The translations under genes and the position numbers were made by a program. From contig JAFDDB010000009.1 of NCBI GenBank assembly GCA_019311115.1, positions 1 through 51,202 on the forward strand: a stretch of 51,202 bases of DNA, written 5' to 3'. Below the pieces are notes generated by a model. It did not search any database and was not told where the DNA came from. It saw only the letters and a list, made by a program, of their open reading frames with translations. The stretch comes from Deltaproteobacteria bacterium (GTDB lineage Bacteria > Myxococcota_A > UBA9160 > SZUA-336). Of the stretch, positions 1 through 51,202 are shown piece after piece (position 1 is the first letter of the stretch; the number at the start of each line of letters is the position of its first letter).

Positions 1-2499
1 GACGCGGCCCTGCGCACGCGCGTGCGCCGCGTGTTCGAGCGCAGCGGGAACTGGGACGGAGCCGCGGAGCTGCTGCAGGTCGAGATCGACGCGGCGGAAG
101 ACGACGACCGCCCCGCCCTGCTGCGGCGGCTGGCGCGCGTCGACTGGGACGAGCTGCAGCGTGCGGAGCGGGCGTGCCGCACGTTCGCCGCGCTCTCGGA
201 CGCCGACGTGCTCGACCCCGACGAAGAGGATCGCTGGGCCGACGCGCTGGGCGCGCTCGAACGTTGGCCCGAGGCGCTGTCCGCGCGGGAGCGTGCGCTG
301 GACCTGCGCGGCGCCGCGGAGGGCCCGGCCGCCTGGCTGGAGCTGGCGCGCGCACAGGTCGAAAATGCGAACGACCCGGAGGCGGCCATCCGCGCCTGCG
401 GGCACGCGCTCGAGCTCGACTCCGCGCTGAGCGATGCGCTCGAGCTGCGCGCGGACCTGCACCAACGGCTCGGCCGGCACGCCGACGAGCTCGAGGATCG
501 CGCGAGGCTCGGCGAGCTGCACGGGGACGCTGTCTCCGCCGCGGACGCGATCGCACGCGCGGCGTGCATCGCGCGCGACGATCTCGGCGACGCCACGCGC
601 GCGGGCGGGCTGTTCCGCAGCGCACTGCAGCGGGACGCCAGCAACGTGAACGCTCTCGAGGGCGCGGGCACGATCGCGCTCGAGCGCTCGGAGTGGGAAG
701 AGGCGGAGCGCCTGCTGGGCATGGCGGCACCGCTGCTCGACGACCAGCCGGAGCGCGGGGCCGAGGCCGCGCGTGGAGCCGCCGAGGCGGCGTTCCAGCA
801 GTCGCGCTACGCCGACGCCTTCCACCACCTGGAGAAGGCGCTCGACCACGATCCCGCGCACCCGCCGACGCTCGACCGGATGGCGGAGATCGCGCTGCGG
901 CTCGGTGCGCACGAGCGCGCGCGCACCTGCCTCGAGACGCGGCTCGAGCAGAAGGGGCTCTCGAACTCGGAGCGTGCCGAGCGCATGTCGAAGCTCGCGC
1001 TGGCCAGCGAAGGCACCGGGGACCGCGAGGGCGCGGCCGAGCTGCTCGAGTGCGCCATCGAGCTGCACCCGTCCGACGAGGTGACGCGGGCCCGGGCCGT
1101 CGACCTGCTCGAGGACCTGGGCGAGTGGGACCGCGCTCTCAAGCAGATCGGCGCGTGGCTGGACACGACGGCCGAGGAGTTCCGTCCCGCCCTGGAGCTG
1201 CGCGCCGCGCGGCTCGAGCTGCGGGCCGGACGCCGCGCAGAGGCTCGCACCCGGCTCGAGGCGCTGGTCGAGAACGACACCGTGACGACGGAGGCCTGGG
1301 CCGAGCTGGGACGCCTGCAGCTCGACGACGACGACGCCAGCGGCGCGCTGACGCTCGCCGAGCGTGGACTGGGCCGGCTCGGGGATGGCGAGCGCGGACC
1401 CCTGCTCTGGGTCAAGGCCAGCGCGCTGCACGCGCTCGACCGCATCCCGGACGCCTCGCGCGCCGCCCGCGACTCGCTGCGCGAGGATCCGACCAACGTC
1501 GACGCCGCCCGGCTGCTGGCCCGGCACCTCGGCCAGGCGGGCGAGTTCGGTGCCGCCGTCACCGAACTGGAGCGCGTGCTCGACACGGGCCACCCGGAGC
1601 CCAGCGTCGAGGCGGAGATCTGGGAGGCGATCGGCCGCGCCTACGCCGGTCCGCTCGAGGATGTCGAACGCGCGCAGCGCGCGTACCGCCGCGCACTCGA
1701 GGCGAACCCGCGCAGGACCGGGGCACGAGAGGCCCTGGCCGACATCACCGCATTCGACCCCGCATCCCACCAGGAGTCCGTGCAGCTGCACCGCGAGCTG
1801 CTCGAGGCCCTGCCCGCGCGGCCCGGCTCCTGGAAGGCGCTGGCGCGGATCGCCGACCACTGGGAGCGGACGGCGCCGTCGAGGACCTGCGCGGTCGTGC
1901 TCGAGAGCCTGGCGACTCCGCGGCCGGACGCGGAAGGCGCCGATGGCGCCACACCGCTGCTCCGCGAGGGCCCGGCGTGGGGCGCCGCAGTCCAGGCCGG
2001 CCTCGACCTGCTGCGTGCCCGCGAGGACGCCGAGCTGCTGCCGGGCGGACCGAGACGCCCGGACACCGGGGAGTCCCCGGCCCTGCGCGCCCAGCTCCTG
2101 CAGATCGCCGGATCCAGCTGGTCGCTGTCGAACGCCAAGATCCAGGAGGTCTGGCGCCGGCCGGTCGACGAAGCCGCTCTCACCATCGAGGGCGCTCCAC
2201 GCCGGGCGCGAAAGAAGCTCCGCAAGGCGCTGCGAGCCTTCGACCCCGCGCCGCTGCGCCAACTCGAGGTGGAGGCGTGGCGCGAGGCCATGCTGTGCGA
2301 GGCAGCGGCAGGGGCCGTGGTCTCGCATGAGCTCACGCTACGCGACGCGCTGCTCGACCTGCTGGACGCGTGGCCGGCCACGCAGCGCCTCGACCTGCGC
2401 GGCGGCGGCGACCTGGGAGCGGCAGTCCAGCTCTGTGCGCCGGCTCGCGCGCTGCTGCTGCGCATCGCCGACGCGACGCTCTCCGGACTCGGCCTCTAA
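1..2499 (+). CDS. TPR-repeat protein (5' end truncated by window edge)
   Basis: Frame is open from base 1 to the stop at 2499; repeated A/L-rich TPR-like helices (e.g. ALERWPEALSARERALDL, AFHHLEKALDHDPAHPPTLDRMAEIAL). Confidence 0.8.
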   Translation, partial: DAALRTRVRRVFERSGNWDGAAELLQVEIDAAEDDDRPALLRRLARVDWDELQRAERACRTFAALSDADVLDPDEEDRWADALGALERWPEALSARERALDLRGAAEGPAAWLELARAQVENANDPEAAIRACGHALELDSALSDALELRADLHQRLGRHADELEDRARLGELHGDAVSAADAIARAACIARDDLGDATRAGGLFRSALQRDASNVNALEGAGTIALERSEWEEAERLLGMAAPLLDDQPERGAEAARGAAEAAFQQSRYADAFHHLEKALDHDPAHPPTLDRMAEIALRLGAHERARTCLETRLEQKGLSNSERAERMSKLALASEGTGDREGAAELLECAIELHPSDEVTRARAVDLLEDLGEWDRALKQIGAWLDTTAEEFRPALELRAARLELRAGRRAEARTRLEALVENDTVTTEAWAELGRLQLDDDDASGALTLAERGLGRLGDGERGPLLWVKASALHALDRIPDASRAARDSLREDPTNVDAARLLARHLGQAGEFGAAVTELERVLDTGHPEPSVEAEIWEAIGRAYAGPLEDVERAQRAYRRALEANPRRTGAREALADITAFDPASHQESVQLHRELLEALPARPGSWKALARIADHWERTAPSRTCAVVLESLATPRPDAEGADGATPLLREGPAWGAAVQAGLDLLRAREDAELLPGGPRRPDTGESPALRAQLLQIAGSSWSLSNAKIQEVWRRPVDEAALTIEGAPRRARKKLRKALRAFDPAPLRQLEVEAWREAMLCEAAAGAVVSHELTLRDALLDLLDAWPATQRLDLRGGGDLGAAVQLCAPARALLLRIADATLSGLGL

Positions 2500-2587
2500 C
2501 GCCCGGTCTCCAGTCCCCGATGGCGCGACGCCCGTACCACGGGCGGACGGCTCCACCCTGTCCGGTCGCTCGGCCCCGAGGGGGTGC

Positions 2588-3517
2588 TCAGCCGGTCTGG
2601 CGGATGAGCCGCGGGACGCGCGGCCGCTCGGGTGCGCGCCCGGGACCGACGTCGCCGGGAACCTCGACGGTCCAGCAACCCGGGTTCGCGCGGATCTCGG
2701 CCACCAGCGCCTGGTGCAGACCGTGGCCGCTGCGAACGCCCTTGACGTGGCCCTGCAGCGGCAGGCCCAGCAGCGCCAGATCGCCGACCAGGTCGAGCAG
2801 CTTGTGGCGCGCGAACTCGTCCGGGAAGCGCAGGCCCTCGCGGTTCAGCACCGACTGGTCGTCGAGCACGATGGCGTTCTGGAGAGACCCACCGAGCCCC
2901 AGCCCGTTGGCCTGGAGCATCTGCACGTCCTTCAGGAAGCCGAAGGTGCGCGCGGGCGCGATTTCACGAGCGTAACGCTCGGGCGTCAGCCGCAGCGAGG
3001 AGATCTCCTGCTGGCCGATCGCGGGATGCGCGTAGTCGATCTCGATCGAGATCTTGAAGCTGCGCGACGGCACGACCCGTACCGAGCGGTTGCCCTCGCG
3101 GACCTCGATCGGCTTGCGGATGACGAGACGGCGGCGCATGCGGCTCTGCGCGCGCATCCCCGCCTGGCGGATCAGGTAGACGAAGGGAGCTGCGCTGCCG
3201 TCCATGATCGGCAGCTCCGGCCCCGACACCTCGACCGTGCAGTTGTCGACGCCCATCCCCGCGAACGCCGAAATCAGGTGCTCGACCGTGGAGATGCGCA
3301 CGTCGCCGTTGCCGAGCGACGTAGCCAGCAGCGTCCCGCTCACCCACTCGCCGCGTGCGGGAAACCTGACCTGGGGCTCCAGGTCGGTGCGCACGAAGAG
3401 GATCCCCGTACCGGCCGCGGCCGGCCGCAGGACCAGATCGACGGGCCGGCCGGTGTGCAGGCCGATCCCGGTACACTGGACGCTCGTCGCGAGCGTGTGC
3501 TCGACTCCGCCGATCAT
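2588..3517 (-). CDS. lpxC: UDP-3-O-acyl-N-acetylglucosamine deacetylase
   Basis: LpxC motifs: GIGLHTG, STVEHLISAFAGMGVDN, ELPIMDGSAAPFV, ARTFGFLKDV, DEFARHKLLDLVGDLALLG. Start placed at MIGGVEHTLATSVQ; the ORF stays open upstream to 3733. Confidence 0.95.
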   Translation of the reverse strand: MIGGVEHTLATSVQCTGIGLHTGRPVDLVLRPAAAGTGILFVRTDLEPQVRFPARGEWVSGTLLATSLGNGDVRISTVEHLISAFAGMGVDNCTVEVSGPELPIMDGSAAPFVYLIRQAGMRAQSRMRRRLVIRKPIEVREGNRSVRVVPSRSFKISIEIDYAHPAIGQQEISSLRLTPERYAREIAPARTFGFLKDVQMLQANGLGLGGSLQNAIVLDDQSVLNREGLRFPDEFARHKLLDLVGDLALLGLPLQGHVKGVRSGHGLHQALVAEIRANPGCWTVEVPGDVGPGRAPERPRVPRLIRQTG

Positions 3518-3802
3518 CTGGACTCCCCCCGGAACCTCACCCGGCTCCTGCCGACAGCCTGCGTGTGCAACGCGCGTACCAACCTCGCAACCGGGGTTTT
3601 CGCCCCCCATAGATGGGGATCCAGGGGTCAGATCTGTGGCCTGGATCACAGTTCCGCCAGATGCGCCGCCTACGCGGTCGGCTACGAACGCCGGTTCAGT
3701 GACATTCACGTTACAGCGTGACGTCGCCATCACGGTTTCGGGAGGCGCTGAACAGCCGGGGCAGCGCGGCCGCGGCCCGCCCGCAGGGAACGGGCGACGG
3801 GC

Positions 3803-6379
3803 TCAGGTCGCCTTGCCGCTCAGCCGGTCGAGCTCTTCAAGGATCGCCTTGGCGTTCGGGTAGCGGGCGTCGGGCGACTTCTCGAGCATGCGCAGGATCA
3901 TCAACGCCAGGGGCTGCGGCAGGTCCGGCTTGACGGTGCGGGGGTCCGGCGGCGGGGTGTGCACGTGGTGGTACGGCACGTTGCCACGCCGGAAAGGCAG
4001 CTCGCCGGTGGACAGCTCGAAGAGCGTCACTCCGAGCGAGTACAGGTCCGTCCGGTGGTCGATGTTCTTGCCCAGCGTCTGCTCGGGCGACATGTAGAAG
4101 GGCGTTCCGGAGACGACCGTCGTCTGGTTGCGGACCTCCTCCATGAGCTTCGCCAGACCGAAGTCCATGATCTTCACCTGCTTGTCCGGCGTCCACATGG
4201 TGTTGGCCGTCTTGATGTCGCGGTGGACCACCTTGCGCGAGTGCGCGTACGACAGCGCCTCGGCCATCTGGCGCAGGATGTAGATCACCCCGCCGGGCGA
4301 GACGGGACCGCGCCGCTGCACGATTTCCTTGAGCGTGGTGCCCTCGATCAGCTCCATCGCCAGGTAGTAGCCGTGCTCGGACTCGCCCGCGTCGAAGACC
4401 GTGACGATGTTCGGGTGGTTGAGCTGTGCGGCGGCCTTGGCCTCGCGCAGGAAGTTCTGCAGTGCGGTCGCGTTCCCGCGCAGCTGCTCGGGCAGGACCT
4501 TGTACGCGACGTCGCGCTCGAGCACGGTGTCACGCGCCAGGTAGACGACGCCCATTCCGCCCCGGCCGAGCTCGCGGTCGACCACGTAACGCCCGGCCAC
4601 GCTGTTGTCGGGGCTCGCGGTGACGCCGGGCGCCGGTGGCTGCGCCGCCAGCTGCTCCGCCAGCTGCTCCTTGGCGTGCTCGATGCGCGCCGCCACACCC
4701 TGGTAGTGGTAGTCGAAGCTCAGGATCCTCTCGTAGATCTCTACCGCGCGCTCGAAGTCCGAGCTCTGCTCGCAGACCTTGCCGAGCGCGAAGAACGCGT
4801 CGACGTTCGTCTTGGCGACCGGACCGTCACCGACGGCCTCGTCGAGCTTGTTGATCGCGAGCGCGTGCTGGCCCTTGCCGGCGAAGAGCTCGCCGAGCAT
4901 CGAGCACGCCTCCGAGAACCGCTCGTCGTCGTTGCCGACCAGCTGCAGCACCCGGATGGCCTCGTCGGCCTCTCCCTGCTCCGAGTAGATCCGGCCGGCG
5001 TCGAAGGCCTCGCCCGCCTTCTCGAGCATCTCCGCGCGCTTGCCCAGGTCGCCGGCCTGGCCCCAGGCCTCGGCGGCGCTGCGCGCGTCCCCCGACCGAT
5101 CGTAGGCTTCGGCCGCGGCCACCGGGTCGCCCGCGGCCAGGAACATCTCGGCGGCGGCGGCGTCGTCGCCGACCTGCGAGTACAGCCGGCCGGCGTCTTC
5201 GTAGCGCTCGAGCTTGCGGCAGAGGTCGCCCGCGTCCTGGAACTCGCCCGCGCGCTCCAGGTTCTCGACCGCCGCCTCGTCGTCTCCCTGGTCGCGCAGG
5301 TGGTTGCCGCGCGCGCGAGCCGCGGCGACGTCGTCCCCGAGCTTGTCGAGCGCCTTGGCAGCCAGGTCGCCGCGGCCGATGCGCTGGAACAGCTCGGCCG
5401 CGCGCTCGTACGCGCCCACGTGAAAGGCGATCTTCGCCGCGCTGCCGAAGGCGCCCGCACGCACGAGAATCGACTCGGCCTCCTCGAAGCGCTCCAGCTT
5501 GAAGAGCAGCTCGCCGGCCTTCTTCGCGATGCCGCGGACCTCGCGCTGCTTGTCCTCGGTGCCCGCCTTGCCGCCGCCCTCGTCGTCGAAGGCCTTGATC
5601 AGCGACTCCGCGGCTCGACCGGTCTGGTCGACCTTCAGGAAGGCCTGCGCGGCGTGGCGGTAGAAGCCGATGTCGTCGTAGCACTTGCCGGCGTCGGCCC
5701 ACTGCTCGGCGCGTTCGAACATCTCGCCCGCGACCGAGCGCTTGTCGGCTTTCAGGTAGCAGCGCGCCGCCTTCTCGAACATCTCCTGCTGCGCGTAGAT
5801 CGCACCGGCGGCCTCCCAGCGGTCCGCCTTGACGAAGAGCTCCGCGGCGTCTTCGAAGCGGTTCTGGTCGTGGCGCACTTCGGCGGCGCGCTCGAGCAGA
5901 TCGTGCTCCAGGAACAGCTCGCAGGCCTCGTCGCGCATGCCCTCGCTGCACAGGTACGCGCCGGCCTCCTCCGCGCCCTCGGTCTCGACCAGCTCCCGGG
6001 CCGCCTTCAGCAGGCGCTTCTGCTCCTTGCGCGTGTGCTGCTCGGCCGCCTCTTCGCAGGCCGCGTCGAAGTCGTCCTCGGTCGGCAGCTCCGCCTTCTT
6101 CTTCCGGCGCGTGATCACGAACGCGAGCATCAGGCCGCCCGCGGCCAGCAGGGCGAAGTGCCGCTTGGGATCGTCGAAGCGCCGCGTCAGCCCGACGGCG
6201 CGCTCGCCCCAGTAGTCGCCGTTCGGCTGCCCGACCCAGCCGGCGATGCGAGCCGAGATGACGCCCTCGACCTGCGCGCGGTCCTTGTCCTCGGTCGCGT
6301 GGTAGCGCACGCCGACACCCGCCGCCGCGAGGACGGGAATGGCAGCCAGCAGGACCAGTATCCGGAGCACGACGTGCAC
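3803..6379 (-). CDS. Membrane-anchored alpha-solenoid/TPR protein with C-terminal Ser/Thr protein kinase domain
   Basis: C-terminal kinase motifs LGRGGMGVVYLA, VAYKVL, VHRDIKTAN, IMDFGLAK, GTPFYMSPEQ, HRTDLYSLGVTLFEL; N-terminal hydrophobic segments and many short AAELF.KA-type helical repeats. Confidence 0.92.
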   Translation of the reverse strand: MHVVLRILVLLAAIPVLAAAGVGVRYHATEDKDRAQVEGVISARIAGWVGQPNGDYWGERAVGLTRRFDDPKRHFALLAAGGLMLAFVITRRKKKAELPTEDDFDAACEEAAEQHTRKEQKRLLKAARELVETEGAEEAGAYLCSEGMRDEACELFLEHDLLERAAEVRHDQNRFEDAAELFVKADRWEAAGAIYAQQEMFEKAARCYLKADKRSVAGEMFERAEQWADAGKCYDDIGFYRHAAQAFLKVDQTGRAAESLIKAFDDEGGGKAGTEDKQREVRGIAKKAGELLFKLERFEEAESILVRAGAFGSAAKIAFHVGAYERAAELFQRIGRGDLAAKALDKLGDDVAAARARGNHLRDQGDDEAAVENLERAGEFQDAGDLCRKLERYEDAGRLYSQVGDDAAAAEMFLAAGDPVAAAEAYDRSGDARSAAEAWGQAGDLGKRAEMLEKAGEAFDAGRIYSEQGEADEAIRVLQLVGNDDERFSEACSMLGELFAGKGQHALAINKLDEAVGDGPVAKTNVDAFFALGKVCEQSSDFERAVEIYERILSFDYHYQGVAARIEHAKEQLAEQLAAQPPAPGVTASPDNSVAGRYVVDRELGRGGMGVVYLARDTVLERDVAYKVLPEQLRGNATALQNFLREAKAAAQLNHPNIVTVFDAGESEHGYYLAMELIEGTTLKEIVQRRGPVSPGGVIYILRQMAEALSYAHSRKVVHRDIKTANTMWTPDKQVKIMDFGLAKLMEEVRNQTTVVSGTPFYMSPEQTLGKNIDHRTDLYSLGVTLFELSTGELPFRRGNVPYHHVHTPPPDPRTVKPDLPQPLALMILRMLEKSPDARYPNAKAILEELDRLSGKAT

Positions 6380-6440
6380 GCGGAATTCATCGTCCAGACC
6401 GGCCCTTACGTTGAGAGAGCAGCCAACAAGAAGGTGGGCG

Positions 6441-7172
6441 CTAGAACGAGAGGCTGAGCAGCCGCAGGGCGGCAGCCACGACCGCCAGCGTCAGGAGGGG
6501 CCGGATCAGCCGATCCCCGACGCGGGCGCCGAAGCGCGAGGCCGCGTAGCCGCCGATCGCACTGCCCACGGCGAGCACCAGGCCATAGCCCCAGAGCACC
6601 TTTCCGGCAGCCGCGAACTGCGCCAGCGCCACCAGCGTCAGCGCGGCCACTACCGCCACCTTCACCGCATTGGCGCGCACGAGGTCGAGGCCGCCCGCCG
6701 CGACGAGCGCCAGCAGCAGCGGAATGCCGATGCCCGCCTGGACCGCACCGCCGTACAGGCCGATCGCGAAGTAGACGCCCAGCTGCAGCGGCAGGCCCAT
6801 GCCCGCGCGCTCGCCCGGCGCGCGCGGCTTCGGGTTGCGCAGGATGACCGGCAACATGGCGAGCATGACGACGGCGAACCCCACGCTGAAGACGCGGTCC
6901 GACACCGAGGATGCCGCCCACGCTCCGAGCCAGGAACCGAGCAGCGTGGCCGGCAGCAGGCTCGCGGCGAAGCGCAGGCCGGGCACGTTCTCCTGCCTGA
7001 AGCCCCCCATCGCGGCCAGGCTCTGCGCCGCCACGCCCACCCGGTTCGTGGCGTTCGCCACGGTCGGCGGAAGCCCCAGGAAGATCAGCAGCGGGACGGT
7101 CAGGAACGACCCGCCGCCGGCCAGGGTGTTGACGAAGCCGGCGACCGCCCCGCCGGCGACCAGCACGGCCAT
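6441..7172 (-). CDS. TauE/SafE-family sulfite exporter-like membrane protein
   Basis: N-terminal AGGAVAGFVNTLAGGGSFLTVPLLIFLGLPPTVANATNRVGV, typical of TauE/SafE; multiple hydrophobic segments. Confidence 0.88.
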   Translation of the reverse strand: MAVLVAGGAVAGFVNTLAGGGSFLTVPLLIFLGLPPTVANATNRVGVAAQSLAAMGGFRQENVPGLRFAASLLPATLLGSWLGAWAASSVSDRVFSVGFAVVMLAMLPVILRNPKPRAPGERAGMGLPLQLGVYFAIGLYGGAVQAGIGIPLLLALVAAGGLDLVRANAVKVAVVAALTLVALAQFAAAGKVLWGYGLVLAVGSAIGGYAASRFGARVGDRLIRPLLTLAVVAAALRLLSLSF

Positions 7173-7192
7173 CTCGCCGGGCGCCGGCCAAG

Positions 7193-8236
7193 TCAGGGCA
7201 GGCTCTGCTGACGGTCGCCGCGACCGGAACCCCGCTTGCGGCCGAAGTGGTCCCAGGCGCGGTCCCGCGCGACCCGCCCGCGCGGCGTCCGGTCCAGGTA
7301 GCCCTCCTGGATCAGGAAGGGCTCGTAGATGTCCTCGATGGTCCCCTTGTCCTCGCCGATTGCGGCGGCCAGCGTGTCGATGCCGACGGGGCCGCCCGCG
7401 TACTTGTCGATCAGCGTGAGCAGCAGCTCGCGGTCGCGGCGGTCGAAGCCGGCCTCGTCGACCTCGAGCTGCTCGAGCGCGTAGCGCGCGATCGCGAGCG
7501 TGATCCTGCCGTCTCCCTCGACCTGGGCGTAGTCGCGCACGCGCCGCAGTAGGCGGTTCGCGATGCGCGGCGTGCCGCGCGAGCGGCGCGCGATCTCGCG
7601 GGCCCCGTCGCTCTCGATCGGCACCTCGAGGATGCCGGCACTGCGCGCGAGGATGCGCTCGAGATCCCCCGGCGGGTAGTACTCCAGGTGCGCGATCACG
7701 CCGAAGCGGTCACGCAGCGGCGCCGTCAGCAGGCCCGCCCGCGTCGTCGCACCGATCAACGTGAAGCGCGGCAGCTCGAGCTTCACCGTGCGCGCCGAGG
7801 GCCCCTGCCCGATCACCAGGTCGAGCTTGAAGTCCTCCATGGCGGGATAGAGGATCTCTTCGATGGCCGGAGCCAGGCGGTGGATCTCGTCGATGAAGAG
7901 GACCTCGCCGGCCTCCAGGTTGGTGAGGATCGCCGCCAGGTCGCCGGCGCGCTCGATCACGGGACCGGCGGTCGCACGCAGGGGCGCGCCCATCTCGCGC
8001 GCGACCACGTGCGAGAGGGCGGTCTTGCCGAGACCGGGCGGTCCGTAGAAGAGCGCGTGGTCGAGCGCCTCGCCTCGATCGCGCGCGGCCTGGATGAACA
8101 CGCGCAGGTTCTGGCGCACCTGGTTCTGGCCCACGAACTCGTCGAACGAGGCCGGGCGAAGGCGGTCCTCGACCCCGCGCTCGATCTCGGGCTCTTCTTC
8201 GACCCGCACCCCGCCGCCGCTATCGTGACTGGACAC
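7193..8236 (-). CDS. ruvB: Holliday junction branch migration DNA helicase RuvB
   Basis: [76 protein letters not shown]. Confidence 0.98.
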
Positions 8237-8807
8237 GCAGCGCCTCGCGGAGCAGGACCTCTAGCTCCGGGTTCTCGGGCAGGCGGCTGAGCGCCTCGCG
8301 CACCACCTTCTCGGCCTCGGCGCGCGCGTAGCCCAGGTTGACGAGGGCCGATACCGTGGCGGCGTCTACGCCGTCGAGGAGTCGCGGTGCGTCGGTCACC
8401 TCGAAGGCATCGAGCTTGTCGCGCAGCTCGACCAGGATGCGCTGCGCGGTCTTGGGACCCACGCCCGGAATGCTGCGCAGCGCCGCGAGGTCGCCGCCGT
8501 GTACGGCACGCACGAAGCGGTCGATCGGAACCCCCGAGAGGATGGCCAGGGCGAGCCGGGGACCGACCCCGCTGATGCTGATCAGCAGGCGGAACCCGAC
8601 GCGCTCGGGCTCGCTCCAGAAGCCGAAGAGCTGCAGCGCCTCCTCGCGCACGTGGGTATACACTCGGAGGCGTACGTCCTTGCCCTCGTCGGGCAGCTCG
8701 AGGAACGTCGAGAGGGGGACGTCCACCTCGTAGCCCACGCCGTTCACATCGAGCACGAGCCGGCCGGGCGCCTTCTCGACGAGCCGTCCGTCGAGGCGGG
8801 CGATCAC
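8220..8807 (-). CDS. ruvA: Holliday junction branch migration protein RuvA
   Basis: [12 protein letters not shown] start (GTG at 8807, overlapping the ruvC stop), [50 protein letters not shown]. Confidence 0.97.
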
Positions 8808-9337
8808 GCTTCCGGCCCCGTCACGCTCCTCGCGGCCTTGTCGAGCGCGCGCAGGCGATCGCGCCCGCGGCGGCCCGCCTGGCTGTGCCCGTGGCAGATG
8901 GCGACCGCCAGGGCGTCGGCCTCGTCCGCCGGCGGCGCGTCGGCCAGCCCCAGCAGCCTCTGGACCATCTGTTGCACCTGCGGCTTGGCCGCCGCGCCGT
9001 GGCCCGTGACCGCCCGCTTGACCTGCGACGGGCTGTACTCGCCGATCTCCAGGCCCGCCGCGGCCAGCGCCGCCAGGGCCACCCCGCGCGCGTGGCCCAG
9101 CGTGAGCGCGGAACGGACGTTGCGTGCCGCGAACACTCCCTCGACCGCGGTGGAATCGGGACCGAACTCTTCGATCACCGCCGCCAGTCGGGCCTGGATG
9201 GCCGCCAGGCGGTGACCGAGGGGACCCGACGCGGGGCGGATCACGCCACCGGCCACGCGGCGCAAGCGTGAGCCGTCCAGATCGACCAGGCCGTAGCCGG
9301 TCGCCCGGGTACCCGGATCCACGCCCAGGATTCTCAC
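8804..9337 (-). CDS. ruvC: Crossover junction endodeoxyribonuclease RuvC
   Basis: MRILGVDPGTRATGYGLVD, AVEGVFAARNVRSALTLGHARGV, ADEADALAVAICHGH. Confidence 0.97.
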   Translation of the reverse strand: MRILGVDPGTRATGYGLVDLDGSRLRRVAGGVIRPASGPLGHRLAAIQARLAAVIEEFGPDSTAVEGVFAARNVRSALTLGHARGVALAALAAAGLEIGEYSPSQVKRAVTGHGAAAKPQVQQMVQRLLGLADAPPADEADALAVAICHGHSQAGRRGRDRLRALDKAARSVTGPEA

Positions 9338-9435
9338 GTCGCACCCCCCTGCGTGGCGGCCCGCGTCTGCCCCGTGCGTGAACCGCCGTCGTGAACCTGT
9401 GACCCCGAGCCTAGCGCTTCGCCACCCGCGACGCG

Positions 9436-10191
9436 CTAGCCCGCTCCGGCCAGGCGGGCCATCTCCTCGTCCGAGATGTCGAAGTTCGCGAAGACCTGGC
9501 GCACGTCGTCGTGGCCGTCGAGCGCCTCGAGCAGCTTCAGCATCGACTCGGCCGCGCGCCCGGCCACGGCCACGGTGGTCTGCGGCTGCATCGCGACCTC
9601 GGCCGTCGCCGGCTGGAAGCCCCTGGCTTCGATGGCGTTCTTCACGCGCTCGAAGTCCTCGGGCGCGGTGCGGATCTCGATCGTCTCGTCGTCGTCGACC
9701 AGATCGTCGGCGTCGGCCTCGATCGCGGCCTCGATCAGGCCGTCCGGGTCCACGGCTTCGCGGTCGAAGACCAGCATCCCCTGCTTCTCGAACAGGTACG
9801 CGACGCAGCCGTTCGCCCCGAGATTGCCCCCGTACTTGCTGAACAGGTGCCGGACCTCACCGACGGTCCGGTTGCGGTTGTCGGTCAGCGTGTCGACGAT
9901 GACGGCCACTCCCGCCGGTCCGTAGCCCTCGTAGCGGATCTCGTCGTAGCTCTCGCCCTCGAGCTCGCCCGTTCCGCGTCGGATGGCTCGCTCGATGTTG
10001 TCCTTGGGCATGTTCTGCCCTCGGGCCTTGTCGACGGCCATGCGCAGGCGCGGGTTCGAGTCCGGGTCTCCGCCCCCGGACTTCGCCGAGATCACGATTT
10101 CGCGGATGAGTTGCGTGAAGATCTTGCCGCGCTTGGCGTCATTGGCGCCCTTCTTGCGCTTGATCGTCGACCACTTGGAATGTCCGGACAT
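9436..10191 (-). CDS. yebC: YebC/PmpR-family transcriptional regulatory/translation factor
   Basis: [32 protein letters not shown]..., [39 protein letters not shown]. Confidence 0.97.
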
Positions 10192-10424
10192 CGGGAGCCT
10201 CGCTGGCGCGACTATATCGAAGCCTCTGGCAGAGACCCAGCACGCCGGAAGCGCGTTCCCGGCGCCGGTCGTGGCCAGCCGGGACGTTCGCGGCACGCGC
10301 GCCGCGAGCGCCCTGGCCGCGGTGGCGCCGGAAATCGCCTGCGCGGGGTTCAGGCGCCGGGGCCCACCTGCCGATGGGAGTTGCACGCGCCGGCGGCGCG
10401 CAGCGAGAGGACACGAGGGGCAGC

Positions 10425-12332
10425 ATGGGCATCGCCATCGGCATCGACCTGGGCACGAGCAACTCGTGCGTCGCGGCAGTGGTCAACGGCCAGCCGCAGG
10501 TGCTCGCGAACTCCTTCGGCGAGGGAACCACGGCATCGGTCGTGTCCTTCGCCGAAGACGGCGAGATCCTGGTCGGGAACCAGGCCAAGGCCCGGATCGT
10601 CCTCGACCCGCTGTACACGGTTTCCTCCGCCAAGCGCCTGATCGGCCGCTACTCGTTCAGCGAGGAGGTCAAGAAGGCCCAGGCGATCTATCGCTACCAG
10701 ATCATCGGCGACGAGAACAACGGGATCCGCATCCGGATCCGCGACGAGGACTTCAGCCTTCCCGAGATCTCGGCCTTCGTCCTGCGCGAGATGAAGCAGG
10801 TGGCCGAGGTGGCGCTCGGGCAGGAGGTCACGCAGGCGGTGATCACGGTGCCCGCGTACTTCAACGACAACCAGCGCCAGGCGACCAAGGACGCGGGGAA
10901 GATCGCGGGCCTCGAGGTGCTGCGGATCCTGAACGAGCCGACGGCGGCGGCGCTCGCCTACGGCTACGGCCGGGACCTGAACCAGCGCGTCGCGGTCTAC
11001 GACCTGGGAGGCGGCACCTTCGACGTGTCGGTCCTCGCCATCGGCAACGACTCCTTCGAGGTGCTGTCGACCTGCGGCGACACCTACCTGGGCGGCGACG
11101 ACTTCGACGACCGCCTGATCGACCTGTTCGCCGAGCGACTGCAGCAGCAGTTCGGCGTGAACGTCCGCACCGACGCCATCGCGTTCGAAAAGCTCCGCTG
11201 CGCCGCCGAGCGCGCCAAGGTCGCGCTCAGCGAAGCGGACAGCACGCAGGTCGAGGTCCCGGACCTCTGCGAGATGGACGGCAAGACCATCCACCTGTCC
11301 TACGAGCTGACGCGTCCCGAGTTCGACAAGCTGGTGCTCGACCTGATCCAGCGCACCTTCAAGGTCTGTGACGAGGCGCTGCAGCAGGCCCACCTGACGG
11401 TGCGCGATCTCGACGGCATCATCCTCGTGGGCGGCCCCACGCGGCTCCCCACGATCCGTCACTACGTGAGCGAGTACTTCCAGCGCGAGCCCGAGGCCGA
11501 GGTGAACCCCGACGAGGTGGTCGCGGTCGGCGCCGGCATCCACGCGCACTCCCTCACGTCGGTCGGCGACGACGCAGCCGACGACGCGCTGCTCTTCGAC
11601 GTGAGCCCGCTGACCCTCCGGCTCGGCATCGCGGGGGACCTGAGCGAGCCGATCATCGACCGGAACTCGCCGCTGCCGATCGACGCTACCCGAATGTTCC
11701 ACCCGGTGAAGGACGGCCAGGAATCCGTCGCCGTGAAGATCTACCAGGGCGAATCGCGTGCGGCGCTCGGCAACGAGCTGCTCGGCATGTTCGAGTTCGC
11801 CGGATACGAGCCCGGACCGCGCGACAGCGTGCACATCGAGGTGACCTTCGAGATCTCGACCGAGGGCATCGTCCGCGTCTCGGCGCGCGACCCGCGGACG
11901 GGCGTTGGGCACTCCACCACCGTCTCCATGTCGAGCGGCCTCTCGCAGGCGGAGATGGAGCAGATCATGACGCGGGACCGGACCGCAGACGTGATCCCCA
12001 TCAGCGACGGGGACCTCGGCGACGAGGCGCCGCTCGAGCTCGTGGAGGACGATCCGGGCATCGAGCTGATCGAGGACGACGACGACGAGGCGTCCAGACT
12101 CGGCGGGCACGCCGCCGCGATCGAGCTCGGGGACAGCGACGATGCCGAGATCGAGCTCCAGGGCGGGGACGAGCCTACGGCGCTCGAGGACGACCCCGAG
12201 CTGATCGAATTGGTCGACGACGAGGCGCTCTTGCTCAAGGGCGACGAGAACCCCTTCGATTCATCCGGCCTGAAGGACCTGGCCGAAGAAGAGGACGGGC
12301 CGATCGACGAGGACACGGAGACCTCCCTCTAG
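10425..12332 (+). CDS. DnaK/Hsp70-family chaperone with acidic C-terminal tail (no obvious helical lid)
   Basis: [80 protein letters not shown]; tail rich in IELIEDDDD-like repeats. Confidence 0.95.
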
Positions 12333-12344
12333 GGGCCAGGGATC

Positions 12345-12881
12345 GTGACGGCCATGAAGGGATCCGAGATCCGAGCCCTGGCGAGAATGCTCGACCGGGT
12401 CGACTACTACCGACTGCTCAAGGTCGAGCGCGGCGCGCCTTCCCGCGAGATCCGCTCCGCCTACCAGACCCGGCGGCGCGAGTTCCACCCCGACCGCTAC
12501 CGGGCCACGGACGACGAGACCCGCGATGCCGTGGACCGCATCTCCAAGCGGCTGAACGAGAGCTTCTCGGTGCTGCGCCACGATGCGCGCCGCGAGGCCT
12601 ACGACCGCGGCCTCGAAGGGGACAGCGTCCGCTACACGGCCGAGGCCAAGGAAGAGGTCAAGGACGGGACGATGGCGGCCGCCGGCCGCACGCCGAACGG
12701 ACGCAAGTTCTTCGCCATGGCCGGCGAAGAGGAGCGCCGCGGCGACATCGAGAAGGCGCAAGCGAACGTGAAGATGGCGATGACCTTCGAGCCGGGAAAC
12801 GCCCACTTCAAGGCCAAGCTCGAGGAATTGAAGGAACGGCTGCCGAAGCCCGACTCCAAGACCTCGTACGCCATCAAGTAG
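12345..12881 (+). CDS. J-domain protein with C-terminal TPR-like helices
   Basis: DYYRLLKVERGAPSREIRSAYQTRRREFHPDRY (HPD motif); C-term GRKFFAMAGEEERRGDIEKAQANVKMAMTFEPGNAHFKAKLEEL is TPR-like. Directly downstream of the Hsp70 gene. Confidence 0.9.
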   Translation: MTAMKGSEIRALARMLDRVDYYRLLKVERGAPSREIRSAYQTRRREFHPDRYRATDDETRDAVDRISKRLNESFSVLRHDARREAYDRGLEGDSVRYTAEAKEEVKDGTMAAAGRTPNGRKFFAMAGEEERRGDIEKAQANVKMAMTFEPGNAHFKAKLEELKERLPKPDSKTSYAIK

Positions 12882-13120
12882 CCGCCGCCCCGCCCGGCTC
12901 GTCCCAGCCGCCCTCGCCGGGCGCCCCGCCCCGCGGCGGAGCGGCGCGCGTCCGCTCATTGACGCGCCGGCGTCCCGCAGGGCATGCTTGCGTGCGGCGG
13001 GCTGACTCTTCCGTCAACCCGTCGCAGGCCGGCGATCGATCTTCTGTGCCCCTCCCTTGCGGTGCGCGGAACTCCGGCCCGAGCCTGAAGTCACCCACCC
13101 ACGCACGAAGAGAGGACGTC

Positions 13121-13549
13121 ATGGCGGAGGAGAAGGCGGCAAGTCCGCTTCCAGTCGTGCCCTTCCTGAAGATTCCCGACGACGGGGATCCCTATCTGGA
13201 AGGACACAAGTGCAAGAAGTGTTCAGCGATCTTCCTGGGCGAACGCGCGGTCTGCTCCAGCTGCGGCGCGCGGGAAGGGATCGAGCCCATACGACTCGCC
13301 AACAAGGGTGAGCTGTACGTGTACTCGATCGTGCACCGCTCGTTCCCCGGAGTCGAAGTTCCGTATGTCTCGGCCGTGGTCGACCTCGATGGGGGCGGCA
13401 CGGTAAAGGGCAACCTGATCGGCATCGATCCGGTGCCCGAGAAGATCGAGTTCGGCATGCCTGTCGAGACCGTGTTCAAGATCGCGCCGCGGAAGGACCG
13501 CGACGGCAACGAGTACCTCACTTACTACTTCCAGCCGCGCAGCGCCTGA
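13121..13549 (+). CDS. DUF35-type Zn-ribbon/OB-fold acyl-CoA-associated protein
   Basis: Zn ribbon CKKCSAIFLGERAVCSSCG followed by an OB-like region; next to a thiolase gene. Confidence 0.88.
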   Translation: MAEEKAASPLPVVPFLKIPDDGDPYLEGHKCKKCSAIFLGERAVCSSCGAREGIEPIRLANKGELYVYSIVHRSFPGVEVPYVSAVVDLDGGGTVKGNLIGIDPVPEKIEFGMPVETVFKIAPRKDRDGNEYLTYYFQPRSA

Positions 13550-13620
13550 GGCGCTGGTTGCAGCCCGCAGCGCCTCGGGCGCTGGCTGCAGCGACGGGCG
13601 AGGAAGTCGGAGACAAAGCG

Positions 13621-14769
13621 ATGAGTGACGTCTACATCCTCGGAACGGACATGATCAAGTTCGGCCGTTTCCCCGACCGCACTGTTCCCGACCTCGGCGC
13701 GCAGGCCGCGCTGATGGCACTGGACGACGCGGGACTCTCGATCAACGACATGGAGGCGCTGTACTGCGGCAACCTGATGCAGTCGAACGCCATGGTCGGG
13801 CAGCGCATCCTGCGCGAGATCGGCCAGACCGGCGTGCCGGTGGTCAACTGCGCGAACGCCTGTGCGACCGGCGCCACCGCGTTCCGCGAGGGCTGGGCCG
13901 CGATCAAGGCCGGGCTCTACGACCTGGTACTGGTGGTCGGCGTCGAGCAGATGGGCAAGGCCGGCCTGCTCGGCGGCGGCGGCGGCAGCACGGGCATCCC
14001 GACCGAGGGCCTGCTCGGCTCCAGCACGATGCCCGCGGTCTTCGCAGAGGCGGGACAGGAGCACGCTCGCAAGTACGGCACGACCTTCGAGCAGTTCGCG
14101 AAGGTTTCGGTGAAGAACCACCACCACTCCACGAAGAACCCGAAGGCCATGTACCAGATCGAGACGCCGCTCGACAAGGTCATGGGCGCCGAGATGATCT
14201 CGTACCCGAACACGAAGCTGATGTGCTCGGTCAACGTGGACGGCTCGGCGGCGGCGGTGATCGCGTCCGAGAAGAAGGCCCGCGAGCTCGGCCTGGGCCG
14301 CGCCGTCAAGGTGTCCGCCTCGGTGCTGACGAGCGACCGCTTCACGGAGCGCGACCTCACCATGCCCGACGTCAACACCTGCACGCGCGAGGCCGCGGCC
14401 AAGGCCTACGAGATGGCCGGCATCGGCCCGGAGGACGTGAACCTGGTCGAGCTGCACGACTGCTTCGCGACCGCCGAGATCCTGCACTACGAGAACCTGG
14501 GTCTCTGCAAGGACGGCGAAGCGGGCCGGCTGATCGACGACGGCGAGGTGGCGCACGGGGGCCGGGTGCCGGTCAACGTGTCCGGCGGCCTGCTCTCGAA
14601 GGGCCACCCGCTCGGCGCCACGGGCGTCGCGAACATCTACGAGGTGACGACCCACCTGCGCGGCGAGGCGGGAGAGCGCCAGGTCGTGGGGGCGAAGGTC
14701 GGCCTCACCCACGTGATCGGGCTCGGCTCGGCCTGCGCGATCCACGTGCTGGAGCGCGTCTCCGACTGA
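13621..14769 (+). CDS. Thiolase-family protein (acetyl-CoA acetyltransferase-like), catalytic Cys retained
   Basis: PVVNCANACATGATAF (nucleophile Cys), SKGHPLGATG (His), GLGSACAIHVL (second Cys). Confidence 0.9.
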   Translation: MSDVYILGTDMIKFGRFPDRTVPDLGAQAALMALDDAGLSINDMEALYCGNLMQSNAMVGQRILREIGQTGVPVVNCANACATGATAFREGWAAIKAGLYDLVLVVGVEQMGKAGLLGGGGGSTGIPTEGLLGSSTMPAVFAEAGQEHARKYGTTFEQFAKVSVKNHHHSTKNPKAMYQIETPLDKVMGAEMISYPNTKLMCSVNVDGSAAAVIASEKKARELGLGRAVKVSASVLTSDRFTERDLTMPDVNTCTREAAAKAYEMAGIGPEDVNLVELHDCFATAEILHYENLGLCKDGEAGRLIDDGEVAHGGRVPVNVSGGLLSKGHPLGATGVANIYEVTTHLRGEAGERQVVGAKVGLTHVIGLGSACAIHVLERVSD

Positions 14770-14799
14770 ACGGCTCCGGGCCGGGCCTCTTCGTCCGAG

Positions 14800-14849
14800 G
14801 TCCGGCCCGGCAGGCCGGGCCTCGTCCGCAGTCCGGCCCGGCAGGCCGG
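14800..14849. terminator. Two GC-rich self-complementary repeats between convergent genes (putative bidirectional terminator)
   Basis: 19-nt GTCCGGCCCGGCAGGCCGG at 14800-14818 and 14831-14849, each foldable, between convergent stops at 14769(+) and 14873(-). No clear T tract. Confidence 0.5.
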
Positions 14850-14872
14850 ACCTTGGCGCCCAGGGCTGTCCG

Positions 14873-15307
14873 TCAGCGCGGGGGCGGCCAGGTCTCGTGC
14901 AGCGCTTCCCACGGGAGGGTTGCGCAGCGGCGCCGCGACGGGAGATCGGCGATGCGCTCGAAGGCGGCGAGTCGCTCGTCCAGGTCCGCACCGGCGGGGC
15001 CACCCTCGACCAGCCTGGCCAGGCTCTCACCCAACGCGTCGCACGCCTCGCGCCCCAGACCGGGCACCATCTCGGTCAGGACGCTGGCCGACGCGACCGC
15101 GATCGCGCATCCACGCGCACGCGCCGAGACCGATTCGATCCGGCCGCCTGCAAGACAAACCTCGACCTTCACTTGATCCCCGCAAACGGGGTTGTCCACC
15201 ACCGCCGAGGCGTCTGGAGCCGCCAGCGGCGCGCGGCCTCGCGGGTGGCGGTAGTGCTCGAGTACGACCTCGCGATAGAGCGCGTCGACGCGGCTCGCCT
15301 CGCTCAC
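14873..15307 (-). CDS. SufU/NifU-like Fe-S cluster assembly protein
   Basis: LYREVVLEHYRHPRGRAPL, DNPVCGDQVKVEV, ARGCAIAVASASVLTEMV, RRRCATLPWEAL. GTG start overlaps the upstream stop. Confidence 0.88.
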   Translation of the reverse strand: MSEASRVDALYREVVLEHYRHPRGRAPLAAPDASAVVDNPVCGDQVKVEVCLAGGRIESVSARARGCAIAVASASVLTEMVPGLGREACDALGESLARLVEGGPAGADLDERLAAFERIADLPSRRRCATLPWEALHETWPPPR

Positions 15308-16125
15308 TCGCCCCTGCGCCCGCGCGCGCTTCGGCTCTCGGCCAGCGGGCCACCGCTCCCGCCGCGGCGGCGCTGCACGATCTCGGACAGGATCGACAGG
15401 GCGATCTCCTGTGGCGTGGCCGCGGCCAGGTCGAGTCCGCACGGCGCGCGCACGCGGCCCAGCGCCGCCGGGTCGACGCCGTCCTCACGCAGGCGGTCGA
15501 GGACGAGCGCCGCGCGCTTGGCGCTCGCGATCAGGCCGACGTATGCGGGTTCGGTCGCCAGTACCGCCCGCAGGGCGTCGTAGTCGCCCCGGTGCTGCGT
15601 GGCGATGACGACCCAGGTGTCCGCGTCGCAGTCGATCTTGGCGTACTCCGGGTCCTGGACGATGCGCTCGTCCGCGGTCGGAAACCGCTCGGCGGTAGCC
15701 AGCGGGTCGTTCACGGCGACGCGGAACTCGAGCTGGCCGGCCATGCGCGCGAGCGTCTCCGCAATCGCCCCGTGCCCGAGCACCAGCAGCTTGGGCGCAG
15801 GCAGGACCGGCTCGACGTAGACCTCCATGGACCCCCCACACGGCATGCCGACGCCGAGCACCTCGTCGTCCAGGTCGACCACGATCACGCGCGGCGTGCC
15901 GTCGCGCATCGCCTCGAGCGCCTCGTCGCGCACGCGGCTCTCGGCGCAGCCGCCGCCGACCCAGCCAAAGACGGTGCGGCCTTGCGCGTCGATGATCGCC
16001 TTGGCGCCGGGACGTGCCGACGCCGAGCCGTGGATGCGGACCACGGTCGCCACGGCGGCCGGCTCACCAGCCGCGACGCGGGCGGCGAGCTGGCGGACGA
16101 AGTCGGCGTTGGACGGTGCGGCCAT
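15304..16125 (-). CDS. XdhC/CoxI-family molybdoenzyme maturation protein
   Basis: IHGSASARPGAKAIIDAQGRTVFGWVGGGCAESRV, PCGGSMEVYVEPV, LLVLGHGAIAETLA, ATQHRGDYDALR. Confidence 0.9.
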   Translation of the reverse strand: MAAPSNADFVRQLAARVAAGEPAAVATVVRIHGSASARPGAKAIIDAQGRTVFGWVGGGCAESRVRDEALEAMRDGTPRVIVVDLDDEVLGVGMPCGGSMEVYVEPVLPAPKLLVLGHGAIAETLARMAGQLEFRVAVNDPLATAERFPTADERIVQDPEYAKIDCDADTWVVIATQHRGDYDALRAVLATEPAYVGLIASAKRAALVLDRLREDGVDPAALGRVRAPCGLDLAAATPQEIALSILSEIVQRRRGGSGGPLAESRSARGRRGE

Positions 16126-16163
16126 CGCTCCGAATACTACGGGGGCGACGGCCGTCCGTAAAA

Positions 16164-16193
16164 TTGGCACTCGCATCGGCGCGTGCCTAAGAT
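16164..16193 (+). promoter_or_regulatory. Putative sigma70-type promoter: TTGGCA - 18 nt - TAAGAT
   Basis: -35-like TTGGCA 16164-16169, -10-like TAAGAT 16188-16193, ATG at 16207. Closely resembles the block at 38285-38314. Confidence 0.55.
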
Positions 16194-16206
16194 CCCGCCG
16201 TTGCCC

Positions 16207-18192
16207 ATGAATCCAGCTCCCACGCGGCCCCCGCAAAGCTCTCGCAGCTCGCTGCTCCGCCTTCCCGGGGCCTCAGGATGGGGGGCCTGCGGACTCGTCC
16301 TCGTGCTGGCCCTGGGCACGCTCGGTGGCGCCGGCTGCCAGGCCGAGACGGGGCGCTCGTCCGAACCCGCGGTCTCGGCCCGCAAGGAGCGCGCCCTCCC
16401 CCGCTTCGAGGGGACGCTGCTCGACGGCGAGCGCGCCAGCACCGACCTGCTGCGCCGCAAGCGGGCCATCCTCTTCTTCTTCGCGTCCACGGACTCGGAC
16501 GCGCCCGCGCTGATGGAGGTGTTGGCGCGCGTCGGCGACGACGCCCGCGAGTCGAACGTGACGCTGATCGGCGTGAACCGCGACGAAGAGGCGAGCTCCG
16601 GCCGCGGGTTCCTGCGCACCTACGGCATGGAGGCGCCGGTCTTCAGCGACTCGCGCGGGGCGATCTCGCGGGCGGTCGGTGTTGCGGGTGGCCGCTCCGC
16701 GGTGGTCGTGGTCGACGCCGAGGGGTACCTGATCCTCGGCTTCCAGGGGCTCGACTCGGTCGCGGGAATCGACCCGTACGAGAAGGTGATCCGCGAGTCG
16801 CTCCACCTGGGCAGCGGCAAGGGCGCGGTCTCGCCGGCCCTCGGCCTTCGGCCCGAGGCTCCGGACTTCGAGGTCCAGACGCTGGCAGGCGATAAGCTGA
16901 TCCTCGCGGACCTCGAGGGGAAGATCGCGGTCGTGGTCTTCTTCAGCCCCAGCTGCCCCCACTGTCACAGCGCGCTGCGCTTTCTCCAGGGCCTGGTGGA
17001 GCAACTCGACAACCCGGACCTGGCCGTCGTCTCGATCAGCGTGCAGAACAAGAAGTACGTGATCGAGGACATGGTCTCGCGCATGGCGATCGACCTCCCG
17101 ATGTACGTCGACCCGAAGGACGAGGTATTCAAGGACTACGCCCACAGCGGCACGGTCCCCGACATCGTGATCCTCGACCGGGAGGGACGCGTGGCCAGCC
17201 GTCACAGCGGCATGACACCCCGGCTCGAAGCGCTGATGACGATGCAGATCAAGCACTTGCTCGGCGTGTCGAACCCGATTCTGCTCGATGCGAAGGGCTA
17301 CAGCGGCGAGGAGTTCTGCTCGGTCTGCCACGAGTCACAGCACGAGACCTGGGCGCTGACCAACCACGCCTACGCGTTCACGACGCTGGCCGAGCACGGC
17401 GCGGATCGCGATCCCGAGTGCGTCGGCTGCCACACCGCGGGCTTCGGGCAGGCAGGCGGCTACGACCTGAAGCAGCGCCAGACCCACCTGGAAGGCGTGC
17501 AGTGCGAGAACTGCCACGGCCGCGGGGGGCCGCACCAGTCGCCGGAGTTCGCGAAGCAGGGCTACGAGCAGACCTGCGCCGGCTGTCACACCTCGGAGCA
17601 CTCGCTGCGCTTCGTGTTCGGCGAGCGGCTGCCGCTGGTGTCGCACGCGGCGAACGCGCAGTTCGGCTCGCTCAGCGCCGAGGAGCGCAAGGCGCTGATC
17701 GAGCGCCGCGACCGCCGCGAGAGGAAGCTCTTCGACCGGGGCGAGTTCGTCGGCTCCGCGGCCTGCGCGGGCTGCCACGAATCGGAGCACTCGATCTGGA
17801 GCGCGTCCCCGCACGCCCGCGCTTTCGCGACGCTGGTCGGCAAGAAAGAGCACGAGAACGGCGATTGCCAGCGCTGCCACACGACCGGCTTCGAGGAGGC
17901 CGGAGGCTTCCCGCAGGGTGGCGACGCGTTGACCGGGGTCGGCTGCGAGAGCTGTCACGGCCCCGGCGGCAGCCACGTAGCCGAGGGCGCCCGGCGCGAA
18001 GGCACGATCCTGGCGCTCACCGACAAGTGCGACAGCTGCGTGATCATGCAGATCTGCGGCTCGTGTCACGACGAGGCGAACGACCCCGGCTTCGAGTTCG
18101 AGCTGCTCGACAAGATCGACGCGATCCGCCACGGCTTCCGCGACCGCGACGCGCACGCCCAGGCGACTTCGCCGGACGCAGGCGCCGAGTGA
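16207..18192 (+). CDS. Lipoprotein with two thioredoxin-fold domains and an eight-heme-site cytochrome c module
   Basis: Lipobox-like LGGAGC; first Trx-like domain lacks CXXC, second has FFSPSCPHCHSAL; CXXCH at 17317, 17419, 17503, 17575, 17764, 17866, 17944 and 18055. Confidence 0.93.
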   Translation: MNPAPTRPPQSSRSSLLRLPGASGWGACGLVLVLALGTLGGAGCQAETGRSSEPAVSARKERALPRFEGTLLDGERASTDLLRRKRAILFFFASTDSDAPALMEVLARVGDDARESNVTLIGVNRDEEASSGRGFLRTYGMEAPVFSDSRGAISRAVGVAGGRSAVVVVDAEGYLILGFQGLDSVAGIDPYEKVIRESLHLGSGKGAVSPALGLRPEAPDFEVQTLAGDKLILADLEGKIAVVVFFSPSCPHCHSALRFLQGLVEQLDNPDLAVVSISVQNKKYVIEDMVSRMAIDLPMYVDPKDEVFKDYAHSGTVPDIVILDREGRVASRHSGMTPRLEALMTMQIKHLLGVSNPILLDAKGYSGEEFCSVCHESQHETWALTNHAYAFTTLAEHGADRDPECVGCHTAGFGQAGGYDLKQRQTHLEGVQCENCHGRGGPHQSPEFAKQGYEQTCAGCHTSEHSLRFVFGERLPLVSHAANAQFGSLSAEERKALIERRDRRERKLFDRGEFVGSAACAGCHESEHSIWSASPHARAFATLVGKKEHENGDCQRCHTTGFEEAGGFPQGGDALTGVGCESCHGPGGSHVAEGARREGTILALTDKCDSCVIMQICGSCHDEANDPGFEFELLDKIDAIRHGFRDRDAHAQATSPDAGAE

Positions 18193-18956
18193 GCGCCGGC
18201 GGCGACCCGCGGGCGCTGATCCGCGGACTCAAGCAGACCCTGCGCGAGCTGGCCGCCGAAGGACTCGACACGCTGCCGCGGCCACCCGCGCTGCCGATCG
18301 ACGCGTCGCCAGCGCCGACGGCGCCGCTCGACCGCGCGCCGGAGACGGGAGCCACGGCTCCCATCGCGGCTCCCGTCGCGACGACGTCGGCGCCCGGCAT
18401 CGAGACGCTCGAGGCGATCCGCACCGACCTCGGGGACTGCCGGCGCTGCGGACTCTGCGAGACGCGCAAGCAGCTGGTCTTCGGTGAGGGAAGCCCGCAG
18501 GCGTCGGTCGTGTTCGTGGGCGAGGGTCCGGGCGCCGACGAGGACCGCACGGGGCGTCCGTTCGTGGGCAGGGCCGGCCAACTGCTCGACAAGATGATCG
18601 AGGCCGTCGGCTGGCGACGCGAGGACGTGTACATCTGCAACGTGGTCAAGTGCCGGCCGCCCGGGAACCGCAATCCCGAGCAGCAGGAGATCTCGACCTG
18701 CCGGCCCTTCCTGGACCGCCAGCTCCGCGCCATCGCGCCGCGCGCGATCGTCACGCTCGGCAAGCCCGCGGCCGCGACGCTGCTCGGGCGGAGCATCGCG
18801 ATCACGCGCGAGCGCGGGACCTGGCGCGAGTGGGAGGGCGTGCCCCTGATGCCGACCTTCCACCCGGCCTACCTGCTCCGCTCGTACACGCGCGAGAACC
18901 GGCAGGCGGTCTGGGATGACCTGCGCGCCGTGCGCGCACGAATCGACGGGAGCTGA
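18189..18956 (+). CDS. Type-4 (Fe-S) uracil-DNA glycosylase
   Basis: CRRCGLCETRKQLVFGEGSPQASVVFVGEGPGADEDRTGRPFVGRAGQLLDKMI, YICNVVKCRPPGNRNP, MPTFHPAYLLR. GTG start in a GTGA overlap. Confidence 0.94.
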   Translation: MSAGGDPRALIRGLKQTLRELAAEGLDTLPRPPALPIDASPAPTAPLDRAPETGATAPIAAPVATTSAPGIETLEAIRTDLGDCRRCGLCETRKQLVFGEGSPQASVVFVGEGPGADEDRTGRPFVGRAGQLLDKMIEAVGWRREDVYICNVVKCRPPGNRNPEQQEISTCRPFLDRQLRAIAPRAIVTLGKPAAATLLGRSIAITRERGTWREWEGVPLMPTFHPAYLLRSYTRENRQAVWDDLRAVRARIDGS

Positions 18957-18965
18957 CGCCAGCCG

Positions 18966-20288
18966 ATGCGGATCGCCCGCTGGGCGCTGGCACTCCTGCT
19001 GCTCGCCCCGGCTCCTGCGAGCGCCGAACTCCGCGCGCTGGCGGGACGCGACGGCCTGCGCGTCGGGTTCGGCGCGCAAGCGCTGCCGGCGCCCGAGGGA
19101 GGCCCGCTCGCGGGCTACGGCGGGCTGCGCACGCGCACCGCCGTGGGCCACCTCGACGCCCCCGAGGCTCGCGCCGTGGTGCTCGAGAACGGGGACGCGC
19201 GCGTGGCGATCGTGGCCGTCGACCTGGTGATCGTCCGGCCGGAGCTTCGCGACGCGCTGCGCGAGCACGCGTCGGCGCGCGGTGTGGGAACGGTCCTGGT
19301 CGCCGCGACGCACACGCACTCGGGCCCCGGCGGCTACCTGTCGGGCTGGTGGCCTGCACGCCTGACGGCGGGCACCGAACGGCCCGGTGCCGCGGGTGAG
19401 ATCGCCGACGCCGCGCGCGGAGCGCTCGACCGCGCCCTCGCCGACCGCGCTCCGGCGCGCCTCGGCGCGGTGCTCGGCCACTCGGCGCTGGCGGAGAACC
19501 GCCGCCGCGACGACGGCCCGGCGGAGACCGACCTTCCGGTGCTGGTCGCGCGCTTTCCGGGAGCACGGCCCGCGCGCGAGCCGGTGGTCGTCTTTGCCTT
19601 CGGCGCGCACGCGACGGTCCTGTCGCCGCAGAGCCGCGACTACTCCGCCGACTACGTGGGCGCGTCGCGCCGTGCGCTCGGCGAAGCCGGCTGGCGCGCG
19701 CTCTTCCTGCCGGGGCCGCTCGGTGACCAGCAGCCGGTGAGCGCGCTCGGCCCGCTCTGGCCGGACGACCTCGACGTTCAACGCGAGCAGGTCGCCGAGA
19801 TCGGCCGCGCGCTGGCGGTCGCGGTGCTGGAGTCCGCCGAACGGGCCGCCGGCCAGGAGACCCCGCACTTCGCCAGCGCCGAGCGCTGGCTCGACCTGCC
19901 CGAGCCCCGGCTGCGCCGCTTCTGCCCGATCTGGTGGCTGGGTCCGTTCGCCGGGGGGCCGATCCGCGACTTCATCTCGACGCGCGCGCCCGTGCAGGTG
20001 CTGCGCATCGGACCCGCCTGGCTCGCCGGAGTCCCAGCCGAGCCGAGCTCCGACGTGGGCTCGGAGCTCCGGGCAGCGCTTCGCGCGCAGGGGGCCGGAG
20101 TCCCGTTCGTGATCGCGCACGCGAACGACTGGACGGGCTACGTCGTCACGCCCGAGATCTACGGCGCCGGCGGCTACGAGGCGTGCATGTCGTTCCACGG
20201 ACCCGGCATGGCCGCCGCACTCACCGAGAAGGTGGCCCAGACCGCGCGAGCGCTGGACGAGGCGCAAGCGTTGCCGGAGGCGCGGTGA
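18966..20288 (+). CDS. Neutral/alkaline ceramidase-like secreted protein
   Basis: Signal peptide; VGFGAQALPAPEGGPLAGYGG, VAIVAVDLVIV, VAATHTHSGPGG, FAFGAHATVL. Confidence 0.78.
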   Translation: MRIARWALALLLLAPAPASAELRALAGRDGLRVGFGAQALPAPEGGPLAGYGGLRTRTAVGHLDAPEARAVVLENGDARVAIVAVDLVIVRPELRDALREHASARGVGTVLVAATHTHSGPGGYLSGWWPARLTAGTERPGAAGEIADAARGALDRALADRAPARLGAVLGHSALAENRRRDDGPAETDLPVLVARFPGARPAREPVVVFAFGAHATVLSPQSRDYSADYVGASRRALGEAGWRALFLPGPLGDQQPVSALGPLWPDDLDVQREQVAEIGRALAVAVLESAERAAGQETPHFASAERWLDLPEPRLRRFCPIWWLGPFAGGPIRDFISTRAPVQVLRIGPAWLAGVPAEPSSDVGSELRAALRAQGAGVPFVIAHANDWTGYVVTPEIYGAGGYEACMSFHGPGMAAALTEKVAQTARALDEAQALPEAR

Positions 20289-21094
20289 CCACGCGCTGCG
20301 GGATCGTGCTCCACCCGGCGGGACACACGCTGTCGCCGGTGCTGCACGAGGCCGCCTACGTCGAGCTCGGACTCGACGCGAGCTTCGAGGTCTGGGACGT
20401 GCGGTCCGATGCGTTCGCGAGCCGCGTGGCCGAGCTTCGGGAACAGGGCGTGCGCCAGCTCGCGGTGTCGCTGCCGCACAAGGAGTCGGCCGTCGCACTG
20501 GCCGACGAGGTCTCCGACGCCGTGGTCGCGATCGGCGCCGCCAACACGCTGACCCTCACCGGCGACGGCGCGCTCCGCGCCGACAACACCGACTGGATCG
20601 GCGTGCGGGCCACTCTCGAGGCGGCCGGTCCCTGGCAGGGCGCGCGGGCCGTCGTGGTCGGCGCCGGGGGCGCCGCACGCGCCGCCCTCTACGCCTTGGG
20701 CCAGCTCGGGATCGAGGTGTCCATCGTCAACCGGACGCCCGCGCGCGCGGAACGGCTGGCCGCGGACCTGGGTGCGCGCGTCGGTACGCTCGACGAGCCC
20801 TGGGACCTGCTGGTCCAGACCACCCCCGTCGGCATGGAGCCGGAATCCGATGCCACCGCGGTTCCGGCCGACCGGCTGCGCCCGGGCGCGACCGTCCTCG
20901 ACGCCGTGTACCGCCCGCTCGAGACCCGGCTCCTGCGCGAGGCGAAGGCGCGCGGGTGCCGTGCGCTCGACGGACTCGACTGGCTGGTACACCAAGCGGC
21001 CGAGCAGGTCCGCCTGTGGAGCGGCCGGGAGCCGACCGCGGCGGCGCTGCGCGGAGCCGCCGAAGCCGCGCTTCGCGCCGCGGCGAAGAGCTGA
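20285..21094 (+). CDS. aroE: Shikimate dehydrogenase
   Basis: HTLSPVLHEAAY, AVSLPHKESA, GAANTLT, ADNTDWIGV, VVVGAGGAARAALYALGQLG, NRTPARAERLA, VQTTPVGM. Confidence 0.93.
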   Translation: MTTRCGIVLHPAGHTLSPVLHEAAYVELGLDASFEVWDVRSDAFASRVAELREQGVRQLAVSLPHKESAVALADEVSDAVVAIGAANTLTLTGDGALRADNTDWIGVRATLEAAGPWQGARAVVVGAGGAARAALYALGQLGIEVSIVNRTPARAERLAADLGARVGTLDEPWDLLVQTTPVGMEPESDATAVPADRLRPGATVLDAVYRPLETRLLREAKARGCRALDGLDWLVHQAAEQVRLWSGREPTAAALRGAAEAALRAAAKS

Positions 21095-21107
21095 GGCTCC
21101 GGCCGGA

Positions 21108-22229
21108 CTAGAGCTGCATCAGCGAGGCGACGCGCTCGCGGTGCAGGGTCGGGTCGCCGTAGGTCACCTCGACCGCCTTCGCCCGCTTGAAGTACAGGTG
21201 GCAGTCGTACTCCCAGGTGAACCCCACGCCACCGTGGATCTGGATGTTCTCCGCGCTGCAGTGGCGGTAGGCGTCGCTGGTGTAGGCCTTGGCCATGGCG
21301 CTGGCGAGCCGCGCCTCGTCGAGATCCTCCGCGACCGTCCAGGCCGCGTAGTAGGTGATCGACTTGGACGACTCGACCTCGATCAGCATGTCGGCGCACT
21401 TGTGCTTGATCGCCTGGTGCACGCCGATCGGCTTGCCAAACTGCACGCGCTCCTTCGCGTAGGCCACCGACGCCTCGAGCACGCTCTCGGCTCCGCCGAC
21501 CGCATCGGCCGCCAGGGCGACCAGCGAGCGGTCGCGCACCCACTCCCACGTGTCCCAGCCCGCGTTCTCGGCGCCGAGCAGCTGTCCGGGAGCGCCGTCG
21601 AAGCGCACCTCGGCGATGCGCCGCGTCTCGTCCATCGACTTCAACGGGACGACCTCGACGCCAGGACCTTCCCGGTCCACGAGCAGCAGGGAGATCCCCG
21701 CCTCGCCCGCGCCGCCGGTGCGGCAGGCCACCACGAGGGTGTCGGCGTTCTGTCCGTCGGGAACGAAGAGCTTGGTTCCCGACACCTTGTAGCCGTCGCC
21801 GTCCCGCGTCGCGGTCGCGTGGATCTCGTCGGCGCGCTCGCTGCCGGCCTCTTCGGTGATCGCAAAGCTCAGGATCCGCTCGCCGGAGGCGGCCGCAGGC
21901 AGCAACTCCTTGCGCTGCGGATCGTTCGCGGCCCGCAGCAGCGCCAGCGTCCCCTGCAGGTGTCCGAAGTAGGGAGAAGGGAGCAGGCCCCGGCCCATCT
22001 CCTCGAGTACCACGACCAGGTCCACGAAGGAGAGCTCGGCGCCCCCGTACTCCTCTGGAATCAACAGCCCCAGCCAGCCCAGCTCCGCCATCTTGCTCCA
22101 GACCGCGGGGTCGTAGCCGGAATCCGTCTCCATCAGCTCGCGCACGCGGCTCACCGGGCACTCGGCCTCGAGGAACTCGCGCGCCGTGGTGCGGAGAAAC
22201 TCCTGTTCCTCACTGAAGCCGAAGTTCAT
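21108..22229 (-). CDS. Acyl-CoA dehydrogenase family protein
   Basis: MNFGFSEEQEFLRTTAREFLEAE, LGLLIPEEYGGAELSFVDLVVVLEEMG, SFAITEEAGS, VQFGKPIGVHQAIKHKCADM, IQIHGGVGFTWEYDCHLYFKRAK. Confidence 0.95.
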   Translation of the reverse strand: MNFGFSEEQEFLRTTAREFLEAECPVSRVRELMETDSGYDPAVWSKMAELGWLGLLIPEEYGGAELSFVDLVVVLEEMGRGLLPSPYFGHLQGTLALLRAANDPQRKELLPAAASGERILSFAITEEAGSERADEIHATATRDGDGYKVSGTKLFVPDGQNADTLVVACRTGGAGEAGISLLLVDREGPGVEVVPLKSMDETRRIAEVRFDGAPGQLLGAENAGWDTWEWVRDRSLVALAADAVGGAESVLEASVAYAKERVQFGKPIGVHQAIKHKCADMLIEVESSKSITYYAAWTVAEDLDEARLASAMAKAYTSDAYRHCSAENIQIHGGVGFTWEYDCHLYFKRAKAVEVTYGDPTLHRERVASLMQL

Positions 22230-22460
22230 GGTGGGCCTGTCTCCATCGGCCCCCGTGCGCGCTCTCCGAAGCCATCGAGGTGCCGGCGCCGCATCAGGGT
22301 GCGAGAGGGGATTCTAGCTCGCGGCGTTTTTTGCGGTCAACGCGTGCGAGGCCCCGCAGCGACCGGCCCGGAGGCCCCGGGCCCCTTTCCGGCGGGCCCG
22401 CGGCGTGGCATACCGTAACGCCCGGGAACCCCGACTCGTAGTCCCGACGTAACGGTGGGT

Positions 22461-23186
22461 ATGGCGGCCAAAATCGAAGCGAAGAAGGTCTCGAAGCGCT
22501 TCGGCGCGCACGTGGCGCTGGCCCACTTCGACGTGGAGATCGCACCCGGCGAGATCTTCGGACTGATCGGTCCGAACGGCGCGGGCAAGACGACATTCCT
22601 GCGCATCCTGACCGGCTACTGGCTGCCGACCGAGGGCGACGTGTACGTGGACGGGGACTCGGTGGTCGAGCAGCGGGAGCGCGTGCAGGCCAAGCTCGGC
22701 TACGCGTGCGAGCAGCCCAAGCTCTACATGGACCACGGCGTCGAGACCTTCCTGCGCCTGATGGGCCAGCTTCGCGGGCTCGGCGGCGGCGACCTGTCCC
22801 TGGCGGTCGAGCGGTCGATCGAGCGCTTCGAGCTGCAGGAGGTCGCGCGCCGCCGCATCGGCGTCCTGTCCAAGGGCTTCCAGCAGCGCGTCTCGCTGGC
22901 ACAGGCGCTGCTCCACGACCCGCCGCTGGTGGTCGTCGACGAGCCGACGGTAGGACTGGACCCGCGCCAACAGCTCGAGCTGCGGCGCATCCTGCAGGGG
23001 CTGGGCGGAAGCCACACGCTGCTGCTCTGCACGCACCAGCTCCGCGAGGCCGAGGCCTGCTGCGACCGCGTCGCGCTGCTCGACCGCGGGAAGCTGCTGC
23101 GCACGTTCTCCGCCGACGAGCTCGAGTCGGCCGGATCGCTCGAGGACCTGTTCCTCGAGCAGACCCAGGGCCGGAGCGACACGTGA
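22461..23186 (+). CDS. ABC transporter ATP-binding protein (GldA/CcmA-like)
   Basis: Walker A GPNGAGKTTFLR, LSKGFQQRVSLAQALLHDPPLVVVDEPTVGLDP. Confidence 0.95.
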   Translation: MAAKIEAKKVSKRFGAHVALAHFDVEIAPGEIFGLIGPNGAGKTTFLRILTGYWLPTEGDVYVDGDSVVEQRERVQAKLGYACEQPKLYMDHGVETFLRLMGQLRGLGGGDLSLAVERSIERFELQEVARRRIGVLSKGFQQRVSLAQALLHDPPLVVVDEPTVGLDPRQQLELRRILQGLGGSHTLLLCTHQLREAEACCDRVALLDRGKLLRTFSADELESAGSLEDLFLEQTQGRSDT

Positions 23187-23980
23187 GGCGACGGATCGCG
23201 GCGCTGTTCATGAAGGAGCTCCGGTCTCTCTTCGCTTCTCCCATCGCGTACGTGGTGCTGACCGCGTTCGTCTCGTTGTCGGCGGTCTACTTCTTCCAGC
23301 ACCTGATCTCGTACAACCAGCTGCTCTTCGCGTTCCAGTCCGAAGGCCTGGCCACGACCGATTTCGACCAGGGCACGGTGCCGCTCCAGATCAACACCCT
23401 GAACGAGCTCTTCATGCCGTTCGCCGGTGACCTGCACCTCTTCCTGCTGGCCGTCATTCCGCTGATCACCATGCGGGTCTTCGCCGAAGAGCGCGCGACC
23501 GGAACCGACGAGCTGCTGCTGACGACGCCACTGCGCACCTGGGAGCTCGCCCTGGCCAAGCACGCCACGACCTACCTGTTCGTGATGCTGCTGCTCGGCG
23601 TGAGCGCGATCTACCCCGCGGTCATCATCAGCAAGAGCCAGCTCGGCATGGCGCACCTGGGAGCGCTCTACCTGGGACAGCTCGCCTACGGCGTCGCGAT
23701 CGCGGCCATCGGGCTGGCCTGCTCGTCGCTCACGCGCAGCCAGGTCGTGGCCGCCATCGTGGCCTACGCCGTGCCCTTCATCCTGCTCGACTTCGCCTGG
23801 CTCGACCCCGTCCTGACCGAGTCCGCGGCGGGAATCCTGAGTGGAGCCGCGATCCAGCCGCACCTCGACAACTTCGCGCGCGGCGTCCTCGAGTTCCGCC
23901 ACGCGGTCTACTTTGGCGGCCTCACGGTGCTCGGCTTCACGGTCTCGGTCGCCTCGCTCGAACTGGTGCGCGCCCGGTGA
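23183..23980 (+). CDS. ABC-2-type permease (GldF-like)
   Basis: FMKELRSLFASPIAYVVLTAFVSLSAVYFF; EERATGTDELLLTTPL; several hydrophobic segments; GTG start in GTGA overlap. Confidence 0.88.
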   Translation: MRRRIAALFMKELRSLFASPIAYVVLTAFVSLSAVYFFQHLISYNQLLFAFQSEGLATTDFDQGTVPLQINTLNELFMPFAGDLHLFLLAVIPLITMRVFAEERATGTDELLLTTPLRTWELALAKHATTYLFVMLLLGVSAIYPAVIISKSQLGMAHLGALYLGQLAYGVAIAAIGLACSSLTRSQVVAAIVAYAVPFILLDFAWLDPVLTESAAGILSGAAIQPHLDNFARGVLEFRHAVYFGGLTVLGFTVSVASLELVRAR

Positions 23981-25506
23981 TCTTCCTCGCCGCAGCCGGG
24001 CTGGTGATGCTCCTGTCGGGCCTCGCCTCCTACTACACCACCCAGCAGATCTCCGCCTTCGCGGTCGCCAACCTGGTGGCCGGGCCGCTCGCCCTGGTCG
24101 CCGCCGGCGTGGTGCAGACCCGCCGCGTGTCGGGCTTCAGCGGCGCCCTGTCGCGGCGGGTGCTGCTGAGGCAGACCGCCCTCGTCGGCGTGGTCGCGGC
24201 CGCGGTCGTCGTGAGCAACGTGCTCGCGTCGGGCTGGACCGCGTCGCTGGACCTGACGGCGGACCGCCAGTACACGCTGGCGGACCAGACGCTCGGCGTC
24301 TGCGCGCAGATCGGCAAGCTGCCCGAAGCCCGGCGCCCTTCTCTCCTGTTCTTCGAAGACGCGCTGATCGCGAAGGAGGTTCGGCTTCGCATCGCCGGCT
24401 ACGAGGCGCACTGCCCGATCGAAACGCGGACGCTGCGCGAGGCCCAGGCGCCTCCCGAGGCGCGGCCGATCCTGTCGGAGTTCGAGACCACCGTAATCGC
24501 CTGTCTCGGTTCCCGCTGCGAGGCCGTCGGGTACCCGTCGGAGGGGAACATCACGAACGCGCTGCTGCGCTTGACCCGCGCCTCGACCCCCGTCGTGTAC
24601 TTCATGCTCGGCCACGGCGAGGTCAACCTGTCCAGCGAGGCCGATCACGGTTTCTCGGCGCTCGCCGGAGCGCTGCGCGACGAGGGGATGGACGTACGGG
24701 GAATCCTCGGACCTGCGCGCGAGGAGGTGCCCGCGGACGCCGACGTACTGATCGTGGCCGCGCCGGAGCGCGACCTGCTGCCCGACGAGATCGAGTCCAT
24801 CGACGCGTGGCTCGAGGCGGGGGGGCGCATGCTCGCGTTGCTCGAGCCCGAGACCGCGTCGAACCTGGTGGAACTGCTGGGCCGCTGGGGCTTCGACCTG
24901 CCCCCCGGGGTGGTCGCGGACGAACGCGTGAGCCCCCTGCTGGTGGACGCGACGCCGCTGAGCCTGCTGCTGAACCAGTTCAACGGCTGGCACCCGATCA
25001 CGCGGAAGCTGAGCCACCGGCACATGGTCCTGCTGCCTTCGGCCCGGCCGGTCTTCGCGGCGCGCAAGCCGATGCCCGACGACCGGCTCGAGGCGCTGCT
25101 CTTCACGCACAAGACCGCCTGGCTCGAACGCGACCCCGCCGCGGCGCGGAGCGGCCACGGGGCGGGTCCCGACCCGGCCGGTCCGCGCGGCGTTCCGCTT
25201 CCGCTGGCGGCCGCCGGGAGATACCCCCGCGAGCACGGCGAAGCCCGGATCGTGGTGATCGGAGACGCCGACTTCGCCTCGAACCGGCTGCTCCACACGC
25301 TCTACAACCCGGACCTGCTGCTGAACTCGGTGCTCTGGCTGGCCGAGGACGAGGAGCAGATCGCGCTCCGGCCCAAGGGACCCACCCCGGACCAGGACCC
25401 CCTGACCATCCAGCAGACCCTGGCCTACTTCTACTTCCTCGCGTTCGCGCTGCCCGAGGCCTTGCTGCTGCTGGGCATCCACGCCTGGTACCGACAGCGC
25501 GGCTAG
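23977..25506 (+). CDS. GldG-like ABC auxiliary membrane protein
   Basis: SLDLTADRQYTLADQT, VVYFMLGHGEVNL, LLPDEIESIDAWLEAGGRMLALLEPE, VVIGDADFASN, terminal TM segment; coupled to ABC ATPase/permease. Confidence 0.85.
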   Translation: MIFLAAAGLVMLLSGLASYYTTQQISAFAVANLVAGPLALVAAGVVQTRRVSGFSGALSRRVLLRQTALVGVVAAAVVVSNVLASGWTASLDLTADRQYTLADQTLGVCAQIGKLPEARRPSLLFFEDALIAKEVRLRIAGYEAHCPIETRTLREAQAPPEARPILSEFETTVIACLGSRCEAVGYPSEGNITNALLRLTRASTPVVYFMLGHGEVNLSSEADHGFSALAGALRDEGMDVRGILGPAREEVPADADVLIVAAPERDLLPDEIESIDAWLEAGGRMLALLEPETASNLVELLGRWGFDLPPGVVADERVSPLLVDATPLSLLLNQFNGWHPITRKLSHRHMVLLPSARPVFAARKPMPDDRLEALLFTHKTAWLERDPAAARSGHGAGPDPAGPRGVPLPLAAAGRYPREHGEARIVVIGDADFASNRLLHTLYNPDLLLNSVLWLAEDEEQIALRPKGPTPDQDPLTIQQTLAYFYFLAFALPEALLLLGIHAWYRQRG

Positions 25507-25692
25507 CCTTGAAGCTCCCGGGCGTCCCACACGTCCCCCATACGCCCCATCACGAGCGGACAGACCGGCTGGAGTGCGGCCAGCTGGAAATCGCGGCCCC
25601 GGCTGCATAAAGTGTGCGCCCTGCCGGGTCGATCACCCGCATATGATCCCCGCCAAGCAGGCAGAAGCGGGCGAAGAGGAAGGGAAAAGCAA

Positions 25693-26433
25693 ATGAAGCG
25701 ACTGACAACCCTGGCGCTGACGGGCGTGCTGGCCATCGGCGCCACCGCCTGCCAGCAATCCGACGAGCAGATGAGAGAGATCATGGAGCAGCAGGCCCTG
25801 ATCCTCGAGAAGCTCGGCAAGATCGAGGAGGGGCTGGCCGGAACGCGAGTCGCCGGGAAGCGCGCCCAGCGGCCGACCGAGGACTACAAGAAGGTCTACG
25901 AGATCGCCTACGTCGACGCGCTCGTGAAGGGAAATCCGAACGCGCCGGTGACGCTGACGGAGTGGTCGGACTTCCAGTGTCCGTACTGCGCCGGCGTGAC
26001 CGCCCCGATCGAGGCCCTGCTCGAGAAGTACCCCGAGAAGCTCCGCGTGGTGTACAAGCACTTCCCGCTCAGCTTCCATCCGGCAGCCAAGCCGGCGGCC
26101 GTGGCCTCGATGGCCGCGAACGAGCAGGGCTGCTTCTGGGAGTACCACGACGTGCTCTTCGACAAGACCTCGAAGCGCCAGCTCGACGGCGCCAAGCTCG
26201 AGCAGTACGCCTCGGACGCCGGCTGCAACGTGGACCAGTTCAAGGCCGACCTCGAGAAGAACAGCGCCGCGTACACCGCCCGGGTGGACGCGGACTACAA
26301 GGAGGGCTCGGCTGTCGACGTTCGCGGCACGCCCGCCCTGTACATCAACGGGCGCAAGGTCCGCGACCGCAGCGTGCCCGGCATGAGCGCGATGATCGAG
26401 GCCGCCGCCAAGGAAGCCGCCGGCGGCGAGTGA
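25693..26433 (+). CDS. DsbA-family thioredoxin-like lipoprotein
   Basis: Lipobox-like AIGATAC; VTLTEWSDFQCPYCAGVTAPIEALLEKYPEKLRVVYKHFPL; VRGTPALYINGRKV. Confidence 0.92.
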   Translation: MKRLTTLALTGVLAIGATACQQSDEQMREIMEQQALILEKLGKIEEGLAGTRVAGKRAQRPTEDYKKVYEIAYVDALVKGNPNAPVTLTEWSDFQCPYCAGVTAPIEALLEKYPEKLRVVYKHFPLSFHPAAKPAAVASMAANEQGCFWEYHDVLFDKTSKRQLDGAKLEQYASDAGCNVDQFKADLEKNSAAYTARVDADYKEGSAVDVRGTPALYINGRKVRDRSVPGMSAMIEAAAKEAAGGE

Positions 26434-26440
26434 TCTGCCA

Positions 26441-26466
26441 CCGGGTCCGGCCAAGGCCGGACCCGG
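26441..26466 (+). terminator. Perfect 12-bp inverted repeat downstream of the DsbA-like gene
   Basis: CCGGGTCCGGCC-AA-GGCCGGACCCGG just after the stop at 26433; no T tract. Confidence 0.55.
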
Positions 26467-26515
26467 TTCCGCTCCCCGTCCCGCCCCGCCAGCGTGCGCG
26501 GGCGACCTGAGCCGG

Positions 26516-27487
26516 TTGTCATCGCTGGGCATCCGCGCCAGCCTCTTCCAGATGCACTCGCACGGCGCAGATTCGTCCGCAGGGCACGGTCGATCTCACG
26601 GGCGCGACGACGTTTCCGCGCTGCGAGCGGCGTTCGCCATCACCGTGAGCGTCCTGCTGCTCGAGGCCGTCGGGGGCTGGCTCACGGGCTCGGTCGCGCT
26701 GATGGCAGACGCGGGCCACATGCTGACCGACGCGGGCGCGCTCGCCATCGCGCTGTCCGCCGCCTGGATGGCCCGGCGGCCGCGCAGCGCCCAGAAGAGC
26801 TTCGGCTACGGCCGCGCCGAGATCCTCGGCGCGCTCGTGAACGGCATCCTGCTCGGCGGCGTCAGCGTCGGGATCGCGCTCGAGGCCTTCGAGCGCCTGG
26901 GGAATCCGGGTTCGGTACAGGTGGTCCCCATGCTCGCCATCGCCGTGGTCGGGCTCGCGGCGAACCTGCTGGCCGCCCGACTGCTGATGGGCTCGTCGCG
27001 GGAGAACCTGAACGTCCGCGCGGCCTTCCTGCACGTGCTCGGCGACGCCCTCGGCTCCGTCGCGGCGATCGTCGCCGGCCTCTCGCTGCTGCTCTTCGAC
27101 CTGCGGGCCGCGGACGCCGTCGCGGCCCTCGTCATCGCCGCCCTGCTCGTGGTGAGCGCGGTCCGCCTGGTACGCGAATCCGTCGACGTGCTGCTCGAGG
27201 GCGCTCCCCGCCACCTGGACATGGACGAGATCCGCGCCGAGGTCGAGCGCGTGCCGGGGGTGATCTCGGTGCACGACCTCCACATCTGGACGGTCAGCTC
27301 GGGCTTCCTGGCGATGAGCGCCCACGTCGACCTGGCCCCCGGAGCGGATCCCGAGGACACCCGGAAGGGCGTGCACCGCTTGCTCCACCAGCGCTACGCC
27401 GTCGAGCACACCACCATCCAGACCGAGGCCACCGCGCAGCCCGAGTTGCTCTCGATCGGCTCGGCGCCCTCCGAGCCGACGGGCTGA
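26516..27487 (+). CDS. Cation diffusion facilitator (CDF) family transporter
   Basis: His-rich N-term; GWLTGSVALMADAGHMLTDAGALAIAL; KSFGYGRAEILGALVNG; VISVHDLHIWTVSSG. Confidence 0.95.
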   Translation: MSSLGIRASLFQMHSHGADSSAGHGRSHGRDDVSALRAAFAITVSVLLLEAVGGWLTGSVALMADAGHMLTDAGALAIALSAAWMARRPRSAQKSFGYGRAEILGALVNGILLGGVSVGIALEAFERLGNPGSVQVVPMLAIAVVGLAANLLAARLLMGSSRENLNVRAAFLHVLGDALGSVAAIVAGLSLLLFDLRAADAVAALVIAALLVVSAVRLVRESVDVLLEGAPRHLDMDEIRAEVERVPGVISVHDLHIWTVSSGFLAMSAHVDLAPGADPEDTRKGVHRLLHQRYAVEHTTIQTEATAQPELLSIGSAPSEPTG

Positions 27488-27514
27488 GCCGACGCACCGA
27501 GTCCCTGGGCCACC

Positions 27515-27542
27515 TTGGAAACCGCCGCGCCGAAGCTATAAT
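27515..27542 (+). promoter_or_regulatory. Putative sigma70 promoter TTGGAA - 16 nt - TATAAT upstream of infA
   Basis: Consensus -10 TATAAT at 27537-27542 in otherwise GC-rich DNA, about 45 nt upstream of infA. Confidence 0.65.
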
Positions 27543-27587
27543 GCGCACCGCGCAGCCCGGATCCTCCGGCTGCCAGACGGAGTGTGG

Positions 27588-27833
27588 ATGGCGAAGAGCG
27601 ACCTCGTCCAGGTCAGCGGCCAGGTGAAGAAGATCATCGGTGGCGGCCGCTACCAGGTGCTGCTCGACAACGGGCATACGATCACCGCGCAGCTCTCCGG
27701 ACGCATGCGACGTTTCCACATCCGGGTCATCGCGGGCGACCGCGTCACCTGCGGCGTCTCGCCGTACGACCCGACGCACGGGTTCATCACGTACCGCGAA
27801 CCGGCGGGCGGCCGCCCGACGGGCGCCCGCTAG
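27588..27833 (+). CDS. infA: Translation initiation factor IF-1
   Basis: MAKSDLVQVSGQVKKIIGGGRYQVLLDNGHTITAQLSGRMRRFHIRVIAGDRVTCGVSPYDPTHGFITYRE. Confidence 0.93.
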   Translation: MAKSDLVQVSGQVKKIIGGGRYQVLLDNGHTITAQLSGRMRRFHIRVIAGDRVTCGVSPYDPTHGFITYREPAGGRPTGAR

Positions 27834-27854
27834 CGTCGGCACAGCGCCGAGCGA

Positions 27855-29228
27855 ATGGCGCACGGTCCTTCGCGGGGTGGCGTACCGGTCACGGCGCTGC
27901 CCGAGGAGCGCGTCGACCGCTGGACGGCGCCGCTGCGGCGCTTTCTCGAGATCGAGACCGCGGCCGGCCTGGTCCTGCTCGGCTGCACCGCCGCTGCGCT
28001 GTTCATCGCCAACAGCGAGTGGGCGCCGGCCATGCACCACCTGCTCGAGACGCCGATCGGCGTCACGTTTGGTGGCGAACGGCTGATCTTCCCGCTCGAG
28101 GTATGGATCAACGACGGGCTGATGACCGTCTTCTTCTTCGTCATCGGCCTCGAGATCAAGCGCGAGTTCGTACTCGGACAGCTTCGCGACCCGCGCCACG
28201 CCGCGCTGCCGCTGGCCGCGGCGCTCGGCGGCATGGTCGTGCCCGCGGGCATCTACCTCTTCCTCCAGTTCGGCGAGGCGGGCGAGCGGGGCTGGGGCAT
28301 CCCCATGGCCACCGACATCGCCTTCGTGGTGGGCGTGCTCTCGCTGCTGGGCCGCCGCGTCCCCCACTCGCTCCGCGTGCTGATGCTCACGCTGGCGATC
28401 GCCGACGACATCGGCGCGGTGATCGTGATCGCGATCGGCTACACCGACTACATCCAGACGCTGGCACTCGTGCTGGGCTTCGCGGGCTTCGGGATCTGCC
28501 TGCTGATCAACTGGGCCGGCGTGCGGAACGTCTGGGTCTACGTCGGCATGGGCAGCGTGATCTGGTTCCTCTTCCACGAGTCCGGCGTGCACACCACGGT
28601 GGCCGGCGTGATCCTGGGCATGATCACGCCCACCAACGCCTGGCTGCCGATCGGGAGGTTCTCCCAGACGATCCAGGAGGTCGACGACTTCATCGACCAG
28701 GAGGGCGCCTGGTACACAGACGAGCGCCGCAACGCCGTGCTCGAGCACGTGATGATGACGGCGCGCGAGAGCATGCCGCCGCTCGAGCGGCTCGAGAACG
28801 CACTGCACCCGTGGGTGTCGTTCGGGATCATGCCGCTCTTCGCGCTGGCAAACGCCGGCGTCGAGATCCACGCCGGCGGATGGCTGCACCCGATCAGCGT
28901 GGCCGTGGCGCTGGGCCTGCTGCTCGGCAAACCGGTAGGCATCTTCCTCACCTGCTGGGTCTGCGTACGCGCCGGGATCGCCCGCCTGCCGCACGACCTC
29001 GGCTGGCCCGAGATCCTGGGCGGCGGCTTCCTGGGCGGCATCGGCTTTACCATGGCACTCTTCATCGCCGGGCTGGCGCTCGAGGGCGACATGCTCGATT
29101 CCGCGAAGATCGGCATCCTGAGTGGCTCGGCGCTCAGCGCGGCCGTCGGCATGACGGTGCTGTTCGTCGTGCTGAGACGGCGCGCCGCCGCGAACGACGT
29201 GGCCGAAGAAAACCGGTCGGAGGAGTAG
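27855..29228 (+). CDS. nhaA: Na+/H+ antiporter NhaA
   Basis: WINDGLMTVFFFVIGLEIKREFVLGQL, PMATDIAFVVGVLSLLG, LTLAIADDIGAVIVIA, ALANAGVEI. Confidence 0.95.
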   Translation: MAHGPSRGGVPVTALPEERVDRWTAPLRRFLEIETAAGLVLLGCTAAALFIANSEWAPAMHHLLETPIGVTFGGERLIFPLEVWINDGLMTVFFFVIGLEIKREFVLGQLRDPRHAALPLAAALGGMVVPAGIYLFLQFGEAGERGWGIPMATDIAFVVGVLSLLGRRVPHSLRVLMLTLAIADDIGAVIVIAIGYTDYIQTLALVLGFAGFGICLLINWAGVRNVWVYVGMGSVIWFLFHESGVHTTVAGVILGMITPTNAWLPIGRFSQTIQEVDDFIDQEGAWYTDERRNAVLEHVMMTARESMPPLERLENALHPWVSFGIMPLFALANAGVEIHAGGWLHPISVAVALGLLLGKPVGIFLTCWVCVRAGIARLPHDLGWPEILGGGFLGGIGFTMALFIAGLALEGDMLDSAKIGILSGSALSAAVGMTVLFVVLRRRAAANDVAEENRSEE

Positions 29229-29231
29229 TGG

Positions 29232-29765
29232 ATGGCTGACTCGGAACCCGCGGTACTGCTGATCGCCGGAAGCCCGAGCGACCTGGACCTGGTGCTACGC
29301 AGTCAGGAGATGCTCGACCGTCTCCAGATCCGCAGCGAGATCCGGGTCCAGTCGGCACACCGGACGCCGGAAGCCGCGGCCAGGAGCGCAAGCGATGCCG
29401 AGCGCGACGGCTTCGACGTGATCATCGCCTTTGCCGGCATGGCCGCACACCTGGCGGGCGTCTGCGCCGCGCACACGCTGCTTCCCGTGATCGCCGTACC
29501 CGTCGCTTCGGGAGCGCTCGGGGGCGTGGACGCCGCACTGGCATGCCTGCAGATGCCGCCGGGGACGCCGCTCGCCGCCGTCGCGATCGACGGCGCGCGG
29601 AACGCCTCGCTGCTCGCCGCGCGGATCCTGGCGGTCCGTGAGCCGGCGCTGCGCGCGAAGTTGCGCGAGATCGCGGCCGAAGACCTCGAACGCTACGACG
29701 AAGCCAACGTCGCCAGCGAGATCGAGAAGCGCAAGCAGGCGCGGCGGGCGAAGGCCGGCCGGTGA
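29232..29765 (+). CDS. purE: PurE-family 5-(carboxyamino)imidazole ribonucleotide mutase-like protein
   Basis: LIAGSPSDLDL, VQSAHRTPEAA, IIAFAGMAAHLAGVCAAHTLLPVIAVPV, LQMPPGTPLAAVAIDGARNASLLAARIL. Confidence 0.9.
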   Translation: MADSEPAVLLIAGSPSDLDLVLRSQEMLDRLQIRSEIRVQSAHRTPEAAARSASDAERDGFDVIIAFAGMAAHLAGVCAAHTLLPVIAVPVASGALGGVDAALACLQMPPGTPLAAVAIDGARNASLLAARILAVREPALRAKLREIAAEDLERYDEANVASEIEKRKQARRAKAGR

Positions 29766-30715
29766 ACGCAGGGCTGCTGCTGCAGCTTCTCGCGATCGTC
29801 GCCGCGTTCGTGCTCCTCTGGTGGGGCGCCGACATGCTCGTGGGCTCGTCGGCGCGGATCGCGCGCCGCTTCGGCGTGTCGGACTACCTGATCGGCATGA
29901 CGATCGTCGCGATCGGGACCTCGGCCCCGGAGATGGTCGTGACGCTGGTCGCCGCGGTCGAAGGCCACGGCAACGTCTCGGTCGGCAACGTGGTCGGGTC
30001 CAACGTCTTCAACCTGGGCATCATCCTCGGGCTCTGCGCCGGCATCTGGACGGTGCCCGCGGCCCGCGCACAGGTCTACAACGACGTCCCCCTGCTGGTC
30101 GGGGCGTCGGCCCTGCTGCTCTTCTTCGTACGCGATTCAGCGCTCAGCCGGGTCGAGGGCGGAATCCTGCTGGCCACGTTCGCGTTGTACGCCATCTGGG
30201 TCTTCGTTCGAAAGGACGACGGCAACGACCCGGCCGAAGACGTGCCACGCGGCGCCTCCACCTGGAAGGACGGCCCGACGCTGGCCGTCGGCATCGGGGC
30301 CGTGCTCGTTGGCTCCTACCTGCTCGTCGGGAACGCCGTCGCGCTCGCGAAGGACGTCGGCGTCTCCCAGTGGGTGATCGGCGTGACCGTCGTGGCCGCC
30401 GGCACGTCGGTTCCGGAGCTCGCGACCTCGATCGCCGCCGGCCGCCGCGGCCACCTGGCGCTGCTCGCCGGAAACCTGATCGGAAGCGACATCGTGAACA
30501 TGCTCGGCGTACTCGGCCTGGCCGCGACGCTGAACACGTTGGAGGTGGCGGAGGCCGCGCGGTGGGGCATCGGCACCATGCTAGCGGCCATGTGCCTGCT
30601 CTTCGTACTCATGCGCACCGGCTGGAGACTGACGCGCACCGAGGGAGCGCTGCTCGTGGCAGTCGCCCTGCTGCGCTGGGGACTCGACCTGGCTCAGCGC
30701 TCGGGCGGGTCGTAG
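29762..30715 (+). CDS. Calcium/sodium antiporter (CaCA family)
   Basis: Two alpha-repeats: GMTIVAIGTSAPEMVVTLVAAVEGHGNVSVGNVVGSNVFN and GVTVVAAGTSVPELATSIAAGRRGHLALLAGNLIGSDIVN. Confidence 0.93.
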   Translation: MNAGLLLQLLAIVAAFVLLWWGADMLVGSSARIARRFGVSDYLIGMTIVAIGTSAPEMVVTLVAAVEGHGNVSVGNVVGSNVFNLGIILGLCAGIWTVPAARAQVYNDVPLLVGASALLLFFVRDSALSRVEGGILLATFALYAIWVFVRKDDGNDPAEDVPRGASTWKDGPTLAVGIGAVLVGSYLLVGNAVALAKDVGVSQWVIGVTVVAAGTSVPELATSIAAGRRGHLALLAGNLIGSDIVNMLGVLGLAATLNTLEVAEAARWGIGTMLAAMCLLFVLMRTGWRLTRTEGALLVAVALLRWGLDLAQRSGGS

Positions 30716-31218
30716 TCGACGGCAACGACCTCGAGGACGAGCTCGCCCTTGGGACGGCGGATCAGGACCTCGTCGCCTTCCTGCTTTCCGAGCAGAGCGC
30801 GGCCCACCGGCGACTCGATCGAGACGTCGCCCTTTTCGACGTCACTCTCGTCGGGACCGACCAGTCGATAGCGGACGTGCTCGCCTGCCTCGTTCTCGAC
30901 CGTCACCCACGAGCCGAAGTACGCGCGGCCGTCACGGGCTCGCACTTCGGAGACGACCGTCAGCCGGTCGAGACGCTTGGACAGGAAGCGGAGCCGCGCA
31001 TCGATCTCGCGCAGCCGCTTCTTGCCGTAGATGTACTCGGCGTTCTCGGAACGATCGCCCAGGGCGGCCGCGGCCTTGACCTCGCGCGTGACACGCGGGC
31101 GCTCCTCGCTCCAGAGGCGCTCGACCTCGGCCCGCAGGCGCGCCTCGCCTTCGGGCGTGATGTAGCTGAGCGCACCCCCCTCGCTCTCGCCCCCCCGGTC
31201 GCTGACGCGCCTCGCCAT
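30694..31218 (-). CDS. greB: Transcription elongation factor GreB (GreA/GreB family)
   Basis: YITPEGEARLRAEVERLW, AAALGDRSENAEYIYGKKRLREIDARLRFLSKRLDRL, SPVGRALLGKQEGDEV. Confidence 0.93.
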   Translation of the reverse strand: MARRVSDRGGESEGGALSYITPEGEARLRAEVERLWSEERPRVTREVKAAAALGDRSENAEYIYGKKRLREIDARLRFLSKRLDRLTVVSEVRARDGRAYFGSWVTVENEAGEHVRYRLVGPDESDVEKGDVSIESPVGRALLGKQEGDEVLIRRPKGELVLEVVAVDYDPPER

Positions 31219-31234
31219 GCGGCGAGGCTCACTC

Positions 31235-31600
31235 TCAGCCCAGGGCGGCGTCAAGGGCGGCGACGAGGTCGGCGCTCGCGATGGGCTTGGTCAGGGTCTT
31301 CACGGCTCCGAGACGCTCCGCCGTTCGCAGCGGATCCAGGTTGAACGGGCCGCCCCCGCCCGAGATCACGATGATCTTGATCTCGGGGAAGTCGGTGCGC
31401 AGCTCGAGCAGGGTCTCGAGCCCCTCCTTCTCTGGCATGTAGAGGTCGAGGATCACGACATCGGCGCGCTTCTGGCGGTAGAGATCGCTCGCCTGGAAGC
31501 CGTCCTCGGCGAGTATCACCTCGTGCCCCGCCCGAAGAAGCATCCGAGCCAGGACCGAGCGGACCTGCTCGTCGTCGTCCGCCACGAGCACTCGTGCCAT
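31235..31600 (-). CDS. Single-domain response regulator (REC)
   Basis: RVLVADDDEQVRSVLARML, DVVILDLYMPEKEG, IIVISGGG, LTKPI. Confidence 0.92.
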   Translation of the reverse strand: MARVLVADDDEQVRSVLARMLLRAGHEVILAEDGFQASDLYRQKRADVVILDLYMPEKEGLETLLELRTDFPEIKIIVISGGGGPFNLDPLRTAERLGAVKTLTKPIASADLVAALDAALG

Positions 31601-31691
31601 ACCGACTCCCGAATCCCGAATCCAGCCTAACACACCAGGGGAAACCCGGATTCCGGCTCGGCTGCGGGTCCGCTGCTAGTATTCGGCCCCG

Positions 31692-33668
31692 ATGCCGGCC
31701 ACTCCGCCCCCCACCCCATCGGCTGCGGGCTCGCTCGCGGGTCTGGGCTCCGGGCGGACGGACGACCGCCTGAGCCTGCGGCTCGTCCTGCACATTCTCG
31801 TGCGGACCCTGCCGATCCTCCGGGACGTCCGGGGCCCGCTGATCTGGATCTCGGCGGGCTTCGTCGCGCTCGCGCTACTGGGCCTGCCGCTCGCGGGCAT
31901 CTTCATCGGCAGCCTCTGGGACGGGATCCTCTCGGGCAAGCCCCTCGCCGCGAGCCAGGCCGGGCTGCTGGGGCTCGACGCCGCGAGCTTCGTCGAAGTG
32001 GACTCGCTCGGCCCCGAAGCGCGCCGCATGGTGAGGACGAACTGGCTGATCGCACTGACGGTCGTCATCGGGGTCCTGCTGCCGCTCGGCGCCGGGCTGG
32101 CCTACGCGATGGTGTGGCTGCTCCAGCGCATCAACCAGGTGTTGCGGGTCCGGCTACTCGAGCAGTTCCAGGCGCTCTCGCTCCGCTTCCACGCCGACTC
32201 GCGCGTCGGCGACGCGATCTACCGGCTGTACCAGGACAGCTCGATGGTCACGGCCGTGATCAACACGCTCTTCCTGCAGCCCGCCCGCTTCGGCTTCACC
32301 TTCCTGCTGGCCATCGTGACGGTGACGATCCTGGACCCGCTCTTCGGTCTGCTGCTCGCCTCGGCGTGGCTGCCCTCGCTCTGGCTCGGCTACCGCTTCT
32401 CGAGTCCGCTGCGCGTCAGCTTCCGGCGCGCACGAGAGGCGAACAGCGACCTGACTTCGCGCATCCAGGAAGTCGTCGCGGGCATCGAGGTGATCAAGGG
32501 CTACGGAGCCGAGCGCGCAGAGCAGCGCGCGTTCGAGGACGCCTCGAGGCAGGCCTTCGACGAGGCGTTCGACGCGCGCAGCCGCTACGCGCTCTTCGGC
32601 GTGGCGGCGTTCTGGATCGTGGGACCGGTGCTGCTGGCGGGCAGCGCGCGAGCCGCCATGCTCTCGTCGTACGAAGCCGAGACCTTCGCGCCGACCCTGG
32701 CGGCCCTGCTCGGGCTCGGCGCGCTCTGGACGCTCGGGGTGTTCAACTTCTTCAAGGGGCGCAACGGCTCCGGCACGCAGTCGATCGAGTGGCTGTTCCG
32801 GAACTGGGGGCGCGCGCAGGACATCGCGATCGGGCTCGACCGCGTCTTCGAGGTGCTGGACCTGGAGCCGGAGATCCAGGACGCGCCGGGCGCCGTGCCG
32901 CTCTCCGGGCTCGAACACAGCATCCGCTTCCGCGACGTGGCGTTCTCGTACGAGCCGGGCCGGCCGGTCCTCGAGGACGTGAACCTGGAAGTCGGGCCCG
33001 GCAGCATCACCGCGATCGTCGGCTCGACGGGATCGGGAAAGACGACGCTGCTGTCGCTTCTCCTTCGGCTCTACGAGCCGGACCGCGGCCGCATCGAGAT
33101 CGACGGAACGGACCTTCGCGAACTCCAGGTCGCCAGCCTGCGAGCCAACGTCTCGATCGCGCTGCAGGAGAACATCCTCTTCGACGCTTCCGTGCGCGAG
33201 AACATCCGCTACGCGGTGCCGAACGCCTCGCACGAGCAGGTGCGCGCCGCCGCCCACGTGGCGTGCGCCGACGAGTTCATCGAAGCCCTGCCCGAGGGCT
33301 ACGACACGCCGCTCGGCGAGCGCGGCGCCAAGCTGTCGACCGGCCAGCGCCAGCGCCTGTCGATCGCGCGCGCGGTGCTCAAGGACACCCCGATCCTGGT
33401 GCTCGACGAGCCGACGGCCGCGCTCGACGCCGAGACCGAGCTCGCCGTTCTCGAGCGCCTGTCCGCGTGGGGCGAGGGGCGCGCAATCTTGCTGATCACG
33501 CACCGGCTCTCGACGATCCGCCGCGCGGACCGCATCGTCGTGCTCGAGGACGGCCGCATCTGCGAGGACGGCTCCCACGACGAGCTGATGCGCCGGCCGG
33601 CCGGCGGCTACCGCGGACTGGTGGAGCACGAGAGCGGGACCGCACCCGTCCTGGGCTCGCCCGGGTGA
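31692..33668 (+). CDS. ABC exporter subunit (TMD-NBD fusion)
   Basis: TM segments then [59 protein letters not shown]. Confidence 0.95.
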
Positions 33669-35632
33669 GTACACCCGAACACCGCGAGGGGATCGAGACC
33701 GGCGAGGCCTTGCGCGTCTTCGCGCGCGCGCTGCGCTACGTGTGGCCGTTTCGGGGCCGCTTCGCCGCGAAGACCAGCCTGACGTTCCTGAGCGTGCTGC
33801 CGAGCGTGCTGCTGCCGTGGCCGATCAAGATCGTGATCGACCACGTGGTGCAGGCGATCCCGATCGGCGACACGCCGACCCCCTACCCGGCGTTCGTGCA
33901 GTACTTCCTCGATCCGCTCGTGGGAGCCTCGACGCTCGAGATCCTGCTCTGGGTGGTGGGCGTACAGGCGGTGCTGATCGTGTTGATCGGCGCGTTCGGC
34001 ACGCAGGGATCCGAGGCCGACCGGGCCGACGGCTGGATGGTGCAGGGCTGGGACTCGGCCACTCGCAGCGAGAACGAGGCCAACGCCGGGTTCAGCTTCG
34101 CGGGCGGGCTGCTCGGGCTCTACGACTACCGCTTCACGCTGCGCCTCACCCAGGCGTTCAACCACTACTACCGGTCGAAGCTCTTCGAGCGCATCCAGTC
34201 GCTGCCCATGACCGCATTCAACGACGCCAGGATCGGCGACTCCATCTACCGCGTCATGTACGACACGCCGTCGATCACCAGCATGAGCTACCAGGTGATC
34301 CTGACGCCGCTGGTCGCGCCCGCCTCGATCGGCATCCGGGCGCTGGTGATCTGGCTCGCCTACGACAGCGTCGGGCTGGCCTGGGCGGGGATGGCGGCGC
34401 TGCCGATCGTGCTGCTGGCGACCCTGCCCTTCTCGCGCGCGATCCGGCGCACTGCCGAGGAGAGCCGCACCACCGGCGCCAAGACGACCGCCACGGTCGA
34501 GGAGGGCGTCACCCACGTGCTCGCCGTCCAGAGCCTGGGGGCGCAGGGACGCGAGAAGCGCCGCTTCGACCGCGACTCGTGGCGCTCGTTCAGCGCGTTC
34601 CGGAAGCTCGTGCTGACGTTGATCGCCGCCTGGACGGTCGCCGCGCTTCCACTCCTCGCGCTGGCGCTCTGGGTCTTCTACCGCGTGACCGACAGCGTGA
34701 TCGAAGGCGTGTACACGCCGGGCGACTTCGCCCTGCTCTTCACGTACTTCTTCCAGATCTCCGACGGCGCGATCCGCCTGGGCTCGCTCTGGATCTCCAT
34801 CCAGGGCAGCGCCGCGGGGCTCCACCGCGTCTTCTTCCTGATGGACGCCCCTTCCGAGGACGACGCTCCGGGTTCCGCGCCGCTGGCGCCGGTCCGCGAG
34901 GGAATCCGCATCGAGGACGTGAGCTACCACTACCCCGACGGCACGCCGGCCCTCTCGCACGTCGACCTCGAAGCCCGGATCGGCGAGGTCGTGGCGCTGG
35001 TCGGCCCGGCGGGTGCGGGCAAGACCACGCTCGCCTGGACGATCCCGCGCTACGTCACGCCGGACTCCGGACGGGTGCTCGCCGACGGAGTCGACACGGC
35101 GACCGTCACGCTGGCCTCGCTGCGCGCACAGGTCGCGTTCGTCTTCCAGGAGGTCTCGCTCTTCGACGCGACCGTCGCCGAGAACATCCGCGTCGGAAAC
35201 CCCGACGCCACCGACGCCCAGGTCGAGCGCGCCGCCCGCAGTGCACGCGCCCACGAGTTCATCCGCGCGCTACCGCAGGGCTACGACACCCCGCTGGGCC
35301 GCGCGGGAGGCAAGCTCTCGGTCGGCCAGAAGCAACGCCTGTCGATCGCGCGCGCCCTCGTCCGCGAAGCCCCCATCCTGATCCTCGACGAACCGACGGC
35401 CGCACTCGACCCCGCCACCGAACGAGAACTCGTAGCTGCCCTGCACGAAGCCAGCCGAGACCGCCTCGTGATCATCATCGCCCACCGCCTCTCGTCCATC
35501 CGGGCCGCCCACCGCATCGCGTTCCTCGAAGACGGCGGCATCATCGAAGAGGGAACCCACGACGAGCTGATGGCGAACCCGGCCGGCGCCTACCGCCGCT
35601 TCGTAGAGCTGCAGGTACGAGGCGCAGCGTAG
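33665..35632 (+). CDS. ABC exporter subunit (TMD-NBD fusion), translationally coupled partner
   Basis: GTG start in GTGA overlap; [45 protein letters not shown]. Confidence 0.95.
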   Translation: MSTPEHREGIETGEALRVFARALRYVWPFRGRFAAKTSLTFLSVLPSVLLPWPIKIVIDHVVQAIPIGDTPTPYPAFVQYFLDPLVGASTLEILLWVVGVQAVLIVLIGAFGTQGSEADRADGWMVQGWDSATRSENEANAGFSFAGGLLGLYDYRFTLRLTQAFNHYYRSKLFERIQSLPMTAFNDARIGDSIYRVMYDTPSITSMSYQVILTPLVAPASIGIRALVIWLAYDSVGLAWAGMAALPIVLLATLPFSRAIRRTAEESRTTGAKTTATVEEGVTHVLAVQSLGAQGREKRRFDRDSWRSFSAFRKLVLTLIAAWTVAALPLLALALWVFYRVTDSVIEGVYTPGDFALLFTYFFQISDGAIRLGSLWISIQGSAAGLHRVFFLMDAPSEDDAPGSAPLAPVREGIRIEDVSYHYPDGTPALSHVDLEARIGEVVALVGPAGAGKTTLAWTIPRYVTPDSGRVLADGVDTATVTLASLRAQVAFVFQEVSLFDATVAENIRVGNPDATDAQVERAARSARAHEFIRALPQGYDTPLGRAGGKLSVGQKQRLSIARALVREAPILILDEPTAALDPATERELVAALHEASRDRLVIIIAHRLSSIRAAHRIAFLEDGGIIEEGTHDELMANPAGAYRRFVELQVRGAA

Positions 35633-35659
35633 GCGCGGAACGCCGTCCGCAAGCCTGGA

Positions 35660-36778
35660 CTAGGCGTTCGCGCGCAGATTCCGCCCGATCTTCTTCCGGT
35701 TGCGGTTGATGTCGCGGAGCTCTTCCATGGTGGCCTCGGCCAGGTCGGTTCCCACGACCTCGTCGTCCTCGGCCTTGAGTTCGTCCATGTCGACCCACTG
35801 GCCGTACACGCCGCGCGTCCGCTCCGTGATGATGCCGGCCTTGAGCAGCGTCTTGATCAGCACGCGGAAGATGTTGGTGTTCTCGGTCATCGACGAGCGG
35901 CGATCTTCGTCGCCGAACGCCTCGAGCACGGCCTTCCGCACCCACTGCCACTCGAGCCCGAACTCGCTGTAGATCTCCTGCTTCTGCTCGGCGTTCACCA
36001 GGTTGAAGAGCAGCGTCTGGAAGCACTTCGCGGCCCACAGTTCGACCTTCTCGTGCTCCTCCTCGGAGAGCGAGGGGACCGTCTTGTCGGCCCAGATCTT
36101 GCCGAACTTGTGGTGGAAGGCCTCGTCGGTCATGACCAACTGGACGAGCTTCTTGAGCAGCGGGTCCTGCGTCTGCGAGTGGATCGTCGCGAAGGCCCCC
36201 ATCGCCAGGCCCTCGATCAGCATCTGCATGCCGACGAGCTTCTTGTAGACCTCGGGCGCGCGCACCACCTCGTCGAGAAGCGACGCGAGAGTCGGTCCGC
36301 ACTTCAACGGCGTTCCCCAGCGCTGCGTGATGTAGCGCGAGAAGCCCGTCACGTGCCGCGCCTCTTCGCGCGCCTGGTTCGTGGCGTACTCCTGCGCGCC
36401 GGGATCGCGCAGGATCATCGACAGGCTCGAAGAGAGCGACAACGCGCCCTGCTCGCCGTGCAGGATGCTCGAGAGCATGAAGCGCGAGCTCTGGTTCGCG
36501 AGCCGGATCAGCTGCCCCTCGTCGAGTTCGTCCGCGACCGCGCAGTTGAACTCGACCGTCATCTCGCGCGGCAGGATGGTCTCGTTCTTCATGTCGAAGT
36601 CGTGGGCGAAGTCGATGTAGACGGGATCGGTCGGATCCCAGAAGTGGTCGACCGTCGAAGAGATGATCCCGTCGAAGGTGTCGGCGCGGTCGGCGTAGCG
36701 GTCCACCTCGATCATCGCCATGAAGTTGTCGCGATCAAGCGTGTTGTAGATCGGGTCGTGGGTAATGTGATCGGCCAT
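35660..36778 (-). CDS. Ferritin-like/R2-type diiron oxidase or desaturase-like protein
   Basis: Full four-helix diiron ligand pattern: LHGEQGA, AREEARHVTGF (EXXH), LIEGLAM, MTDEAFHHKFG (EXXH). Confidence 0.82.
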   Translation of the reverse strand: MADHITHDPIYNTLDRDNFMAMIEVDRYADRADTFDGIISSTVDHFWDPTDPVYIDFAHDFDMKNETILPREMTVEFNCAVADELDEGQLIRLANQSSRFMLSSILHGEQGALSLSSSLSMILRDPGAQEYATNQAREEARHVTGFSRYITQRWGTPLKCGPTLASLLDEVVRAPEVYKKLVGMQMLIEGLAMGAFATIHSQTQDPLLKKLVQLVMTDEAFHHKFGKIWADKTVPSLSEEEHEKVELWAAKCFQTLLFNLVNAEQKQEIYSEFGLEWQWVRKAVLEAFGDEDRRSSMTENTNIFRVLIKTLLKAGIITERTRGVYGQWVDMDELKAEDDEVVGTDLAEATMEELRDINRNRKKIGRNLRANA

Positions 36779-36837
36779 CGGATTTGCTCCAGGTGCAGGG
36801 GTGGGCATGAACGCGCCGGCTCCACGCCGGCCGAAGT

Positions 36838-37476
36838 CTACGGGAGGTGGGTACCGCCGAGCTGGATGCGGCAGAGCGTCGAGATCAGTGCCTCGCGGGG
36901 CACGCGCTCGGGGTCCTCGACCCACCACTTGAGCACGCGCGCCCACATTCCCACGAGCGCCTGGGAGAGCACCGCGGCGTCGACGTCGCCCGGCACCTCG
37001 CGCTGGCGGCTCTCGTCGATCCACGCGGCGAAGTCGTCGAGGATGTCGGATTCCACCGCCGCGGCGTCGCCGTCGCTGCTGAAGAGGATTCGCATGAGCT
37101 CGCGGTTCTCGAGCGCGAAGTCGGTGAGCGCCGTGGCCATCGCGCGGACGGCCTGCTCGGGCTCGGTCTCGGCGTTCGCCGAGGCGCCGATCCGGTCCTT
37201 CAGACCGGACAACGTGGACGAGGCGATCTCGCGGAAGATCTCGCGCTTGTCCTTGAAGTACAGGTAGAAGGTGCCGGCAGCGACGCCCGCCTGCGCGGCG
37301 ATGTCGTGCGTCGTCACCCCGTGCAGGCCTTGGCTCGCGAAGAGCAGCCGCGCGCTGTCGAGCAGCCGCGCGCGTGTAGCGGCCCGGCTGCGAGCCGCGG
37401 CGCGGCTGCGAGCATCGCCGGGCGCGTCGCCTGCGTCGCCGGAGCCGGCCGCGCTGCTGGGTGGAGTGACAGTCAT
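36838..37476 (-). CDS. TetR-family transcriptional regulator
   Basis: ARLLDSARLLFASQGLHGVTTHDIAAQAGVAAGTFYLYFKDKREIFREI. Confidence 0.94.
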   Translation of the reverse strand: MTVTPPSSAAGSGDAGDAPGDARSRAAARSRAATRARLLDSARLLFASQGLHGVTTHDIAAQAGVAAGTFYLYFKDKREIFREIASSTLSGLKDRIGASANAETEPEQAVRAMATALTDFALENRELMRILFSSDGDAAAVESDILDDFAAWIDESRQREVPGDVDAAVLSQALVGMWARVLKWWVEDPERVPREALISTLCRIQLGGTHLP

Positions 37477-37574
37477 GTCAGTTGGGCAACTTATACGCCC
37501 TGGCTCACGGCCACGCAAGCCGGCTGTTCTGCCCAGCGGTGGCGGGGTTGGATAGGGCGAGTGGGGGGGGGCCG

Positions 37575-38264
37575 CTAGCCCAGGGGCCCGGTCAGCGAGG
37601 CCCGCTGCGAGATCTCGATCGAGTTGCCGTCGGGGTCGGTGACGAACGAGATCCGAGCCACCTTGCCGAGAGTGGTCGGCGGCATGCCCTCGCCGCCGCC
37701 GCGCGCCAGGATCCCGGCGTGCTCGGCATCGACGTCGTGCACCTGGATGGTGATGTAGCGGAACCCGGCCGCGCGGAGGGCGGCGGCCCCCGCGGCCTCG
37801 GACGTGGCCTCGGGATCGGCCTCGAAGCGCAGCAGCGAATCGCCGCAGAGGTAGCTCCGGGGCCCCTGCCGCTCGAACTGCAGGGACTCGCCGTAGAAGT
37901 GGTGGAACTCGTCCTCATCGCGTACACGAAGCGCCAGGCCGATCGCGGTGACGCCGTCGGTGCCGGGCGGAACGAGCGTGACGCGGTTGCCGTCGGGGTC
38001 CACGAGCGGCCGCACCTCGGCCAGACCCTCGCGCGCGATGAAGAGCTCGCGGTAGCCGCTCGGCGGGCTCTCGGGAAGGGGATCGCGAGAGTGGTTCACC
38101 TTCAACACCGAGCCGTTCATGCCGTGGCGGTGTTGCTGCACGCCGCGGCCTGCCGGCAGCAGCTCTTCGTAGGGCAGACCTGCCTCGTTCTGCCAGAACT
38201 CGAGCATGGGATCGCGCTTCTCGGTGTAGAGACCGACGTCGATGCGCGGCTTCGCGAGCCTCAT
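37575..38264 (-). CDS. Glyoxalase/VOC superfamily protein (two modules)
   Basis: Repeated VOC ends VDPDGNRVTLVPPG and VTDPDGNSIEISQR; HDVDAEHAGILARGG. Confidence 0.85.
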   Translation of the reverse strand: MRLAKPRIDVGLYTEKRDPMLEFWQNEAGLPYEELLPAGRGVQQHRHGMNGSVLKVNHSRDPLPESPPSGYRELFIAREGLAEVRPLVDPDGNRVTLVPPGTDGVTAIGLALRVRDEDEFHHFYGESLQFERQGPRSYLCGDSLLRFEADPEATSEAAGAAALRAAGFRYITIQVHDVDAEHAGILARGGGEGMPPTTLGKVARISFVTDPDGNSIEISQRASLTGPLG

Positions 38265-38284
38265 GGCGCGAGTCTAGCGCGAAA

Positions 38285-38314
38285 TTGACACCGGAATCGG
38301 GGCACGCGTAAGCT
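38285..38314 (+). promoter_or_regulatory. Putative sigma70-type promoter TTGACA - 18 nt - TAAGCT
   Basis: Consensus -35 TTGACA 38285-38290 and -10-like TAAGCT 38309-38314; GTG start at 38321. Matches the block at 16164-16193. Confidence 0.6.
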
Positions 38315-38320
38315 CCCGCC

Positions 38321-39127
38321 GTGCCACAGAAGTACTTCCTCATCGACGGCGTTGCGACGTTCGTCCACCACACGGGAGCGACCACGCTCCCCGGTGTCGC
38401 GCCGGCCTCGGGCGCCGGCGAGGCCATCGTCTGCCTGCACGGGGCCGGCGGCAACGGTGACCAGTTCGCGGCGCTGCTGGCGAAGCTCGCAGACCGGCAC
38501 AGCCCGATCGCCTTCGACCAGCCCGGCCACGGCCGCTCCGCCGGCCTCGACAGCCTGGGTTCGGTCGAGCGGATGGCGGCGTTCGCGGCGGCCTTCTGCG
38601 CCAAGCTCGGACTCGAACGCCCCGTCCTGTTGGGCCACGGACTCGGCGCCGCCGTCGCGTTGGAGTACGCGCTCGAGCATCCGGACGGGGTCCGGGCGCT
38701 GGTGCTCTGCTCGCATGGCGCCCGCAGCGAACTCGGGGCGGCCGAAGTCGACCACATGCGCCGCGTGAGCGAAGGCAAGGAGCGGCGGCCCTTCTCCAAG
38801 GACCTGTTCGCGCCGGACTGCTCCCCGGAGCTGCTTCGCGCCGGCTTCATGCAGGGACTCAAGACCGACCCGCGCGCCACCTACGGCGACCTACGCGCCG
38901 CCACGGGATGGAGCGCCGAGGACAGGCTCGGCAACGTCTCGCCGCCCGTCCTCGTCGTGCGCGGCGAGCACGAGCGCGAGGGCGTGGTGGCGCTGACCGA
39001 TGCGCTCGCCGCGGGCATCGCCGGAGCCCGCACGGTCACCCTGCCGGGCGCGGGACACATGCTGCCGCTCGAGCAGCCCGAGGCGCTCGCCGCCGCGGTC
39101 TGCGATTTCCTCGCGGAGCCGTCGTGA
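38321..39127 (+). CDS. Alpha/beta-hydrolase-fold protein with substituted nucleophile elbow (GHGLG)
   Basis: VCLHGAGGNGDQF, FDQPGHGRS, LLGHGLGAAVALEYA, VVRGEHE, GAGHMLPLEQPE. Confidence 0.9.
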   Translation: MPQKYFLIDGVATFVHHTGATTLPGVAPASGAGEAIVCLHGAGGNGDQFAALLAKLADRHSPIAFDQPGHGRSAGLDSLGSVERMAAFAAAFCAKLGLERPVLLGHGLGAAVALEYALEHPDGVRALVLCSHGARSELGAAEVDHMRRVSEGKERRPFSKDLFAPDCSPELLRAGFMQGLKTDPRATYGDLRAATGWSAEDRLGNVSPPVLVVRGEHEREGVVALTDALAAGIAGARTVTLPGAGHMLPLEQPEALAAAVCDFLAEPS

Positions 39128-40281
39128 CGCTGTCGGGCAACATCGCGATTGCCGGCGTCTACGAGCATCCCACGCGCTGGGCGCCGGACAAGTCCGACTA
39201 CCAGATCATGGGCGAGTCGGCGCGCGGCGCGCTCGAGGACTGTGGCCTCGGGATCGACGACGTCGACGGCCTCTTCGCGGCCGGCATGGGCATGGGTGTG
39301 ATGGGCGTCGTCACGCTGGCCGAGTACCTGGACCTGAAGCCGCGCTACCTCGACGGGACGAACATCGGCGGCTCGTCGTTCGTCGCCCACGTGAACCACG
39401 CGGCGGGGGCCATCCACGCGGGACTCTGCGACGTCGCGCTGATCCTCTACGGCAGCACCGCCGCGTCGCAGGCCATGGCGATCGGCACGGGTGGCCGCGG
39501 CGGACAGGACGCACACGCGTCGTTCATCTCGCCGTACGGGCTCACCACCGTCGGCAGCTACGCGTTGGTCGCACAGCGCCACATGCACGAGTACGGCACG
39601 CGCCCCGAGCAACTGGCCGAGATCGCGGTCACCATGCGCAAGCACGCGTCGCTGAACCCGGCGGCCAAGATGCGCAACGAGATCAGCGTGGCGGACGTGC
39701 TCGAGAGCCGCGTCATCTCCGACCCGCTCCACCTGCTGGACTGCTGCATCATCAGCGACGGGGGCGGTGCGATCGTCGTGACCAGCGCCGAGCGGGCACG
39801 CGACCTTGCGAAGCCGCGCGTGCTGCTTCGCGGCTGCGGCGAAGCGGTCTGCCACCAGGAGACCGGCGCGCCGGACCTGCTGACGATCGCGGCCCGGCAG
39901 TCGAGCGAGCAGGCCTTCCGCATGTCGGGCCTCACGCAGGACGACGTCGACGTCGCGGCGATCTACGACTCCTTCACCATCACGCTGCTCGTCACGCTCG
40001 AGAACCTGGGCTTCTGCAAGCCCGGCGAGGGCGGAGCCTTCGTGGAGGGCGGGCGCATCGGACTCGGCGGCGCCCTGCCCGTCAACCCGGACGGCGGCGG
40101 CCTGTCATCGAACCACCCGGGCATGCGCGGCATCTTCCTGGTCATCGAGGCCGCGCGCCAACTTCGAGGCGAGTGCGGACCGCGCCAGGTCGAGGGCGCG
40201 CAGGTGGGACTCGTGCACGGCACGGGCGGCACGCTCGGCGTCGCGCACAGCGGGGCGACTCTCTTGCTGACGGGGGACTGA
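39124..40281 (+). CDS. Thiolase-superfamily protein lacking both catalytic Cys (Ltp2/aldolase-like or lipid-transfer type)
   Basis: GTG start in GTGA overlap; NIGGSSFVAHVNHAAGAIHAGLCDVALI, SSNHPGMRGIF, GGTLGVAHSGATLL; conserved fold but no Cys at the canonical positions. Confidence 0.85.
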   Translation: MTLSGNIAIAGVYEHPTRWAPDKSDYQIMGESARGALEDCGLGIDDVDGLFAAGMGMGVMGVVTLAEYLDLKPRYLDGTNIGGSSFVAHVNHAAGAIHAGLCDVALILYGSTAASQAMAIGTGGRGGQDAHASFISPYGLTTVGSYALVAQRHMHEYGTRPEQLAEIAVTMRKHASLNPAAKMRNEISVADVLESRVISDPLHLLDCCIISDGGGAIVVTSAERARDLAKPRVLLRGCGEAVCHQETGAPDLLTIAARQSSEQAFRMSGLTQDDVDVAAIYDSFTITLLVTLENLGFCKPGEGGAFVEGGRIGLGGALPVNPDGGGLSSNHPGMRGIFLVIEAARQLRGECGPRQVEGAQVGLVHGTGGTLGVAHSGATLLLTGD

Positions 40282-40688
40282 TGGCAGAGATCGAGCACCC
40301 CAAGCCCTTCGCCGACTGGGAGACGCGGGCCTACTGGGAGGGCTGCGGCCGCGGCGAGATCGTTCTCCAACGCTGTGGCGCCTGCAGCAAAGTGCAACAC
40401 CGTCCGCGCGCGCTCTGCGCTTCGTGCCTGTCGGGAGACATCGAGCACTTCGTGGCGAGTGGCCGCGGCCAGGTCTACACCTTCACCGTGACCCTGCAGA
40501 ACAACGCGCCCGGCTTCCGCGAGGCCTGTCCCTACGTGCTGGCTTACGTCGAACTCGAGGAAGGCCCCCGGCTGCTCACGAATGTGGTCGGCTGCGCGCC
40601 CGACGCCGTGAGCATCGGCATGCCCGTGGTCGCAGACTTCACCGCGCCCGACCGGGACCTAGCCGTGCCCAGGTTCCGGCCCGCATGA
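40281..40688 (+). CDS. DUF35-type Zn-ribbon/OB-fold protein
   Basis: WEGCGRGEIVLQRCGACSKVQHRPRALCASC, GRGQVYTFTV; immediately downstream of the thiolase-like gene. Confidence 0.9.
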   Translation: MAEIEHPKPFADWETRAYWEGCGRGEIVLQRCGACSKVQHRPRALCASCLSGDIEHFVASGRGQVYTFTVTLQNNAPGFREACPYVLAYVELEEGPRLLTNVVGCAPDAVSIGMPVVADFTAPDRDLAVPRFRPA

Positions 40689-41311
40689 TCGTCGACCTGC
40701 ACAACCACTCGATCAAGTCCGACGACGGCCGGGCAAAGGTCGAGAACTACTGCCAGTGGATCTCCAAGCGGGGTCTCGAGGTCGACGGCTTCGTGCTGAC
40801 CGAGCACCGCCAGTTCGACGGCGACTCGGACTACCGCCCGCTCGAGGACGCCCACGGCCTGCGCATCCTGAAGGGCGCCGAGGTCGAGACCGACTACGGC
40901 CACGTCCTGGTCTTCGGGGTCAACGAGGACCTGCTGCAGGCCTTCGACTTCACCCGTCTCGACCTGCCGCTCGAACTGGTCATCCGCGAGTCCGAGCGCT
41001 GCGGCGCGATCGCCGTGCCCTGCCATCCCGGCCGCGCGACGGTCGGCATGTGCGCGCACTACGAGGCTCGCGGCGCGGTCGATGGCGTCCGCGTAATCGA
41101 GACCTACAATGGCGGCAGCCGCGGCGGCGAGAACGAGGACGCGATCGCGCTCGCCGAGCGGTACGGGTACTCGGGCATCGGCGGCAGCGATGCCCACATC
41201 GTCAGTCACATCGGCCGCTGCGTGACCCGGTTCGACCGCGAGATCCGCGATGAGCAGGACCTGGTCGACGCGCTCACCGACGGCAAGTTCGAGGCCATCT
41301 CTTGGATCTAG
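40685..41311 (+). CDS. PHP-domain metal-dependent phosphoesterase-like protein
   Basis: IVDLHNHSIKSDDG, VLTEHRQF, GAEVETDYGHVLVFG, AVPCHPGR, GIGGSDAHIVSHIG. ATGA overlap with the upstream stop. Confidence 0.9.
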   Translation: MIVDLHNHSIKSDDGRAKVENYCQWISKRGLEVDGFVLTEHRQFDGDSDYRPLEDAHGLRILKGAEVETDYGHVLVFGVNEDLLQAFDFTRLDLPLELVIRESERCGAIAVPCHPGRATVGMCAHYEARGAVDGVRVIETYNGGSRGGENEDAIALAERYGYSGIGGSDAHIVSHIGRCVTRFDREIRDEQDLVDALTDGKFEAISWI

Positions 41312-41730
41312 CAGCACTCAAGCGAGACTGGACCGGGTTCGAGTTCGACACTGCCGAGTTCGAGGTGACCGAGCAGCAGATGCTCGACTTCGCCATCAGC
41401 TGTGGCGAGACCGAAGCCCGCTTCACGGACCCGTCGCACGAGGACTTCCGGGCGCCGACTACATTCACCGCCAAGTTCTCCGGCCGGCGGATGCTCCCCG
41501 AGGAGTTCCCGCAGCTTTCCCGACGCGGCTTCGACGCCGGCAAGTGCGTGGAGGCTCTCGCGCCCGTTCGCGCCGGCGACAGGCTGACCGGCACCAGCAC
41601 GATCCATGACATCTTCGAGAAGACCGGCCGGTCGGGAACGATGATCTTCATCGTCCACCGCATGGAGTTCCGGAACCAGTCGGACGAGGTGGTCTCGATC
41701 GTCGACTGGCGCATGGTGCAGCAGCCGTGA
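41302..41730 (+). CDS. MaoC/FAS1-like dehydratase-domain (hotdog) protein
   Basis: VTEQQMLDFAISCGETEARFTDP, FRAPTTFTAKFSG, PVRAGDRLTGTSTIHDIFEKTGRSGTMIFIVHRMEFRNQ; TTG start inferred. Confidence 0.82.
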   Translation: MDLAALKRDWTGFEFDTAEFEVTEQQMLDFAISCGETEARFTDPSHEDFRAPTTFTAKFSGRRMLPEEFPQLSRRGFDAGKCVEALAPVRAGDRLTGTSTIHDIFEKTGRSGTMIFIVHRMEFRNQSDEVVSIVDWRMVQQP

Positions 41731-42140
41731 GCGCCCGCAGCTTCGACGACGTGAGCTTCGGGGACGATCTCGAGGAGATGAAGACCGACGTCAGCCTCGA
41801 CCGCATCAAGCGGTTCACCGGCGCGGCAGGGATGACGTTCGAGCGGTTCACCAACCACGAGGCCGCGCGCAAGGAAGGCCTGCCCGGCGCAATCGTGCCC
41901 GGCATCATGAGCCAGGGGATCCTGGCCGCGATGATCCACCGCTGGGCGCCCGGCTCGACGATCGTCAAGATCGACACCGTGTTCCGCGCGCCCCTGCTGG
42001 TGGACTCGGACCCCGTCTGCCGGGGCGTCGTGACCGACATGAACAAGGCCGACCGCACCGTCGAGGTGGACCTGACGATCGTCAACGAGGCGAACGAGAC
42101 GCGCGTTCTCGGGACTGCGACCGTCCGCCTCGAGGGCTAG
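41727..42140 (+). CDS. MaoC-like (hotdog) dehydratase
   Basis: SLDRIKRFTGAAGMTFERFTNHEAARKEGLPGAIVPGIMSQGILAAMIHRWAPG; GTGA overlap with the upstream gene. Confidence 0.82.
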   Translation: MSARSFDDVSFGDDLEEMKTDVSLDRIKRFTGAAGMTFERFTNHEAARKEGLPGAIVPGIMSQGILAAMIHRWAPGSTIVKIDTVFRAPLLVDSDPVCRGVVTDMNKADRTVEVDLTIVNEANETRVLGTATVRLEG

Positions 42141-42155
42141 CACTCCGGAGGTTTC

Positions 42156-42947
42156 TTGGAATTCGACCTGGTCCGCTACGGGATCGAGGACGGCGTCGCT
42201 CGGATCACGATCGACCGCCCGCAGGCGCGTAACGCGCTGAACCGCGAGGCCTATCGCCAACTCGAGGGCGCGTTCCGCGAGGCGCAGCGCGACCCCGCGG
42301 TCCGCTGCGTGGTCCTGACGGGGGAGGACCCGTCGTTCTGCAGCGGCGACGACGTGAAGGAGCTGATGTCCGGGCTCCCCGACGAGATGGCCCGCAGCGA
42401 GCGGCCCGTTCGCGCGCGCCCGACGCCCGCGGCGCTCGCCGTCCTGGAGTGCGATCGGCCCGTGATCGCAGCGGTCAACGGTGCGGCGGTCGGCTGGGGC
42501 ATGGACCTGACACTCTTCTGCGACATTCGCATCGCGTCGGAGCGCGCACGCTTCGCCGAGCTCTTCGTCAAGCGCGGCCTGGTCTCGGACATCGGCGGAC
42601 TGTGGCGCCTGCCCCAGGTCGTCGGACCGTCGAAGGCCGCCGAGCTGCTCTTCACCGGCGACGTGATCGACGCAGCGGAGGCCGAGCGCATCGGCCTCGT
42701 CTCGTCGGTCGTGCCGCACGACCAGCTCATCCCGTCGGCGCTCGAGCTCGCGGCCAGGATCGCCGCCAACCCTCCGCTGGCGGTGCGCCACCTGAAGGAA
42801 GGCCTGCGGCTGGCGAGCCACGGCGACGTCCACGAGCTGGGCGCGTGGGTGGGCCAGACGCTGGCGCGGCTGTTCCAGACCGAAGACCACAGGGAGGGCG
42901 TGCAGAGCTTCCTCGAGAAGCGCGCGCCGAAGTTCAAGGGACGCTGA
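42156..42947 (+). CDS. Enoyl-CoA hydratase/isomerase family protein
   Basis: [68 protein letters not shown] start inferred. Confidence 0.93.
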
Positions 42948-42960
42948 CAGCGAGGACGGG

Positions 42961-43839
42961 ATGATCTCCGCCGACGAACGCTACGAGAAGAAGCGCGCGA
43001 CCGTGAACGGCCTCGAGATGGCGTACGTCGACACCGGCGAGGGCGACCCGATCGTCTTCCAGCACGGCAACCCGACCTCCTCCTACCTGTGGCGCAACAT
43101 CATCCCGCACCTCGAGGGGCTCGGACGCTGCGTCGCCCCCGACCTGATCGGAATGGGTGACTCGCAGAAGCTGCCCTCGAGCGGACCCGAGGCCTACACC
43201 TTCGTGCAGCACCGCGAGTACCTCGACGCCCTGCTCGAGCAGATCGGCGTGCGCGAGAACGTGACCTGGGTGATCCACGACTGGGGCTCGGCGCTGGGCT
43301 TCGACTGGTCCAACCGGCACCGCGACGCGGTCAAGGGCATCGCGTACATGGAGGCGATCGTCCGCCCCGTCACGTGGGAAGAGTGGCCCGAGGCCGCGAC
43401 CGGCATCTTCCGGGGATTCCGCTCGCCGGCGGGCGAGGCGATGGTGATCGAGAGCAACGTATTCGTCGAGAACGTCCTGCCCGGCTCGGTCCTCCGGGAC
43501 CTCTCCGACGACGAGATGAACGTGTACCGCCGCCCCTACACCGCGGGGGGAGAGTCGCGGCGGCCGACGCTGACCTGGCCGCGCCAGATCCCCCTCGACG
43601 GCGAGCCCGCCGACGTGACGCAGATCGCGAGCGACTACGCCGCCTGGCTGTCCGAGTCGCCGATCCCCAAGCTCTTCGTCAACGCCGACCCCGGCGCGAT
43701 CCTCACGGGTCCGCAGCGGGACTTCTGCCGCAGCTGGCCGAACCAGACCGAAGTCACCGTGGCCGGCAGCCACTTCATCCAGGAAGACTCTCCGGACGAG
43801 ATCGGCACGGCGGTCGCGGAGTGGTATCGCAAGCTGTAA
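42961..43839 (+). CDS. Haloalkane dehalogenase (LinB/DhaA-like, HLD-II type)
   Basis: [38 protein letters not shown] (Asp nucleophile), [10 protein letters not shown] (Glu), [65 protein letters not shown] (His). Confidence 0.93.
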
Positions 43840-43848
43840 GGAGCGCCC

Positions 43849-44838
43849 ATGTCCTCGTTCCCCGAACCGCGCCGCATCTCGATCCCCGAGCGCAGCGGCA
43901 GCCTCGGACGGACCATCCCCGCGATCGACCTGTCGGTGCACGAAGCTGGTGACGGCCCGCCGGTCGTGCTGTGTCACGGCTTCCCCGAGCTGGCCTACTC
44001 GTGGCGGCACCAGGTCGAGGCGCTGGCGGACGCCGGCTTCCGGGCCATCGCGCCGGACCAGCGCGGCTACGGAGCGAGCGATTCGCCCGAAGGCGTCGAG
44101 TCGTTCGACCTCGAGCACCTGACCTCCGACATGGCCGGCCTGCTCGACGCGCTCGGCATCGAGCGCGCGGTCTTCGCGGGACACGACTGGGGCGGGTTCG
44201 TGGCCTGGGCCATGCCGCTCGCCTACCCCGACCGGACGGCGGGCGTGATCGGTGTGAACACGCCGTACGTCCCGTTCCCCGACACGGCGTTGCTGCGCCA
44301 GGCCTTCCCCGACGACTCCAAGCTCTACATCCTCTGGTTCCAGGAGCCGGGCGTCGCCGAGAGCGTGCTCGACCGCAACCCGCGCCTGATCTTCGAGAAG
44401 ATGATGCGCGGAGGGCGCGAGCCCCAGGCCGAAAGCGGGTTGACCGCCATGACCGACGCCAACCCGTTCCTCCGCATCGAGGGCCTCGAGGACATCGGCG
44501 CCCCGATGCTGAGCGACGAAGAGCTCGACTACTACGCGCGCGGCTTCGAAAAGAGCGGATTCCGCGGCGGCGTCAGCTGGTACCGCAACATCGACCGCAA
44601 CAGGACGCTGTACCCCGAGATCGGCACGCAGCGCCTCGAGCTTCCCTGCCTCATGGTCACCGCTGAGTGGGACGGGGCCCTGCGGCCGGAGATGGCCGCG
44701 GGCATGCCGGCCCTGTGTGCGGACCTCGAGACGCACATGATCGAGAAGTGCGGCCACTGGACGCAGCAGGAAAAGCCCGAAGAGCTGAACCGGCTGATGG
44801 TCGACTGGCTAGGGCGCCGCTTCGCGCTACCGCGCTGA
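43849..44838 (+). CDS. Soluble epoxide hydrolase-like alpha/beta hydrolase
   Basis: LCHGFPELAYSWRHQ, APDQRGYGASD, FAGHDWGGFVAW, EKCGHWTQQEKPEELNRLMVDWL. Confidence 0.9.
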   Translation: MSSFPEPRRISIPERSGSLGRTIPAIDLSVHEAGDGPPVVLCHGFPELAYSWRHQVEALADAGFRAIAPDQRGYGASDSPEGVESFDLEHLTSDMAGLLDALGIERAVFAGHDWGGFVAWAMPLAYPDRTAGVIGVNTPYVPFPDTALLRQAFPDDSKLYILWFQEPGVAESVLDRNPRLIFEKMMRGGREPQAESGLTAMTDANPFLRIEGLEDIGAPMLSDEELDYYARGFEKSGFRGGVSWYRNIDRNRTLYPEIGTQRLELPCLMVTAEWDGALRPEMAAGMPALCADLETHMIEKCGHWTQQEKPEELNRLMVDWLGRRFALPR

Positions 44839-45657
44839 GTCGCGGGGCGCGACCTGGTCCAGAAAGCGCCCGAGCCGGGCGAAGTAGCGCCGTCCGCCGA
44901 CCTGCACCGTGTCGTTGTGCCCGGCGTTCCGGATCCACTCGAACGCCTTGGGTTCGGGCGCCGACTCGAAGAGACGCTGGCCCAGCCGCGGATCGATGAT
45001 GCGGTCCCGGTCGCCGTGTAACATCAGCAGCGGAGCGCGCAACTCGTGGATCTTGCTCTGCGAGTCGAACGAGCCGTGGGCGAGCCAGGCGCCCGGCGCG
45101 CCGAAGATGCCGCGCGCCACGTCCGAAGCCGAGCTGAAGGCGCTCTCCAGGATCACGCCGGCCAGGCGCCGGTCGCGGGCCAGGTCGACGGCGACCGCAG
45201 CGCCCAGCGAACGCCCGAAGAGCACGACGCGCTCCTCGCGCACGCCGCGCGTCTCGACGAGGTGGGCCAGGCCCACGCGCGCGTCGGCGTAGACACCGGC
45301 CTCGCTGGCCCGGCCCTCGCTGAGGCCGTAGCCGCGGTAGTCGATCAGCAGCACGTGCGCCCCCAGGTCCGCCAGCGCGGCGGCGTTGGGCAGCCGGTGC
45401 GACGCGTTTCCCGCGTTGCCGTGCAGGAAGAGCAGCGCGCGGTCCACCTCGGCCCCGCGAGCCGGCAGCCAGAAGCCGTGGATCCTCAGCCCGGGCTCGG
45501 AGTCGAGCCAGACCTGCTCCGCGTCGATGCCGATGTTCTCTGGCACGACCTGCATGCCGGGGGACGGCTGGAACACGAAGCGATCGACCACGAGCCCGCG
45601 CATCAGGAGGCCCGAGCCCAGGGCGAGCGTGGCGACGATCGCGAGACCCGCACGCAA
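44827..45657 (-). CDS. Alpha/beta hydrolase (Bem46/YfhR-like, membrane-anchored)
   Basis: N-terminal hydrophobic segment; LLFLHGNAGNASHRLPNAAALADLGAHVLLIDYRGYGLSEG; VLFGRSLGAAVAVDLA; LMLHGDRDRIIDP. Confidence 0.9.
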   Translation of the reverse strand: MRAGLAIVATLALGSGLLMRGLVVDRFVFQPSPGMQVVPENIGIDAEQVWLDSEPGLRIHGFWLPARGAEVDRALLFLHGNAGNASHRLPNAAALADLGAHVLLIDYRGYGLSEGRASEAGVYADARVGLAHLVETRGVREERVVLFGRSLGAAVAVDLARDRRLAGVILESAFSSASDVARGIFGAPGAWLAHGSFDSQSKIHELRAPLLMLHGDRDRIIDPRLGQRLFESAPEPKAFEWIRNAGHNDTVQVGGRRYFARLGRFLDQVAPRDSAR

Positions 45658-45674
45658 GTTCCGCTCCCCTGCGC

Positions 45675-46505
45675 CTACTTGCGGCGCGAGTCGAGCTGGA
45701 TGCCCGCGCCCTCCGCGCTCTCGTCCGCGCGCGCGCGCGCGGCGAAGCCGGCGGTGATGCCGCCGTCGACGGTGTACGGGCTTCCGGTCAGGAACCCCGC
45801 ACGCGGTCCGAGCAGGAACGCCACCAACTCGCCGACCTCTTCGGGCTGACCGACGCGGCCGAGCAGGTGCAGGTCCGCGAGCGGTCCTTCAGTCACCTCG
45901 CGCAAGCCGTGGGCCGCGCCCAGGATCGGCGTGTCGATCACGCCCGGGCACACCGCGTTCACACGGATGCCGTGCGGGGCCAGCTCGGAGGCGGCCGCCT
46001 TGACCAGTCCCACCACGCCGTGCTTCGACGCGTAGTAGGACGGCATGCCCGCCGCACCGCGCAGGCCCGCGATCGAGGCGGTGGCCACGATGGACCCGCC
46101 GCCCGCGTCGATCATCGCCGGCGCCACGGCGCGCATGCCCAGGTACACCCCGCGCAGGTTCACCGCCACCACCTCGTCCCAGACGTCCACGTCACCGTCG
46201 AGGATCGAGGAGCTGACCGCGATGCCCGCGTTCAGGTGCGCCAGGTGGAGCCCACCGAAGCGCTCGACCGTCGCCGCGACCGCCGCCGCGTTCTGCTCCG
46301 GGTCCGTCACGTCGAGCCGGAAGGCCAGGCCTTCACCGCCCGCGCTCTCGATCTCCTTGACGACCGACTCCGCACCGCCGGCGTCGAGGTCCGCGATGCA
46401 CACGCGCGCACCGTCGCGGGCCAGGAGCTTGGCGGTCGCGCGGCCGATTCCCGACGCGCCGCCCGTGACGATGGCGACCTTGCCTTCGAGATCCCCCTGC
46501 GACAT
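45675..46505 (-). CDS. Short-chain dehydrogenase/reductase (SDR)
   Basis: AIVTGGASGIGRATAKLLARDGA, LAHLNAGIA, YYASKHGVVGLVKAAA, INAVCPGV-type region, SPYTVDGGITAG. Confidence 0.95.
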   Translation of the reverse strand: MSQGDLEGKVAIVTGGASGIGRATAKLLARDGARVCIADLDAGGAESVVKEIESAGGEGLAFRLDVTDPEQNAAAVAATVERFGGLHLAHLNAGIAVSSSILDGDVDVWDEVVAVNLRGVYLGMRAVAPAMIDAGGGSIVATASIAGLRGAAGMPSYYASKHGVVGLVKAAASELAPHGIRVNAVCPGVIDTPILGAAHGLREVTEGPLADLHLLGRVGQPEEVGELVAFLLGPRAGFLTGSPYTVDGGITAGFAARARADESAEGAGIQLDSRRK

Positions 46506-46584
46506 CTGCGATCCTCCCCTCGGGTTCGCAGCGATGCTAGACCCGGCGCGGGGACGAAAGCCAGAGGGAGCGAGGCGCCCGCCG

Positions 46585-46616
46585 TGCTCAGATGCTCAGG
46601 TGCTCAGGTGCTCAGG
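46585..46616 (-). repeat. Four tandem 8-nt repeats (TGCTCAGR on + strand) at a gene 3' end
   Basis: TGCTCAGA-TGCTCAGG-TGCTCAGG-TGCTCAGG at 46585-46616, spanning the stop of the TPR gene. Confidence 0.9.
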
Positions 46617-47331
46617 CGCGGCTGCGCGCGGAGGCGCCGGGCTTCGCGGGACTCGCGTCGCGCCTCAGCGCGACCCGGAGCCAGCGCCAGAGGTTGCGGG
46701 GTGTCGGTGAGAGCCGGAACTGCAGCCAGCAGACCCGGCGCAGCGCCGTACCGCGCGTGTGGGCCCGCAGGCCGGCCACGAGCGCCAGGGCCTCGTCGCG
46801 CTGGCGCGTGCGCCAGAGCAGCCTGCACAGGTCGAGCACCGTCTCCCGGTGCCAGGGCTCGATCAGCCGCACCTGTCTCAGGAGCCAGATCGCCTCGGGC
46901 CGGCGGCGCCGGCGGCGGAAGTGACGCCGGCCTTCGAGCAGCGTCTCGATCGACTCCGCCGGGTTGCGGTGCTGGCGCATCAGGCGAGCGAGCGACGCCC
47001 ATAGGTCCGTCTCGTGCGGCAGCAGGGTCGCGGCTTCACGGTAGATGCCGATCGCCTCCGCCGTCCTTCCTTCGCGAAGCATCCCGTTGGCCGCTTCCTG
47101 AAAGCTCAACAGCGCGTCGAAGCGCTGACGGGTGCGAGCGAGCAGCGGAGCGACGCGCGCATGCAGCGCGGTGTTGTCGGGCTCCATCGACAGCACCTGC
47201 CGGTAGAGCGCGATGGCCTTGCGCTTCTGCTGCCGCTCGTGCGCACGGGACGCAGCCTTCAGCAGGCGCGCCCGATCGTAGACGACACCGCGTGACGATC
47301 CAGCCATCGAGAGCGCATATCGGTCACGCAC
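46612..47331 (-). CDS. TPR-domain protein
   Basis: RKAIALYRQVLSMEPDNTALHARVAPLLA, RTAEAIGIYREAATLLPHETDLWASLARLM. Confidence 0.78.
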   Translation of the reverse strand: MRDRYALSMAGSSRGVVYDRARLLKAASRAHERQQKRKAIALYRQVLSMEPDNTALHARVAPLLARTRQRFDALLSFQEAANGMLREGRTAEAIGIYREAATLLPHETDLWASLARLMRQHRNPAESIETLLEGRRHFRRRRRRPEAIWLLRQVRLIEPWHRETVLDLCRLLWRTRQRDEALALVAGLRAHTRGTALRRVCWLQFRLSPTPRNLWRWLRVALRRDASPAKPGASARSRA

Positions 47332-47380
47332 GCCTGGGGTTGAGTGATCGCTCTCACCATTGTCCTATTCTCCCGAACGC

Positions 47381-48790
47381 ATGTTCGAGCAGCCGAGATG
47401 GCACGCAGAGGCCGGGTTCGCGATCGCGGCCGGACTGCTCTGGCTGTGGGTTGGCGCGCACGGCGGCGCGCTGACCTTCGCGGTCGCCGTCGTCCCGGCG
47501 GTGATGTTGCTGGCGAGCGGCGGCTCGACCCTGCTGTGGCCGGGCGACCATCGCATTCCGCACTTCATGGCGTCGGGCGGTGTGCTCGGCGTCGTCCTCG
47601 CGGCGCTGGCCTGGCCGGCCCTGGGACTGGCCGCCGGCGGCACGTTGATCGGACTCTGCGCCGCGTCGTTCATCGCCGCCGGGACCGTGTCGGTGCGACA
47701 GGAGCCGCACGTCGAGGACGTCCCGCTGCCACGGCCGTCGCTGCGGCTCTGGGCGCGAGTCGGCCTGGATGAGGCGGTGATGGCGTCGCTCCAGGCCTGG
47801 ATGCGCTTTCCCCGCGGGGCGGAGGCCGCGCGCGTGCACCGCGAGGTGATCGAGGCCACGGAGTTCTTCGAGGAGCGCGGCTGGCTCGACAAGCCGATCG
47901 AGTACCACGCAGAGCCGCCCGCACTGGCGGCGCCACAGGTGCAGCCGGGACGCGCCCGTGGCTTCGACTTCGAGCACCTGAGCTTCGAGAGCGAGTACGA
48001 GCCGCACGTGCTGGAGCCCGGGCGCGACCGCTTCCTGGCCTACTCCGCCAACCGCACGGCCCACGCCTGGATGCTGCGCCACCGCGGCGCGGAGCGGCCG
48101 TGGCTGGTGTGCCTGCACGGGTTCCGGATGGGCTCGCCGCGCATCGACCTGTCCGCCTTCGACCCGGGCCTCTACCACGAGAAGCTCGGGCTCAACCTGA
48201 TGGTTCCCGTGCTGCCGCTGCACGGTCCGCGCAAGGCGGGGTGGCGCAGCGGCGACCGCTTCCTCGACGGCGACGCGGTCGACACGGTCCACGCCGAGGC
48301 CCAGGCGATCTGGGACATTCGCCGGCTGCTGTCGTGGATCCGCTCGACCGGCGCCGGTCCGATCGGTGTCTACGGGATCTCGCTCGGTGGCTACAACACG
48401 GCGCTGCTGGCGTCGATCGAGAGCGACCTGGCGTGCGCCATCGCCGGCGTCCCGCTCGCGGACATGGCCCGGATCTTCTGGCACCACGGCCCCGAGCTGC
48501 ATGTGCGCCACGCCGAGCACCTGGGGCTAGGACGCAGCCAGCTCGAGAGGGTCTTCCGGCCGATCGCCCCGCTGTCGATGGAGCCCCGGGTCCCCAGGGA
48601 GCACCGTGCGATCTTCGGCGGCGTCAGCGACCGGATCGTGCCCGTCGAGATGATCCGCGACCTGTGGCGGCATTGGGAGCGTCCGCGGATCGAGTGGTAC
48701 CAGGGCGGGCACCTGAGCTTCAACTCGGACCCGCGCATCGCGGTGCTGATCCGCGAGACGCTGCGCGACTCCGGCCTCAGCGGCGCCTAG
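47381..48790 (+). CDS. Alpha/beta-hydrolase-fold protein (possibly ABHD18-like) with N-terminal membrane segments
   Basis: LVCLHGFRMGSP, NLMVPVLPLHGPRK, GPIGVYGISLGGYNTALLAS, QGGHLSFNSD; hydrophobic N-terminal third. Confidence 0.8.
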   Translation: MFEQPRWHAEAGFAIAAGLLWLWVGAHGGALTFAVAVVPAVMLLASGGSTLLWPGDHRIPHFMASGGVLGVVLAALAWPALGLAAGGTLIGLCAASFIAAGTVSVRQEPHVEDVPLPRPSLRLWARVGLDEAVMASLQAWMRFPRGAEAARVHREVIEATEFFEERGWLDKPIEYHAEPPALAAPQVQPGRARGFDFEHLSFESEYEPHVLEPGRDRFLAYSANRTAHAWMLRHRGAERPWLVCLHGFRMGSPRIDLSAFDPGLYHEKLGLNLMVPVLPLHGPRKAGWRSGDRFLDGDAVDTVHAEAQAIWDIRRLLSWIRSTGAGPIGVYGISLGGYNTALLASIESDLACAIAGVPLADMARIFWHHGPELHVRHAEHLGLGRSQLERVFRPIAPLSMEPRVPREHRAIFGGVSDRIVPVEMIRDLWRHWERPRIEWYQGGHLSFNSDPRIAVLIRETLRDSGLSGA

Positions 48791-49382
48791 GAATCCGGCC
48801 CGGCGCGCGCGGACGCCCGTTCTTGCGTGACGCACCGCGGGGTGCGCCATCGCGCAGCACGGCCATCGCGATCATGTCGACGGGCTCGCCATAGCGCAGA
48901 CGGTGCTCGCGCAGCACGCCCTCCTCGAGGAACCCCGCCTTCTCGTAGCATCGGATCGCGCGCGTGTTGTCGCGGTCGACCACCAGGGTCACGCGGCGGC
49001 AGTCGAGCTCCTCGAACGCGAAGCGAAGCGCGAGGCGGATCGCGTCGCTGCCGTAGCCCCGGCCCCAGTAGGACTTCTCGCCGATCGACACGGCCAGGTC
49101 GGCGCGCTTCTGAAGCGGCTGGATGTCCTGCAGCGCGATGTCGCCGAGCGGCCGCCCGTCCATCGACTCGATGCACCAGAGCAGCTGCGCGGGGTCGTCC
49201 CGGATCATCTCGAACCGCTCGCGATGCGCGTCGAGCGTCGCGAGGCCGGGGGGATCCTCGGTAAAGTAGGACCAGTGACGCACGTCGGGGTCGCTGTACC
49301 AACCGAAGAGCAGCGGCACGTCGTGCTCGCGCATCGGGCGCAGGCGCACGAGTTCGCCCTCGAGGGGAACGTCGTAGATCAC
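48777..49382 (-). CDS. GNAT-family N-acetyltransferase (RimJ/RimL type)
   Basis: LVRLRPMREHDVPLLFGWYSDPDV, IGEKSYWGRGYGSDAIRLALRFAFEELDCRRVTLVVDRDNTRAIRCYEKAGFLEEG. Confidence 0.94.
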   Translation of the reverse strand: MIYDVPLEGELVRLRPMREHDVPLLFGWYSDPDVRHWSYFTEDPPGLATLDAHRERFEMIRDDPAQLLWCIESMDGRPLGDIALQDIQPLQKRADLAVSIGEKSYWGRGYGSDAIRLALRFAFEELDCRRVTLVVDRDNTRAIRCYEKAGFLEEGVLREHRLRYGEPVDMIAMAVLRDGAPRGASRKNGRPRAPGRIPRRR

Positions 49383-49466
49383 GCCGGCCTCTCGCTGAGA
49401 TCGCGGATCTGCGCGGGGGAGGACATGCCGCCATGATAGGCGCCCCGTTGCCCGGATTGCGGGATT

Positions 49467-49955
49467 TCAGGCGCCGGTGTCGACCGGGACGTCGGGCAAC
49501 GCGCCCTCGACGATGGGTCGCATCAGCTCGCCGAGGCGGCGCGGGACGAACATCTCGGCGGTGTCGTCCTCGATCTCGCGGCGGCTCCACCAACGCCAGT
49601 CGATCAGGTACTCGAGCTCGAGAGGCTGCGCGTTCGCCAGGTCGATCTCGAAGCGCGGCGAGCGCAGCAGGTAGATGCGTTCGATCGACCGGTAGTGCTT
49701 GTCGTCCCACTTCCACACGTGGTCGCGCTTCCAGATCCACGGCCCGACCGCGTCGATGCGCTGGCCCGTCTCCTCGAAGAACTCGCGCCGCGCGCCCTCC
49801 TCGTGCGTCTCCTCGCCCTCGAGCCCGCCGCCCGGCATGGCCCAGAGCGTGCCGCCCTGCGGCCTGCGGTAGCGGAAGAGCAGCGCGCAGTCGTCTTCGT
49901 CGAGCACCAGTACTCGCGCCGAAGGACGGTCGATCACCTCGGTTCCGGGCTCCAC
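49467..49955 (-). CDS. NUDIX hydrolase
   Basis: WAMPGGGLEGEETHEEGARREFFEETGQ matches the Nudix box GX5EX7REUXEEXGU. Confidence 0.94.
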   Translation of the reverse strand: MEPGTEVIDRPSARVLVLDEDDCALLFRYRRPQGGTLWAMPGGGLEGEETHEEGARREFFEETGQRIDAVGPWIWKRDHVWKWDDKHYRSIERIYLLRSPRFEIDLANAQPLELEYLIDWRWWSRREIEDDTAEMFVPRRLGELMRPIVEGALPDVPVDTGA

Positions 49956-49989
49956 GGGGACGAGCGTAGCGCGCTGCGCCCGCCGGCGC

Positions 49990-50787
49990 CTAGCCGAAGC
50001 GGCCGCTGATGTAGTCCTCGGTGGCGCGCTCCTTGGGATTCACGAAGACCTGTCCCGTCTCACCGAACTCGATCAGCTCGCCCAGGTAGAGGAACGCCGT
50101 GTAGTCGGACGCGCGGGCCGCCTGCTGCATGTTGTGCGTGACGACGACGAGCGTGTAGCTCTCCTTGAGTTCCTGCATCAACTCCTCGATGCGCGCGGTC
50201 GCGATCGGGTCGAGCGCCGAGCACGGCTCGTCGAGCAGGACGACCTCGGGCTCGATCGCCACCGCGCGCGCGATGCACAGCCGCTGCTGTTGACCACCAG
50301 AGAGACTCAGCGCGCTCTCGTGCAGGCGGTCCTTGACCTCGTCCCAGAGACCTGCGCGGCGCAGGCTCCGTTCGGCGACCCCGTCGAGGTCCGAGCGGCG
50401 CAAAGAACCGTGAATCCGCGAGCCGTAGACGACGTTCTCGTAGATCGACTTCGGAAACGGGTTGGAGCGCTGGAAGACCATGCCGATCCGCCTGCGCAGC
50501 GCGTTCACGTCGCGCTCGGGGGCGAAGACGCTCTCGCCGCGGAAGCGGATGTCCCCCTCGATGCGGACGCCGTCGACCAGGTCGTTCAGCCGGTTGATGC
50601 AGCGCAGCAGCGTCGACTTTCCGCAGCCGGACGGACCGATCAGGGCCGTCACGCGACGTTCGGGTACCCGCAGCGAGACGCTGCGGAGCGCCTGCGCGCT
50701 CCCGTACCACAGCGACAGGGCGTCCACGTCGATCACCGGCTTCTCCAGGTCGGCGTCCGGCTCCGGGATCGGCCTTGCGTCGCTCAT
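49990..50787 (-). CDS. pstB: Phosphate ABC transporter ATP-binding protein PstB
   Basis: [85 protein letters not shown]. Confidence 0.97.
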
Positions 50788-50791
50788 GGTC

Positions 50792-51202
50792 TCAGACTCC
50801 GCTCCCGGCGAACTTCGCCCTCAGGCGGTTGCGTAGCAGGATGGCCGCCAGGTTCGTGGACAGGACCACGAGGATGAGCAGTAGCGACGTCGCGTACACG
50901 AGCGGCTGGGCGGCCTCGACGTTCGGGCTCTGGAAGCCCACGTCGAAGATGTGGAATCCCAGGTGCATGAACTTGCGCTCGAGATGGACGAAGGGGAAGT
51001 GCCCGTCGACCGGCAGGCTCGGCGCCAGCTTGACCATGCCCACGATCATGAGCGGCGCGACCTCGCCCGCGGCGCGCGCCATCGCCAGGATCAGGCCCGT
51101 CAGCACGCCGGGCGCCGCGGCCGGCAGCACTACGCGCCGCAGTGTCTCCCAGCGCGTGGCGCCGAGCGCGAGCGACCCCTCCCGCACCAGGCGGGGGACC
51201 GC
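50792..51202 (-). CDS. pstA: Phosphate ABC transporter permease PstA (5' end beyond window)
   Basis: [44 protein letters not shown]-terminal TM; adjacent to pstB. Confidence 0.92.

Follow-up and report, generated by a model that had tools for sequence, protein, structure and literature searches.

The window analysed here is a stretch of 51,202 nucleotides in which positions 38321–42140 hold six genes, each overlapping its neighbour: ABH1, THIO, DUF35, PHP, FAS1DH and MAOC (Table 1). The first-pass annotation had placed an operon at 39124–42140. Those genes are present, but the operon begins earlier, with ABH1, and the PHP and hydrolase genes had been overlooked. The DUF35 gene does lie immediately 3′ of THIO, and the hot-dog genes are paired and GTGA-coupled as described; however, they do not directly follow DUF35, because the PHP gene sits between. 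The complete six-gene set occurs in 65 of the 80 best database matches, which come from Myxococcota, Binatota and Acidimicrobiia, with ABH1 present at 77 of the 80 loci and a DUF35 gene next to THIO at 79. The six-gene order is found again in dozens of genomes, and a chance arrangement is therefore excluded; the operon is conserved over several phyla. The crotonase-fold gene directly downstream falls outside this conserved core, its homologues occurring in 13 loci only and on mixed strands. No account of the six-gene cassette was found in the openly accessible literature.

Table 1 Genes of the operon and its downstream neighbour: description, positions in the window, strand, and identifying match or residues.
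ABH1, alpha/beta-hydrolase-fold protein, operon gene 1	38321..39127	+	Pfam Abhydrolase_6 E=1e-26
THIO, Cys-less thiolase-fold protein, putative retro-aldolase	39124..40281	+	Gly83, Tyr281-Asp-Ser283-Phe, Asn-His331-Pro-Gly, His365
DUF35 protein, standalone, zinc ribbon C32/C35/C46/C49 and OB fold	40281..40688	+	closest to ChsH2 DUF35 (6OK1_B)
PHP-domain metallohydrolase, CehA/McbA-like, 208 aa	40685..41311	+	PHP_C E=8e-19, invariant motif residues
FAS1DH, hot-dog subunit, HadA/ChsH2 (inert partner) type	41302..41730	+	Pfam FAS1_DH_region E=4e-16
MAOC, hot-dog subunit, HadB/ChsH1 type without Asp/His dyad	41727..42140	+	Met36, Phe41, invariant Arg40
Crotonase-fold enoyl-CoA hydratase/isomerase, directly downstream of MAOC	42156..42947	+	ECH_1 E=5e-64

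THIO starts at a GTG codon and comprises 385 residues. Its assignment to the thiolase fold with an NHPG His holds, with a Thiolase_C_1 match in Pfam (E=3e-55) and the His present in 80 of 80 sequences. Structure comparison gave 4U4E as the best fold match (TM 0.84–0.90), followed by the Sal-Shy(DUF35) complex 9MYR and the Ltp2-ChsH2(DUF35) complex 6OK1. Both catalytic Cys residues are gone, as had been claimed. The nucleophile column is occupied by Gly83 (GGSSFV versus ACATGA in the paralog at 13621, a normal SCP2-type thiolase that retains both Cys), and the HDCF-Cys column by Ser283 of the YDSF motif. The GGSSFV site had been identified correctly, but the second site had been placed in the C-terminal SACAIH, whereas in SCP2-type thiolases it is HDCF that holds this residue (PMC12329534). 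With both residues absent, an SCP2-type thiolase identity was rejected for THIO. Four Cys residues, C102, C207, C208 and C298, are invariant in all 80 sequences; C207 and C298 align with Cys residues that Ltp2 or SCP2-type thiolases carry at non-catalytic positions, and no conserved substitute for the lost catalytic Cys was found in the columns of the 80-sequence alignment. YDSF and NHPG (Tyr281, Ser283 and His331) occur together in 80 of 80 sequences, and His365 is likewise invariant. Among the four families aligned, mean column identity is highest for THIO (78%), compared with 65% for PHP, 57% for MAOC and 50% for FAS1DH. The predicted THIO model contains a low-confidence loop at residues 115–140, the same place at which Sal and Ltp2 are disordered (PMC12329534).

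In the tree, THIO, Ltp2 and Sal form a Cys-less clade that is separated from the Cys-thiolases with support of 100/100. THIO thus sides with Ltp2 and Sal, and the tree and motifs together rule out an ordinary condensing thiolase. The YDSF clade is supported at 99/98 and the cassette clade at 100/99, with Ltp2 and Sal outside the YDSF clade. The proposal of Ltp2-like chemistry is therefore upheld as kinship, by the common clade and the retained Tyr, the catalytic base of Ltp2 and Sal alike, but not as Ltp2 identity: Ltp2 has YDHF and Tyr344 where THIO has YDSF and His331 in 80 of 80 sequences. Judged by sequence, THIO is neither Ltp2 nor Sal. The lipid-transfer protein family NF005892 had no match above cut-off in the genome.

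The DUF35 protein exceeds the Pfam cut-offs for zf-ChsH2 and OB_ChsH2_C, and its C4 zinc ribbon and OB fold fit a ChsH2-type DUF35; the best match is the DUF35 domain of ChsH2 (E=9e-29). The gene is separate, as originally noted, but this is not a special feature. A standalone DUF35 partner, ChsH4 with Atf1, has been published (PMC10398937), and separate DUF35 genes are common in the YDSF thiolase-like family.

Both FAS1DH and MAOC have the hot-dog fold, and neither has the Asp/His catalytic dyad. The predicted model of MAOC (pLDDT 96) has structural matches to HadB, ChsH1 and PhaJ; Phe41 replaces the MaoC His in 66 of 66 sequences and Asp never occurs at position 36. FAS1DH, a hot-dog protein by profile that hmmsearch links to HadA and ChsH2, keeps an acid at position 36 in 68 of 68 sequences (Glu36 here), and its His column holds Phe or Tyr in 67 of 68 (Phe41 here) and His in one. 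A canonical MaoC hydratase was rejected on these column counts. Neither subunit has the His, and the HadB/ChsH1-like one has also lost the Asp. Hydration by the mechanism known from ChsH1/ChsH2 is therefore ruled out for the pair, and its initial description as a heteromeric hydratase is not supported. A MaoC gene whose Asp/His pair is intact does occur in Variovorax, ~4 kb away from a YDSF gene, which counts in favour of the retro-aldolase reading set out below.

The missing dyad bears directly on a split Ltp2/ChsH1-ChsH2 system, in which the Ltp2-like enzyme cleaves what the MaoC pair has made by hydrating an enoyl-CoA, and DUF35 is encoded separately. The fold families and gene types agree with such a system, as do the acid retained by FAS1DH and an igr-like tandem acyl-CoA dehydrogenase pair directly upstream in nine loci of relatives; the pair examined has 6WY8, the Tcur3481/Tcur3483 complex, and 4X28 as its closest matches. 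However, the residue counts of MAOC and FAS1DH contradict it, the THIO active site matches neither Ltp2 nor Sal, and PHP and ABH1 are left unexplained, which makes this explanation unlikely. For steroid ring degradation, HsaD was the one protein sought in the host genome, and it had no match above cut-off, a weak argument against that pathway.

It is improbable that THIO and DUF35 work in the building direction, by aldol/Claisen-type condensation or acyl transfer, in the manner of PhlBC or the archaeal thiolase-DUF35-HMGCS complexes. PhlC and the archaeal thiolase, which are DUF35-bound and structural relatives of THIO, do act in this way, but the archaeal thiolase, SCP2 thiolase and BbsB retain the nucleophile Cys where THIO has Gly, and the entry name of one relative of PhlC refers to a C88S variant. 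The dehydrogenases, CoA-transferases and PhyH found as neighbours, moreover, look catabolic.

Residues H6, H8, H41, E66, H114, D169 and H171 of PHP, which make up the HxH, H, E, H and DxH motif, are invariant in 26 sequences. PHP probably works as a metal-dependent hydrolase; its CehA_McbA match (E=5e-21, 75.3 bits) lies below the family cut-off of 80, and no PDB relative was found at 1e-3. In ABH1 the nucleophile-elbow Ser is replaced (GHGLG), and the Ser107 column contains G in 42, S in 25, D in nine and E in one of 77 sequences. THIO and PHP occur together in 31 of 59 relatives, THIO alone in one and PHP alone in none, and the PHP-FAS1DH-MAOC triad is located away from THIO in four genomes. 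The PHP and hot-dog genes are thus a module that accompanies the putative aldolase gene, linked or not. The PHP gene was present in 1 of 198 genomes in the class of one Acidimicrobiia genome, a sample drawn from a larger group and uninformative. That THIO is a pseudo-enzyme acting as a scaffold, whether structural or CoA-binding, in an operon of degenerated enzymes serving PHP as sole catalyst, fits the Ser lost from most ABH1 orthologues, the lost MAOC dyad, the two lost Cys of THIO and the intact metal-type residues of PHP, but is the least probable explanation, as the column identity of THIO and its invariant Tyr281, Ser283, His331 and His365 exceed what a dead scaffold would need.

We favour, with a probability of roughly 55%, the reading that the six genes form one acyl-CoA catabolic operon comprising a THIO-DUF35 retro-aldolase of a third active-site type and a second module of PHP and the hot-dog pair. 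From the observed gene order, family membership, residue conservation, tree position and co-occurrence, we infer that THIO and DUF35 would form a DUF35-buttressed aldolase converting a beta-hydroxyacyl-CoA to a carbonyl compound and a shorter acyl-CoA. Tyr281 would be the base acting on the beta-hydroxyl, His331, at the place of the acid Tyr344 of Ltp2, would probably protonate the enolate, and Ser283 may contribute to the oxyanion hole. A bulky or branched substrate is probable, and acyl-CoA dehydrogenases, such as the tandem pair located directly upstream in nine loci, would activate it beforehand. PHP, FAS1DH and MAOC may cooperate with the aldolase. Because the hydratase dyad is missing, the putative HadAB/ChsH1H2-like FAS1DH-MAOC heterodimer would bind or present acyl-CoA, or carry out other chemistry via its sole acid.

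Several observations count against the aldolase proposal. The absence of the dyad from the local hot-dog pair leaves it with no evident source of a beta-hydroxyacyl-CoA. The Sal variant C304S, altered at the position of Ser283, is inactive (PMC12329534). No dehydrogenase gene is next to the operon in the window itself, and Ltp2 and Sal are on long branches in the THIO tree. A demonstrated reaction was found for no YDSF-family member encountered here.

Thiolase-fold aldolases are sought after as biocatalysts, and to our knowledge the experimental cases come solely from steroid side-chain degradation. The YDSF group is broadly distributed across bacteria and halophilic archaea and includes a solved structure, and no function was found for it. 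If YDSF is a third catalytic type, the chemistry of the thiolase fold is broadened, and for many proteins that carry the annotation "acetyl-CoA acetyltransferase" the function becomes testable. The joining of an unexplained PHP hydrolase, and of a hot-dog pair that seems inert, to a putative aldolase points to a hitherto unrecognised degradation step in uncultured lineages. Tentatively, and at less than even odds, the third (Tyr/His) kind of thiolase-fold aldolase, PHP and the dyad-less hot-dog heterodimer may together make up a catabolic route not yet described, by which Myxococcota, Binatota and Acidimicrobiia would break down a bulky acyl-CoA and which would not rely on a canonical MaoC hydratase to feed C–C cleavage.

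The closest solved structure, 4U4E from Sphaerobacter thermophilus, is a structural genomics entry on record merely as a putative thiolase. It is 49% identical to THIO in the structure alignment and shares the YDSF/THPG/HGTGG active site, and belongs to a subclade other than that of the cassette. Ltp2-ChsH2(DUF35) of Thermomonospora curvata (6OK1) shares with THIO the Cys-less thiolase fold, the DUF35 partner and the catalytic Tyr in Y-D-x-F, and the igr operon shares the dehydrogenase pair and hot-dog pair as gene types with relatives of the present operon. The latter differs from Ltp2/igr in the separate DUF35 gene, the dyad-less hot-dog pair, the added PHP and alpha/beta-hydrolase, and the separate clade. 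HadAB and ChsH1-ChsH2 are likewise two-subunit hot-dog proteins, with FAS1DH resembling HadA/ChsH2 and MAOC resembling HadB/ChsH1; their catalytic subunit has the Asp and His that MAOC has lost. The bile acid aldolase Sal-Shy(DUF35) of Comamonas testosteroni (9MYR, PMC12329534) shares the Cys-less fold, Gly at the nucleophile position, the catalytic Tyr, the DUF35 partner and a flexible loop above the active site. However, Sal combines Tyr302 and Cys304 (YDCY) with Gln352 where THIO has Ser283 and His331, and the zinc motif of Shy is C3H1 whereas the DUF35 protein here is C4, like ChsH2. Atf1-ChsH4 of Mycolicibacterium neoaurum, a thiolase-like aldolase with a standalone 138-aa DUF35 protein, is the precedent for the split; Atf1 is 56% identical to Sal1 and acts on sterol side chains, and it is encoded together with a reductase and a regulator in an operon that lacks PHP and a hot-dog pair (PMC10398937). 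Thus, the standalone DUF35 itself is already known, whereas the partner proteins of the THIO operon are new to thiolase-like aldolases.

The Cys-less thiolase-fold protein (THIO, 385 residues) is encoded within a six-gene operon in which the start of each gene overlaps the end of the preceding one. The overlap signatures are GTGA at 39124, TGATG at 40279, ATGA at 40685 and GTGA at 41727, and the PHP and FAS1DH genes share 10 bases at 41302. The first-pass annotation had placed the two hot-dog-fold genes, FAS1DH and MAOC, directly after that of DUF35, a standalone zinc-ribbon/OB-fold protein. The GTGA coupling of the pair stands, but an overlooked gene for a 208-residue PHP-domain metallohydrolase intervenes. 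Genes for an AurF-like diiron protein (35660-36778) and a VOC-family protein (37575-38264), both judged by eye, lie upstream on the opposite strand; no conserved link to the operon was seen. The window is one entire contig of a 4.2 Mb draft genome, 94% complete, whose closest database relatives are in most cases labelled Myxococcota.

Genes of the operon and the adjoining crotonase gene
Gene	Coordinates	Pfam match or position
ABH1 (alpha/beta hydrolase)	38321-39127	Abhydrolase_6
THIO	39124-40281	Thiolase_C_1
DUF35	40281-40688	zf-ChsH2 + OB_ChsH2_C
PHP	40685-41311	PHP_C
FAS1DH	41302-41730	FAS1_DH_region
MAOC	41727-42140	MaoC_dehydratas
Crotonase	42156-42947	directly downstream of MAOC in the window

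ABH1 occurs in 77 of 80 database loci, DUF35 in 79, PHP in 75 and FAS1DH and MAOC in 67; the full set of six is found in 65, always in identical order and strand, and many absences coincide with contig ends. A subclade (loci L090, L098, L101, L103, L106 and L107) possesses PHP and lacks the hot-dog pair within the sequence stretch examined, and in many Acidimicrobiia loci (e.g. L079:10216-11289) PHP and FAS1DH are separated by a gene of the ADP-ribosylglycohydrolase family that is encoded on the opposite strand. Two metagenome-assembled genomes labelled Klebsiella pneumoniae (L100, L107) carry the cassette at 66-67% identity; their sequences group with Binatota or deltaproteobacterial sequences, and the labels look wrong.

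Alignment of 45 sequences confirmed the lack of a catalytic Cys in THIO. Gly83 fills the nucleophile column, as in Sal, and Ser283 fills that of the HDCF Cys. Tyr281, Asp282 and Ser283 of the YDSF motif, Asn330 and His331 of NHPG, and His365 are invariant across 80 orthologues; the two His residues are ancestral to thiolases, and both have been lost in Ltp2 and Sal. No replacement nucleophile was seen among the Cys residues invariant in the aligned orthologues, because Cys207 and Cys298 match Cys of Ltp2 or SCP2-type thiolases at non-catalytic positions. In the phylogenetic tree, THIO falls on the side of Ltp2 and Sal rather than among the condensing thiolases, as proposed: the Cys-less proteins, including Ltp2 and Sal, split from Cys-thiolases with support of 100/100, the YDSF proteins form one clade (99/98) and the cassette orthologues another (100/99). 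The exact branching order of Ltp2 and Sal is unsure owing to their long branches. The nearest solved structure in the fold search is the uncharacterised 4U4E, followed by 9MYR (Sal) and 6OK1 (Ltp2).

The YDSF type is widespread, occurring in Cupriavidus, Variovorax, Rhizobium, Sulfitobacter and haloarchaeal plasmids. The YDSF gene is followed by a separate DUF35 gene in Halomarina and Pseudosulfitobacter and by a DUF35 match in Cupriavidus and Rhizobium; in Variovorax the DUF35 gene is on the opposite strand, at a distance of ~5 kb. The window contains a second DUF35-thiolase pair (13157-13549 and 13621-14769), whose thiolase retains both catalytic Cys (ACATG, HDCF) and is an ordinary SCP2-type enzyme, a useful internal control. 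Elsewhere in this genome, a Cys-less thiolase-like protein with its own adjoining DUF35 (L141:8109-9667, G000:C206) has YDAF for YDSF and MHSG for NHPG, possibly yet another active-site variant, and an SCP2-thiolase-like protein (L006, G000:C78) has Ser at the nucleophile position (ASASGS) together with HDAF. Another genome (L140:9193-11628, G019) encodes, next to an apparent AMP-ligase gene, a Cys-less thiolase-like protein of the YDCF type; it is accompanied by DUF35 and, at some distance, by a hot-dog pair bearing an HRIH motif, and this set may be an intact hydratase-aldolase system.

Searches of 59 relatives for both THIO (E<=1e-100) and PHP (E<=1e-55) found both in 31, THIO only in 1, PHP only in 0 and neither in 27 (Fisher p=6e-16, with relatives counted as independent and relatedness uncorrected). 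The PHP-FAS1DH-MAOC triad is separate from THIO-DUF35 in four genomes (L143-L146), where ABH1 is not nearby, and convergent with a sister THIO-DUF35 pair in four others (L133, L135, L147, L148). Given this co-occurrence and these arrangements, THIO-DUF35 and PHP-FAS1DH-MAOC constitute two modules whose association persists through rearrangement. The PHP motif residues (HxH, EHR, EVE, CHPGR, GGSDxH) are invariant or nearly so in aligned orthologues. The protein's score lies just below the CehA/McbA cut-off, and no PDB relative was found at 1e-3. In ABH1 the nucleophile Ser is missing from 52/77 sequences, and 31 have another residue in place of the triad His (Arg in 25); the Ser is gone from most Myxococcota and Acidimicrobiia orthologues, often with the His, and sampled Binatota mostly retain both. 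ABH1 thus appears to be a hydrolase becoming a pseudo-enzyme.

The proposal that the hot-dog pair forms a ChsH1/ChsH2-type hydratase is contradicted by the sequences. The MAOC model (pLDDT 96.2) matches HadB, ChsH1 (4WNB_B) and PhaJ, and its alignment with HadB is gap-free through the catalytic loop. Nevertheless, the His column holds Phe in all 66 sequences, beside an invariant Arg40, and the Asp column never holds Asp (Met 43, His 15, others). FAS1DH, whose matches are HadA and ChsH2, the inert members of their pairs, has Glu/Asp in the Asp column (68/68) and Phe or Tyr in the His column (67/68). Since the dyad of ChsH1-ChsH2 is present only in ChsH1 (PMC11321319), its loss from the ChsH1-type subunit removes the known hydratase mechanism. 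Only the canonical Asp/His dyad is excluded, and the pair may be an enzyme employing other residues. The downstream crotonase could provide hydration; its gene is not conserved together with the operon.

A retro-aldolase function for THIO is plausible and now has more support than at the original assignment; the Ltp2 identity is not upheld. In TcLtp2 the base is Tyr294 (YDHF) and the acid Tyr344, and CtSal uses Tyr302 and Cys304 (YDCY), Gln352 taking the place of Tyr344 (PMC12329534). THIO keeps the catalytic-type Tyr common to both, with Ser283 in the Cys304 column of Sal and His331 in the Tyr344 column of Ltp2, and thus belongs to neither type. CtSal C304S has no detectable activity (PMC12329534), so Ser standing in for Cys in the manner of Sal is not to be assumed. 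We infer that a Tyr/His pair would serve retro-aldol cleavage, which is chemically reasonable; His331 would then have to provide the acid. The invariant YDSF/NHPG active site, a putative new variant, is among the most unusual facts of the case, together with the strict linkage of THIO to PHP and the dyad-less hot-dog pair.

The closest relative of the window's DUF35 is that of ChsH2, and the C4 zinc motif is kept. A standalone DUF35 is not new, because M. neoaurum Atf1 operates with the standalone ChsH4 (PMC10398937) and the MaoC and DUF35 parts of Comamonas TA441 ChsH2, expressed separately, still give hydratase and aldolase activity (PMC12502768).

A pair of acyl-CoA dehydrogenase genes immediately precedes the cassette in nine loci, mostly labelled Myxococcota or Deltaproteobacteria (L039, L041, L043, L044, L045, L053, L058, L064, L089). 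The best PDB relatives of the one pair examined (L045) are two different subunits of 6WY8 (Tcur3481, Tcur3483) and 4X28, which we take to be heteromeric steroid-CoA dehydrogenases. In Acidimicrobiia, PhyH, an APH-type kinase, a nitroreductase and one or two dehydrogenases surround the cassette. HsaD, the sole steroid-ring marker tested, gave no match over its cut-off in the genome of the window; a steroid substrate is possible. The dehydrogenase pair and igr-like layout suggest that the substrate is likely a bulky or branched acyl-CoA: like the igr operon, the arrangement combines a dehydrogenase pair, a hot-dog pair, an aldolase and DUF35, to which the cassette adds two genes.
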